DNA of 64,000 nucleotides from Morchella semilibera. Taxonomy: Eukaryota; Ascomycota; Pezizomycetes; Pezizales; Morchellaceae. Of the stretch, positions 1-64,000 are shown piece by piece. A program made the translations under genes and the position numbers. Positions within the stretch are counted from its first letter, which is position 1, and every line of letters starts with the position of its first letter. The notes beneath the pieces are model-generated. The model had not been told where the DNA came from. It made no database searches and saw only the letters and a program-made list of their open reading frames with translations. The stretch covers positions 1,568,731-1,632,730 of the forward strand of contig WBVU01000005.1 of NCBI GenBank assembly GCA_009192285.1, in the 5' to 3' direction.

Positions 1-49
1 AAGCAACCAGGTTACACAGGCACAAAAGTCTTTAACTATTAGGCTTCAA

Positions 50-2180
50 ATGCCAAGCCCCACCCCAACCCAAGAAATCCTCACCCTCCTGACCAACAGT
101 CAGTTGGATGAGGCCATTACCTTCCAAAGAGAAAACTCTTTCCTCTCTACCTCTGCTCAAACCATTCTCAATAATCAGAATACCTTTGATGAGATGAAAC
201 TCATTATCTCCCTTCTGTGTGGCATCGCCCGCAACACCAGCTCAATCGCAGGCGACATCAAGCCCTCCAACAAGACGTAGACGTCCTCGATAAGAGAGTC
301 CAAGAAATCTCCACCCCACAGAACCTCCCACTCTCCTTTTCTGAGCAACAAGAGATGATCAGAATCTCAAACACTCTTGATAGGGCTGTCAGCAAAACTC
401 GACCAAACCCACCACCCCCCCAGCAACGCCCGCCCTCCAGCCAAAACACCCCGCGCCGCTCGCGACGCCGCCGCCTGGGCTGAAGAGAACCACAGAGCCA
501 AATTAAACGCGCCGCCACGCGCCCCCTAGTCCCTGAGATCCCGGAGACATATGCTCAGAAAGCAGCAAAAGGAAAAGGAAAAGGCAAAGGACAGGCCCAA
601 GGAACAGGACCCCAAGGACAGTTCCCTCCAAGACCTCTTCCAACCGCCCAACGCTGCTTCTTTGCCTCCAGGGCTACCCCAGAACTCCTTCCCCACCCTG
701 AACGCCTCGCAGGCGAGATCCCCTCCATCCTAGCCAAGGCTCTGGAGAAGAGTGGAGTCTCAGCCCCTTATACATCGCTATCCGCCACAGTCAACAGCAG
801 AGGCTCGGTCTCGATCCTCGCTCACCCATCGGTCCCCTCTTCATTCTATAATTCTTTTTTTGAGACCTTCACTACTCTTATAAACACCAGGATCAATTCC
901 CCGCCAACCCAGCTAGCATGTGATGGAGTAACCCGACGCAAAGAAGAAGATGACAATAATGACGTAGAGGAACTCGAGGAGCACAGTGTACTCGATGAGG
1001 GGGCCGATGAAGACAGGGACAACGCCAGGCAGGCACAAGCACCGGCACCGGCGCAGACAAAGGCAAGGACAAGGACAAGGGCACAAGAGCACAGAGCAGA
1101 AAAAGTGAGGACCGAAGGGACCTCAACGAGAACGATGAGAGATACTATGAGTTTCCTCTTGTCAGAGGATCGAGTCTTTGGTACGAGAGACTATGGCTTT
1201 AGAAATAGGAGTAGATTCCTATGTACCGAAATAACAGGAAGACGAGACAGAGAGAAAAGAAAGAAAGAACTAAGGAAAACATCTATCCCCGCTATTTAAC
1301 ATACCTCCTCCACCAGTCCGCCAAGACTACATATCATCATCCACAGAATCCCATAGAAACCCGTCGCTACCACACCTCGTAATCCTCTCCACCATCTCCG
1401 CTATTTACATTACCAATCCATCACGCCATCGAACCTCCTAGAAACCTATGACGACACCCTCCACCTCGCATTCCCTGCTCTCGCTTAACATTTCCCCAAC
1501 AACCACAACCGTACACTGCCCACCGAACTGTCGGGACAGATGCCAAGACGCCGGGACATAGCATATTCCGCCCCGCTCCCACCGATGTCAATATTGCAAT
1601 CCACGGCGTTCCCCTCTTCAACTTCCCCGATAAGGCAGCTTTGTATAAGTCCTTCCCGGAAGAAGTGAGGTTCGCAACCGGCATTACACCCACCGCTACC
1701 AGATTCCTAAATAAGGACGTTGCCTCCCGCAATGCCAAGAACACATCCACCATTGTTGCCACAGTTACCCGGGCCGCTGAGGAAGCCGCAACCATTGGTT
1801 CCACCATCTGCCTCTTTTCTTGCCCACGCCGCTGCACCCCTATGTGGTCAGCATCCCCTCAGACTCAATGCCGTAACTGCCAGAAATTCGGCCACGCCCA
1901 ACAAGGCTGTAAAGAAAAGGAATCTACCTGCCCCATTTGCATCGAACCACGCACAAGGGCCCAACATAGGTGTCGGGGCTCCAACTGCGCAGGGGCCTCT
2001 AAGCCTATCGCTAATTGCTGCCCCGCCTCTCCCCCTAATTGTGCCAACTGCTCGGCCGACCACCATGCCACCGCTCCCACCTGCCCCCAACGCCCCAAGA
2101 AAAGCACCGCCCCCAAGGAGTCCCAGACCCTTGCCGGCCCAATGGATATTTCCCTTGAATCGACTACCCGCACCGTTTAA
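50..2180 (+). pseudogene. LINE ORF1 (gag-like, nucleic-acid binding), decayed
   Basis: ORF1 of the Tad1-type LINE. The best preserved part (about 1560-2180) reads AIHGVPLFNFPDKAALYKSF and then a run of three Cys/His clusters: CRNCQKFGHAQQGCK (CX2CX4HX4C), CPICIEPRTRAQHRC and CANCSADHHATAPTC. This is the standard arrangement of Tad/I-type ORF1 proteins, which coat the element RNA. Upstream pieces at 50-280, 551-733 and about 710-920 lie in different frames and include proline-rich stretches. A block at about 919-1425 does not read as ORF1 and may be a later insertion. Stop at 2178-2180 is immediately followed by the ORF2 ATG at 2181. Confidence 0.72.
919..1425. mobile_element. Possible degenerate solo LTR within LINE ORF1
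   Basis: This block interrupts the ORF1 reading and shares texture with the LTR of element A: a purine-rich stretch with AACAGGAAGACGA at about 1229, AGAGAAAAGAAAGAAAG nearby and CATAGAAACCC at about 1352. It starts near TGTGATGG and a CCATCAC lies near its far end, which would be inverted termini. No clean target duplication was found, so the call is tentative and the limits are approximate. Confidence 0.33.
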
Positions 2181-2909
2181 ATGGTGAATAACATTCGAAA
2201 TCAAAGTCTGTCTTTTCTCCGCATTATCCAACACAACTGCACTGGGAGCAATCTTGTGTTTATAACTCTCTTTTCTCTTTCAATGGTTCAAGCTTTCCAC
2301 GTAGTAGCCGTGCAAGAACCTCCGCTCTTTAACGGAAAACCGCTCTCTACTCCTTCGTTTACACTGTACTCACCTACGCCTACTCTCCCTACGGATAAAA
2401 TTTCAGTATGTTTTTATATTGCCAATTCTCTACTAGAAAAGAACTCCGCATCTGTTATTCCATCAGCCCGCGGTGATCTTGTTTCAGCCAATATTTTTCT
2501 TAAAAGCTCGGCGACCTCCTACTCAACGGTTAATATTATTAATATTTATAAGCGTCAAAATGCATCTCATATCCGCTCTGTCGACCCGAAGGATATTTTC
2601 CTTTACTCTCACAACCCAACAATTGCTCTCGGGGACTTCAATATTCACTCTCCACAAGCAGATCCTCTTCGCTCCTTTTCATCCAGGGAGCTAAACCTAT
2701 CACAACCCTACTTTGACGCTGCTTCACAATTCGCGTACCCCCTAGTCAATAACCCAGGAGTGTATACAAGAATCTCACCAACCCACTTACAACGACACGG
2801 GGTTATTGACCTCGCTTTCGCCAACCTCAGGGCCAGCTCCCTCATCAAGGAATGGCTCCCCCTGTCCAACGATACAGGATCTGATCACAGAGTGCTAGCT
2901 ATAACTTTG
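2181..2909 (+). pseudogene. LINE ORF2, 5' part: APE-type endonuclease domain
   Basis: Begins at ATG 2181, directly after the ORF1 stop. All expected endonuclease/exonuclease/phosphatase motifs are visible in order: IIQHNC near residue 15, VAVQEP (catalytic Glu) near 45, ALGDFNIH near 150, HGVIDLAFAN near 210 and GSDHRVLAITL near 240. This domain nicks the target DNA to start target-primed reverse transcription. The frame is open until Gypsy element A enters at 2910. The protein continues at 14974 (next part listed separately). No missing catalytic residue was seen in this part. Confidence 0.85.
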
Positions 2910-3382
2910 TGTTACGGAGCGAAGCGAAGACAATTGAACAGAGAGCCAAGGTTCGCAACCTAGGCGGGATGAGAAGCAACGACGAAGACGAGAACGAGAA
3001 CAAACACTATGGGTAGGGACTATGGGCGAGGGCGGCTGTGGCGAGGCGAAGGGGTCACGTGGTTCCTGGTGATATACCAAGCGAAGATACTTATAGATAC
3101 GATCGTATATTCCTAGAGACAAAACAAGACGAGACTAAAGACGAAACGAGACGAAGACCCTATATAGGAGGGTTGATAACAGGAAGACGAAATAGAGAAG
3201 AAAGAGAAAAGAAGAAGAAGAAGAAGAACCCATAACCGAATATATATACTAGTCCATACCCCTGTCCGTAATGACTCATACTCCGTGTAATGGAAACTCA
3301 TAGAAACCAAAAGAGAGAACCCGAACCATAACCCATTCCCAAATATCCTTCCTTCCCCTGTAGCCCATGTTACGCCGTGATA
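2910..3382 (-). repeat. 3' LTR of element A
   Basis: 473 bp, TGTTACGG at one end and CCGTGATA at the other on the plus strand. The termini are near-perfect inverted repeats but not the usual TG...CA. It matches the right-hand LTR almost base for base. Confidence 0.92.
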
Positions 3383-3549
3383 GATTAGGTCCCCCTCCAG
3401 GCCTAACTTCTGGTAGGCCTAGGCTTCTGTGGATACCTAATATGAAAATTTGTAACAAGATCGGGGGCGTGATCGAGATCCGAAGAGGGTTGCCATGAGG
3501 GCTCATTATAACCAACATATCTTACCAAATATTCTAATCGTCCATAGCG

Positions 3550-6500
3550 TCACCGTGAATCCATAACTTGATCCACCTCCCATTCCTGTTCTCCTTCGAT
3601 TTCTACCGGCGGTGGCGGGGCTTGTTGTTGACCGGGGACTGGGTTGCTTGGGGTGAGAGATAGCAACGAGACATGAAAGACAGGATGTATCTTCATCGAG
3701 GATGGAAGATCGAGTTCGTAAGCATAGGGACTAACCATTCGCTTGACGACAAAAGGGCCGATACGCTTCCAATCAAGCTTTTTCGAAGGTCGCTTGGTTT
3801 CGATATTCTTGGTCGATAGAAAGACTTCATCACCCATAGAGTATCGAGGAGCAGGAGTCCGATTCTTATTCGCTGCATCTTCATGTATCCTTTGTGCTCG
3901 AGACATTTCATCGCGGAGAAAGTCGTAGATCTGTGCCATTGTCCTGGCCATACCATTTGCCTGATCCTCATTCATAGTTCTTCCATGTTGTAGTGGCGCG
4001 AATGACATCCGAGGGCTTCGTCCATAATTGGCTTGAAACGGTGACATCTTAGTAGTTTCCGATACATGGTTATTGGTCGCAAACTCAGCCATGGATAGAT
4101 ACTGTATCCAATCGTCCTGTTGATACGAAACATAGGCCCTGAGGTATTGTTCCATAATTGCATTAATCCTTTCCGTTTGTCCATCGGTTTGTGGATGAAA
4201 GGCGGTACTACAACGGGGAGTGATTTCCAGGCGATCACATAAAGTTTTCCAAAACTCGGCTGTAAATTGGGTACCGCGATCGGAGACTATAGTCTCCGGA
4301 AGTCCATGAAGTTTCCAGACTGAATCGAGGTACATATTGGCGACATCTCTAGCATTTGCCTCCTCGGTGCATGGTATAAAATGACGCATCTTAGTAAGTC
4401 GATTCACGACTACCAAAATCGCATTAAAGCCATTGCTGTCTGGGAGTCCCGTCACGAAGTCCATTGACACATCGGTCCAGGGGCCTTTGGGTACCGCGAG
4501 AGGTCGAAGAACGCCCTGTAACACACTGCGGGAAGCCTTGCTGCGGGAGCATATATTACAGTTCAATACATAGCGATCCACATATTTCCTCATGTTTGGC
4601 CAATAGTACTCGCGACTAAGTAATTCAAGAGTCTTTGCGCGTCCTGGATGACCAGCGGAGGGTTTATCGTGATACTCGTGCAATAGTCGAAGCTGAAGCT
4701 CATTGGACTCTGGTACATAAATTGCATTTCTGTACAGTAGGAAGCCGTCTTCTGTCTCAGTGCATTCGGCTAGTGAGATTTTCTTGGAGTGATTAGTGCC
4801 ATTGCGCAGCATGGTAAGAACTTGATCGGGGAAACTATTGACTTGGTAAGCTTGAGTCAACAACTCCTTCACAGTAGACATTCCTTCAACGGGTTCATTT
4901 GCCAAAGAACCCGCCAACAAACTTAGCTTAGTTTCAGAACTCAAATTCTCCTGCTTCAATACAACTTGCGACTGATGCGTAAGACGTTCATCCCCTTCCT
5001 TAGGGAGGTCTCCTGATCTCCTGGTGAGTGCGTCTGGTTTTCCCCCTTGTTTACCTGGCCTGAATTGAATAATAAAATTAAAACGAGATAGAAATTCCGC
5101 CCATCGAGTCTGACGACGATTGAGTAACTTTGTTGACATAAAGTATTCCAGATTCCTATGATCACTCAATACTTTAATTGGATAACGAGACCCTTCCAAG
5201 TGAGGACGCCATTCTTCAAAACTCCTGATAACTGCAAGGAGTTCCTTATCGTAGATCTCGTAGTTGCATTCAGCCGGGGAGTGCTTCTTGGAAAAGAACG
5301 CTACTGGATGAAGGATTCCGTTGTCGTCGTACTGAGACATAATTCCTGCGGAAACATAATCGGAGGCGCCGGTTTCCACTATGACCTCTTTTTCAAAGTC
5401 GAAGTGTGCCAAAATAGGAGCCGAAGTAAACGCATCTTTGAGCTTCCGGAATGCATCTTCCGCCCTCTGAGACCATTCAAACTTTACATTTTTCTTGGTC
5501 AGGGCGGTGAGCGGTGCCACAACTCTGGAGTAAGCATAGATAAACCGTCGATAAAAATTGGCAAAGCCTAAGAATTCTTGAACTTCCCGAAGCTTGGTGG
5601 GCGTTTCCCAGTCCCTGATTGTGGATACTTTTCTGTCATCCATCTTGATACCCTCGGGAGTAATAATAAGTCCCAGGTACTTGGTCTGTTGCACATAGAA
5701 TTCACATTTCTCTGGCTTGAGATGTACAACATGAATCTGGAAAACTTTGAGAATTTCCTGGACGTGCTGTTTATGTTCTTCCAGGGACTCTGAGTATATC
5801 AGGACATCGTCGAGATGGGCCGTGGCAAAGTGATCGAGGAAGGGGCGCAGAAGGTCGTTGATCTAATGTTGAAACGCGGCAGAAGCATTAGTAAGTCCAA
5901 ATGGCATAACGTTGTATTCAAAGTGACCATAGCGGGTCCTGAAAGCGGTCTTCCATTCGTCGCCCTCCTGAATCCGAATTTGATGATATCCCCAACGAAG
6001 ATCCAACTTGGTATAGTACTTTGCCTTGGAGAGGCGGGATAATGTCTCGGGGATCAAGGGTAGGGGGTGACGATTCTTGACCGTGATCTCATTGAGTTTC
6101 CTATAGTCCACGCATAGTCGAAGAGAACCATCGGATTTCTTGACAAAGAGTACGGGAGCGCCGGCGGGAGATTCTGAATAACGGATAAACCCCTTTGAGA
6201 GGTTCTCCGTAATATAGTCCCGAAGAGCCTGCAGCTCCGCCCTAGACATTCCATAGAGGGGACCAAACGGGGGTGCCTTTCCATCCTGCAAGACTATCTT
6301 CAAATCATGGGGGCGGTGTGGCGGCAGTGCAGCGGCATCCGATTCCTTAAACAGCGTCATAAACTCCCGAAGATCCTGGGGCACATGAGACATTGGATCA
6401 CTGTTGGCTTTCCCGACTAGAGTTTCGTCAATTGCCTTTAGCGAGGCACAGAACAATTGATTTTGCTTCCTTCATGCAAGACCCACAAACGGTACAGCTC

Positions 6501-6884
6501 TGATTGCACAAATTTGTATGGCGGGAGCATCAGGGAACGAGACAGCAATACCCTTAGCGGTAACCGAAGCGCGAGACAGGGAACAATTCTGCATACAGAA
6601 GTCGGAGTCAAAAATGACCTTGTTCGTTTTGGGACGAATGGCCAAATCATGACGTCGCATCCAGGGAATTCCCATGACCAGCGGATAGTGGCCCAACTTA
6701 GTGACAAAAAACGGTGCAAGTTCTTGGTGACGGTTGATATTCAATGACAACTTGGCAATGTGGGTAATTTTACCTGACTCAACTAAACGGCCATCGATCA
6801 CTTCCAGTAGACGAGAGGTTTTCAGCGGAACCAGAGCTATATTGTGCCGAGTTGCAAAGTCCTGATCAATAAATGCGTACCCGG
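3550..6884 (-). pseudogene. pol region of element A (fossil)
   Basis: Minus-strand Ty3/Gypsy pol. Recognisable parts in order are the tail of the aspartic protease (YPLVMGIPWMRRHD), reverse transcriptase ([37 protein letters not shown]), RNase H (ASDYVSAGIMSQYD, EIYDKELLAVI, LSDHRNLEYF) and integrase (HPGRAKTLELLSREYYWPN, MDFVTGLPDS, VSDRGTQFTAEFW, TDGQTERINAIMEQYL). The end carries a GPF-type module (IGPFVVKRMVSPYAYELDLP). The start of the protease lies on the far side of element B. The region is broken, with a few apparent breaks. Confidence 0.88.
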
Positions 6885-6889
6885 ACGCT

Positions 6890-7375
6890 TCTAACGGGAC
6901 AAGATCGAGTGAAGGACAAAGCGGGGTAACTATAGGAACGAGGACAGAGACGGGGACGGGGTCGGCTCAGGAGATACCCGAGGCGAGGCAGGTTCAGGTT
7001 CGGGGTCAGGTTCAGGGACGAGGCACAGACAGAAGGGCCGAAGCCAAAGTAATATATTGCTAACAGAAAGAAGACGTTGCCTAGAGAGGCAGAAACATAG
7101 GAAAGAACACACTCTATATATACAACTATCCCCCCGCACCGATGACTCATCCCATAGAATCCCATAGAAACTCCTACATTCTCGTATCACCCATACTATT
7201 CCCAATAACTCCCATTCTATCCCGTTACTTCCCAATCCCTCCTAGCGCTTACATTCTATTCCCGAGCTCCTTCCTAATCCTCCATCCTACTTCCGACATC
7301 CACCGATACTATCCAACAACCCTCTTCCGAAGACGCCTTGGCGGGGGGCGAGGTGCAGGAGGCGGAGCCGTGATA
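6890..7375 (-). repeat. 3' LTR of element B
   Basis: 486 bp, TCTAACGG to CCGTGATA on the plus strand. The pol frame of B runs into it and stops there, as seen in some Gypsy elements. Confidence 0.92.
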
Positions 7376-10300
7376 GTTGCCCTCTCATTAGGTTCGAGCT
7401 CCGCGAGAACTCCGTCAGGCCTCGGCTTGGTGGGATATGCTGTATGAAATCGGGTCAACAAGCGGGGAACATTGGTAAGATTCTCAGCGTACTCCCAGGT
7501 TGGTGCATCGTAGCCCTTCCACTTAACTAAATACTGCAGACGGGAGTAGCGAAGGCGAGAATCTAGAAGTTCATCAACTTCCCATTCTTCATCACCATCA
7601 ACAATCACTGGGGGTGCCGGAGGAGGAACGTGTCCTGGTAGAGGATCCGTAGCACAGGGCTCGAGCTTCGAAACATGAAAAACAGGATGTATCTTCATCG
7701 TAGAAGGCAGATCGAGCTCGTAGGCATAAGGACTGATAACCGACTTAATCTTAAACCGTCCGAGGCGTTTCCAGTCGAGCTTGCGCGAGGAGCGAGTAGT
7801 CTGAATATTCCTGGCGTTCAGCCATACCTTGTCGCCGACCTCAAACCGGGGAGCAGGGAGACGGTGAGTATTGGCATTGCTTTTCTGACGATCCTGAGCA
7901 TAACGAATCTCGGCCTGCAAATGATCATAGATCTCCGTCATCTTTTGGACCAGAGCATTGGTATCCTGAGGGCCGGGGGCGAACGGGGGCAGCGCAAGGT
8001 TCTCCGTGAAGCGTGGGTCGAACCCATGATTAGCCATAAAAGGAGACACCTGCGTAGACTCGGAGGGATGATTATTCGACGCAAACTCAGCCAGCGGAAG
8101 CCAGTCTACCCAATCGTCTTGTTGATAGGAGACGTAGCTCCGTAAATACTGTTCCATAACCGCATTAATTCTCTCGGTTTGGCCATCGGTTTCTGGGTGA
8201 AAGGCAGAGGACATTGCAGCATTAATCTTAAGCGCCTTGCATAGAGATTTCCCAAATCTTGATGTAAACTGAGTGCCGCGATCCGAGACAATACTCGTGG
8301 GAAGGCCGTGAAGTTTCCAAACGTGCTCAATAAACAAACGAGCTAGGTCCTCGGATCCAGTGGTAGTATGACAAGCAATATAGTGTCTCATCTTAGACAG
8401 ACGGTCTACCACAACCAGAATTGCATCTTTGCCCTTGCTCTCCGGAAGTCCAGTAACAAAATCCATGGAAATATGAGTCCAAGGCCTTTGCGGAATCGGT
8501 AGGGGGCGGAGAACTCCATAGGGGGCATGACGAGGCGTTTTGCTACGGCTGCAGGCCCGGGTATGACAATTCCTAACGTAACGATCAACCATATTACGCA
8601 TTCCGGGCCAATAGTACGAGCGAGCAAGGAGTTGAAACGTCTTGGCTTTTCCGGGGTGACCTGCTGATGGGGCATCATGGTGTTCTTTCAACAGGTGCAA
8701 GTGTAGAGATGCATCGTCTGGACCAAAGAGTTTCCCGCGGTAGGTCAGGAGGCCTTTCCTGGTTGAGCATTCCGCTAGGGTAATTTCTCGGGAATGTCTA
8801 ATGCCGTCTCGGAGGAGTCCTAAGATCTTATTCGGAAATGGGTCAGTGATATAACCCTGTTCAAAAAGCTTTTCTAGGGGTGACTGTCCTCGGACAGCCG
8901 GAATGGCTGCCAACAAACCCAAATTATGGGACTTCAACACTGTCTGACTTTGCTGCGTCAGGCGTTCATCCCCCTCCTTAGGCAGATCTCCTGATTTCCT
9001 AGTCAATGCATCCGGTTTTCCCCCTTGTTTTCCTGGCCGATATTTAATCACATAATTGAACCGCGAAAGAAATTCTGACCAGCGTGACTGTCGGCGATTC
9101 AAATCTCTTTTGGTCATAAAATATTCCAGATTCCGATGATCGCTCAGAACTTCAATAGGTTCGGCGACACCCATGAGTTCAGCTCTCCATTCTTCGAAGC
9201 ACTTAATAATGGCCAATAGCTCCTTATCATAGATCTCGTAATTGCATTCGGCAGGCGAGTGAGTTCCGGAGAAAAAGGCAACAGGATGAAGAATATTATC
9301 GTCGCTATACTGAGAAAGTGTACCACCGGAGACATAATCGGAAGCATCTGATTCCACAATGGCCTTACGATCGAAATCAAAATGGCGAAGAATCGGGGCA
9401 GTGGTGAAAGCAGTTTTCAATCCTTCAAACGCCGCTTCACAATCCGGAGACCATATAAACGGCACACTTCCTTTAGTAAGCGTCGTAAGAGGACGGACAA
9501 TCCCTGAATAATTCTTGATAAACCGTCGATAAAAATTTGCCCAGCCGTTGAATACCTGTATATCTCTGACGTTCAGAGGACGGGCCCATTTCACAATAGT
9601 CTCGATTTTCTTAGGATCAAGCTTAAGACCTTCGGTAGTCACGATCATGCCCAGATATTTAACTTCCTTGACTTGAAACTCGCATTTCTCGGGGGAACAA
9701 TAAAGGTCGGCGTCGGTAAGTGCTTGCAGGACTTGATTAACATGATCGCGGTGTGATTCCAGATCCTCACTATAGATCAAGATATCATCAAGGTAGGCCG
9801 TACAGAAGCGATCCAGAAAAGGGCGAAGAGTATCATTAATAAAATGTTGAAAAACAGCGGGGGCATTGGTAAGTCCAAAGGGCATCACTTTATACTGAAA
9901 ATGGCCGACTCGGGTACGGAACGCGGTTTTCCATTCGTCCCCGACTGCAACCCGAACCAGGTTATAGGCATTTTTCAGGTCTAGCTTAGTATACCATTTG
10001 GCCTTGCAAAGCTGATTGAACGTTTCCTTGGGTAACGGCAGCGGATAGCGGTTTTTAACGGTAATAGCATTCAGGCCTCGGTAATGCACACAGAATCGAA
10101 GTCCACCACCAGGCTTCTTCACAAACAGAACGGGAGATCCGGCGGGGGAGGAACTAGACTCAATAAACCCTTTTTTCAACATATCATCAATGTATTCAAT
10201 CAATGCGGCCAGTTCATCTCGAGACATGCTGTATAGAGGACCGAAGGGGGGTTCCTTTCCCTCATGAAGATTGATCCGAATATCGTAGGGCCGGTGCGGT

Positions 10301-11067
10301 GGCAGTTTCTGGGGACCTTCCTTTCCAAACCGTTGCCAAAAGTGATGATGTTCGGGGGGAACCAAAGTGGCAATTTCCGGGGGTATTGATTCCGTAGAAC
10401 CATTAAGAAACAGAGCATAAACAGTTAGTCCCTGGGTGGTTTCGACAAAGGTAGCAGCACTAACGATCTCAAAGTCGTGATTGGCGGGGAGCGGTGAGGT
10501 AATTCCCTTAACATAAACAGGGACTTGATCATCATTACAGCGTTGAAGACAGCGAGGGGACCCGAAGGTCAACGAGTTATCGGCGAAATCAATAGCAACA
10601 TTGTGCTGTCGCAGCCAGGGGATTCCTAGCACCAACGGATAATGTCCTAGGCGGGTAACATAGGCGGAAATTCTTTCAGTATGGCCTTAAATGCGAAGAG
10701 AAAAATGAGCAATATGAGTAATGCTACCAGAGGAGATTTCTCTTCCATCGATAACATGAAGAGCACGAGGATTGGGAAGAAGAGTAGTAGAAATTTCTTT
10801 GTGGCGTACAAACGATTCATCAATGAATGCAAATCCAGAAGCCCCGGTGTCAACAAGTGAATAGGTTTTAACAGTTTTATTCTCATCAGATACAATACAT
10901 GAAACAACAAGATGATCGTTATCCGAAACCTTTTCACAAGAGACACCAGAAGCAGCAGAAGCAGACAAAGAAAGAGGGGGGACCTGGCCGAAGCCACCTA
11001 AGACAGGACCTCGTGAAAACCCGACTGATCCGGGCCAGTCGCAGACATCGAACCGAGAGAACCCCAA
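7309..11067 (-). CDS. pol region of element B
   Basis: Minus-strand pol with aspartic protease (SLVDTGASGFAFID), reverse transcriptase ([42 protein letters not shown]), RNase H (VESDASDYVSGGTLSQ, YDKELLAIIKCFEEW), integrase with its zinc-binding segment (HPGKAKTFQLLARSYYW) and DDE motifs (MDFVTGLPESKG, VSDRGTQFTSRF, TDGQTERINAVMEQYL), and a C-terminal chromodomain (LQYLVKWKGYDAPTWEYAEN). The chromodomain places it among chromoviruses, whose integrase tail targets marked chromatin. The long reverse transcriptase to chromodomain part is a single open frame of about 1100 residues. Confidence 0.9.
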
Positions 11068-12431
11068 CCCAAACCACCAGAACCAGAAGAGGAAGAAGAA
11101 CGAGAAACTTGATTAACAACAGGAGGCGCGCCGGCCCCAGACATAACGGGAGGCACACCGACCTCAGAAGTAGCAGCGACACGAGCAGGACGAGCAACAG
11201 GACGAGCAGAACATTCAGCAGCAAAATGCCCAGGACCTCCGCAATACATGCAGAGTCCTTGAGCGGCACGACGGGCGCGTTCAGCGGGGGTAATAGGGCC
11301 ACGTCGTTGAGGACGGCGGGCACCAGAGAGGTCCATTGGCACCGCACCCCCTGGAGAATAAGAGGGGTGAGAAGCGGGAGCAACAGAAGCAGAAGCAGAA
11401 GCACGAGCAGGAGTAGAGGAAGCAAAGGGCTGACGGGTGGCAAAGGGAGAGGAACGGTCTCTGGCACGAGCATCCCTGAGTCTATTATCCAACTTCTGGA
11501 GTAGGAGAACATATTCAGAAGTGGTAACAGGGACATCGTGGTGGATCATGGCGGAACGAAGCTCGCGGGAAAGGCCTTGAGTAAGTGCGTGTTTTTTAGC
11601 CTCATCATTCCATCTGACCTCAGCAGCCAAGCGTTGGAACTCAGCGAAATAGGTAGAGAGGTCTCGGCCGCCTTGGGTAAGACGTTCGAGTTCTCGTTCG
11701 GCAGTGGCAATGCGATCTGGATCTCCAAAAGCGGTTTCCAGGATAACAATCAGGGCCTCAATGTCTTCCAGGTCGATGCGTCCTCCAACAACGAGGGGCA
11801 TTACCTGGGCAAGGGCACGACCAGAGAGAAGATTAATAGCATAGGCAAGGCGGGCTTGGGCGGCGGGAAAGCGATCGTGATTGGCGAGCATCTTAAGACG
11901 GAGTTGAGTAACAAAGGGGCGAAGTTCCTCCCGCTTACCGTCAAACTTAGGTGGGTCGGGGACCTTCTCAGAGCGGGGAGCAGCAGCGGCCGGAGGAGGA
12001 ACTACTGGGGGAACGACAGGAGGAGCGGCCGGAGGTGGAGGAACAGCGGGAGGAGCAGGAGGGATTGCGGGAGGAGCAGGAGGGACAGCGGGAGGAGCAG
12101 AAGCCTGGGCAGATAGCAAAGTATTGAGCTGGCGGACCTCCGCCAGTTGGCTTTCTAGGTTCGCAATTTGCTGTTCAAGGTCAGGGATAACAGAGGCGGT
12201 ATTCAAGGCCGTGTCTCTTTCGAAACGGGCCAGGTCTCTCTCATGTCTAATGCGAGAGATATTATGCCCCAGGAGGTCGAAAAGAAGAGCCTTGTCATGG
12301 TCGTATTGATTAGAAAAGGCTTGCACATCCTCAGGAGCAGCCCAAGTGGCAGGAACCACATCGCTATTAGCGATGCGTTCGGTAATAACAGGTGGAGGAG
12401 CAATAGTAAACAAAGACCCGGAGGCTGCCAT
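10998..12431 (-). CDS. gag of element B
   Basis: 477 residues from ATG at 12431. The N-terminal third has a coiled coil (DLEQQIANLESQLAEVRQLN), then a run of PPAPPAIPP-type repeats, a capsid-like segment (SEKVPDPPKFDGKREELRPF, TYFAEFQRLAAEVRWND) and one CCHC knuckle CMYCGGPGHFAAEC near residue 400. This is the usual layout of fungal chromovirus gag, which packages the element RNA. Confidence 0.88.
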   Translation of the reverse strand: MAASGSLFTIAPPPVITERIANSDVVPATWAAPEDVQAFSNQYDHDKALLFDLLGHNISRIRHERDLARFERDTALNTASVIPDLEQQIANLESQLAEVRQLNTLLSAQASAPPAVPPAPPAIPPAPPAVPPPPAAPPVVPPVVPPPAAAAPRSEKVPDPPKFDGKREELRPFVTQLRLKMLANHDRFPAAQARLAYAINLLSGRALAQVMPLVVGGRIDLEDIEALIVILETAFGDPDRIATAERELERLTQGGRDLSTYFAEFQRLAAEVRWNDEAKKHALTQGLSRELRSAMIHHDVPVTTSEYVLLLQKLDNRLRDARARDRSSPFATRQPFASSTPARASASASVAPASHPSYSPGGAVPMDLSGARRPQRRGPITPAERARRAAQGLCMYCGGPGHFAAECSARPVARPARVAATSEVGVPPVMSGAGAPPVVNQVSRSSSSSGSGGLGWGSLGSMSATGPDQSGFHEVLS

Positions 12432-12467
12432 AGTAATATCTCGGGAGCCGAAGTCGAGGCAACGTAG

Positions 12468-12953
12468 TCTAACGGGACAAGATCGGGTGAAGGACAAAGC
12501 GGGGTAACTATAGGAACGAGGACAGAGATGGGGACGGGGTCGGCTCAGGAGATACACGAGGCGAGGCAGGTTCAGGTTCGGGGTCAGGTTCATGGACGAG
12601 GCACAGACAGAAGGGCCGAAGCCAAAGTAATATATTGCTAACAGAAAGAAGACGTTGCCTAGAGAGGCAGAAACATAGGAAAGAACACACTCTATATATA
12701 CAACTATCCCCCCGCACCGATGACTCATCCCATAGAATCCCATAGAAACTCCTACATTCTCGTATCACCCATACTATTCCCAATAACTCCCATTCTATCC
12801 CGTTACTTCCCAATCCCTCCTAGCGCTTACATTCTATTCCCGAGCTCCTTCCTAATCCTCCATCCTACTTCCGACATCCACCGATACTATCCAACAACCC
12901 TGTTCCGAAGACGCCTTGGCGGGGGGCGAGGTGCAGGAGGCGGAGCCGTGATA
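12468..12953 (-). repeat. 5' LTR of element B
   Basis: 486 bp, same ends and length as the left copy with about five mismatches. A TATATATA-type box lies at about 12693-12700. Confidence 0.92.
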
Positions 12954-13364
12954 ACGCTCCTGTGTCTATAAGAGCATGAGTAGCAAGAGGCTTTCCAGAG
13001 TCCTGGGCAATGGTACAGGCGATCACAAGATTATCCTCAGACATTCGGTCTTCGGATACAGCGGCGGCGGAAAGAACAAAAATAGGTGGCGGGACGAGCC
13101 CCTTTGGTTTGCCGATGTTTACCAAAGGGGCTGACCTTTTAACGCCAGCTTGGGGGTCACCTGTTCAACTGGTGTCTTTCTCCAGTTATCGAGGGAACGG
13201 GGATCCTAGGTACTGGGGGCAAGGTAGCGAGACTTCTGAGGGGGGACTGGGGCAGGGGCGAGACGGCAACGAAGGTCGGCAATGACGGCATTGGCTTGGG
13301 ACTCCCAAGCCTTTGCAGCGGAGATAATACGGGCGGTATCGGAGTCGGCAGTGGCGAGGGCTTC

Positions 13365-14144
13365 CTAATGAAGCGCAAGACGATAACTCAGCTGCTCATT
13401 CTCAGCCTTGTATTCCTCAACCTCAATCTTGAGGTCAGCAATGCCTTGGTTGAGGTCCTCAATGGCCTCGGCAGAGTCTTCATTGGCTTCGCACATGCGT
13501 TGCCAGAGGTCCACTGCTTTGGTGTTGGCAACTTCAAGCTCCAGATTGAGGTTCTCAATGACCTCATCGTGAATCGCGCATGAGGCTGATTCTGCAGGGG
13601 CGGGGACGTCGATGGTTCTGGTAAGGGCGGTGAGAGTTTCTGCGATGAGGTTGTGGGCTTTGTTAAGTTCATACCCAAAGTCTTCCTCGACGGGGCCAAA
13701 GGTTTCCAAGAAATTGGAGAGTCTCTCGGTCAGCGTGCGGGGGGCGAGGACAGCAGTGGTTTCCAGAGGGCGGCCGATGGTGTGTTGGGCCAGAGCGGGG
13801 TCTCTGAGGCCACGAATGATAGCCTCAGCATCGTGGGCGGGGTATATATCGTCGGTGGTGGGGGCTCCGATATGGAGCTGCCCCGGAATAGGTTGGGTAA
13901 AGGTGGCCTTAGCCCAGTGGGCATCGGCACGCTTGAGTCCGTGGGCGAGGGCGTACTGACGAAGCAGGTGAACGTGAGGGTCTGAACTGAGGCGGCAGCC
14001 AAGGTCAAACCAGTGGAAGCGGGGAACGAGGGCAAGATGACAATATCCCTTCCTTTCCGGGAAGTAGCAGTCGAAGGGGCTGAGAGAGTAATAGACATGG
14101 GAGAGGTCCTCCATGAGAACATCCCAGCTGAGGTCGGTCATCAT
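13365..14144 (-). CDS. Unusual gag-position frame of element A
   Basis: A minus-strand frame of about 259 residues just inside the 5' LTR, where gag normally lies. It does not look like the gag of elements B or C: no capsid-like segment and no CCHC knuckle were seen. It starts MMTDLSWDVLMEDLSH, contains RFHWFDLGCRLSSDPH, and ends in an acidic coiled-coil (about the last 75 residues, heptads such as IENLNLELEVAN and IEVEEYKAENEQL). A proline-rich stretch and the protease start (HALIDTGA) follow towards 12959. Function is unknown; it may be a divergent or rearranged gag. Treated as fossil sequence. Confidence 0.5.
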   Translation of the reverse strand: MMTDLSWDVLMEDLSHVYYSLSPFDCYFPERKGYCHLALVPRFHWFDLGCRLSSDPHVHLLRQYALAHGLKRADAHWAKATFTQPIPGQLHIGAPTTDDIYPAHDAEAIIRGLRDPALAQHTIGRPLETTAVLAPRTLTERLSNFLETFGPVEEDFGYELNKAHNLIAETLTALTRTIDVPAPAESASCAIHDEVIENLNLELEVANTKAVDLWQRMCEANEDSAEAIEDLNQGIADLKIEVEEYKAENEQLSYRLALH

Positions 14145-14225
14145 TGCGACCGAGGCGAAGCAAGACGGAAGCGGTTGTTGCGAAGGTTGGCGGTGGTACG
14201 ACTTCGTCTTAGTGTTACGGAGCAA

Positions 14226-14372
14226 CATCAGCAAGACTTCATTTGTCTCCTGTTGTCTCCTGATGTCTCCTGAGCCTCAGGAGACTCAAAAAATCTCTAG
14301 GAGTCTCAGGAGAGTCTCAGGAGACCCGGGAGACTGTTGGGAGACTGCAGTCATAAGTTGAGTTTGCTGATG
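14226..14372. mobile_element. CATCAGCAA small inverted-repeat element, copy 1
   Basis: 147 bp with termini CATCAGCAAG and TTTGCTGATG, inserted in the 5' LTR of element A. Flanks are AA and GA where the intact LTR has one GA, consistent with a 2-bp duplication and one later change. The interior is made of TGTCTCCTGA and CAGGAGACTC units on opposite sides, so it can fold back. It has one extra 10-base unit compared with copies 2 and 4. Confidence 0.82.
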
Positions 14373-14528
14373 GAAGCGAAGACAATTGAACAGAGAGCCA
14401 AGGTTCGCAACCTAGGCGGGATGAGAAGCAACGACGAAGACGAGAACGAGAACAAACACTATGGGTAGGGACTATGGGCGAGGGCGGCTGTGGCGAGGCG
14501 AAGGGGTCACGTGGTTCCTGGTGATATA

Positions 14529-14665
14529 CATCAGCAAGACTTCATTTGTCTCCTGATGTCTCCTGAACCTCAGGAGACTCAAAAGATATCCGGGGGTCTC
14601 AGGAGACTCTCAGGAGACCCGGGAGACTGTTGGGAGACTCCAGTCACAAGTTGAGTTTGCTGATG
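14529..14665. mobile_element. CATCAGCAA small inverted-repeat element, copy 2
   Basis: 137 bp, flanked by TA on both sides. The uninterrupted left LTR of element A has a single TA at this place, so the 2-bp target duplication is directly visible. It lies only 156 bp from copy 1. Confidence 0.88.
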
Positions 14666-14973
14666 TACCAAGCGAAGATACTTATAGATACGATCGTATA
14701 TTCCTAGAGACAAAACAAGACGAGACTAAAGACGAAACGAGACGAAGACCCTATATAGGAGGGTTGATAACAGGAAGACGAAATAGAGAAGAAAGAGAAA
14801 AGAAGAAGAAGAAGAAGAACCCATAACCGAATATATATACTAGTCCATACCCCTGTCCGTAATGACTCATACTCCGTGTAACGGAAACTCATAGAAACCA
14901 AAAGAGAGAACCCGAACCATAACCCATTCCCAAATATCCTTCCTTCCCCTGTAGCCCATGTCACGCCGTGATA

Positions 14974-16768
14974 CTTTGGCTATGCCGGACTCAGATTTCA
15001 CTGTAAAAAATCTCCCCAACTGGAAACTTACCGACTGGGCCAAGCTGAACCCAGTCCTCAAAAATCTCCAAGTTCCCCCTCCTCAAACACACAAAGAGAT
15101 CGATACATGGTTCGACTCCTCCCTGAAAACGGTTATCGACACTGTTTTAAGCCATACCCCCAATAAGAAGGTCTCCAAATGGTCAAAGCCATGGTGGAAC
15201 CCCACCCTCTCCCAACTACGCACAATCTTCCATTCTGTGCAACGAGCCTATAGAAAAGGCCGCGCCCCTCACTTCGAAGCCAAAGCAACCAAAAACGCCT
15301 ACTTCAATGCAGTCAAACGCGCCAAACTATCACGGCGTGGAATATGGTTTAGCGGTGTTGCGGGAAGAGGGATTAGTCAGGGATTCTTCTATGTTCTTTG
15401 GGTTTCGGAAGCAGGGGTTCGGTTCGTTAATAGGGGATCGGGATTAGGGGATAAGGTCGGGTTCGGGGTTATGGGCTTTGGGAGGTTCTATGGAATTCTG
15501 TATAGGGATATTCGGGTTAGTCATCGGGTCGGGTGATGAGATATATATATAGGCCTTACCCTCGCTTGTAGATAGTTTTCCTTTCTTTTCTCTTCACGCG
15601 ACCTTCCTATCTTCAGGAGTTTGTAGTCCTTTAGAATATACTCAGTTCTCTGGTTCTACTTCGTGTCTCGCCTCGCCCCCATAGTTTCTCCTCGCCCCAC
15701 TTCGGATACTATAGTTTCATCCCGCCTCGGTAGTGTACCTTGGTCGTTCCGCCCAGTCCCCCGCTTCGCTCCGTGATACAAACAGAATCATTGGGATTCG
15801 TATGTCGCGAATGCCGAAGCCAAAGATGTATGGAAGCTAAAGAAAATGGCAAACCGCACCGAGGATAGAATCCCATCCCTCCCCAACTCCCCTACTCCGA
15901 TTGCAATTAACAACAATTTGATTAATGCATTCTTCCCTCCTCAACCGGAAACCCCCCCACCATCAGCACTCCCCTTTTCCAATGTCCCCGCTATCACGCC
16001 AGAAGAGATCTTCTCGGCCCTTAGCCCTACTTCCAACCTATCAGCACCAGGCCCAGACTCAACCCTGTACCCGGTCTGGAAAGGCATACATAAGGCCAAC
16101 CCTATAGTTCTCACCTCTCTCCTCAACCCTCTTCTCCAACATGGATACCACCCCTTGAGCATGAAAAAAGCCAATGGAGTTATCCTAGCCAAACCAGGCA
16201 AGCCAGACTATACAGTCCCAGGTGCATACCGCATCATAGTCTTTCTCCAAACGATATCCAAAATACTAGAGAAGATTGTCACGCTTCGGCTAGCAAGGAT
16301 TGCCAGAAATACCGGCCTGATCCACCCTCACCAATGCGGCTCAATCGCAGGTCTCTCCACCGCCGATGCCGCGACCACCCTCATCCACGAAACCAGAGCC
16401 ATGCAGCATGCCGGCCTCAAGGTCTCAACCCTCTTTCTTGATATAAAAGGAGGCTTCGATCCTGTTCTGAAACAAACCCTAGGCCCTACCCTAGCGGGAG
16501 GTCAAGTACCAGCCTATATGATAAAGTGGATACTGTCCTTCCTTTCAGATCGGTATATTACCCTGCTCTTCAAAGGTTCCCCAAAAATCTCTACCCCCGT
16601 TCAAGTAGGAGTACCACAGGGCTCCCCCATTTCCCCTCTTCTCTTTTTAATTTATATAAATTTTCTTCATCAATACGACCCACACCCTGGAATTTCACTT
16701 TCTTATGTGGACGATCTAGCCATCACGGTAGGATCAAACTCATACCAGTCTAATGTTGACTGCCTCAC
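14974..16768 (+). pseudogene. LINE ORF2, middle part: linker and reverse transcriptase
   Basis: Continuation of ORF2 after element A. Residues from 14979 (AMPDSDFTVKNLPNWKL) are the linker between endonuclease and reverse transcriptase. A solo LTR splits it at 15328-15778. From 15846 the reverse transcriptase motifs are clear: GPDSTLYPVW, ANGVILAKPGKPDY, STLFLDIKGGFD (motif A, first Asp), GVPQGSPISPLL (motif B) and SYVDDLAITV (YVDD active site, motif C). The frame is open from 15784 to the insertion of element C at 16769. The polymerase core appears complete. Confidence 0.86.
15328..15778 (+). mobile_element. Solo LTR of a Gypsy family related to A and B
   Basis: 451 bp with perfect 8-bp inverted ends (TATCACGG...CCGTGATA), flanked by CAAAC at 15323-15327 and 15779-15783. 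No internal region remains, so it is the product of LTR-LTR recombination. A TATATATATA box at about 15541-15550 suggests plus-strand orientation. It splits the LINE ORF2 linker, and the LINE frame is continuous once it is discounted. Confidence 0.9.
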
Positions 16769-17172
16769 TTTCATGGATACGTTAGGTTCGGAGGACTGGA
16801 AGGATTGGCAGGGATGGGATTATTGTAAGCTCGGAGGTGGGAATGAGTCAGAGTAGGTTCTATGGGTTTCCGTTATGCAGGAATGTGAGTCATGTTTGGG
16901 GTTACGCGAGGGTATGAGTCAGGCTTGGCTCCGGAAATATTGGATATATAAGGGAGGCAACGGTGCCTACTCCTGTAGTTTCTTTCTTCTTCTTTTCTCT
17001 TTACGCAACGTCTTCTGTAACTAGTATTCAATATACTTTATAGTCTCTACTTCTTTAGTGACTATCGCTGTTCGCTCGACTTCTTCCCCATACCTCTCTT
17101 ATACTTGAGTCGTATCGTTGTCACCCCTCGTGCCCTGTGGAACAAAGCTACACCGCCACCCCCTCCTTGAGA
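16769..17172 (+). repeat. 5' LTR of element C
   Basis: 404 bp, TTTCATGG to CCTTGAGA. A GGATATATAAGG box at about 16951 is a plausible promoter. Confidence 0.92.
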
Positions 17173-17206
17173 TTACGTTGCGTCGTCATCCACACTGCAC
17201 CCAACC

Positions 17207-18645
17207 ATGTCCGCCCCGGCTCCTCCACCTCCTCCCCCAGCCACCATTGTGGATGGGGTCACCCTCGATGGCCAGTACCAAATCCCTCAGACCTTCACAG
17301 AGTTCGAAGCAGTGGAGGACCTACACTATCATTATGTACATCTCCTAACCCTTATACGGGAAGGGGATCGATGGAAGTCAGAACGGGATGCTAGCCGAAA
17401 CTTACACGCCCAAACCAGGCAAGAGTTGACCACCGCAAGGGACCAACTCACCGCCTCCAATAACCACACCGATGCTCTGGAAGCTCAGGTTCGCACCCTG
17501 GAATTCCAACTCGCCGCGGCCCGAGCTCCACCACCACCACCACCACCACCACCACCACCACCCCCAATAATACCTCCCCCAGTTAACGCCCCACCTCCAG
17601 CCTTCCGTTCCGAGAAATTTCCAGACCCCCCAAGTTTAACGGAACCCGTAGGGAGCTACCTGGATTCCTTAATCTCCTCCGCACCAAACTCAGGGTAAAT
17701 CATGACAGGTTCCTGAATGAGGAGGCTAAGGTATTCTACGCTCATCAGCAAGATTTTACAAGTCTCAGGAGATTACAGGGGTCTCAGGAGACTCAGGAGA
17801 CTGTCAGGAGACTCAGGAGACTCCAGTCACAAATAGTAATGCTTGCTGATGCTGTTTCTCGGTTGGAAGGAAAGGCGTTGGACCAAGTCATTCCCATGGC
17901 CACTGGAGACGCTCCCCCATTCGCTTCGGTCGCTACCTTCGTTGCATTCTTGGAAGCCTCCTTCGGGGACCCAGACCCCCGAGGTACCGCCAGGAGGGAA
18001 CTTCAGAACCTCCGCCAGGGCAAGGGAGACTTCGCCACCTACCTTACACAATTCTTGCGTGTTATGGGCCAACTCGACTACAACGAGGAAGCCAAGAAGG
18101 ACGCCTTGGAAAACGGACTGTCTGACGATCTTAAGGACGCAATGATATATCAGGATACCACCATGGAGGAGTTTGATGCCTATGTAAGGAGGCTTATGAC
18201 CATGGATAATAGGATTCGGGCCAGAAAGGATGCCCATAAGGCTAATCGGAATCCAATGGGACAATTTGCTTCCTCACCTGCCCCCCCACATCCATCGCAC
18301 ACCCCAGGGGGCCTCGCCCCTATGAATTTATCAGCTCTTCAAGCCCGCCCCACCATACGTCCTCCACCAGAAGGGCGATATACGTTTACCCATGGCCGTC
18401 GACAGACCACCCCCGCTGAAAAGAAATGGAGAATGGCGAATGGCCGCTGTGCCTACTGCGCCGCTCCTGACCATGTGTTCGCCAACTGCCCCCAAGGCAA
18501 TCGCCCGCGTGCCCCCCCTCCGGCTATAAGAGGTGCCGCCCTATCTGCTCCCCCCGTCGCTCCTATTGAGATTTCTGCCCCTATTTCTTCCTCTTCTTTG
18601 TCTACGGATATTGTGTTGTCTTCTGGTAATTCGGGTTTTCAGTAG
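17207..18645 (+). pseudogene. gag region of element C (fossil)
   Basis: Same design as the gag of B: an N-terminal segment with coiled coil (DALEAQVRTLEFQLAAAR), a polyproline run at about 17527-17570, capsid-like sequence (SRLEGKALDQVIPMATGD, LQNLRQGKGDFATYLTQF) and a CCHC knuckle (CAYCAAPDHVFANC) near the end. A small inverted-repeat element is inserted at 17743-17851. Confidence 0.85.
17743..17851. mobile_element. CATCAGCAA small inverted-repeat element, copy 3
   Basis: 109 bp, shorter in the interior, flanked by CT on both sides, inserted in the gag of element C. Ends are CATCAGCAAG and GCTTGCTGATG. Confidence 0.85.
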
Positions 18646-18734
18646 TCCCTGGCCAGTATCATGGCCCTCGCCAGGGACCTTCAAAGGAATTTTCTTTATC
18701 TGCGTTTTCTATTTCTGGGTTTTCGGTTTCGGTT

Positions 18735-21700
18735 ATGGCAGAGGAGGAATTAAATGGAGACCACTTAGTTGTAGCTTGTAACATTGCTCACAATAAGGAC
18801 TCTATTTCCACCTATGCTATGATTGATACTGGTGCCTCGGGATTCGCATTTATCGATGAAACCTTTGCGCGCATCACCAACTTCCTCTTCTCCCTCTTAA
18901 AATACCTCGTACTCTTGAGGTGATCGATGGAAGGCCTATTGCATCCGGACAAATTACCTCGATATGTCGTGTACCTTTATTTATTGGCTCTCATCAAGAA
19001 CAAATTCCGCTCTTTGTTACCAAGCTGGGACAGTACCCCCTAGTTCTTGGTATCCCTTGGCTACAACATCACGATGCCACTCTTAAATTTAAAGATAATA
19101 CGGTTGCCTTCGACTCCGAGTTCTGTAAAAAGAACTGCAATTCTACAGTTACCCCCGACACTATTCCCGGGATAAAGCCTCCAACCTATATGATAGGCCC
19201 TGTTCCTTTCAGTCGCCTCGCTCGTCGCAAACAATTACAGATCTGCAGTATAACATTGTACAAGATTGAGAAGGCTCTTCAAGATGCCCCAAAGGATGGA
19301 TGGAAACAAAAGATCCTCGAACGCTATCATAATCGGTTAAATATGTTCGATGAAGCCTTCGCCCAGGATTTACCGCCCCGACGCCCCTATGACCACAAGA
19401 TACCTCTAAAGGAAGGCAAGGAGCCTCCATTTGGTCCTCTCTATGGCATGTCTAGGGATGAGTTGCTTGCACTCAGGGACTATATTCAGGAGAATCTTTC
19501 TAAGGGTTTTATCCGCGCCAGTTCGTCTCCAGCTGGGGCGCCGGTATTATTTGTTAAGAAAGCTGATGGGTCTCTTCGCCTCTGCATGGATTATCGAGGA
19601 TTAAACGAGCTGACGGTCAAGAACCGATACCCCCTACCATTGATTCGGGAAACTTTGGACCGGCTTTCAAAAGCCAAGTGGTATACTAAGTTGGATTTAC
19701 GACAGGGGTATAATCAAATTCGCATGGCCGAAGGGAAGGAGTGGAAAACGGCGTTTAGGACCCGTTATGGTCACTTCGAATATACCGTGATGCCATTCGG
19801 TCTTACCAATGCACCCGCTACCTTTCAACATTTTATTAATGACTGCCTCCGAAAACATTTGGATCAATTTTGCACTGCATATTTGGACGACATCCTTATA
19901 TATAGCGACTCCCTCGAGGAACATGAACAACATGTCGAAATAATATTGGGAGTACTACAGGAGAACGGAATTCTGCTGAAACCAGAGAAATGCGAATTCC
20001 ATACTCAAAGCACTACTTACCTTGGGTTGATTATCGAACCCAATGGCATTCGCATGGATCCTCATAAGGTATCGGCGGTACAAGAATGGACTACTCCTAG
20101 GTCGGTTAAGGATGTGCAAGCCTTCCTGGGCTTTGCCAATTTTTACCGCCGCTTTATTTTTGGATTTTCGAAACTTGCATCTCCCCTGACGAAACTTACA
20201 AAAAAGAATGTTCCCTTCTTGTGGACCTCGGAAGCAGAGGTAGCATTCCAATCCTTAAAAGAGGCCTTTACCACCGCCCCCATCTTGATTCATTTCGACC
20301 CCGAAAAACCAATTATGGTGGAAACAGATGCGTCGGACTATGTTGCCGGTGGTATACTTTCTCAATGTGATGAACAAGGAAAATTACACCCTGTGGCGTT
20401 CTTTTCTAAAAAACATACGCCTGCAGAATGCAATTACGAAATTTACGATAAGGAGCTATTGGCGATAATTAGATGTTTCGAGGAATGGAGGCCGGAGTTG
20501 GAAGGAGCTAAACATCCTATTGAGGTTATTTCGGACCATAAAAACCTCGAATATTTCATGTCCACTAAGCAGCTTAACAGGAGACAAGTACGATGGGCCG
20601 AATATTTGTCGCGTTTTAATTTTATTATTAAATACAGACCGGGGAGGCAGAGCGGGAAGCCGGACGCGTTGACTAGGAGATCAGGAGATCTCCCTGAGGA
20701 AGGGGATGAAAGATTGTTGCATCAGAGTCAAATGGTTTTGAAGAAGGAAAATTTGGATCCTAAGCTAAGTTTGTTAGCGGATTCTTTAGCAAATGAACCC
20801 GCTGAAAAGAACGCCTCCCTACAGAAATTATTCGATGAAGGATACTTAGCTGACCCATTCCCACAAAAGATTTTGGACCTACGGCAGACAGATACAAAAC
20901 ACTGCAAGGAGATATCCCTAGCGGAATGTACTGAAGTGGACGGCCGCCTGCTCTATCGCGAGAGCATCTATGTTCCCGACTACGCACCACTGAGGCTGGA
21001 GATTCTGAAACAATATCATGACGCCCCCTCGACAGGACACCCTGGCAGAGAAAAAACCTTTGAATTGGTTAGCAGGGATTATTACTGGCCAAATATGCGT
21101 GATTATATCGGTCAATATATTCGGAATTGCCACATCTGCCAGCGAAGTAAGCCAACGACACATGGGAAGTTAGGAGTACTTCGACCGCTACCTATACCAG
21201 AACAACCTTGGAGAGAGATATCTATGGATTTCGTCACGGGCCTACCAGAAAGTGAAGGCTACGATGCTATATTGGTGGTTGTGGACCGGCTTACGAAGAT
21301 GCGTCACCTTGTACCCTGCAATACTATAGTTAATGTGGAAGATTTAGCCGATCTATATTTGCAACATGTTTGGAAGCTACATGGTCTACCCACACATATT
21401 ACGTCCGATAGGGGAACCCAATTTACCGCGAAGTTCTGGAAATCCCTTTGCAAGCAGTTGAAAGTTGAAGCCAGAATGTCAACAGCCTTTCACCCGGAGA
21501 CAGATAGTCAAACAGAGAGACTGAATGCAGTGATGGAGCAATACCTCCGAGGGTATGTGTCATATCAACAGGACGACTGGGCTAAGTGGTTGCCGATGGC
21601 GGAATTCGCAGCAAATAATCAAGTGTCAGCCTCCACCAAAGCTACTCCGTTCTTCGCCAACTATGGTTACCACCCTTGATTTACTATGAATCTACGGAAA

Positions 21701-22408
21701 TTAGAAAACACTCCACCGAGCATCGATGCCTACGACTTTGCAGGTAAAATGAAGGAATTACATGACTATTTACGAACTCAACTTCGGACTGCCCAAGATC
21801 AACAAGAGAAGTCAGTCAATACAAAGCGTACTCCCGCCCCACGCTACGAAGTGGGAGACATGCTGTTTGTATCAGCGAAGAATATTCGGACTTCACGGAA
21901 CTCCAGGAAACTCGATTGGAAAAGACTGGGACCTTTTCCCGTGCAAGAGATTGTTTCACCCTATGCTTATCGATTAAACCTACCTAGTTCGATGAAGATG
22001 CATCCCGTCTTCCATGTTTCCTTGTTGGACCTTGCCGCCACCGACCCTGTACCAGGGCAGATACAACCACCACCCCCGCCTGTTATTGCTGATCAAGAAG
22101 AGGAATATGAAGTCGAAGAAGTCTTGGATTCGAGATATCATGGGAAGCAGGGACTTCAGTATTATGTGAAGTGGACGGGGTATGCTGATCCTACGTGGGA
22201 ACCTGCCGATTACCATCAACAGACTGCTGCTGTCGATAATTTCCATGTACGCTATCCTGTTAAACCAGGACCGGGGGAAACCAAGGCTCGCAGGAGCTTG
22301 CGCTTGAAGGGAGGGGCTACTTTCATGGATACGTTAGGTTCGGAGGACTGGAAGGATTGGCAGGGATGGGATTATTGTAAGCTCAGAGGTGGGGATGAGT
22401 CAGAGTAG
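18735..22408 (+). pseudogene. pol region of element C (fossil)
   Basis: Order of parts: aspartic protease (AMIDTGASGFAFIDETF), reverse transcriptase (LYGMSRDELLALRDYI, DLRQGYNQIRMAEGKEW, AYLDDILIYSDSLEEH), RNase H (VETDASDYVAGGILSQ, EIYDKELLAIIRCFEEW), integrase (HPGREKTFELVSRDYYWPN, MDFVTGLPES, TSDRGTQFTAKFW) and a C-terminal chromodomain (LQYYVKWTGYADPTWEPADY at about 22150-22215). The long middle section is one open frame of more than 900 residues. It is broken elsewhere. Confidence 0.88.
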
Positions 22409-22724
22409 GTTCTATCGGTTTCCGTTATGCAGGAATGTGAGTCATATTTGGGGTTACACGAGGGTATGAGTCAGGCTTGGCTCCGGAAATATTGGATATA
22501 TAAGGGAGGCAACGGTGCCTACTCCTATAGTTTCTTTCTTCTTCTTTTCTCTTTACGCAACGTCTTCTGTAACTAGTATTCAATATACTTTATAGTCTCT
22601 ACTTCTTTAGTGACTATCGCTGTTCGCTCGACTTCTTCCCTATACCTCTCTTATACTTGAGTCGTATCATTGTCACCCCTCATGCCCTGTGGAACAAAGC
22701 TACACCGCCACCCCCTCCTTGAGA
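22321..22724 (+). repeat. 3' LTR of element C
   Basis: 404 bp copy of the 5' LTR. Seven of the nine differences are G-to-A or C-to-T when read from the 5' to the 3' copy. The end of the pol frame runs into it. Confidence 0.92.
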
Positions 22725-24089
22725 CTCACCGCCCACTACGCAAAATTAGTCAGCCTAGCTACCCCACGAAATGTGAGCTTCTCAGTGGCCAAAACAGAAT
22801 TTATCTACTGGAGAACCTCAAAAGACCGCAACCCCCAATGCCTTATTCCTATTATTTTAGAAGGTACCAGGTTCCCCCCATCACCGAAAGTCAGATAGAT
22901 AGGCTTCTGGCTCGATCAAACATTCAACTCCAATACACACTTCATCCACAAACTTGCGGCAGCACAGGCAGCCTTTGGTCTCATTCAACGCTTTCATCCG
23001 CGGGCAAAGGCCTCTCCTCAAGGAATTGCCTAAAGCTCGCCACCCTAGCCATTCGCCCCATGCTTACATATGAAGCCACAGTCCTCACATCAGCAAGACT
23101 TGATTTGTCTCCTGATGTCTCCTGAGCCTCAGGAGACTTAAAAAATATCCAGGAGTTTCAGGAGACTCTCAGGAGACCCGGGAGACTACTGGGAGACTCC
23201 AGTCATAAGTTGAGTTTGCTGATGCACTCCCTCGGGGTCCTTGAAGCCTATTACAAAGTTCTGGAATTCAGTACTTAGGTGGGCCACGGGATGCTTTAGA
23301 GCTACGAATCTCAGAGCACTCACTATATGCAGAATCTGCTTCACCCCCTCTTGATCTGTATCTACACTTCCTCCGCACCAAGTATGCAATTAGAATTGCA
23401 ACCGCCTCCCCCTCGGTTAAGCCAGTAACAGGGAGAATACCCCAGAACTTCCCAGTTCTGTCCACAACCAGGGTATACTCCCACACAATACTCCTCAAAG
23501 GAAGACCCAATCCTCCAAAAAAATGGGACTCTAAAGCCGTCAAAGGGGTTAACCCTCTTCCAATCGATGCACTATGCCTTCTGATCCGTCCCCTAATCGA
23601 AGCCGGCACTCCCCTACAACAAATGGCGATTCAGGCCAAAAGAAACCTGGTCCGGGATTGGAGGGAACTCTTCCCCCCTCCCCCGACTACTACCCATACC
23701 CCCCACAGCTAAAATTACCAATTTTTACGTCTCTCCACAAATTCACAACCTCCAGAATCCACCAGATGAGAGTCTGTAAAAGCTATCTCAGGGCACACAA
23801 ATCCTGGATCAATATTACATCCCCGGATACCTGCACACACTACGGCACCGCTGCAGAAACCACCCAACACGCAATTTTTGAATGCCCTACTAAGGAAAAT
23901 AGTAGAAAGGCACTCCTCCCAAATACCACCTCCCTTGAGGAAATTTTCGACAGCCTCCCTCTAACGCTTGTGCTAGCCGCATATATCACTGCTACCAAAA
24001 CCAATTTTCCAGTTGATACTGCTCCATCTCCCTTGTTGTTAGGATCAATATCCTCTACTCTAAGCTCAGTCTCACTTGATTTCCTCTGA
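22725..24089 (+). pseudogene. LINE ORF2, C-terminal part
   Basis: Resumes after element C with AHYAKLVSLATPRNVSFSV and KTEFIYW, the thumb-side region of LINE reverse transcriptases, then carries the small inverted-repeat insertion at 23088-23224. Downstream text reads in at least two frames: LDLYLHFLRTKYAIRIATA and VYSHTILLKGRPNPP at about 23350-23530, then CKSYLRAHKSWI and the Cys/His motif CTHYGTAAETTQHAIFEC at about 23780-23890. The last motif matches the CCHC-like cluster that closes many LINE ORF2 proteins. No RNase H domain was recognised. Frame changes here show decay or sequence errors. Confidence 0.72.
23088..23224. mobile_element. CATCAGCAA small inverted-repeat element, copy 4
   Basis: 137 bp, flanked by CA on both sides, inserted in the LINE ORF2 C-terminal region. 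Nearly identical in layout to copy 2. Confidence 0.87.
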
Positions 24090-24399
24090 AAAACGATGGT
24101 CCTTGACCACCCTAAACCCTAAAGCCCTAATATTAGGCAAAAGCTTTAAAAAGCAAAAGGAATACTGCGGTGGAATTAGATAAGAATTTCCGGGATTTCC
24201 TATGTATTTTTGGTTGTTTATTTTTCGTCTCCGCGACTTCGAATTTTACTTTGTTTTGATTGATTTTGATTTTGTTTTTGTGGGGATGTTTGTTTGTTTT
24301 TTGATAGGGGACAGGTTTTTTATGCCATAGTCTTTGACTGCATGCAACATTTTGTACCTAGAAATAAAAGGATATGATTAAAAAAAAAAAAAAAAAAAA
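24090..24399 (+). other. LINE 3' untranslated region and poly-A tail
   Basis: About 290 bases without a convincing reading frame follow the ORF2 stop, T-rich in the middle (24190-24330), and end in twenty A residues at 24380-24399. A pure A tail is expected at the 3' end of a target-primed LINE insertion. The next base belongs to Tc1-like transposase sequence. Confidence 0.75.
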
Positions 24400-24800
24400 C
24401 TCAGAATTCCTACCCTGAACTGGCCTGCATTATCACCAGACCTAAATCCCATTGAGAATATCTGCCAGTGGAGCATCTTGAAGAGCCGGCTCAATGATAG
24501 TTCCAGAAGACGAAGACCTAGGGGTAGAGCAGTGGTTAGGGCCGCAATCTTGGAGGAATGGAATCTTCTTTCAGAGGAGGAGATTACCAGGTGTGTAAGC
24601 AACATGCCAGAGCATATAGAGGCAGTAATTGCTGCCAATGGCGGGCACAGGATACATAAGGGTTGTGATAGTAGAATAGAAAATCCATTCACTCGTTCAA
24701 TTTTGATACTCGCTAGGCCGGATACTGTAATGTCTCTAGGCTGCTAACTACTGGTGAGTCTGATAGGCGTTAGAGGCCCAACAAGGTCACGCCTACAACT
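24400..24800 (+). pseudogene. C-terminal end of a Tc1/mariner transposase and its flank
   Basis: Immediately after the LINE poly-A the plus strand reads LNWPALSPDLNPIENICQW, the conserved block around the second Asp and the Glu of the DD34E transposase family, and later MPEHIEAVIAANGGHRIH, the usual Tc1 C-terminus. The frame ends at 24746. The N-terminal part must lie on the other side of the LINE, before the window. The DNA after the stop (to about 24800) probably includes the transposon's terminal repeat, but its limit cannot be set without the other end. This is the oldest visible layer of the nest and lies about 220-270 bp upstream of KU70. Confidence 0.8.
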
Positions 24801-25018
24801 TTATGACTCCTCGTCGTCGTGGGTCGCGTAGCAACGCGTCTTCCTGAGCGAGTGAGCTTTCGCCCATATCGCCCACATACATATAAATCGACATTCTATT
24901 TCTTGTCTCCTCTATCTCCACCTCTTCCTCTCCTCTTCATCTCCCCCCAGGTGGGTTGTGCTTTCTTTACTGCATTTCATTACCAGTTAAAAGTCTCTTA
25001 CATACCGGGCACGAAGAG

Positions 25019-27232
25019 ATGCAGTCCGAACGGAAGTGGACGCCAAAGGACGATGAGGTTGATGAGGAGGAGGAGGAGGAGGATATTCAGGTAACAATAA
25101 TACTAATCTCATGGCTGGCTATACTTGCTTTGCCTTACGGTCTACGGGAGGAGTTACTTGCTAACTTGTGTTTCTCGTCTTGCAATTGTAGCAATACCAA
25201 TCGCAAAAAGATGCCATCCTATTTGCAATTCACGTATGGAAACCCAACCTTCCTGATGCCCTGTCCCAAGTCAATAATATACTCACCTCTCACCTCTCAG
25301 GTCTCTGACTCCATGCTCGCCACCCATACTGTCATCGAAGACCCCGCCTCCCCCTCCGCCCCCTCCATCGACAAAAAACCTAAGCCTGCCACCGCCCCCT
25401 CTTCCGCCGTCCTCACTGCCCTTCAATGCGCATACTCTGTCCTCCAATCCCGCATCATCTCCACCCCCAACGACCTAATCGGCATCCTCCTCTACAGCAC
25501 GGCAACCACAAAGTTCAGCACAGATAGCAGCGGCGGCAGTGGCTATCAGCACTGCTACCTCCTCCTCGACCTTGATGTCCCCGACGCCGCCGGCATCCGC
25601 GCCCTAAAGTCGCTAATCGCCTCCCCCGATGAGTTCGCGTCCCTCCTCACGCCGGCGGACCGTCCCGTCTCGCTGGCAAACGTCCTTTTTGCCGCAAATC
25701 AGATCTTTACCACAAAGGCGGCAAACTTCCAGTCGAGACGTCTGTTTATCATTACAGACGAGGACAATCCGCATGCGGGGGACAAGGCGCTGCGGAACAG
25801 TGCAATCACGCGGGCGAGGGATCTGTATGATCTGGGTGTTAGGATAGAGCCTTTTTTTATTGCTAAACCGGGGAAGCCGGGTGGTTTTGATGCGACGCGG
25901 TTCTGGGACGATGTGGTGTATAGGCCGCCTGGTGAGGATGAGGACGCCGAGATGGTGGTGAGCGCTACAGTGGATGGGACCGTGAGACTAAAGGAGATGG
26001 TGTCGTCCATCCTGTCCAAGTCAACGGCGAAGCGGGCGCTCTTTAGTACAAAGATGGAGATTGGGCCCGGGCTAATCATTGGCGTAAAGGGGTACATGCT
26101 GTATAAGCGGCAGGAGAAGGCCCGGTCGCACTACGTCTACACATCTGCGGAGAAGGCCCAGATAGTCACGGGCATCACGACAAGGGTTGCAGCAGAGACC
26201 GCAAAGGTAGTGGACAAGACGGAGATCCGCAAGGCATACAAGTTTGGCGGCGAGCAGGTGGTGTTTACACAGGAGGAGATGAAGGCCATGCGCAACTTTG
26301 GCGACCCCGTCATCCGCATCATTGGCTTCAAACCCTCCTCCGCCCTCCAATTCGAGCACAACGTCAAGCCCGCCACCTTCATCTACCCGGACGAATCGAC
26401 GCACGTCGGCTCCACACGCACTTTTGCGTCTCTACACAAGAAGCTCGTCGAGTCCGACAAAATGGGCATTGTCTGGGCCCTCACCCGGCGTGGCAGCCCG
26501 CCCACTGTCTGCGCGCTGTACCCCTCCGTCGAGGTTGTCATCGACGGCGTGCAAACACACCCACCAGGCTTCTTCCTCATCCATCTCCCCTTTGCCGACG
26601 ACCTCCGGCAGAACCCCGACATCCCCACTGTTAAGGCACCCGCAAGGCTGATTGACCGCATGCGAGCGGTCGTGAAGCAGCTGCACATGCCGAAAGGTTA
26701 CGTACCGGAAAAGTACTCGAACCCGGCGCTGCAGTGGCACTACCGCATCCTGCAGGCGATTGCACTGGACGAGGACCTGCCTGAGAGGGCGGCGGACCCG
26801 ACGCTGCCCAAGTACAGGCTTATCGAGAAGTATACGGGTGTGCAGTGTCGGGAGTGGTTTGAGGAGCTAGAAGATGCGACGGCGGGCATGGGGGTGGTTG
26901 CGGCGAAGGTAGCTGGGACAAAGAGGAGTGTGGTTGGGGTGAGGGAGGGGGGAGGGCCGGCAAAGAGGGTGAAGGGTGAGGAGGGTGGGGGAGGTGGAGA
27001 TGAGGTGGAGAGGGCGTACAGAGCGAACGCGCTCAATAAGGTATGTGTGATATCTATATGACCCGGTGTGACCTTGATTGAGGTGGTGGCGGGTGCGGGA
27101 AACAGTACTAATAAACGTGTATAGCTCACGGTGGCTAAGCTGAAAGCCTGGCTGGACTCGAAGGGCCTCAGCGCGACGGGGAAGAAGGCGGATTTGATTG
27201 AGGCCGTGGAGAACCACTTTGAGAGCAAGTGA
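25019..27232 (+). CDS. KU70: Ku70, ATP-dependent DNA helicase II subunit 1
   Basis: Subunit of the Ku heterodimer that binds broken DNA ends in non-homologous end joining and protects telomeres. Four exons: 25019-25090, 25192-25233, 25301-27040 and 27125-27232, giving about 653 residues, the usual fungal Ku70 length. Exon 1 encodes MQSERKWTPKDDEVDEEEEE, and the splice from exon 2 to 3 gives KDAILFAIH-VSDSML, the start of the von Willebrand-like domain. LFIITDEDNPHAGDKALRN is typical of this domain, and the core barrel follows (PGLIIGVKGYMLY). The last exon is a SAP domain (VAKLKAWLDSKGLSATGKK). The ATG at 25019 is preferred over an upstream in-frame ATG at 24956, which gives no family similarity. 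The transposon block ends just upstream. Confidence 0.93.
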
Positions 27233-27716
27233 GATTGTGCTTGTATGTCTACTTCTAACTTTTGTATTGGTAGTTGGTGAGCGGGATACCAATTCTCCGA
27301 GAACATTGACGACGAATCTCTGTGCGAATGTGAGTGGTGAGTGTGTGTCTACTATATTGTATTAAAAATAAAACCCCTTATATAAAAGGGGGAGAGGGGA
27401 AGAAGGGGGGAGTTCTAGACATCGTAGGAGGACGAGGCTGGGACCGTTGGCCCGGTGTGTGAATTATTCCGATTCTGAGAGAGCTTGGGCAGTCACCCAA
27501 GTCCCTCGATAGAGCTGCAGCCAAGCGCAAAGTCAAGGACGCTCAACCCCAAATAAATAAATACTTGAGTAGATATGTAAATACGTAATAAATAAATAAA
27601 ACAGATAATAAAATAGACAAATAAAACAGATAAGACAGATAAATAAGACAGATAAAACAGATGAAATAAATACCAGGATCTCTCCTCGCCCCTCTCCCCC
27701 ACAGCTGCAACTACAT

Positions 27717-27750
<34 letters not shown>

Positions 27751-27824
27751 CCACCACAATTATCACAACCTCTACCATCACAAATACTTCTACTGTTACA
27801 TATCAATTCATTTAATTGATAATA
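27233..27824. other. KU70-MVD1 intergenic region
   Basis: 592 bp with no supported gene. It holds A/T-rich tracts at 27550-27670 and a (TCA)n microsatellite at about 27719-27750 just upstream of MVD1. KU70 3' end and MVD1 promoter presumably lie here. Confidence 0.6.
27719..27750 (+). repeat. (TCA)n microsatellite
   Basis: About ten uninterrupted TCA units in the MVD1 upstream region. Confidence 0.9.
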
Positions 27825-29127
27825 ATGTCCAGTCCCCAGATGTATGTTGCGAGCACCACTGCTCCTGTCAACATTGCCGTCATCAAGTAGGTCTAGTTCA
27901 CCATTATTCCATTTATTATTATTATTGTTATTATTATTATTATTAGGCCCCTTTTCCATCAATTTACCCACCCACTCTTCAAAATACCAACTAACACCAC
28001 CTGCTAGATACTGGGGAAAACGTGATACCGCCCTCAACCTCCCCACAAACTCCTCCCTCTCCGTAACCCTCTCTCAATCCGACTTGCGCACCCATACCAC
28101 CGCCGCCTGCTCCCCTACCTTCACCGAGACCCGCCTCTTCCTCAACAACGAGGCGCAGGATGTCTCCGGCGCTCGCCAACAGGCCTGCTTCCGCGAGCTC
28201 AAGGCGCTCCGTAAAGCCCTCGAGGACAAGGACCCATCGCTCCCCAAGCTCAGCACCTATCACGTCCATATCGTCTCGGAGAACAATTTCCCCACCGCCG
28301 CGGGCCTTGCATCCTCTGCAGCCGGCTTCGCGGCGCTCGTGCGTGCCATTGCAAACCTCTACGAACTCCCGGACTCGCCGACGGATCTCTCGCGAATTGC
28401 GAGGCAGGGCTCGGGCTCCGCGTGTAGGTCCCTGTTTGGCGGGTATGTAGCCTGGGAGATGGGCGCCGCCGCGGACGGATCAGACTCCCTGGCCGTGCAG
28501 GTGGCGGAGGCGTCGCATTGGCCCACCATACGCGCGGCTATCCTCGTCGTGTCGGCGGCGAAAAAGGGAGTCTCGTCGACGAGCGGGATGCAGGCGACCG
28601 TGGCGACGTCGGAGCTGTTCCCTCACCGCGCCAACATCGTCGTGCCGAAACGTATGGCCGCTATGAAGAAGGCGGTGCTCGACCGCGACTTTGAGGCCTT
28701 TGCCACGCTCACCATGGCCGACTCGAACCAGTTCCATGCGGTGTGTCTGGACACCATGCCGCCAATCTGCTACCTGAATGATGTGAGCCGTGCGTCGATC
28801 CGCGTGGTGGAGGAGATCAATAGGGTTGCGCGAAGGAAGGTTGCTGCCTATACGTTTGATGCCGGCCCGAACTGCGTCATCTACTATGAGGAGAAGGATG
28901 AGGCACTGGTTCTCGGGGTGTTGAAGCCTTATACAGATGGCGTGGCGGGGTGGGAGGGAAAGAATTTGGCGGCAGCGGCGGTGCCGGAGGGTTTCGATGA
29001 GAGGGTGTGTGTGCCGCTCACGGAGGGGGTGAGTAGGGTGATTTTGACGAGTGTTGGGGAAGGACCGGTCAGGACGGAGGAATCCCTCATTGATGCGGAG
29101 GGCTTACCAAAGGCTTTGAGGAAGTGA
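27825..29127 (+). CDS. MVD1: Diphosphomevalonate decarboxylase
   Basis: Converts mevalonate diphosphate to isopentenyl diphosphate with ATP, the last step of the mevalonate pathway feeding ergosterol. Two exons, 27825-27886 and 28008-29127, give 393 residues, matching yeast Mvd1 (396). The join reads TTAPVNIAVIK-YWGKRD, and NLPTNSSLSVTLSQSDLRT, SENNFPTAAGLASSAAGFAA (ATP-binding GHMP loop), GSGSACRSLFGGYVAWEMG and AYTFDAGPNCVIYY are all present. The 121-bp intron has a CTAAC branch site near its end and an (ATT)n tract. ATG 27825 is preferred, with a second in-frame ATG at 27840. No defects seen. Confidence 0.95.
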
Positions 29128-29485
29128 TAGTCCCCCCGCGCGATATACCATAGCTACATGTACCGTCCATAGTCTTATATATATAGCAATAACTACATCT
29201 ATTTCTTAGGGGGCGAGGAGTGCGAGTAGTATTATATGACCGAGTGGTACCCGGACCTTGAAGAACTAGACTTGATTTTTAGCATATAAAGTCTAAAGGA
29301 GTATTATTAACATGACTCGAAATCACCACTGTAAACCTTATCGGTGAGTGATACCTCATGACTCTCATATAGGGTTAGGGTTCCGCCGGATCAGAGGAAG
29401 AAACTCGTCCGCGCCCCGCCACATCAACTCTCACTCGCACCCAACACCCCCGGCGCACACACAACCCCCCCCCCCCCCGATAATT
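29128..29485. other. MVD1-CYC3 intergenic region
   Basis: 358 bp. It includes a TATATATATA tract at about 29177, one TACATGTA palindrome at 29155-29162, a telobox at 29370-29382, and a C-run at 29465-29478 just before the CYC3 start. Confidence 0.6.
29370..29382 (+). promoter_or_regulatory. Telobox-like TAGGGTTAGGGTT upstream of CYC3
   Basis: Two telomere-type repeats about 105 bp upstream of the CYC3 ATG. In other fungi such boxes bind Tbf1-type factors; binding here is inference. Confidence 0.45.
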
Positions 29486-30272
29486 ATGAGCGAACCTAAG
29501 CCCGCAGGTACCTCCACAGTCCCCGAGGCACCCGTCTGCCCCGTCGACCACAGCACGCGCTCCACATGGCTCAATACTGCGAAACCGTCGGCCTCGTGCG
29601 ACTCCTCGGGCATGGACCAGACACTGCCACCCAACCATCCGCCGCTGCCCACAAGTGTGGGAGGGCTGGGGTTGGGCACTGAGCGCGAGATATCGTCGAT
29701 CCCTCGCGCTGGGACAGAGGGGAGCAATTCGGAGCATGATCCGCACACGACAAAGGGCGCGAATGGGCGCTGGATATATCCGAGCGAGGAAATGTTCTTT
29801 AATGCCATGAAGCGCAAGGACTGGGATCCTAAGGCGGAGGATATGAGGGCGATTGTGCCCATACATAATGCGGTCAATGAGAGGGCGTGGAAGGAGATTA
29901 AGGAGTGGGAGAAGGGTAGGGGGAGCGAAAAGTAGGGTTTTCCTTTCCTCTCTGGGGGTTTGGGGGAGTAGTAGCTAATTATTGAGTTACAGGTGCGGCG
30001 GTCCGAAGTTGGTCTCATTCTCGGGAGACTCACAGAAATTGACGCCAAAGGCGCGGTTGAGGGTGCTCTTTGGATACCATGCCCCGTTCGATAGACATGA
30101 CTGGACAGTCGACCGCTGTGGGAAGAAGATTGACTATGTCATTGACTTCTACAGCGGCAAACACGATCCCAAGCAGCCAGAGGCGGTGAGCTTCTATCTC
30201 GATGTCAGGCCAAAGCTGAGCATGGAGGGAGCCATGATGAGGGTGCAGAGATGGTTTGGGTCATTCTTTTAG
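29486..30272 (+). CDS. CYC3: Holocytochrome c synthase (cytochrome c heme lyase)
   Basis: Attaches heme covalently to apocytochrome c in the mitochondrial intermembrane space. Two exons, 29486-29931 and 29993-30272, give 241 residues, within the family range. The N-terminus has a CPVDH heme regulatory motif near residue 18, followed by GRWIYPSEEMFFNAMKRKDW and MRAIVPIHNAVNERAWKEI, the conserved core with the heme-binding His. Exon 2 carries LFGYHAPFDRHDWTVDRCG and DVRPKLSMEGAMMRVQRWF. The splice gives SEK-CGGPKLVSF. A run of about 14 C residues lies directly before the start. CYC3 rather than CYT2 (CYC1-type lyase) is a family-level guess. Confidence 0.92.
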
Positions 30273-30606
30273 TGGTGGTAGTTAGGGCCAAATAGATCTA
30301 TGTGTATTTTTTCTTTCGTCTTTTTCCTTCTTTCCTTTAATTCTTGGTGTATATACGGTGAATTGGGCATACTTGACCTGGGGCACCTCCACTCTATATA
30401 TGCTGTAAATATCATTCGTATTAGGCATTTATTATTACTGGAGATGGGGAATGATCGAGGGGAGAGTTTATCGATAGAGAAGCGCCTGAGACCCTTGCCC
30501 CTAGCGTCATGGCTTGTCACGTGCGGAATCACGTTAAAGTGCCACGGTCTTGTTAACGCGTCTTCCTGCCCGGCAAACCTGTCACAAAGCACAGACGTTA
30601 AACAAC
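30273..30606. other. CYC3-helicase intergenic region
   Basis: 334 bp, T-rich just after CYC3; no gene seen. Presumed terminator of CYC3 and promoter of the helicase gene. Confidence 0.55.
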
Positions 30607-33600
30607 ATGTCTTCCGAAGACGACAACGCCAACGACGATGATCTTGACTTTAATGCTTCCCACTCTTACCCCAAAGTCAAGAAAGCTGAGTGTAGTAATA
30701 AAGGTCTGCACCCTCAACTTCCAGGATTTGGTTTACTTTTTTCCTAACGAATAGAACAGTTAATTCAATTTCCATATCCAGTGATGATGATTCGACCGAC
30801 GACCTGAGCTACGTGCCTGTGCCGCGTAGTAAGTCCAAGTCTTCATCTATATCTACCCTTCCCCCTTCTGTAGCTCCAGCACAGAAGAAGAGGTCTATAG
30901 AGAACACCCCTTCGGAGGAAGAAGAAGAGGTGGAACTAGTAGTGAATAAGCCAATCAAAGAAGATGTCAGAACTGTCAAGCATGAGCACGGCAAAGGTGA
31001 CCGTATCCTATGGTCCTCCGACGAAGGAGAGAATGGCTACGAGGAGTGGAATCGTAAGAGGAAGGAAGCCGCTGGGGGCAGAAAGCGTAAGGTCACTGCG
31101 CTCTCGACAGGGGAGAAGAAGGTGAAGGCCAATCGCAAAGAGGCTTCTGGACGAAGGGTTTCTGCTGCTACTGGTTCTGGTGCTAGAAAGGCATATGGGA
31201 CTCCAAGTGAAGGTAAGATACACCTTTCTAGACCCCTGTTGATTGGCGAGAGATTCCTGTCTCCTCTTCCTACTTCCTACAATCTCTATATCAATGTTTT
31301 TGTACATACCTAAATAGAAACCTGCCCCCCCCCCCCATAGGGCCCATACTAATACCGCCCGTACAGCCACCCCAACCAAAGACCCCACCTCACCACCGCA
31401 AACCCCACCCCCTCCTCCAAAACACCCGACCCTACCCTCTCCGAGATAATGCTCCCCCAACACCTTCTCGCCCGCCGCCGCGCCCTTGACCAGGCCGCTG
31501 CATCCCTCGACTCCACCACCCCCATTCAGTCCTCTGCCTACCTCCAGACTACACCGACCTCTTTGATGCCGATGAAGATGCTTCAACCCTAGCTACCAAG
31601 CCCGCCTTCAAAACGACCCCTGCGCCCCCTACGAAGACATCTCCCTCCCCACTTCCCTCGGCATCATCCCCGCCCCAATCGCACAGTACCTCCGTTCCTA
31701 TCAGGTTGCTGGCGCTGCCTTCCTGCACCGAAACTTCGTCTTCCAGACCGGATGCATCCTTGGCGATGATATGGGGTTGGGGAAGACTGTGCAGGTCATT
31801 GCTTTCCTCACGGCCGCGTTCGGGAAGACTGCGGATGAGCGTGATAGAAATCGAATGCGTAAAATGCGGCGCGTGGAGCGGCGGTATCCAAAGGTTCTGG
31901 TTATATGTCCCGGGACGCTGATTGCGAATTGGTGTAGTGAGCTAGAGACGTGGGGGTGGTGGTCGGTCGAGGTGTTTCATGGGAGTAAGGAGCAGAGGAC
32001 CGCCGCGGTTGATGCGGCGCGCAGTGGGATGTTGGAGATTATGATTACGACGAGTACGACTTATAAGAACCATAGGGATGAGGTTAATAGAGTGGAGTGG
32101 GATTGTGTCATTGTGGATGAGTGCCATGTTATCAAAGGTATGCACCATTTATATTTCATTATTTACATGTATTTGGATGCTCTGACCGGCTGGATTAATG
32201 ACAATACGCAGAGCGCAAATCACTCGTCACCCAGGACCTGAACCATATCAACGCTCTCTGCCGGATAGGTCTCACCGGCACTGCTATCCAAAACAAATAC
32301 GGTATGCACCCCCTTACCTGGTGTCAATGATCATCTTCTATAACACTGTCAACGACCAAAACACCCACTTTCCCTACTAACAACCCCACCAGAGGAGCTC
32401 TGGACCCTCCTCAACTGGTGCCGCCCCGGCGCCGTCTCCACCATCTCCGAATGGAGATCAACCATCTCGACGCCTCTCAAAATCGGCCAATCCCACGACG
32501 CCACCCTTCGGCAGATTGGTGTTGCGCGCGAGGTCGCACGTCTACTAGTCAACAACCTGCTGCCCAAGATGTTCTTACGTAGGGTGAAGAGCCTGATTGC
32601 GCACCAGCTACCAAAGAAGAGCGATAAGGTCGTGTTCTGCCCGCTGACGGCGCGACAGAAGGTTGCGTACGAGAACTTTCTAGAGAGCGAGGAGGTTGAG
32701 GGAATTAAGAGGAGTGGAGAGGTATGTGATTGTGGGAGTGGGAGGAAAAGGGGGACGTGCTGTTATGCGAAGGTGGGGGATGGTAGGAGGTGGAAGGATG
32801 TGGTGTTTCCGTGAGTTATGAGTCGTGAGTGGGGTGAGGAGAAGAGCTAACTGGGAGCAGGTGTATCCAGAGGATACAGCAGTTAAGTAACCATCTGGCA
32901 AATTGGGTTCCAAGTGCGTTTTACCTCTTCTACCTTCTCAATCGATGCATTGGACTACAGAAACCTTTTAAGATGGGCCGTCGTTCGAGATCTTGAATTA
33001 TAGGGAGCTTGCTATGAGCCTGATATTAAAGCCCTTTATGGGTTTTATATGCTTAAGGGGGTCCTTTCTTCCAAAGAGCTCAAACATCGGATCCATGCAC
33101 AAGGTTTCTGTAATTTTCTGCAGTTTTCTGGATCGGCCATCAGCACTATCAGCGCTAGCTAACCTAGACCTATAGCAAACAATGACCCCACCGATAAGCG
33201 TAAAGCAAAGCTGGAGCTCTTAAAACTTTGTCTACCAGACGAGTGGGAACTCATAAGTCGCCGGGAGCTACTACGAAATTACATGGACCCTGAGATGTGC
33301 GGGAAATGGATTGTATGCACTTCCAAATACACGAGTGATATCTGGTGTAAATACTCATATGTCTGGTACAGGTCTTGCAAAAGTTATTGAGGTTTTGGCA
33401 TCACAATGATGATAAGGTCTTGATCTTCTCTTATAGCATCTCGTTACTAAAGATATTATTTACGTTGTTTCAAACAACGGAGTATAATGTTAATTACCTG
33501 GACGGTTCTATGCCGTTGGATGATCGTAGGTTTCCACAGCAGGGTTACGGTTGCTTTCCTTTCCAAAACTGATCGCATGGATAGGTGCGAAGGCGGTCTA

Positions 33601-34749
33601 CGAGTTCAATAACGATCCTGAGAAGTTCGTATTCCTCATCTCCACCAGAGCTGGCGGCGTAGGACTAAATATAACCGCCGCTAATAAAGTAGTGATCTTT
33701 GATCCCAACTGGAATCCAAGGTAAGCCATGAATATGCCATCAATAAGAGATGATATACTGATATCCAGTAGTTATGATCTCCAAGCTCAGGACCGCGCCT
33801 ACCGCATTGGCCAAACACGCGACGTCGAAGTCTTCCGCCTCATCTCCGCCGGCACAATTGAAGAAATCGTCTATGCCCGCCAAATCTACAAACAACAGCA
33901 AGCCAACATCGGCTATGGAGCCTCTGAAGAGCGACGGTACTTCTCAGGTGTGCAGGGCGACAAGGCGAACCAGGGTGAGCTATTTGGGCTCAAGAATCTG
34001 TTCTCGTTTCAGGAGAATACCATCCTGAAGGAAATCGTCAACAAGACGAATGTTGCCGAGTCGAAGGCGGGTGTTGCGGTGGCGGGATTGGAGCTTGGTG
34101 ATTGGAGTGATGAGGAGTTTGAGGAGGATGTTGATGGCGAGAATGCATTGAACCAGTTGGCGGCAATTGTGGCTGGGGAGAAGTCGGCGTTGGAGAAAAG
34201 TAAGTCCAACGACTGTGCGTGCACTGGGAGAAATCCTTTATCCTAACGGTTTATATAGAGAAAAAGACGCAGAATCCCGTCTCGGCAATCCTTGCAGAAG
34301 CCGGAATCTCGTATACACATGAGAACTCAGAGGTCATTGGCACATCTAAGGTGGAAGCGCAAATCAGCAAGCGGGCAGCAAAAGCATCGAAGGATGCAGA
34401 TATGGGGGATAAAGTGGTTTTTGACAGCCCAGGGACTAGGGGCAATGGTCTTAAGGGATATAGGTTCCACCCTCCAGAATATGTCATGAGAAGGCAGTTC
34501 CGCACCATGGCAAAGATGTTTGGAATCGAGGATGTAAGTGAGTTTGCGCTTCTAGTAGAAAGCTGGACACAGCAACAGAGGCGGGATGCGTTGGATAAAT
34601 TTTACAAGATGAGAAGGGATATGCTGGCAAAAGGGGAGGAGGTCAAGCTAGAGGATGTGCAGCCAGAAGAAGTCCTGGTTGAGGCGGGTGCGCAAGGGAA
34701 GGTTTGCATCGAGATTGAGGATGATGGTGATGACGACGATGAGTTGTAG
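30607..34749 (+). CDS. SNF2-family DNA helicase, ERCC6L2/Rad26-like
   Basis: Swi2/Snf2 ATPase most like ERCC6L2, a factor in DNA break and transcription-linked repair. About ten exons; clear ones are 30607-30703, 30760-31212, a long one ending at 32137, 32212-32301 and 32393-32810. Motifs include [19 protein letters not shown] (motif I), [11 protein letters not shown] (motif II, DECH not DEAH), [15 protein letters not shown] (III), [14 protein letters not shown] (cysteine insert characteristic of ERCC6L2), KVFLISTR-like [16 protein letters not shown] (V) and [19 protein letters not shown] (VI). The C-terminus ends with [14 protein letters not shown] and [10 protein letters not shown]. Between about 31340 and 31620 no single frame carries the protein, so there is at least one indel or an unrecognised intron. 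Exon limits at 32861-33720 are approximate. Confidence 0.85.
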
Positions 34750-34895
34750 ATGGCAGGTTTTTCCATATGCACTTCCCACCCCCTTTCGCCCTGTTTTGGG
34801 GGTAATGTACAAAGAATTTAATAATATCAGATGAGGACATCTTGGTCCTCACCATTACAAATCCAGGATGATTCAAAAAATATATAAATTGAAAT

Positions 34896-36020
34896 TTACA
34901 CCACCGCCTCCTGCCCAGCTGGAACAGGTTGAGTACCCGCCAGCAGTTCAGGGCGGTTCTGTGCCATAACTCTTCCAATCTTCTCCAGCACTTCGTCGGA
35001 CAAGACTGGCTTGCCCAAAGCTTTCCTCTCCTCCCTGAGCTTCTTATTGAGCTCCTGGACCGGTGTCAAAATCTTTGCCTTGGCCAGTTCCAATCTTGCA
35101 TTCTCCTGCATAGTCTTCTTGTCGATGTAGCTCTGGTCGTGTCTTGTCCTGAACTTGGAGTACCTGTTTCGGAGCTCATCGATCACACTTACCGGCATTG
35201 GTGGGATCAACAAGGTTGGCTTGAAGGTGGTGTTATCGACGTCGTAGATCTTGGTATCAACAGCTGTATCGACATGCTTGGGAGCCTCCTTCTCAGGCCA
35301 TGGAATTATGACACCCTCCATGCCAGGGACTAGCCTCTCCCACGTCCTTGCTTTCGTCTTCTTGTTGGTAAAGATCTTCGACATCTTGATATTTGCAATG
35401 ATCGTATCTTTAGGAATACCGGTTACGGGGTCGGGCAGAGGGTATACAAGGCGGACATCATCGTACTTGACGGGTGCTTCCGTGTAGTATACTGGATTAC
35501 TCTCATCGTTCGCATCAGGATTTAATACAGGAACCTTTTTGTAAGAAGTAAGCATTTGTTCCTAAATTTCGGGCCAAGACAATTGCTCGGGAATAATTAC
35601 CATATTCACTCCCCTAATGGTGAGCATATTGCTCCTCTTTTCCAAACTCTTGACAACACCAATCTTATGCCTATCATGCCCTTGCAAGACCACTACTCTA
35701 TCTCCAGGTGCAATGTTCCAATATCTGATCCGCTGTTCCACAGGCACAAATTCTGGCTGGAGTCTTTCTATGGGAACCGTTCCATACTCCTGAGCGTCCT
35801 TCTTCGTGATCGCCCTACGAGGCGCTAGAGGCCCTAGCAAACGGTCCTCTTTTTCTGCCATTCGAGAGGCTTTGATCTGCTTTGCGAGGACCTGCTTCCT
35901 GTGGTTTTCTTGTCGTATACCATCCTTAAAGGCGAACTTTTCCTTCTGCTCATTCCAACGCTTAAGGACCTTTGCGGCCTGGTTTTTGGCCCGGAAGGTG
36001 CGGTTCACAACCTTCAGCAT
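34896..36020 (-). CDS. MRPL40: Mitochondrial large-subunit ribosomal protein uL24m
   Basis: KOW-domain protein of the mitochondrial large ribosomal subunit (yeast Mrpl40). From ATG at 36020 it reads MLKVVNRTFRAKNQAAKVLK, then WNIAPGDRVVVLQGHDRHKI, the KOW motif, and GVVKSLEKRSNMLTIRGVNM. The fungal C-terminal extension follows: DDVRLVYPLPDPVTGIPKD, PPMPVSVIDELRNRYSKFR. The two halves share one frame, but an in-frame TAG falls at about 35562-35564. Either the TAG replaces CAG (Gln) through one C-to-T change, or a 39-nt GT-AG intron removes it. The latter would be very short and lacks a branch site. Total about 370 residues. Divergent from RRN3. Confidence 0.83.
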
Positions 36021-36594
36021 GCTAACGGGGGACAATTGTTGTATCGATGGAACTCCGTAATTTTAGTGGGGAATTCCGAGAATCGAGGTTCAATTGGAGC
36101 GCCAAGATTTACAGATAATGTTACCCTACAGCCTACTCGTCCTTCATGCAGCTAGTACTGAGAACCCTCTTTCTTCTGTCCACACAGAGAGTACTTCATG
36201 CAAATGGGTTTGGTATGAGGCGGATATCGTCGTAATCTCGCATACAATGTATGTCATGATTCCCCCCCTGAGGACTCTAATTTGCTTCCCCACCTCAATT
36301 GAGAGCCCTTGGGAAAGTTGGCCTTTGGAGTCTGCTGTCAGTGTCAATAACACTTTTATTTAGGGTTAGGGTGCTTTTTAGGTTGCACGCACAAAACGGC
36401 GGGGTGGGCTTTAACTGAGCCTCTTTCTAATAACCCTTGTCCGAAAATTTACCCAACTCGCGTGCCCCCATCCTCCATTCTATTCTCCTCTTCCCTCTCA
36501 CAAGAAAAAACACCCCACCAGATATATATCCAACTACTAATACTGTCTTTTCCTCGAAATCTGCCAAGATTTGTTTAAACAAAAAAATACGCCC
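36021..36594. promoter_or_regulatory. Divergent promoter region of uL24m and RRN3
   Basis: 574 bp between the divergent starts. It contains TTAGGGTTAGGG at 36360-36371. Pairing a ribosomal-protein gene with the RNA polymerase I factor RRN3 makes shared control plausible, but this is inference. Confidence 0.5.
36360..36371 (+). promoter_or_regulatory. Telobox TTAGGGTTAGGG
   Basis: Two exact telomere-type repeats roughly midway between uL24m and RRN3. Tbf1-like factors bind such boxes at translation-related genes in yeasts. Confidence 0.5.
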
Positions 36595-38676
36595 ATGGTC
36601 TCGATGCCGGAAACAAGGAGCCAAGAGGCACTCACATATAATAATAATATTGGTCTTAACGCCATCAAAGTAAAGGGAGAAAAGCGATCATCCTCAGATC
36701 AAGAAAATGCGGGCATATTAAAGGGACACGCCAACAAGAGGGCCAGAACTACCAAATCTAGCACCCCAGAAGTACATTCAGCAAGCACCATCTTCCGAAA
36801 ATTTGTCACCAATGCCCTGGATGAACATGCTACGGTTAGCCTCTCTACCCTTCAATTTCTACGAGATTGATCGCTGATAATGGACGGTAGGGGAACTCGA
36901 CAAACTACGAAGTGCTTCGAGCAAAGTTCTCTGCGAATCCATCCGAAGAGGGCGCACCATCATCTCACGAGCTGCAAATGACTATTGTGGCTCTTTCACA
37001 AAGAGTCTCTCAATTGAATGGCTCGTGTTCAAGTCTTGTTAAAGATATCGTGGCATGCCAGTGGGTAGCAAGGAGCAGTGTTTTTGTAAGCGCGTATATA
37101 AGGTTCTTGGGGAACCTAGTTAGTGCTCACTCTAGCTATATGGGAATCGCGACACGAATGTTGGTGGAGTTTTTTGGCTATTGTATGTTGCTAATCATTC
37201 GTGCGGTCGAATATAGGGGTAGCTAACATTTGGCCAGTACCAACCTCACTCGGGAAGCTCCCAGATCATGAACCAGTATCAAGAACAATGATTCGTACCC
37301 GTGTTCACTACGCTTTACAATTTATTCTCGACTTAGTGCCAACAGCAACATTTTCAACTTTATTCCCGGCCCTAGTGGCTGAATTTCCCCACAAGAGTGA
37401 CAAGAAGCAAGCCCACATAAATTACCTACAGAATGTGCTGAGGGTCATTGAATATGCCCCTGCCCTTAAGAATAGACTTTTGGCAATGGTCACGGATCGG
37501 GTCATTAAGGTCGATGTTGAAATACAGGTTAACGTTGAGGATTTAGAAGACGAGGAAGGTGATGAGCTTGAAATCGAGCTCGCAGGAAACATACCGCAGC
37601 TTAAGGATACTTCAGTTGTCATAGAACAAGATGATGATAATGAGTCAGATGGAGATGTCGAATATGATGATGACGATGAGGATTCCGATGCGGTCTCGAA
37701 TATTAGGGAAACAGTTGATAAGCTTGACTCGATGCTCTATATACTTTTCGAATACTACTCCAAAAGTCTTCCCACAAAGTATACTCATGAACCCAAACTG
37801 AGCGCTATGGACACGTTCGAACTATTGCTTCGAATGTTTGATAACACCATTCTGCCTACTTACCGTTCGCGGTTCACACAATTTCTTCTTTTCTGGGCTG
37901 CTCAGAAATCACCAGAGTTCACCAACCATTTCTGCGTCTCTATCATAGAAAAAGCTCTTGATAACACCCGCCCTCAAAAGGCCCGCCAAGCAGCGGCCGC
38001 ATACATTGCATCTTTTGTTGCGAGAGCAAAGACCATGACAAAGACGGACGTCAGGGTCGTTGTCAGACTGCTTTGCCGGTATCTAGGATTATTCGTGGAC
38101 GAGAGGTCATACGAATGTAACGGCCCAGATGTCTCAAGATGGGGGGGGTTTTATAGCATCGTCCAAGCGGTTATGTATATCTTCTGCTTCAGGTGGAGAG
38201 ATCTGAAGGAGGCGGAGGAAGATGAATTTGGTATTGTGGAGGAAAAATGGACATCGGGCCTGGACAATTTATGCAAGGCAATTCTTTCAAAGTTCAACCC
38301 TTTGAAGGTGCATATCTCCTTGATGATTCTGAATTAGTTAATAGGATTGCTAAAATGTCTGCCGATATAGGTATGCGCACCAACAGTCGTCGAAACATTT
38401 GCGAAAATTGCGGCCCATCTTCAGTTCATGTTTTGCTTCTCAGTTATTGAGCAGAACAAACGGACAGGGTTGGCCAGTGACGGCGAACTCGAGAGTTACT
38501 TCCCCTTCGACCCTTACACTCTCAAGAAGAGCAGAATCTGGATTGACGATTATTACATCGAATGGCAACCTGTTGAAGGTTTAGATGACGATGACGATGA
38601 CAGCAGTGATGTCAGTGATAATATGAGCGAGAGGGATGAACTAGACGACGAAGATGAGAGCGATGTCAGCAGGTAG
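36595..38676 (+). CDS. RRN3: RNA polymerase I initiation factor Rrn3 (TIF-IA)
   Basis: Bridges RNA polymerase I to the rDNA promoter and couples rRNA synthesis to growth. Exons 36595-36834, 36891-37182, 37238-38307 and 38371-38676 total 1908 nt (635 residues), close to yeast Rrn3 (627). Conserved HEAT-like text includes YIRFLGNLVSAHSSYMGIAT, LPTSLGKLPDHEPVSRTMI, LDSMLYILFEYYSKSL, ARQAAAAYIASFVARAKT, VQAVMYIFCFRWRDL and YFPFDPYTLKKSRIWIDDYY. A long acidic loop (DDDNESDGDVEYDDDDEDSD) sits mid-protein and the C-terminus is acidic. Intron 2 uses the AG at 37236-37237 after a CTAAC branch site; an upstream AG at 37215-37216 stays in frame but would leave only 34 nt. Confidence 0.93.
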
Positions 38677-41600
38677 ATTTGACTTCTAGATTTCTTTTCT
38701 CATTCATTCGTATGTATTATAATTCTACCCCTTTAAACATGGAGTTCGTTTTTATTCTTTCGTTTTTTCTGCTTTTTAGTTGTATGGATTTCTTTTGTCA
38801 AAGGCTTGGGGGTAAGCGATTTTCATTTCAAAAAATGGCATGTTTGGTCGGGTTCTGAGATGTGGTGGTTGCGCAGGAGACAAAAAAGGTTAGTTCTTTT
38901 ATATTAAGGATGAGTTATGGGATGGAGGCAGCTTTATTTTCCTCGATCATTTTTCCTTAGGATTGAGTCTGAGGCGATTGTTAAGTTCCATACAGATATC
39001 ATTCTGTACACCTGGGTTTCCCCGACATTTCACTTTACTAAATGTAGGTAATGATTGGATATAGGTCTACTCTAGGCGTACTACATGTACGCGTAAATTC
39101 AAACCAGCTTCCAGATCCTCACAGCTCTACAAGGGGCAGAAGAACATAATAATCCGAAGATAACCAACTGATCATGATCGAGAATACCGAGTGATAAACC
39201 ATGATTAAACTGGCAACCCATGGGTGTTTGACCTGCAACACAAGTCACCGCGTTCCCGAACCCCAAACAAATTATTCTGGATCTATCTCGTGAAGTGAAA
39301 GCACTCGACAAAAGTGAGAATTAGGGACGATCAACTTACGTATTGGTGCTTTTCAGATGCTGGCAATCTGGAGGGGATAAGGGCTCGGGCTAGCCCTTAG
39401 GCATACTTCTCTGGAAAATTGAGTGGGGTACTTAAACTAACTTGCAGCTTTTATTTAAATGGAAATGAAACAGGAGTTACTTCTAAATTAAAAAGAGTTA
39501 AAGAAAATGTTCGTTTAGGATCGTGAGCCTCATCACACGGCAAGGTGTTTAGTTGAAGCTCATGCAGGCTCGAGACAGATCGAGTGATATTCTATGATCA
39601 TGCTTAAAAAAAAAAGTATGATCATTGGGCACCTCTGGGAGAATAGCAGTCACCAATTCCTAGATTGAAAAAAAGCAGAAAAAAATAACCAGAACTACCT
39701 GGAAAGAGCTCTATGCTCCCCCTAACCTAACCTAGGCCCTGACTAATTACAGTTAACCAGTGAAAGGTTATACAGATACGGTATTAGTCAAGAGTCTACA
39801 CATGTATCTGTTACCCTCCCGACAACTAGCTATGTAGTAGTACATACTACACTCATGCAGGACCCTCTCAGGAACATCATATAACAGAACTGGACTGAAC
39901 AGCACCCATTGACATTACCAAAATAGAAAAGTCCCGCGTTCCCGTTATCTAAGAAGATTCTACATCGATTCAAGAACAAAACGAGAAGAGCATGAGACCC
40001 TACGATACACAGTCATTTCAAACCAATATACATCCATTGTAGGTGGACCTACCCTTTCGTCACTCACCTAACCTACCCCCTTACAAAAACAGCACACTTT
40101 CCTTTGCCGGCTGATGCTTTATTATCTATGAAATGTGGGCTGCCGTTATGGGGGGACTTAGAGCTCATTATTCACCCCATGTTTCTAGGATGATTTACGG
40201 CGGTTATACTGTACTACCATTGGACGACTGGGTTGGGTTTAGTTCCTACATTACACGAGTTAGACAGTATTCAACTAAGACAACCCAAATCTGCAAGTAT
40301 GCGCATGAGTATTAAACTTCAGGAAACTGCTGTCTAGAGTTTTTAATTCCTGTGGTGTTGCGGCCCAGAAAGGGGGAGTGGGAATAACACCAGGGACCAC
40401 CCCACCGTTTCCCTTGCACATGTACTACTACAATACATATGTAGGTAAGTGGCAAAAGTTCAGAGCCTTACCTACTATGTATGTATATGTACATGTAGTG
40501 CCCAAGAAACACAGCATAATATAATGCGTGTAACTTATATACCACCATTTAGCGGCGCCAAAGTAGGTTAATGCACTATCCATGGCGGCTATACCACGAA
40601 TACTACATGTAATTACCGGTACCATTTGTTGTCCTGTACCTAGCCCTCGACCCTTTTAATCATTTAGGAACATTTTTATATTGTACTGACCTAACTAAAG
40701 ACCAAGCTCCCCATAAGAGAACGTACCACCAGATACAGCTGAGACCGTCAGAACCAGACCCTTGCACTGTGGCTGTTGCCTGGGTAGGCACCTAGCCCTG
40801 TTGCCTGGGTCTAAGACAGAGCACACGCTCACCTGCCGCAAGTAGCCAGCCAAGACAAACTTTATTTATTTTGACCATGCATGTCGATGACATCACTAAA
40901 TGGGCTATATCAATAAATAAACCTCTTTCCCAAAAAAACATATCGTACATAAACACTATAACAACAGGCCCGAGGACAGGGAGCAATCAGGCCTTTCAAG
41001 TACTAACTAGAGTCTGTCGTTAAGTACCCTCCTTCAAAAATCGGACCAAGAAAGTACATGGTCTACAAACACCCAGAACCAAACGAAATCGTATAACATA
41101 AAGATTGATATGGCACCAACAGGGGAGGAAAACCGGGAAAAAAAAAAATAAGGAGTAAAAAAAAGACTTCGTTCGTAAGCTCCCCTTTTTGACCATGATC
41201 TCACTGAAATACATGTAGTAAAGACCCACCCCTGCTCCAAATAAGAGAATTAAATACTCTACATCTCATCACTAATTCATATATCTCCCTACCTGCTTTA
41301 ACCGTTGTCTTTGGAAACACCCCCCACGAAGGTAAACAAAGGTCCCTAACACTATCCTCCTTATATCAATGTCTTTCCAAATTTCTTCATACCCAAGCGA
41401 TCCTGTTATTGAATAGCATCACCCAAACCACCCCAGACCTCCGTCAGAACCATCGCGCGCGCGCAAAAAATAATAGAGAAATAAGGAAGAGAACAAAACT
41501 ATAACTCCGTTACAAACGCACACATACACACGCACACACAGACACACACACACACACACAAAAAAAAAAAAAAAAGGAGATAGAGGGTTATTTACAAGGA

Positions 41601-41934
41601 GTTACAATGTTAAATCTGGAAAGTCGAAGAAATGTTAGGTGAATGAAGACGGATGTAGTGTGGATATGCAGGATAAATGAAAAACTGTTATTTCCGTCCA
41701 CTACACGAAAACCACAAAGGAGAAAACTCAAGCGAAAGAAACCCAATACCTTCCGTTCTATCCAAAGAAGCACCCAAGCTTTTGACCGGAAAACGGCAAA
41801 GGAAAAAAAAAGTTGAAATGAGAATAAGGATTAAAATGTCAAGAGATATGAGCATTAGCTCACGGGTTGTGGTGGGCGTTATACCTAGTGAAGGACATAG
41901 GAATAAAAGAGAGGGCAGAAGTAAGGTAATGTTG
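38677..41934. other. Large gene-free interval RRN3-BRE1
   Basis: 3258 bp between convergent genes. No reading frame with family similarity or exon structure was found; frames longer than 60 codons look like chance. It holds several TACATGTA palindromes (39082, 40490, 40604, 41210), a (CA)n tract followed by an A-run at about 41517-41575, and a duplicated CCTAACCTAACC at about 39720. An unannotated non-coding RNA cannot be excluded. Confidence 0.55.
41517..41575 (+). repeat. (CA)n microsatellite followed by poly-A
   Basis: Imperfect CACACA repeat running into about 17 A residues. Confidence 0.85.
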
Positions 41935-44564
41935 TTACAGATGAACAGATATCAAATCTGTTGCCGCGAATCCACGTCCACAATTGGGACATTTTCTTGA
42001 CCTTGACGCAATCCTTTCGTCGGCACATTGCTTGCAGAAAACATGCCCGCATGATCTGATCGCAGTGTTCTTGAAGCGATTTCTACACACAGAACAGAGG
42101 GCAATTTGCTTTTTTTGAGGTCAGCATTGTTCTAAGTTGGGGGGAAATTCTACATACCCTTAGAGCCTCAAGTTGCGAGTTCTCACTCCCTTTCGGCTTG
42201 TTGCTTTCAAGCGCTCTCTGTGCATCTTCAAGTTTAACATGTAGCTTTTCGACCTCGATTTCGGCTTCCCGCCTCGCGGAGGCCTCCTTTGAAACAGCTA
42301 GATCGCGGTTCTTTAGAAAAGTACTAAGCTCCGTAACTTGTGATTTCAATGAATCGATTGTGTTGTTTTGCTCTGTGACTCGAGTTTGGAGTTCACGATT
42401 CTTAGTAATAAGGGTTTGTTGAGTCGTCTTCATTTCGGCAATTTGTTTCTCTAGATTTGACTATTTAATGTCAGCTCTAGACCCTACCCCCCAAATTAAA
42501 GCTTTTGACATACCATCAAATCCCGAACTTTCCTTTCCGCTTCCTTAAGTTGAGTAATTATCTCGGTACTCTTTGAGTTCTGGTTTTTTAGGGCACGGTT
42601 CTCCGCTGAAAGAGTCTCTTTGGCCTTCATTGCTGAAAAATACTTTTGATCTGCTTTGTTCTTCTGCAAGGGGATCAGCGCCTAATCATCAAAGGGTTAC
42701 TTTGAAGGGTCCGCACCTCTGCCTGGAGTCTTTTCATTCGATCCTCGTTTTCTTGAATACTTGTTAATTTCCTAGTGCTTTGTTCGTGGGCCTTCTTGAA
42801 AGCTTGTTCTAAGCTCGGGAGCTCTTGAGATAAAACTTTATAAGCTTTATCCAATTGCTCGTGCTTTTGCCGAAGTTCTTCAAGACCCATATTGGCAAAT
42901 GAGGGATCTATCGGGGGTGTTTCCGCATCCAGCTGTAATCTTAGCCTTTCGACCTCTAATTCGAGAGAAGCTATCCTAGAACCCCTAGTTTCCGCTAACT
43001 CGTTGAGTTCCTTCGCCGCCGCTAACCTTTGATCTTCCCTTGACTTGCGCTGCGTTTGATCCTGAATCAGCTCGTCTCTACCAGCCCGTACACGAGCCAA
43101 ATCCTGCTCAGTTTTTGAAAGTTGTAGTTGCATATCCGAGATCACCACCTGCTGTTCTGCGAGAATTGTATCTTTATAAATAGTACGTTCGGCCTCTAGT
43201 TTTTCAGACCTTTCACTAAGCTCTTTGTTGAGAGCTTCAATGTGGTTATACCGAGTTGCTAAATCCTCAAGCTTAACTTTCAGATTTTTGTACGCATCAC
43301 ACGATGCAATATCTTCCTCAGATAGACGTCCGAACTAGATCCCCCCCATAAGTCAAGTGCCTCAGACAAGTGCGCGCCCGATAGCCCGGAAAGGAAGTAC
43401 CTTAATTGTAAATGTCGTAACCTTTTCTGATAGTCTCGTGTTGTCTGTTTGTAATTGCTGCAGTTCCTCCTTCTGTTTACAAGCAATAGCTTGAGCCTCC
43501 TTCCGAGCCTGCTCAGCATCCGCGACGTTTCCCTCTGCAACTTTGGCACTAATTTCATGATCTTTTGCCGATTGCTCATCACTTGTACCTCCCTCCTTCT
43601 TGACATCTGGACCGGTATTTGAATGAAACATCGCCTGCCGCTCAATTTTGGCCAATGTTTGACTCTTTAGCCGATCCACCTTTTTCTCGGCTGTCATGTA
43701 TTTTATGGTCGCCTCTGTGAGCCGCGCGTTCGCATCCTCCTTCTCCTTCATCAGCCGAGTGATCTCAACCTTGTGCGCTTTTTCGCTAGCCAAGAGGCTG
43801 CTTAGCCGTGTTTGCAGCGCGTCAACTTTCTCACTCTTTCCATGATCAGGCGAAGCGGATTTTAGTGATTTAAAGAGAGCATTTAATGAAGCAGTGATAT
43901 GAGTTTGCTTTTCCTTCAAATGCCCAGAAAAGGTTGCGACATCATCGAAAAGCAGTGAGGATGGGAATTCTGAAGAGGCTGATTGCATAACACGACCGTC
44001 AATTTTTTTTGTCGGTCTCTCACGGGTCAGCAACACACCAGTAAAACTCACCTCCGTTAGTATAACCACCACCGGTATGGTCAGGTTGATTTGTGAGTAG
44101 TCGGACTTCGTCGAGCAGCTATTCGTCAAAAACTCAGCCATAAACTCGAGAGGGAAGAGTTCAAAGTTCGGCCTTACCTGATCCCACCAAGCATCTATGA
44201 CCCTTAGATGATCATCATGATAGGTTGACTTCTTTTCTAGCTCCTCTACTCTAGTCTCGAGCATATTCCTCTCTCTCTTATACTCCATCATCTGCCGCCA
44301 TATTGCTTCTTTTTGAAAATGCTTTGTTGTTTGGTCAAGGGTTAGTATTGAATGGAGGAACGGCGGGGGGTTGTTGTGAAGCGAGCTCTACCGAGGGGGG
44401 GATTTGGAGGGGGGGCAACTTACGATCACATCTTCCTGGCTTTGGGGAAGCTGATGTGAATTCTGCTGACCCGAAGAGGAGGAGGACTGGAGTGCTTGAC
44501 GCTTAAGAGGGGGGGTAGAATCATCAGATGGTTCATGGGGAACGGATCTTTTCCGGTCTTCCAT
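41935..44564 (-). CDS. BRE1: E3 ubiquitin ligase Bre1 (histone H2B ubiquitination)
   Basis: RING ligase that with Rad6 monoubiquitinates histone H2B. Starts at ATG 44564 (MEDRKRSVPHEPSDDSTPPL), followed by a first intron and KERNMLETRVEELEKKSTYHD-like coiled coil. Several exons encode a long heptad-rich coiled coil, e.g. LQLSKTEQDLARVRAGRDEL and SLELEVERLRLQLDAETP. The last exon gives IALCSVCRNRF, SCGHVFCKQC and RSRKCPNCGRGF, a C3HC4 RING finger at the extreme C-terminus, stop at 41935-41937. The splice to the last exon reads LEALR-QIALCSVC. Layout and RING-at-end are diagnostic of Bre1/RNF20. Inner intron borders are approximate. Confidence 0.9.
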
Positions 44565-45535
44565 GGTAAGCACTGCGGTTCTCATGAGCCAGAAGGATCG
44601 GAAGGCCGATCCAGTTTGGAGGGTGTCTTGCTGATAGTTGATTTATGTAAAAAAAGAGTGGATGAATGAGAGGAGAGATGAAGAACAACAAAGAGAAAGA
44701 GGAGAGGAGAGGAGAGGAGAGGAGGGGGAGAGGGGGGGGGTTGTGTGGAGTAAGAGGAAGATTCTCCTTTTCTCGTGGTGTCTTGACTGCTCGCAAAACG
44801 CGGAGGAGGGAGTATTGCTTTGGATTCTGCGGCTGCTCAGCCTAACCCGCGGTCTGTGCCAAGCCTATGTTGAGTCAGCAGCCGCTGCACAATCAGCAGC
44901 ACCGATGCAGCATCCTGTGGGGGGTGAATTGACGGCTGGACGATGGATGTGAGTGAAGAAGGAAGGTACACTACATGGCTGGGATCCTGTTTATCTGCCA
45001 CTCATGGCAATTGCTTTTGAGGTCATTTGTGTGTCCTTTAAGCCGAAGATCGAACACTGGATCGGTCCACTTGATAAAGGTTCTAGAACTGGGCACTTGT
45101 CAACACGAGTCATGGATCTGAGGAATGGGTCTGCGGAGGTGCTTAGCCAAGTCCCCCCTTTATCATTCTACGAATACAATCAATCCCCTTTATACAATTC
45201 ATACAAATCGCCCTTAAGCACTGACACTGATCATTATATAGTTTGAACAGGGTAAAACCAGGCTATCCGTTGCCCTGAGAAGGAAGTGAACAAAGCAAGG
45301 AATTTAGATCCTTGTCATAAGTAAATTTCGGGGGGAATTGAAAATAAGAAGGAAAAAAAATAGTATAATTCTACTGCCGCAGGAAACAAAAACAAAATAA
45401 AACCATAACACTCAGAAACCGAACCACCCCTCACTCCTACGTCACAAGAAAACCATTTTATTATTTATTTCGGCGGAATCATCCAATGCCTCCCCTCTCT
45501 TTACCCAATAGACGTATTTATAAAGAAAATAAACT
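44565..45535. other. BRE1-SEC14 intergenic region
   Basis: 971 bp. Purine-rich AGAGGAGAGG repeats and a G-run lie at about 44690-44740 upstream of BRE1. No gene supported. Confidence 0.55.
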
Positions 45536-46730
45536 CTAAGGAGTGGCCTCCGGGGTGGGTGCAGGAGCGGTTTCACTAGTTGTGGCGGCGGGGATAGCAG
45601 TGGGAGCGTTAGATGTTGTAGTAGTGGCAGTAGGAGGGTCTAGGTATTGCTGTTCCTGCCATGGGCCCTCGTCGCTGAGTTCACAGCCGCCGGCGCAAGC
45701 GCATGAACCACCAAAGGCTGCAGGAAGATTCTCGGCGGGAATCTGTTTGAGAAGCTCGGGCTTGTATCCTGTGCCCAAAATGTTGATTTTTTCAACCTGG
45801 GCAGACGAGTTAGCTCTAAGGGCACCTCAAAATCCAAGCTATGGGGTATCAATTACGGTAACAGGATCCAAAAACTTCTTCACGACGCTAAAGACACCAG
45901 AGAAACCCCAAGGTGCATTGATGATGTACAGCTTTCCTAGCCTTTCAGGGTAGTAGTTTTGTGAAATCTTCGAGACTTCGCTAACGAAGCCGTATACCGA
46001 GGAAACACTTGTGAGACCAACACCCTTCAAATCCATGATGGTGCAGCAAGTTTCAAGGAGCTTGCCAGACTTTCGCGAGCAGGCTGGAAGACGGGGGTTA
46101 GCGAGCTTCTCGTATTCAATAACGAGATTCTTAAGCATTCGGTCCATAGATGTGATCTTGTACATGGCAGTTAAATCGATCTTTCCGAGCTGCTCGATAT
46201 AGACAGGACGGCCATCCTAAATCAAAGGGATTCAATCAGTTTCTGCAAAACTATTTGGGGTAGGGGGTGAGTTTGCAAGCCCCATACCTTATCAGTCTTG
46301 TGATAGTACTGGGGATAATATTCGAAGACTTTTGGCTTTTCAACATATTCGAAATCCTTCATGATCTCGTCCACCTTGAACTCTTTCCTCCAGGCCTCGC
46401 AATCCGTAAACATCTTCTTAGCCATGGGAATGTCGAATTTCCTGGCTCTCAAGAATCGGAGCTGAATAGGTACCGATCATCAGCTATGACAACTCGCCAA
46501 GTATAGAAGAATTGGGGGGGGGGGGTGGGTTAACGAACCAAGGTGATTGTGTCCAATCTTTCTGTGTAACCCTCCTTCTCGAGCTCCTCCCTCAACTTGA
46601 CGACCAGAGCATCGTGCTCAGGAGTGGTATGTCCTGGGTGTCCAGGGCCAGTTGCGGGGTTTGTTGTTGGAAAGGTGTAGTGATCGTATTTAGGATCGAT
46701 CTTCAGGTCGACGGTGCTAACTTCTCCCAT
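45536..46730 (-). CDS. SEC14: Sec14 phosphatidylinositol/phosphatidylcholine transfer protein
   Basis: CRAL-TRIO lipid transfer protein needed for Golgi secretion. Exons (minus) 46539-46730, 46288-46461, 45857-46216 and 45536-45796 total 987 nt, 328 residues. The N-terminus has [20 protein letters not shown] and [14 protein letters not shown] (CRAL-TRIO N), then [57 protein letters not shown] and [37 protein letters not shown] is the usual end of the domain; a Thr/Ala/Pro-rich tail follows. All four introns keep the frame. A G-run of 12 lies in the first intron. Confidence 0.95.
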
Positions 46731-48657
46731 TGTGGTGAGGCGTGTAATATGTAGTCTAAAAGTTGTAATGTATATATATCTAGCCTAAGAATGTGTCTCG
46801 AAGTTTTAGTTTCAGCCCACACAGTTTGACAAGATAAAGATTGACAAAAAAAAATAACAGATCTTAGCGGGGTTGAGTTTATAGATGGAAGGAGGGGCCA
46901 ACGAACACAAATGTGGAAATCAATGAATGGGGGGGGGGGGGGGGATGGGAGGGTGGTGGTGGTGGCTACGAAATGCTTATGAACGAAAATGATAGAAAAA
47001 TAGGATAGCAAGGGGAAAGGAAATATATGATAACTGACTGACCGAAGAGATAGATGGAGAAGAGAAAGGAGAAGGAGAGAGAGGAGATGAAGCCACGAGC
47101 CCTTGTATGTATATTAGTAGGAGCGAGTGATGACAGGAGGAGACAGACAACCAGCAGCTTGAATGGTTGGAGCGGAGTCGTCTAAAGGGTTAAGACCCAA
47201 AACTTATTACATACATGCCTAACAACGGCAATCCCAAGCCCCAAGCCATAAGGAGAGAAAGAGTGACACCGAGCGGTAATCCCAGACCAAAAATGAACGA
47301 CTGGCTGGGGGGGGGGGGAGAATAAAAAAATAAAATAAAAATAAACCTTGCCGTACCGTGCAGTAGCCTCAAGAGCTATTATGTACCCAGTCTATTCTCT
47401 ACTCTACCCAACCTCTACGTACGCCTCAACCCCCGTGCACCCGCCTCCAGTTTCCCTGAAACTGTAACTTATGCGGCTTGCCGCATGCCCGAATTGAACG
47501 TCGTACTTCGGCTTACGCGGCGTTTGTTTGATGGCTTACCGGGGGCTAATTTCGGTGTCTCACCGGGATCTCGGCCATACAGACCGGATTATCGGGCACA
47601 GCAGTTGTTTTAACAAGCAAGTACTTGTGTGTACCTACACCCCAATTAGTGGCAGAATATTAAATAGTAGGTGCATGTACTCGCAGGTCCATGACGTTTC
47701 CGAAGGTTGTGTTTACTGTTGCATTACCACTAAGTACCAGCGCCTCGGTAACAGTTTGGCCAAAGTTTCGAACCTGCACATAAACTTACATGTAGTACCT
47801 GCATACATGGAGACATTCTAATGGCCCACCAATTTCGGTATACTTGCCATATTCATATTACAACGCGCTTTGGTTCGCAATTTTTGTATGTACACGCTGA
47901 AATAAAGAGCACACTACTAGCCAGGTATTTTTTTAAATGGACATAAGCAGTAAAGGCCTGTCTATCTATATAGTAAAGACTACATGTAATGGAAGTTCTC
48001 AGATCCCGACGATCCAAAATACTAAAACCCTACGGATATTATATATCGGGAAAATAAAAGTCAGATCTACTACCCACGTTTTTGCATAAGATCCTTTGCT
48101 AATATGGACATGGGTAGTATGAAACCATGTTCGGATAGGGCACCGGGTTTTTAAACACCCCAAGATTTGCTTCTTGGAGTAAACAATATTTCTGGGATAT
48201 GGACAAGCGTAGCAGCTTCCGGGGGGCTCCCCAGCCAATATGTCACTGCCCCATGACCATCTATTATCATTCATCGTCACAATCCAAAGCTCGGGGTAGC
48301 TAGGGAATGCCCAACAACCGCAAATCATAGTCATAACCTATCACTCGTTCATGCTAAAAATCGGTAACGATCACTAACCGAGTTGTAGATTTAACGCCAC
48401 ACATCTTAAAAGAGTGCAGCGAGATGAATCTTGACAAAAAGATGTATACCAAGCGTGAAGACCCACCACAGCGCAAAAAAGAAAAAAAGGAAGAAAAGAG
48501 GACCAACCCAGCAGTACCCATATTTCACAATCATTAACCGAATTGGGCGAAAAGGTGAGAAATAGGAAGGAGGAAGAGGTGTCGAATGTAGTAGTTATGA
48601 CAAGCTTAAAAAAAGAAATATCTTGTCAATGGAGTACAAGAAATATACATTATGTGG
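46731..48657. other. SEC14-SEC17 intergenic region
   Basis: 1927 bp. It contains G-runs near 46930-46942 and 47308-47319, and TACATGTA at 47787 and 47981. A short frame at 47528-47821 has no similarity or exon context and was not called. Nothing else recognised. Confidence 0.55.
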
Positions 48658-49787
48658 CTAGGCCAGGTCATCCCCGTCGACAATGGCTACGAAGATATCC
48701 TAGTTAGTATTTAAGGTATATAATACACAAGGTGCCCCCCACACTAGGTAATGGGTTCAACTTACTCTCCTTGACCCTCAAGAGCATTGTAGTCTTCCAC
48801 TTATCAAGCTTGCTAAGTTGGTCAAATTGAAATACTTTATCTGAGAATATCTCATCATCTCCTTGATCAACAGCTTCGATGATATCCTTTAACAGGTGGA
48901 ATTCGCGAGTACTTTCGAATGTCACGTCCATTTCCTTGTAACTATCAAGTGCCCTCTTTGCGGCGACTTTGTCCTATCAACCACACCTTGTTAGCCCAAA
49001 TGCCCCCCCAGCCGCTGAAACTAGAGGGTTTACCCCAGCAGCCATGTGGCAAATCCCAGCCTTCAAAAAGTAATCCTTAAGGCTCCACTTCATCAGATTG
49101 TTCCCCGCAGAGCTTTTTGCAACGCCCTCATAGCGCTCAATAGCCTTCGGGTATATCTGCTCAAGAGCCGCCAGGTCTGCGACCTTTAAATATGCTTTAT
49201 TCGCCAGGGCCTCAGCATTATCACCCTGGAACCAATCACCAGCTAGCTCGTAGGCATCAATAGCGCGCTTAATATCGCCTAGATCAAGCTCGAATAACTC
49301 TGCGAGATTTTGTTGGTGAGTTGCGGCGCGGCGGAAGTTACCCTTTAGAGTGTAGTGACCGATTGCCTTTTCCAACACACACGCGGCCGCTGAAGGATCG
49401 TCCTTCCTATAGGCCTTGTAAGCTTCTACGTGAGTATTCGCCGCATCGTCTGGCTCGTTGATCTTAAGTTGAATCTCTGCTGCCTTCTCAAAAGCTTGGC
49501 CAGCTTCTCTGCCTGTGGGTTGGAAAGAGGTAAGCTTAGAAGGAGGGGCTGGGCTGAATGATAGGAACCTAGTTTGTTCATCCGGAAAGCGTTGGCGGCC
49601 TGGGTGTAAAGGTCTGCAGCAGATTCGAGCTTTTCCTGGCGGCCACCGAAGAAACTGAAGCCGCCCTGCGCGGAGGCAGCTGCCTTGTCGGCCTAATAAT
49701 AGTATAAGGAAGGTTAGTTGGTGCGCAGAAGGGTGAAAAGGGAGTGTTCAAGACCTTTGAAAGGAGGGCTCTGGGATCTTGGGCCAT
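48658..49787 (-). CDS. SEC17: Alpha-SNAP (Sec17), NSF attachment protein
   Basis: Adaptor that recruits Sec18/NSF to disassemble SNARE complexes after membrane fusion. Exons (minus) 49755-49787, 49569-49692, 49034-49512, 48766-48973 and a short last one. It begins MAQDPRALLSK-ADKAAASAQG, then GGFSFFGGRQEKLESAADLY, TPR-like HVEAYKAYRKDDPSAAACVL, RRAATHQQNLAELFELDLGD, LLKDIIEAVDQGD and KLDKWKTTMLLRVKE. The C-terminal exon is unclear: splicing at GTAAGT/CTAACTAG gives a basic tail, whereas another frame gives DIFVAIVDGDDLA, which resembles the acidic end of the family. A one- or two-base error is possible. The end coordinate is therefore approximate. Confidence 0.9.
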
Positions 49788-50579
49788 GGTTGATATAAAG
49801 TTTTGTGTATGTGGAGATATAGATATATGCACTTGTATAACCTAAGTGAATGCGGATAGATTTCTTTTCTTTGAGATGCTTGGTCTAAGTTAGAGTCAAG
49901 GCTCGCTTGCTGTCTAGATTCTATATATGTCACCTGGTGGGGATAGCTGAGGCTTGGCATTCGGTGTTCCTTATCTAATCCAACAAGCCAATTGTTCGCA
50001 ACCGAGTTCAACAATTTTTAAATCAGGGCAAGCGTGCGTATCTTCAACTGAGACATGCAGCCAAAATCAGCCAATGGGAATAATCAACAAAGACACTGGC
50101 AAGTCTAAGTCTGTGTAAATACTCTAAACACTTTTACAGGACCGAAATTCCTGCATCTCTCTTCTTAAAGAACATGTACGTGGGTACATGTATATGGTAC
50201 ATTCATGTGTCTACCTAGTAAATGTGCTCAAACTCTTTTTATGAGTCTCGAAAGTCATATATCTTTGAAAACTAGAACACCAAAATGCAATACTCTATAA
50301 ATTACAGCTCAATATATACATACATGTACCTACATGTATGTGGTGCCGTTTCGCTGTATATATCATTATAGTAACATCCATACTTCTAGCGTATATCTCA
50401 GACCTCAACGCTTTTTTTTCCCTCCCACCCCAAAAGGAAAGTCCTCCCACATCGCGCGGGTTTGGTCCAGTAAGCAGCGAACAGTTATCTACTCCCAATG
50501 CCCCTTCTCCCCTTCCTCTCCGTTCTTCACCAACCTACCTAGAGCACCCCCCCCCCCCCCCGCACTCAAAACCTTCAAA
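49788..50579. promoter_or_regulatory. Divergent region SEC17-CBR1
   Basis: 792 bp between divergent starts, with three TACATGTA palindromes (50185, 50321, 50331) and a C-run at about 50547-50561 about 20 bases before the CBR1 ATG. No gene seen. Confidence 0.55.
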
Positions 50580-51712
50580 ATGGCATCAAGCTCTTCAATC
50601 GCACCGGCCAAGAAGTCAAACCAAGCCCTTCTCAGCACACCGCTTCATGGGCTCTACATTCCAATCGGTCTCCTAGTTGTCGGAGTCGCCATAATCGACT
50701 ACAACTACGTCCCACACGCCGTGGCCGCCGCCGCTGTACTTGGTGGCCTTAAGGTCTTTCGTGGTCGTGAGTTTAAGCCCCTTTCCTGAAAGCGCTTAAG
50801 CGGAATTCTACAACGCTGACACTTCCCTTTTGGTGCTTCTTAGAATCACGAGTGGTTCTTAAGCACGACGAATTCCAAGAGTTCGAGCTCGCTGAGACAA
50901 TTGTTGTTTCTCATAATGTTGGGATGTACGAAACCTAGTTTTCAGCGATTCACTTGTCTGTGCTTATCTGCTAATTGAACGATAGCTACCGCTTCAACCT
51001 CCCCGAGCAAATGACATTCTTGGTCTTCCTATCGGCCAGCACGTCTCCATTGCCGCCACGATTGACGGAAAGGAGATAGTCCGCTCATACACGCCCATCT
51101 CTTCTGACGTTGACAAGGGTCAATTCTCCCTTCTTATCAAGTCCTACCCCACCGGTAACATCTCTAAATATATCGCCGGCCTCAAGGTTGGACAGACTAT
51201 CCGGGTCAAGGGTCCTAAAGGACACTTTCACTACCGCCCCAATCTTGTTCGCGCCTTCGGCATGATCGCTGGTGGAACCGGTATTACCCCGATGCTACAG
51301 ATCATTAAGGCTGTCTTGAGGAACCCAGAAGATAAGACACAGATTGACCTCCTCTTTGCCAACGTCAACGAGGAGGATATTCTTCTGAGGGAGGACCTGG
51401 ACGAGCTGTCAGCCACCCACTCCAACTTCCGTGTTCACTACGTCTTGAACAACCCCCAGAGGGCTGGACTGGTGGTGTTGGCTTTGTTACCGCTGATATG
51501 ATCAAGGTTCGTCCCGCTCATCGACTCCTCTTAAAACCCTAGTAAAGTATTAACAAAGATCAGGAACGATGCCCCTCCCCGGCAGGCGACGTAAAAATCC
51601 TTGTGTGCGGCCCCCACCCATGGTCTCAGCTATGAAGAAGGCCACCAGCGCTCTCGGCTACGAGCCTGCGAAGCCCGTGTCTAAACTCGATCACCAAGTT
51701 TTCTGCTTCTAG
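50580..51712 (+). CDS. CBR1: NADH-cytochrome b5 reductase
   Basis: Membrane-anchored flavoprotein passing electrons from NADH to cytochrome b5 for sterol and fatty-acid desaturation. Exons 50580-50766, 50844-50925, 50986-51506 and 51564-51712. After a short polar start comes one membrane segment ([20 protein letters not shown]), then [32 protein letters not shown] (FAD), [19 protein letters not shown] (NADH) and CGPPPMV-like text. The exons sum to 939 nt but need three single-base additions to stay in frame, at about 51013 (GAGCAAATGAC), in the C-run at 51454 and in the C-run at 51610. With those the length would be 313 residues, the family norm. Sequence errors are more likely than a pseudogene. 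The single N-terminal helix favours CBR1 over mitochondrial MCR1. Confidence 0.88.
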
Positions 51713-53419
51713 ACCATATATTAGGACCATTAATTTCTTTTTTTCTTTTTTTTGCTACGAAGGCGCTGGAATTGGGAAGGGTAAAAAAAGAATTCTATAG
51801 ATGATCATCATGAAGGGCGTATCTCATAATACCCATATTAATTCTTTTTGGCTTTCTTGAGATTTTGAAGGTTGTAGAGTAGTCAGTCGTAGGGAGATCT
51901 CGGGAGTGATTCATGAGACATCACTCCTTCTACATATATAAAAGAATATCCGTTTTCAAATTACCTGAACATTTAGAAAGTACACCTACATAACAAAAAA
52001 TCAAAATTCAATAATCAATAATTAAAAAATAGTTAGCCTACCATGGGTGGGATTAAGCCCAACCCAACATGCGCGTCTGGGGGACCTCTCCCCACGACCA
52101 CCCCCATACCCTCCCCCCCACAAACCACTGCCCGCAACCTCTCTACTCGTGACGGCAGTGGTGGCGGCCTTTATTTTCCTTTTAATCTGATTTGTATACA
52201 ATGTACTTGAGCTTACTCGGGAGAGATAACCTAGACGAAATCCAGTCACCAGAAAACAACAACAAAGCTGCAGCAAGCAGAGATTTGGGGATCTTGATTT
52301 TGGCCGGAGCTTAAAAGCAAAAAAGCAGTTATCAGCATCAATCCTGCATTCGGCCTGATATCGACTTCTGGCTACATGTAGTTGCAGTATGTCTTGCTAT
52401 GGTAGAAGCAGTACAGATTCCCTCCACTCCCAGGAGTCTTTAAGCTTCAATACGAGATACCATACACTTGAGCTGCACCTATGTACTACTACTTCCGGCT
52501 GTACCTTATATGTACTACAGGCCTTTTAGCAGTCGTTTGCATGGCACAGCATCAGCAGCTTCTGAGCCACATAGCTTGCAATTGGCAACACCCAACCCCA
52601 TGTAGGGGGATAACCAAAAGTCAAACCTTTGCCCTTCTACGCTCCTCAATCGATAAATCAGGTCACCAGGTATCACTCGACTTCCCCACGCACCAGTATA
52701 TAAAGTGTTAGGCACTCTCTCTAAAAACAACAGCAAATAAAGGGAAAAAACAGCAAAAATAATAGAATGATGCGGCTACTGCTCCAAATAGTAAAGTGCT
52801 CCTATTGGTACACAGCCATAGTTTGCTCGACCTCGGAGTTTAGCAATTAAGCAGATACATGTGGTTTTATCCCGCGTTATTTCTGATCTCAGCTATAGAT
52901 AACGCAGGTACTATGGCGGGAAGGAGTTACATATACTGATAATCAGTCTTCCCCTTTCGATACGACGATAGTCAGCTTTCATGCAAGCCATAGGAACACA
53001 CAACTCCTTGATAAGGAGCAGTGGCCATGAAAAATCGCCGTTTCGAGGGAGTGGCTGCATGGTTGTACCCGTTCTTTCTGGTCAGCCTTGCTATATATAT
53101 ATATCAAAGGAATAATATATCGGCCTTTTGGTCTCCGGGGAGCATAATGTACTACTATTGATAGCTCTTTGGCACCGTGCGAACTTATTATAGGGTAGCT
53201 ACGACATGCCTATATGGTATATATCCACTCTAGGGGCGCCTTGAAAGCCGGGCTTTGAGCCCATCGGGCTCCACATCAGCCGGGCAGCAGAAGGCCGGCA
53301 CCGTCCACATTCACCAAGTCGAAGCTCCTCAAAACCTATGACAATATAACGAGCACGTACAAAGAGAATCGACAAAACCCAGTCGATTTCAGAAAGGAAA
53401 TCTACCTACAGCACATTAT
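51713..53419. other. CBR1-TRP4 intergenic region
   Basis: 1707 bp between convergent genes. One TACATGTA at 52373-52380 and AT-rich tracts near 53095. No coding or RNA gene recognised. Confidence 0.5.
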
Positions 53420-54693
53420 CTATACCTTCCCCGCCGCATCTGCCGCCTCCCTACTAACCTGTACAAACCTCCTCCACTCTCTCCACGCGCTCCCATCCCT
53501 CATGGCCTCCTCCGTCCTCTCTACCCCACTCCTCCACACGTCTCCCCTCGCCACCTCACCCTCACCCACCCTCTCCACCTCCCCCATCAACCCCGTCACC
53601 ACCAACAGCGCCGCCGTATTCACCAGCACAAATTCCCTCACGGCCCTCTCCTCTTCCCCACCGCCGCCATTCAGTAGCCTCTCCAGGATGACCGCATTCT
53701 CACCGGCGCTCTTGCCCCCCGCCACGTCCTGCAGCGGGTGCACGCCCACGCCGAACGTCTCCACGGGATGCACCCAGAAGTGGTCCACCACAACCTCCCC
53801 GCCGAGATCAACAAGCCTCCAACACTCGGTCCGCACCGAGATCGATACCTCGTCAAGCCCCTCCTCGCCACACACCACCATTCCCTTCCGGCACCCCAGC
53901 AGCCTCAGCGTCTCCGCAAACACGGGGCCCAGCTCCCGCCGGCCCACGCCAATGATCCTCGCCTCGAGCCCCCCCGGGACCGAGTAGTCCACGGGATTCA
54001 CCAGCGGGCCCAGCAGGTTGAAGATTGTCCTGAAGCCCAGCCCCTTGCGAATGCCCGCGACGTGGCGCATGGCCGGGTGGTAGACGGGCGCAAACAGGAA
54101 GCAGAAGTTTCCTCCTTCTCCGGAACCGTCGGCGCCACTGAAGAGAGAGGCGACGACGTCGGGGGTGACGCACTGCAGCTGCGCGCCGAGGCTGGTCAGG
54201 ATGTCGGCGGAGCCGGAGGTGGAGGTGGAGGCCTTGTTGCCGTGCTTGCAGATGCGGAGGCCGCAGCCCGAGGCGAGGATCGCGGAGGTGGTGGAGACGT
54301 TGAAGGTGTTGTGGCCGTCGCCGCCGGTGCCGACGATGTCGACCTGTCTCTTGTCAGTTACTATTTCTGGTGAGGGAGGAGGGGGGGGGGGTGGCTCACA
54401 AGGCCACCGCCGTAGCTATTTGGCGATGAATGCATCCCATGGACGGAGGGGGGCATGGGCAGGAGCGGGGTGCCGGCGGCGCGCATGGCGGTGGCGGCAG
54501 CGGCAATGATGGGAGGGTGCTGGTCGAGGGAGGTGAAGTGGAGAGCGGTCAGGAGAGAGGACGTCTGGGCGGGCGTCAGGGCGTCATGGAAGATGTGGGT
54601 GATGGCCGTGGTGATCTGGGAAGGGGTTACGCTGTCGCGGGAGGTGGAGAGCAATTTGAGGAGGGGGAGGATCGATTCTTTGGGTTCCTCCAT
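53420..54693 (-). CDS. TRP4: Anthranilate phosphoribosyltransferase
   Basis: Transfers phosphoribose from PRPP to anthranilate, the second committed step of tryptophan synthesis. Exons (minus) 54400-54693 and 53420-54343 give 405 residues. The join reads NSYGGGL-VDIVGTGGDGHNTFN, the PRPP-binding loop; VSTTSAILASGCGLRICKHG (KHGN), SADILTSLGAQ and FCFLFAPVYHPAMRHVAGIR follow, then KGLGFRTIFNLLGPLVNP. GLDEVSIS is the second metal-binding motif. Frame is intact. The 56-bp intron contains a run of about 12 G residues. Codon third positions are strongly GC-rich compared with neighbours. Confidence 0.95.
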
Positions 54694-55081
54694 TGCTGTG
54701 TATATATATAATTATATAATTATATAATTATATATTTATAGGGGGAGGTAGTGGTGGTGAAGGATTAAGGTTTATTTGGTTGTCGAAGAGCGGGGAAAGT
54801 TGGCGGGAAGTCATTGACAGCAGCATGCCGGGATGCAAATAACTAACCCTAGCCCTGTCACAGCTACTATGCATTTATTTATCTATACTTCATACATGCG
54901 TGCTATAAAATATCAACTCAATTGGGGGTAAAGATAAATAGATAGAGGTATAAATAGTTCAATTTCTCATTAAAATAAACGCATATTGATACTACTTCTA
55001 TCTAAACAGGTATCTCTCTCTCCAGCATACATACACCATCCAGCCAATGCACCCCCAATGTGCATAAGCTGCCCATCACCG
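54694..55081. other. TRP4-cyclophilin intergenic region
   Basis: 388 bp with a TATATATAATTATATAATTATATA tract at about 54700-54738 directly upstream of TRP4; otherwise nothing recognised. The cyclophilin gene ends at its right side. Confidence 0.55.
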
Positions 55082-55987
55082 TTACTCCTCCCCCTCGACG
55101 CGCGCCTTTATGATCGAAACCTCGTCCACGGGCTTGTCGTTCGCATCCGTCTTGACCAGGCCCATCCTCTGCACAGTCCTCATCCCTGTCGTGACCCTTC
55201 CAAAGATGGTGTGCCCCCCGTCCAGCCACGGCGTCGGCGCAAGAGTAATGAAGCTATTTGATTTACCCACACCCAAAAAGTCAGTTTCCAGGACATGTAT
55301 GTAGCAGCTAGCTGTGGGCGGGTACGCACAATTGCGACCCATTGGTGTTGGGTCCCGAGTTGGCCATCGAGAGGATCCCGGCGCCGGTGTGTTTCAGGTT
55401 CGGGTGGATCTCGCTGGAAGTGAGGAGAAGTTTCAACGTGGTTAGTTTTTATATTTATATTTATATATTTATATGTAGCCCTAGGAGAAGGTGGTATAGG
55501 TGGGTGGGGAGCATACTCATCGAACTTGGCGCCGTAGATTGAGGAACCGCCGCGGCCAGTGCCAGTCGGGTCGCCGCCTTGGATCATGAAGTCGGGGATG
55601 ATTCGGTGGAACTATGGGGTGTCAGTATAGTATTACACGATGCACCCCGGGGTTGCAGGTGGGTGGGGATCGAAGGTATGAGGGTACGGACGGGGCAGTT
55701 GTTGTAGTAGCCACGCTTCACGAGGGTTTCAAAGTTATGGCAGGTCTACTTGTTGCGTATGAAGTGTTAGATTAAGCTTTGTAGAGATATTTTTCAGGAA
55801 GGGTAGGTAGTGTAGTAGCTATAGAAGAGAAGAAGAAGGGAACGCACCTTGGGGGCGTGGTCGACGTAAAGCTCGATGGAGATTGTGCCCTGGGAGGTGT
55901 TAGCTATTTGTACATATGTAATATGTGTAGAAGGTGTATTGGGGGATTGTGCACCATTGAGGTTTCCAGTACGATATTAGTCGCCAT
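55082..55987 (-). CDS. Peptidyl-prolyl cis-trans isomerase, PPIL1-type cyclophilin
   Basis: Single-domain cyclophilin of the spliceosome-associated PPIL1 group. About six short exons from ATG 55987 ([19 protein letters not shown]), exon 2 at 55848-55889. Later exons give [32 protein letters not shown] (catalytic Arg and the conserved loop), [18 protein letters not shown] and [20 protein letters not shown] with the active-site Trp and His. The end is [14 protein letters not shown]. Length about 165 residues, the family norm. It is divergent from BDP1. The many small introns are typical of fungal cyclophilins of this type. Confidence 0.9.
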
Positions 55988-56392
55988 GATTTGAGTTTGA
56001 GGAGTGTTATAGAGAGAGTGAGTGAGTGAGTGTGAGTGAGTGTGAGTGAGTGAGAGTGAGTGAGTGAGAATAAAATCAGTTGCTCCTTCACCTTCGATTC
56101 TTGCGGCTCTACACAAACCCACGTTCTGACAAGTACCCGAATCCTTGGCAGAGTTGATCCCGCAAAAAACAAAAAAATTACAAAAAATTAAGCCCCACCA
56201 AATGACACATTTCGCATTCACTCACTCACTCACTCGTTTTCTCTCCCTTCCTCTCTCTCATCTCACCCCTCATCTCATCTCTCATCTCGTCTTATGCTCA
56301 CCACCACCACCACCACCACCACCACTCACTCATCAATATCAATAGCCAATTCCTCTCATATACCTAATATCTACATTCTACATTAATTGGCC
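55988..56392. promoter_or_regulatory. Divergent promoter PPIL1/BDP1 with mirrored CACT repeats
   Basis: 405 bp. A (GAGT)n tract at about 56014-56070 and a (CACT)n tract at about 56218-56237 face opposite ways, so each gene has a CACTCACT-type tract upstream in its own sense direction. A (CCA)n microsatellite lies at about 56297-56325. Confidence 0.7.
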
Positions 56393-58442
56393 ATGAGTTC
56401 GGTCGTCAGTGAGTACCCCCCCCCCCTCTCTGCTGCCCCCCCCCCCCGGCCACTGTGGCTCCAACCCCAACTCTGACCCTGCCAGATAAATCAAAGAATA
56501 AATTCGCCCCAAAGGCGCGCGTTCGACCCCGCCCCGCTGGCCCCTCCCTACCATCTACATCATCCTTCTCCTCATCCTCATCCTCCGTCTCTTCCACCAC
56601 AACCACCACCGCTACCATTAGTACCACCAGCAGCGCACACCCCGCCCCAAAACCGTCCCTCGAAATACCTGTACCAATACAAATACCTATCTCGCTAGCG
56701 CTAGCGCCGGAAGAAGCCTTAGCCTCAGGTAGCGATGATTCGCCCCCCGTACCTGCCCAACGCCAGTCCTCACCACCGCCGCCCTCACCCCCACCACTAC
56801 CGCAACCGCAACTAAGAGCAAGCGCGGGGATACCAATGATACGGTCTGTGTCCACGCCCGCTATCCCGATGCTGCGCTCAACATCGAATGGGATCCCGGG
56901 GGTTTACACGGCGACGGCGATGCCAACGCCCATTGCGACGCCGACCGCAAGTATCGTTGAGGCGGAGGAGGCGGAGGTCGGTGAAGAAGAAGAAGAAGGA
57001 GAGGCGGAGGACGCGGAGATGGAGGACAAAGTTGAGGAGACCGCGCGGCGGGGGAGAAGGAAGGCGGGAGGGAAGGCCCTTGCTACCAGTGCCGCTGCTA
57101 CAGAAGACCCCGAGGAAGACGAAGCCACCACGGCCACCTCCACGACCGCTACCAAGCGCAAAGCGCGCACCGCCACTGCCGGCGAACCCGCACCAAAACG
57201 CAAGCCCGCTCAGCCACGGCAGAAAAAGCGTGCCCCAACCACCGCCGCCGCCGCCGACAGTACAGGGGCGGCGGTGTCGAAGAAGCGAGGGCGACGGCGC
57301 GCGCAGTCGCCGGAGGATGGCGAGGCACAGGAGATTGCGGTGAACGTGGTCAAGATGAAGGATCTATGCCGGGACATGCGGATCGGGCGCAAGAGTGCCC
57401 GGTTCCTCGAGATCCAGGCGGAGGAGGCGGCTCGCGCGGCGCTGTCGGCCCAAGAGCTAGAGGAGGCGGACGAAGCACGGCGGGCAGCAGAGGAGGAAAG
57501 GGGTCGCGAGACGGCGGAGCAGCGGATAGAGAGGTTGGCGGTAGAGAGGAATCAGAAGGGGTTTGTGTTTCCCATCCCATTTCTTTTTTTTCTTCTATAT
57601 CTACCCTGGCGGGGAGGGTGGGCTTCTACAAGAAGCTAACTACCCCTACGCCCACAGACTCAACACCGCCCAGCTCCGTATTGTCAACGGCGAGATCGTC
57701 ATCGACGACGAGTCCCTGCAGATTGACCGCCGCGAGCGCGACGCAATCGACGAAGAAGCCCTCGAGATCGTCGAGGAGAACCAGCACACACGGCGCATCA
57801 CCTCGCAGTCCTTCTCCAAGCGCGAGAAGGTGCCCAAGTGGGATGCTGAGCAGACGGCGCGCTTCTACGAGGCCCTCTCCATGTTTGGCACTGACTTTGA
57901 GATCATCTCAAGGATGTTCACCGGCCGCAGTCGCAGACAGATGCGGAACAAGTATCTATGCGAGGAGCGAAAGAACCCCGGGAGGATCACGAATGCGCTT
58001 AGGACCAGGATCGCTATTGGTATGCTTACCCCCCTTCTCTATCACCTCCCTCTACTCTGCGGCGGTGCGGTGTGAAATTCCTACTAACATGGGAGGGGGA
58101 ACAGATATTGACCAATACTCCACTCTCACCTCACAGGAGTTCCAAGACCCACAAGAGCTCGAAGATGAGCTACAAAAACTGCGAGACGAGCACGAGGCCA
58201 GCGAGACGGCCGCAGCAACGCACATCGTCGAGGCGGAGCGGGAGCGGCAAGAGGCAGCAAACGCCGCCATGATTGCGGGCGACAGCGGCATCGGCGTGAA
58301 TGCCGAGGCGGGCAAGAAGACGAGGAAGAAGAAGGGCACGCGCGGGGGAGGAGGAGGGGCGGGCGAGGAGGAGCTAACTATGAGCAGGGAGGAGTATGAG
58401 GCGATGAGGGCCAGGCAGGCGGCAGAGGCCGAGGGGTTGTAG
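56393..58442 (+). CDS. BDP1: TFIIIB subunit Bdp1 (B'')
   Basis: Component of the RNA polymerase III initiation factor TFIIIB. Exons 56393-56408, 56486-57560, 57658-58019 and 58105-58442 total 1791 nt, 596 residues, similar to yeast Bdp1 (594). The tiny first exon splices to give MSSVV-NKSKNKFAPKARVRPRP, the conserved start. A low-complexity Ser/Ala/Thr and acidic region follows, then the extended SANT domain: SFSKREKVPKWDAEQTARFY, EALSMFGTDFEIISRMFTGR and RRQMRNKYLCEERKNP. A Glu/Arg-rich coiled coil and a basic tail close the protein. Two C-runs lie in intron 1. All splice joins keep the frame. Confidence 0.94.
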
Positions 58443-59300
58443 GTGGAGGGCCCCCCCCCCCCCCAAAGGGGATGTGTATTGTTAATATTGTGTTTCTTCT
58501 CTTTTTCTCTTTAGTTTTATTTCTATTTCCCTCTAATTTTTTCTTACTCTTTTTTACTGGCTGATTTTTTGATTTGACTTGCTTGAATTCTGGGAGGGCG
58601 CTGGCGTTTGGTTCCTTTTCTTCCTTTTTGCTAGTAGTAGCTTGTCTAGTTTGGTACTATCGTACCGTATCATACACCGGCGATGAAAAAGGAAGCAGAA
58701 GGGGGGGGGGGGGGGAGACCTCACCTCAGGAAGGGGGGGATTCATTTCCCGTACATGTACAACTTATCTTTGGTCACTGAGACGGGTGAGATAAAAAAGG
58801 GGTGGGCGCTGTAGTGAAAGCAGACCCCCCATAACCCACATAACGCATATAGAAAAGCCCTTGGTGCGTATAACATATTACATGTACCTATGTAGGTATA
58901 TGTAGATACATGTATGTATATGTACAATCAGCTCTGTCGAGGGCGGTGGCCTATACTTTACTGTATACTCCATGTATTGCATGGGTAACAAAATCAATAT
59001 ATATGACAGTCATCGAGTGATATCTCATGACTAGAAACCAGAACCCATGTGCCATTCTTATCATCATCGATTTCATTCAAGGAAGGGTAATTATAGAGCA
59101 CCGGGCTATTTGCGCGACGTAAAGTACATTCTCACCTCTTTCGTTCCTTGAATAACTCCAATTGAGGTAGCCCCACCGGAGAACTGTTTATACACGCAGC
59201 TAATATCTTTCCATCTCAGGCTAAGAAATATTTCCACACACCACACCACATCCCATATTAAGGCGATGCATAATTAATTCGTATAATTAGTTTCCCACAA
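58443..59300. other. BDP1 downstream intergenic region
   Basis: 858 bp between convergent genes. A C-run at about 58450-58464, a G-run near 58700-58713, and TACATGTA at 58752, 58879 and 58917. No gene recognised. Confidence 0.55.
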
Positions 59301-60299
59301 TCAATTCCTAGCTCGCAACGACTGAAATTCCGCCAACGTTTGAATCGGATTCCCCTCGTCCTTTTCGACGCCGTTATCCGCCCTCAAGTCTTCAGCGGTT
59401 GAACTACACGATTTTATACTCTGCTCAAGCCAGCTCCGCCTCGATGGAATCACCCAAGCTGCACCGTCAACCACGTGAATCTTCCAGCCCAAATCACATA
59501 ACCAATGTTGTTCAACTCTCCCCTGATAGTACGAGTACGACTTTCCTACAACCATTTTAAGCATCGGTCTATCAGTGCCTGTTGATCTCATGTAGTTGTA
59601 ACGGACCAAGTCATAATAGGTGGGCACGTCAGTCAGGAACAGCTCATCCTTATCCTTCGCCTTTTCTCCGCATAACGCATCAAAAATATCAACAAGCCTG
59701 GCACTTCCGCAGACAACATGTGTTGTACAGCCTATCTCTGGGTGGTCTTGAACGCCCCATACTTTCCCAAGGTCTTCAGAGTAGAGTTCAAGATTCCAGT
59801 ACACTTTGACGACTCGGTGGTAATGGCTCTTTGGTTGATGGCAGAACGCCCAATCCGCAAATTTACCACCGGCCAGCAGGAGAATCATAAGCGATTTGTG
59901 TAGCCCTACTGTGACTTGGACAAGGTCCTCGCCGTAGAAAGGGTGTGAGATAGTCTTGACAGTGGTAGACGAAGGGATGCCTTGCTTCTTTCCTCCTCCT
60001 CCCCCTTCCCCTCCTTCTTCCACTATGATTGTATCATAGTACCATTGCCCCACACCATTCGAGGCAATGAATACGTATCGGCAGCTAAACTCGATAAATT
60101 CGACAACGAAATCTGTAAGAAAGGCTGTCTTTGGGCGTTTCATGAAGTAAAGCGGCTCGGTGTCTGATTTCCTTCTTTGCTGGTCTTCCCATAACTTCCG
60201 GATCTTGGGGTCTGCTGCTTGCTCTTCACCCTTTGGCCCAACCGCGACCAGCTCTTGGTTTGAGAAGCTTTTGTTTGAGGGGCGGACTCGATAATGCAT
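59301..60299 (-). CDS. Unrecognised protein of 332 residues
   Basis: Single open frame from ATG 60299 with no evident intron. I do not recognise the family. Visible features: a charged N-terminus, a predicted mixed alpha/beta body, a short Gly/Glu-rich insert near residue 97 (EEGGEGGGGGKKQG), a hydrophobic segment (HKSLMILLLAGGKFADWAF) too short and polar-flanked to be a clear membrane helix, and many aromatic residues (WYYDTIIV, HYHRVVKVYWNLELY). Some Cys occur but no metal-binding pattern. Length and composition suggest a real, probably lineage-restricted gene rather than a chance frame. No signal peptide is obvious. Confidence 0.68.
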   Translation of the reverse strand: MHYRVRPSNKSFSNQELVAVGPKGEEQAADPKIRKLWEDQQRRKSDTEPLYFMKRPKTAFLTDFVVEFIEFSCRYVFIASNGVGQWYYDTIIVEEGGEGGGGGKKQGIPSSTTVKTISHPFYGEDLVQVTVGLHKSLMILLLAGGKFADWAFCHQPKSHYHRVVKVYWNLELYSEDLGKVWGVQDHPEIGCTTHVVCGSARLVDIFDALCGEKAKDKDELFLTDVPTYYDLVRYNYMRSTGTDRPMLKMVVGKSYSYYQGRVEQHWLCDLGWKIHVVDGAAWVIPSRRSWLEQSIKSCSSTAEDLRADNGVEKDEGNPIQTLAEFQSLRARN

Positions 60300-61822
60300 C
60301 CTGGCTAAAATGAATTTAGTAAGGTGATCTTACGGTTGAGGCCGAGAAAACGAGCATCTAGTGGGCTGGGTTGGGGGGGTGCTTACCGTTGAAAAATCGG
60401 TGTTGAAGAGATCATAAGCAAAACAAGGGTCTTTGAGCTTTACTCACTTTTCACTTAAGAATACAAGATAGGGTGACGTTTAGATAAAGCCGCATAATCT
60501 GGCTTTTGGGTAAGGTGTATCCTGGCATATACTACATGTTCACAACTCAAAAGAGCAACTACGGTGGAAAACAGCTTACATCTAAGATGCACCGGGATGT
60601 GTGTGTTGGAGTGCTGCCACTTGAAGTTTGGACACTTTCTTGTCTGGTATGCGTCGACCAGTTTATCCTGGGAGGCCATTTCTTGCAGAATGAAATGATT
60701 GCTACCACACATGCGTTGTGGGGGAGGGATACGGATTACATGTAGTCGTAGAGGAGAGGTGCCTCATGCTCAGCCACGCATGGGGTGAGGCTACATGTAG
60801 TCTCGTACCAATCCCCTACAGTGCAGGCAGCTTTCTTAATTTTTACGAGTGATTTCTCATGATCCACAATCTTCTAACCGACGGATGCATGTTTATGGGT
60901 TCAGTTGTATCAGTATTGATATCGGATCTGTAGCCATAATAGTTCCCGATTCCGATCGCGATAAGCACTTTGAGAACGATCTTTAAATTTCCGTATTTCC
61001 TTTTTGACTGCCCTTTTCTCACATACAGCGGAGCCTCGATATAATAACATCATACAATATTACATTCTCGACCGCATGCTACCACTGGGGCCCCGCTGTG
61101 TGAATTTATATCGGCCCCATTAATGGTGGTGGTGACACAGGCGGTAGGAATCTCACGGTTATCAAAATACTTTTCGCAAGATATAGAGGGTGCTTTGATA
61201 TACATACTTACTAGATATGATTGAGCTGCATCCTCTACATATCCATATACACATACATGTATGTACCTGCATGTACTTTGTACAGCTACTTAGGTCTTTG
61301 TGAACCAAATTCCTTTATACCATAGATGTGTATATGGTGAACTGGGTCAGGTCAGAATTCAGTTCCGTCTTAGACGAGCGAATTCATTTAGCTAGGAACC
61401 ATACAACATACATGTAGTATGGTACCGTAGATGGGTATGCCTCCTGGTTAATAAAGAGATCATGTATTGTATACAGCTCAATACTCATTCAATTCCTATT
61501 GGAGAAAGGTGGGGTAGTCTCGTCATTTCCTAATCTTCCGCTCTGGGCCGCGATGTCTAATCAATCTAAAATCGATCTCTCACTCACTCTCTTCTCTCGT
61601 CATGTAAGTGATATGGGAAGTAAAGGGCAACTACATGTAGGTACGATGAGACAAGTATATACGGTAGTGATTGAGGACGCTCACTAGAATACCATCACCA
61701 TCCCCTTTCACTAATCACTTTGAAGAACTTCTACCTACATCCTAACCCCCCCGGCCCCGGAAAAACAACTATTCCGGCGCACTTCAAACCTTACATCAAC
61801 CACCAAAACCCCATCCGCAGCA
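60300..61822. other. Intergenic region before the BMT5-like gene
   Basis: 1523 bp. Several TACATGTA palindromes (60737, 60792, 61254, about 61409, 61632). A 62-codon frame at 61499-61687 has no support. This is the shared upstream region of two divergent genes. Confidence 0.5.
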
Positions 61823-62935
61823 ATGGGAAAAAAGAAGAACCACAGACTCCCGCAGCCAAAGGGTGCCAAAGCCGCACATAAGAAATCTTCCCGCACGCCC
61901 GGAGGCCTTCGCAAACCACCACCCCTGAAAAACAAAAAGACCATCACCACCACCACCACCACTACCACGAGCACCAGCAAGCAGCCACAAAAGTCGCAGG
62001 AGCCAATAGTTCCGTATAAACCCACTGACAGGATCCTCCTGGTGGGAGAGGGCGATTTCTCGTTCTCAGTGTCACTACTTACGACGCACCTGCTGTCTGG
62101 GAGTGGGAGTGGGAAGGATGTAGACGTAGATGTAGATGCCAAAGTCCTCGATGCAGACGAGGACCTAGACCTCAATGAAGACCTCGGAGAATACACACAC
62201 CCCATCCCCATAAATCTCACCGCAACCAGCTACGACATAGAAAGCACCCTTTTCGAGAAGTACCCCCAGTCCGCGGGCCACATCCAGCTCCTCCAGTCGA
62301 AGGGCGCAACAGTGCTCCACGGTGTGGATGTGACCAAGTTCAGCAAGCTTCCCAAGAGCCTTCGGCGGCGAGCGGGCGCATTTGACGTCGTCGGGTTCAT
62401 GTTCCCGCATGTGGGCGGGCTGTCGACGGATGTGGGGCGGCAGGCGAAGAGTAACCAAGGTTCGTGGGGTACTTGCTACTTAGGGTATGGGTGTAGGGGG
62501 CTGACGATTAAAATTGGGGAGGGGAACTACAGAGCTATTGCTAGGGTTCTTTACGACAGCCGCAGAGCTGCTTGCGCAAGATGGGACAGCAGTGGTTACG
62601 CTCTTTGACGGCGCGCCGTACGATCAGTGGGATGTCAAGGCGCTCGCAAAGGCCGCGGGCTTCACGACGAGGCGGTCGTTCAGGTTCATCAGTGAGTTGT
62701 ATCCTGACTACAGCATGCTAGGACCCTAGGCAATGTTGAGGGCAGTGGTAATGCCTGGAAGGGCGAGGAGCGGAATGCAAGAACATATGTTTTTGAATTG
62801 GCTGAGGTTAAAGGTTACAGTGGTGAGAAGACGGGCGCAAATGCCATAGAGGTAAAGAGGATAAAAAGGACTACAAAGAGAGAGAGAAGATTCCAGGACG
62901 AAAGTTCTGATGAAGAGGACAATAGGAAAAAATGA
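61823..62935 (+). CDS. BMT5: 25S rRNA (uridine-N3) methyltransferase, BMT5-like
   Basis: Rossmann-fold SAM methyltransferase of the BMT5 family, which modifies a uridine of the large rRNA in the nucleolus. Exons 61823-62459 and 62533-62935. A basic, Thr-rich N-terminus precedes KPTDRILLVGEGDFSFSVSL, the hallmark SAM-binding motif. Next come ATSYDIESTLFEKYPQSAGH, VLHGVDVTKF, FDVVGFMFPHVGG and, after splicing, NQ-ELLLGFFTTAAELL and VTLFDGAPYDQWDVKALAKA. The frame breaks once near 62710, where one base (probably A in TACAGCATGC, expected TACAAGCATGC) is missing; the other frame continues with HARTLGNVEGSGNAWKGEER and a basic tail. The two exons sum to 1040 nt, one short of a multiple of three. 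Confidence 0.86.
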
Positions 62936-63182
62936 GAAATGGTAACCAATGAGTGAAAGATTCCAATGGGCCTCAGCGGTGACTCCAAACTGGGGGGAAA
63001 GGGTGACAAGAAGAGAAAGAAAAAAAAGAAAGAAAAAAAAACTCAGACACAGAGCCAAAGACGCCGACTGCTCAGTGCAGTAGTACCAGCAGAAAAAAAG
63101 ATAACTACACAAGAAATACATGCCGGTCCATACAGCCTTGAAAATTTACAGTACATTATTGTTACTAAGAAAGCCACTCCTT
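62936..63182. terminator. Convergent 3' region of BMT5-like and FYV10
   Basis: About 250 bp between convergent stops, with a purine-rich A/G tract at about 63004-63045. Presumed shared termination region; no motif is decisive. Confidence 0.4.
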
Positions 63183-64000
63183 TCACATAATGAATACTTT
63201 TCTTAATGTACTATCATCCCACTCGTCGCCAGTAGTCGGATCCCTTATCCTACCGGCCGGCAAACCTAGTTTCACCGCAAACTCTTCCAATTTCTCACGT
63301 CCGTGTATCCTGTTGTTAGGTAACACAACAGGATCCGGGTCAACTGAAGACCGGACATGGTGAGCATACGGGACACTCCTTGCCAGGTCGTTGAGCTCTG
63401 TTGAACAGATTGGACAAAGCGACGTTGTAGTGCTAGCATTATTTGGAGTTGCTATAGATGAGTGGCATGAAGGCGTCTTTAGGGCAGATAGACCTGCGGA
63501 GAGGGCGATATGAAGTAGAGGCGAGACGGAAGGCCGTATAGGCTATGATGGGTGTTTACAAATGTCGCTGCGAGGAACCCCCAGCGTTTAGATGAGTACA
63601 TATCCTACACATAATGTCAATTTTGGGACATTGCCATGTTGAATACTGTAAAAATCTACCTTATATGGCTGGCATTTTGTTGTGGGCGGAAAGGCTAGAA
63701 GGACCCCCACTTTCATTATATCGTCTAGATGTTTTTCTCCCTGGGGTGCAAGGAACTTTTTCGAATATGCTGTGGCTTCTCTATGGCGGCGGTCTCGAAC
63801 AAGCTCGATAAATTGCTGCCTCCGAAGCTCGAATTCAAGGGTACTCTGCGCTTGTCAGTTAATCCCTCGTGAAAAGGTGTGGGCTATTAGCTCCATACAT
63901 TTATCTTCTTGAGAGTAGACTTATTCTCTCCACACCATGCCAGACACTCTGTAACGCTGCCATTTCGAAGACTCGCCTCAATTTTCGAGCATTGTACAAA
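63183..64000 (-). CDS. FYV10: GID-complex E3 subunit, GID9/FYV10 (MAEA family), 3' part
   Basis: Minus-strand gene that runs off the right edge. Catalytic RING-type subunit of the GID/CTLH ubiquitin ligase, which degrades gluconeogenic enzymes. Exons (minus) 63899-64000 (incomplete), 63660-63845 and 63183-63604. Text includes [19 protein letters not shown] and [17 protein letters not shown] (CTLH domain), [49 protein letters not shown], and the degenerate [16 protein letters not shown] with the closing block [19 protein letters not shown]. One base is missing between YGLPSR and [10 protein letters not shown] (about 63520, expected CGCCCTC). GID9 is chosen over GID2 by the [15 protein letters not shown] segment. 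Confidence 0.87.

Follow-up and report, generated by a model that had tools for sequence, protein, structure and literature searches.

The MITE family described here has four copies in the window (the whole 64,000-nucleotide stretch of Morchella semilibera DNA analysed) and very probably represents a high-copy member of the PlavakaB lineage (EnSpm/CACTA-related, CMCT clade), moved by a Plavaka DDE transposase supplied from elsewhere in the genome. The assignment was made through the ends of the MITE and its target site duplications (TSDs). The MITE shares its tip with Plavaka elements of the same genome, and its TSD class as well; a direct parent was not found.

Copies and copy number of the MITE family

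The first-pass annotation had placed four copies of 109-147 bp with a common terminal inverted repeat in the window, and this was confirmed: all of them lie on the forward strand, start with CATCAGCAAG and end with TTGCTGATG. Copy 1 (14226-14372, 147 bp) and copy 2 (14529-14665, 137 bp) are both within the second of two long direct repeats (2905-3382 and 14208-14972, with two blocks of 98.7% and 100% identity) of an LTR-like element, element A. Copy 3 (17743-17851, 109 bp) is found in a Gypsy-type element (16769-22724, with RT, RNase H and integrase), where it separates the 5' LTR from the pol ORF; this element is itself inserted in LINE-like sequence with flanks CTCAC/CTCAC, and its LTRs appear to start with TTTC and end with GAGA, not TG..CA. 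Copy 4 (23088-23224, 137 bp) is in repeated sequence that we infer, from an RT ORF at 15846-16856, to belong to a degraded LINE-like element, as its downstream part. Copy 3 belongs to a distinct subfamily of 108-109 bp with the tip CATCAGCAAGATTTTAC, and similar copies were seen in loci L047, L049 and L065.

In the host genome assembly (56.76 Mb, 23 contigs) the exact 20-mer of the MITE 5' end occurred 548 times and the 18-mer of the 3' end 690 times, against none for the reversed-pattern controls; therefore the window copies are not chance resemblances. When copy 2, together with its flanks, served as a genome query, there were 949 first-look candidates, 40 of which were scored, and 45 matches. 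The interior, built of GTCTCCTGA/CAGGAGAC units, can fold back as annotated: copy 2 as a single strand did so better than 200 of 200 shuffles (z -4.33). With lengths of 109-147 bp in the window and 105-147 bp among the sampled copies, there is no room for a transposase.

The sample comprised 58 distinct copies from the window and 68 loci (L001-L068), the latter being the 8 top BLAST hits, spread over several contigs, and the first 30 places of each of two genome searches, these 60 being all on contig C1. Copies were included when both ends were present, with at most one mismatch per terminal 9-mer, at a length of 90-170 bp; one false pairing (a 163-bp row in L065) was kept in the set and counted as a miss. 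Exactly 137 bp was the length of 47 of the 58, and these diverged from the majority sequence by a median of 3.65%, a figure biased by selection because the copies were chosen for ends within one mismatch. At L099:46-204 a MITE lies inside another MITE; its flanks, TA/TG, are consistent with a TG duplication in which one base has changed, and related copies read TG at that place.

Target site duplications and empty sites

An exact 2-bp TSD flanked 51 of the 58 copies, as compared with a 2-bp match in 11% of cases when flanks of different copies were paired by chance (binomial P about 3e-41). Twelve dinucleotides were duplicated: TA in 11 copies, AA in 9, CA and TT in 7 each, GA in 4, TG and AG in 3 each, CT and GG in 2 each, and AT, TC and CG once. 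The MITE thus shows an A/T preference, for TA above all, without a fixed target sequence. Those lacking a 2-bp match were window copy 1, due to a base change (see below), the 163-bp false pairing, L050 and four others. Longer exact flank matches were rare, with 3 bp in 1/58, 4 bp in 2/58 and 5-10 bp in 0/58. One of the two 4-bp matches, TATA, was a 2-bp match too; the other, GACT in L050, was not, and L050 fits this 4-bp duplication better than a 2-bp one. The tabulation of flanks proposed in the first-pass annotation, here over 58 sampled copies, bore out its reading of a mobile, non-autonomous family with a 2-bp duplication of no fixed sequence.

Tc1/mariner elements duplicate TA only, and the TSD of Mutator elements is 9 bp. 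A TA-specific element (Tc1/mariner, or the PHISTA or ESTA groups) would agree with TA being the commonest TSD, but 40 of the 51 duplications are other than TA; on this table Tc1/mariner and the other TA-only groups were rejected, and the chance that such an element explains the family is negligible. The TSDs of hAT, Mutator and PIF/Harbinger elements likewise do not fit the 58 copies, of which one had an exact 3-bp match and none a match of 8 or 9 bp, in agreement with the exclusions already made from the four window copies; those of hAT and PIF/Harbinger are 8 and 3 bp, respectively, in the relevant passages of PMC12730594.

Empty sites were found for each of the window copies. The joined flanks of copy 2 with a single TA are identical over 300/300 bases to window positions 2927-3226, in the other terminal repeat of element A (2905-3226, forward strand), so that one TA became two, as had been noted. 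The same repeat, from 2905, provides the empty site of copy 1: it reads GGAGC-GA-AGCG, and the filled site has GGAGC-AA on the left and GA-AGCG on the right. Since the empty site contains GA, the AA/GA flanks of copy 1 correspond to a GA duplication whose left copy has changed from GA to AA. For copy 3, the join (71 bases, single CT) had 27 listed matches, among them its own two halves from the window; the best two aligned at 99% over 70 bases with no gap, and these empty sites are other copies of the host retrotransposon. The join of copy 4 (72 bases, single CA) gave 7 matches in all, two of them the window's own halves; the remaining 5 cover all 72 bases at 83-88% identity, and four of these resemble two pairs of haplotypes. 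The flanks CT/CT, CA/CA and AA/GA given in the first-pass annotation are accordingly duplications of CT, CA and GA. Contig pairs C9/C10, C12/C13 and C21/C22 of the assembly (G000) have several parallel matches whose coordinates almost coincide, as though the assembly retained two haplotypes for some chromosomes.

Plavaka transposases and full-size elements in the genome

A 2025 paper on fungal transposons (PMC12730594) attributes to PlavakaB families, in its passages on these groups, the termini 5'-CATCA..TGATG-3' and TSDs of 2 or 3 bp; PlavakaA families have TGT..ACA ends with 2-bp TSDs, and EnSpm families CAC..GTG ends with 3-bp TSDs. The same passages place Plavaka and EnSpm in the CMCT clade, where most ends are CA..TG and TSDs are of 2-5 bp. 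CATCA..TGATG termini were present in the four window copies and in the other loci read (the 58-copy set having been selected for such ends), and the exact 2-bp duplications and the empty sites agree with the TSD length of PlavakaB. In the light of these passages, the reading that the ends fit no described group is not supported, nor is an undescribed type of transposon, though this particular MITE family may still be unlisted. The hint at CMC/CACTA in the first-pass annotation was right.

The profile PF18759 (Pfam Plavaka) matched the host genome 128 times among the matches listed (123 scored of 153 candidates), all marked as over the cut-off, the last one only together with its neighbours in frame; no match was found in 14 control genomes. 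The transposase is absent from the MITE itself and present in elements of two families, here named P1 and P2, with CATCAGCAAG tips. If the MITE belonged to a canonical EnSpm/CACTA family and depended on an EnSpm transposase, CA..TG ends, short TSDs and the clade would be shared with our family, the CMCT clade as a whole having CA..TG ends in most cases and 2-5-bp TSDs in PMC12730594; however, the MITE has CATCAGCAA ends and 2-bp TSDs in place of CAC..GTG and 3 bp, and the elements with MITE-like tips in this genome carry a Plavaka transposase (the search having used the Plavaka model). EnSpm proper was rejected on its ends, and we consider an origin in the EnSpm/CACTA family very improbable.

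Two copies of P1 are 99.93% alike over 5,579 bp, and their agreement ends within one base of the CATCAGCAAG tip. In the copy on C1, two ORFs match PF18759 (1.8e-51 and 1.6e-14), and the 5' tip, CATCAGCAAGCCTATTC, and the 3' tip, CATCAGCAAGATTCAAAC, are located at 1925528 and 1936188, 10,661 bp apart (1925601-1927999 between them unread). This copy sits inside a MITE copy. Its flanks, GACTGGAGTC before the 5' tip and TCTCCCAACAG after the 3' tip, continue each other in the MITE majority sequence GGAGTCTCCC, so that its duplication is TC, with the empty site taken from other MITE copies and the left half of the MITE altered at its outermost positions. Two further P1 copies were read at one end each: on C7 the 5' tip follows TA, and on C2 the 3' tip is flanked by TA. 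The motif CATCAGCAGTCTCC inside P1 was rejected as its 5' tip, as it belongs to a 101-bp tandem repeat; units of this repeat, with CATCAG(C/T)AGTCTCCGGAGA, occupy L074:3376-3950, and their number varies between insertions. P1 also has related ORFs of 333 aa (L069:356-1357, C1 copy) and 413 aa (L074:1744-2985, C2 copy, further upstream), whose DNA is about 77-81% alike in two blocks and which had no Pfam match; they are possibly a duplicated accessory gene.

The P2 family has a 1000-aa ORF matching PF18759 at 2.6e-74, with a C2H2 finger below its own cut-off, and the 3' tip CATCAGCAAGCTTGCAGTTGTCTCC. The exact 24-base P2 end occurred 20 times in the host genome (reversed control 0), and for 19 of these ends a listed Plavaka match lies 1.4-2.6 kb upstream, in the right orientation; the sole exception, C9:738768, is the apparent counterpart of C10:739060, which does have a Plavaka match upstream. 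No 5' end was found for P2, although L072 and L075 extend to 8.2 kb from the 3' tip; neither has a further CATCAGCAAG. Another 14 stretches, each of 2 kb and downstream of a Plavaka domain, were read, and in 12 of them a CATCAGCAAG tip had the expected orientation; in the other two, the only CATCAGCAA end of L086 was in the opposite orientation and L085 had none. A 1006-aa Plavaka ORF is present in L071 (G000:C17:139500-146000), where no CATCAGCAA end was found in the stretch read; this element may belong to PlavakaA and end differently.

Relation of the MITE to Plavaka elements

Comparison of the first 25 bases of the MITE with the Plavaka ends gave 21 shared bases for P2, 19 for the P1 3' end and 15 for the P1 5' end, and 16 and 17 for L096 and L095, two candidate ends seen in one locus each. 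The terminal 10 bases (CATCAGCAAG) were common to the MITE and all Plavaka ends compared. Beyond them, P2 agreed with the MITE in 11/15 of positions 11-25, a score that random window positions reach at a frequency of 0.0002, and L096 carries the same TCTCCTGATG as the MITE at positions 21-30. At its 3' end the MITE has only 11-14 of 25 bases in common with the Plavaka ends. GTCTC/GAGAC units number 8 in the 137-bp MITE, against a window background of 0.34; each P1 end holds 2 (P 0.02-0.03), the P2 end a single one (P about 0.24) and two other candidate families none. The units are not clearly enriched in the Plavaka ends, and the counts give at most a faint indication that they might be transposase sites common to these ends.

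A search for the 18-bp 3' end without the MITE interior returned 5 places, under an interior-excluding filter that lets through no more than about 42% of unrelated sequence, and at none of them did the longer ends of the MITE bound a full-length element. Four resemble small MITE variants (C1:1886613 was read; for the other three the judgement used the 30 letters matched), and the fifth, which was read completely, is the nested MITE of L099 described above. C1:2330284-2333247, with a MITE-like end downstream of a Plavaka match, was rejected as a full-length partner, the end being that of a complete 137-bp MITE within the transposase region. The first-pass annotation had expected a transposase elsewhere in the genome, in a longer element with the same ends. 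At the level of the group this stood, as P1 and P2 share the 10-bp tip; the MITE's own partner, with its longer ends, was not found in the search.

Convergence on these tips by a MITE from some undescribed lineage would be in line with the failure of the 3'-end search to find a full-length parent and with the restriction of the sequence common to all ends to their first 10 bases. Against it stand the agreement with P2 in 21 of 25 terminal bases, a TSD of the same length as that of the P1 copy, and the terminal features published for PlavakaB in the passages cited from PMC12730594. We consider convergence very improbable, and retain the assignment to PlavakaB. As compared with PlavakaB as described there, the family has the same CATCA..TGATG termini and 2-bp TSDs, in a genome rich in Plavaka transposases, some with the CATCAGCAAG tip; it differs in being only 105-147 bp long, without a transposase and with its own repeated interior.

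Under this assignment, we infer that the MITE is mobilised in trans by cut and paste. A Plavaka DDE transposase produced from another locus would recognise the CATCAGCAAG tips, probably with some subterminal bases, pair the ends and excise the element; the interior GTCTC/GAGAC units might conceivably be binding sites, the Plavaka ends compared carrying only 0-2 of them. Insertion at staggered cuts 2 bp apart would then duplicate almost any 2-bp target, A/T-rich steps and above all TA being preferred. The P1 copy inside a MITE, with its TC duplication, supports the duplication of 2 bp by the Plavaka elements of this genome. More tentatively, and with the odds somewhat against it, several Plavaka families of one genome might move such a Plavaka-tied MITE, the 10-bp tip and a short subterminal stretch being sufficient and the foldback interior being the MITE's own and not the remnant of a parent.

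In the mushroom Marasmius oreades, Plavaka is among the dominant DNA elements, and non-autonomous families with the TIRs of an autonomous one have been described for hAT, according to the relevant parts of PMC8290104 and PMC9674265; the likeness to our case is in the abundance of Plavaka and in the presence of non-autonomous families. No earlier report of a Plavaka-linked MITE was found in the limited set of literature searched, and one may exist in print.

With this family, the recently defined PlavakaB group gains a very abundant non-autonomous member with clean empty sites, one well suited to tests of the terminal bases that a Plavaka transposase requires. In repeat annotation, short CATCAGCAA..TTGCTGATG repeats of such genomes can be filed as Plavaka-type.
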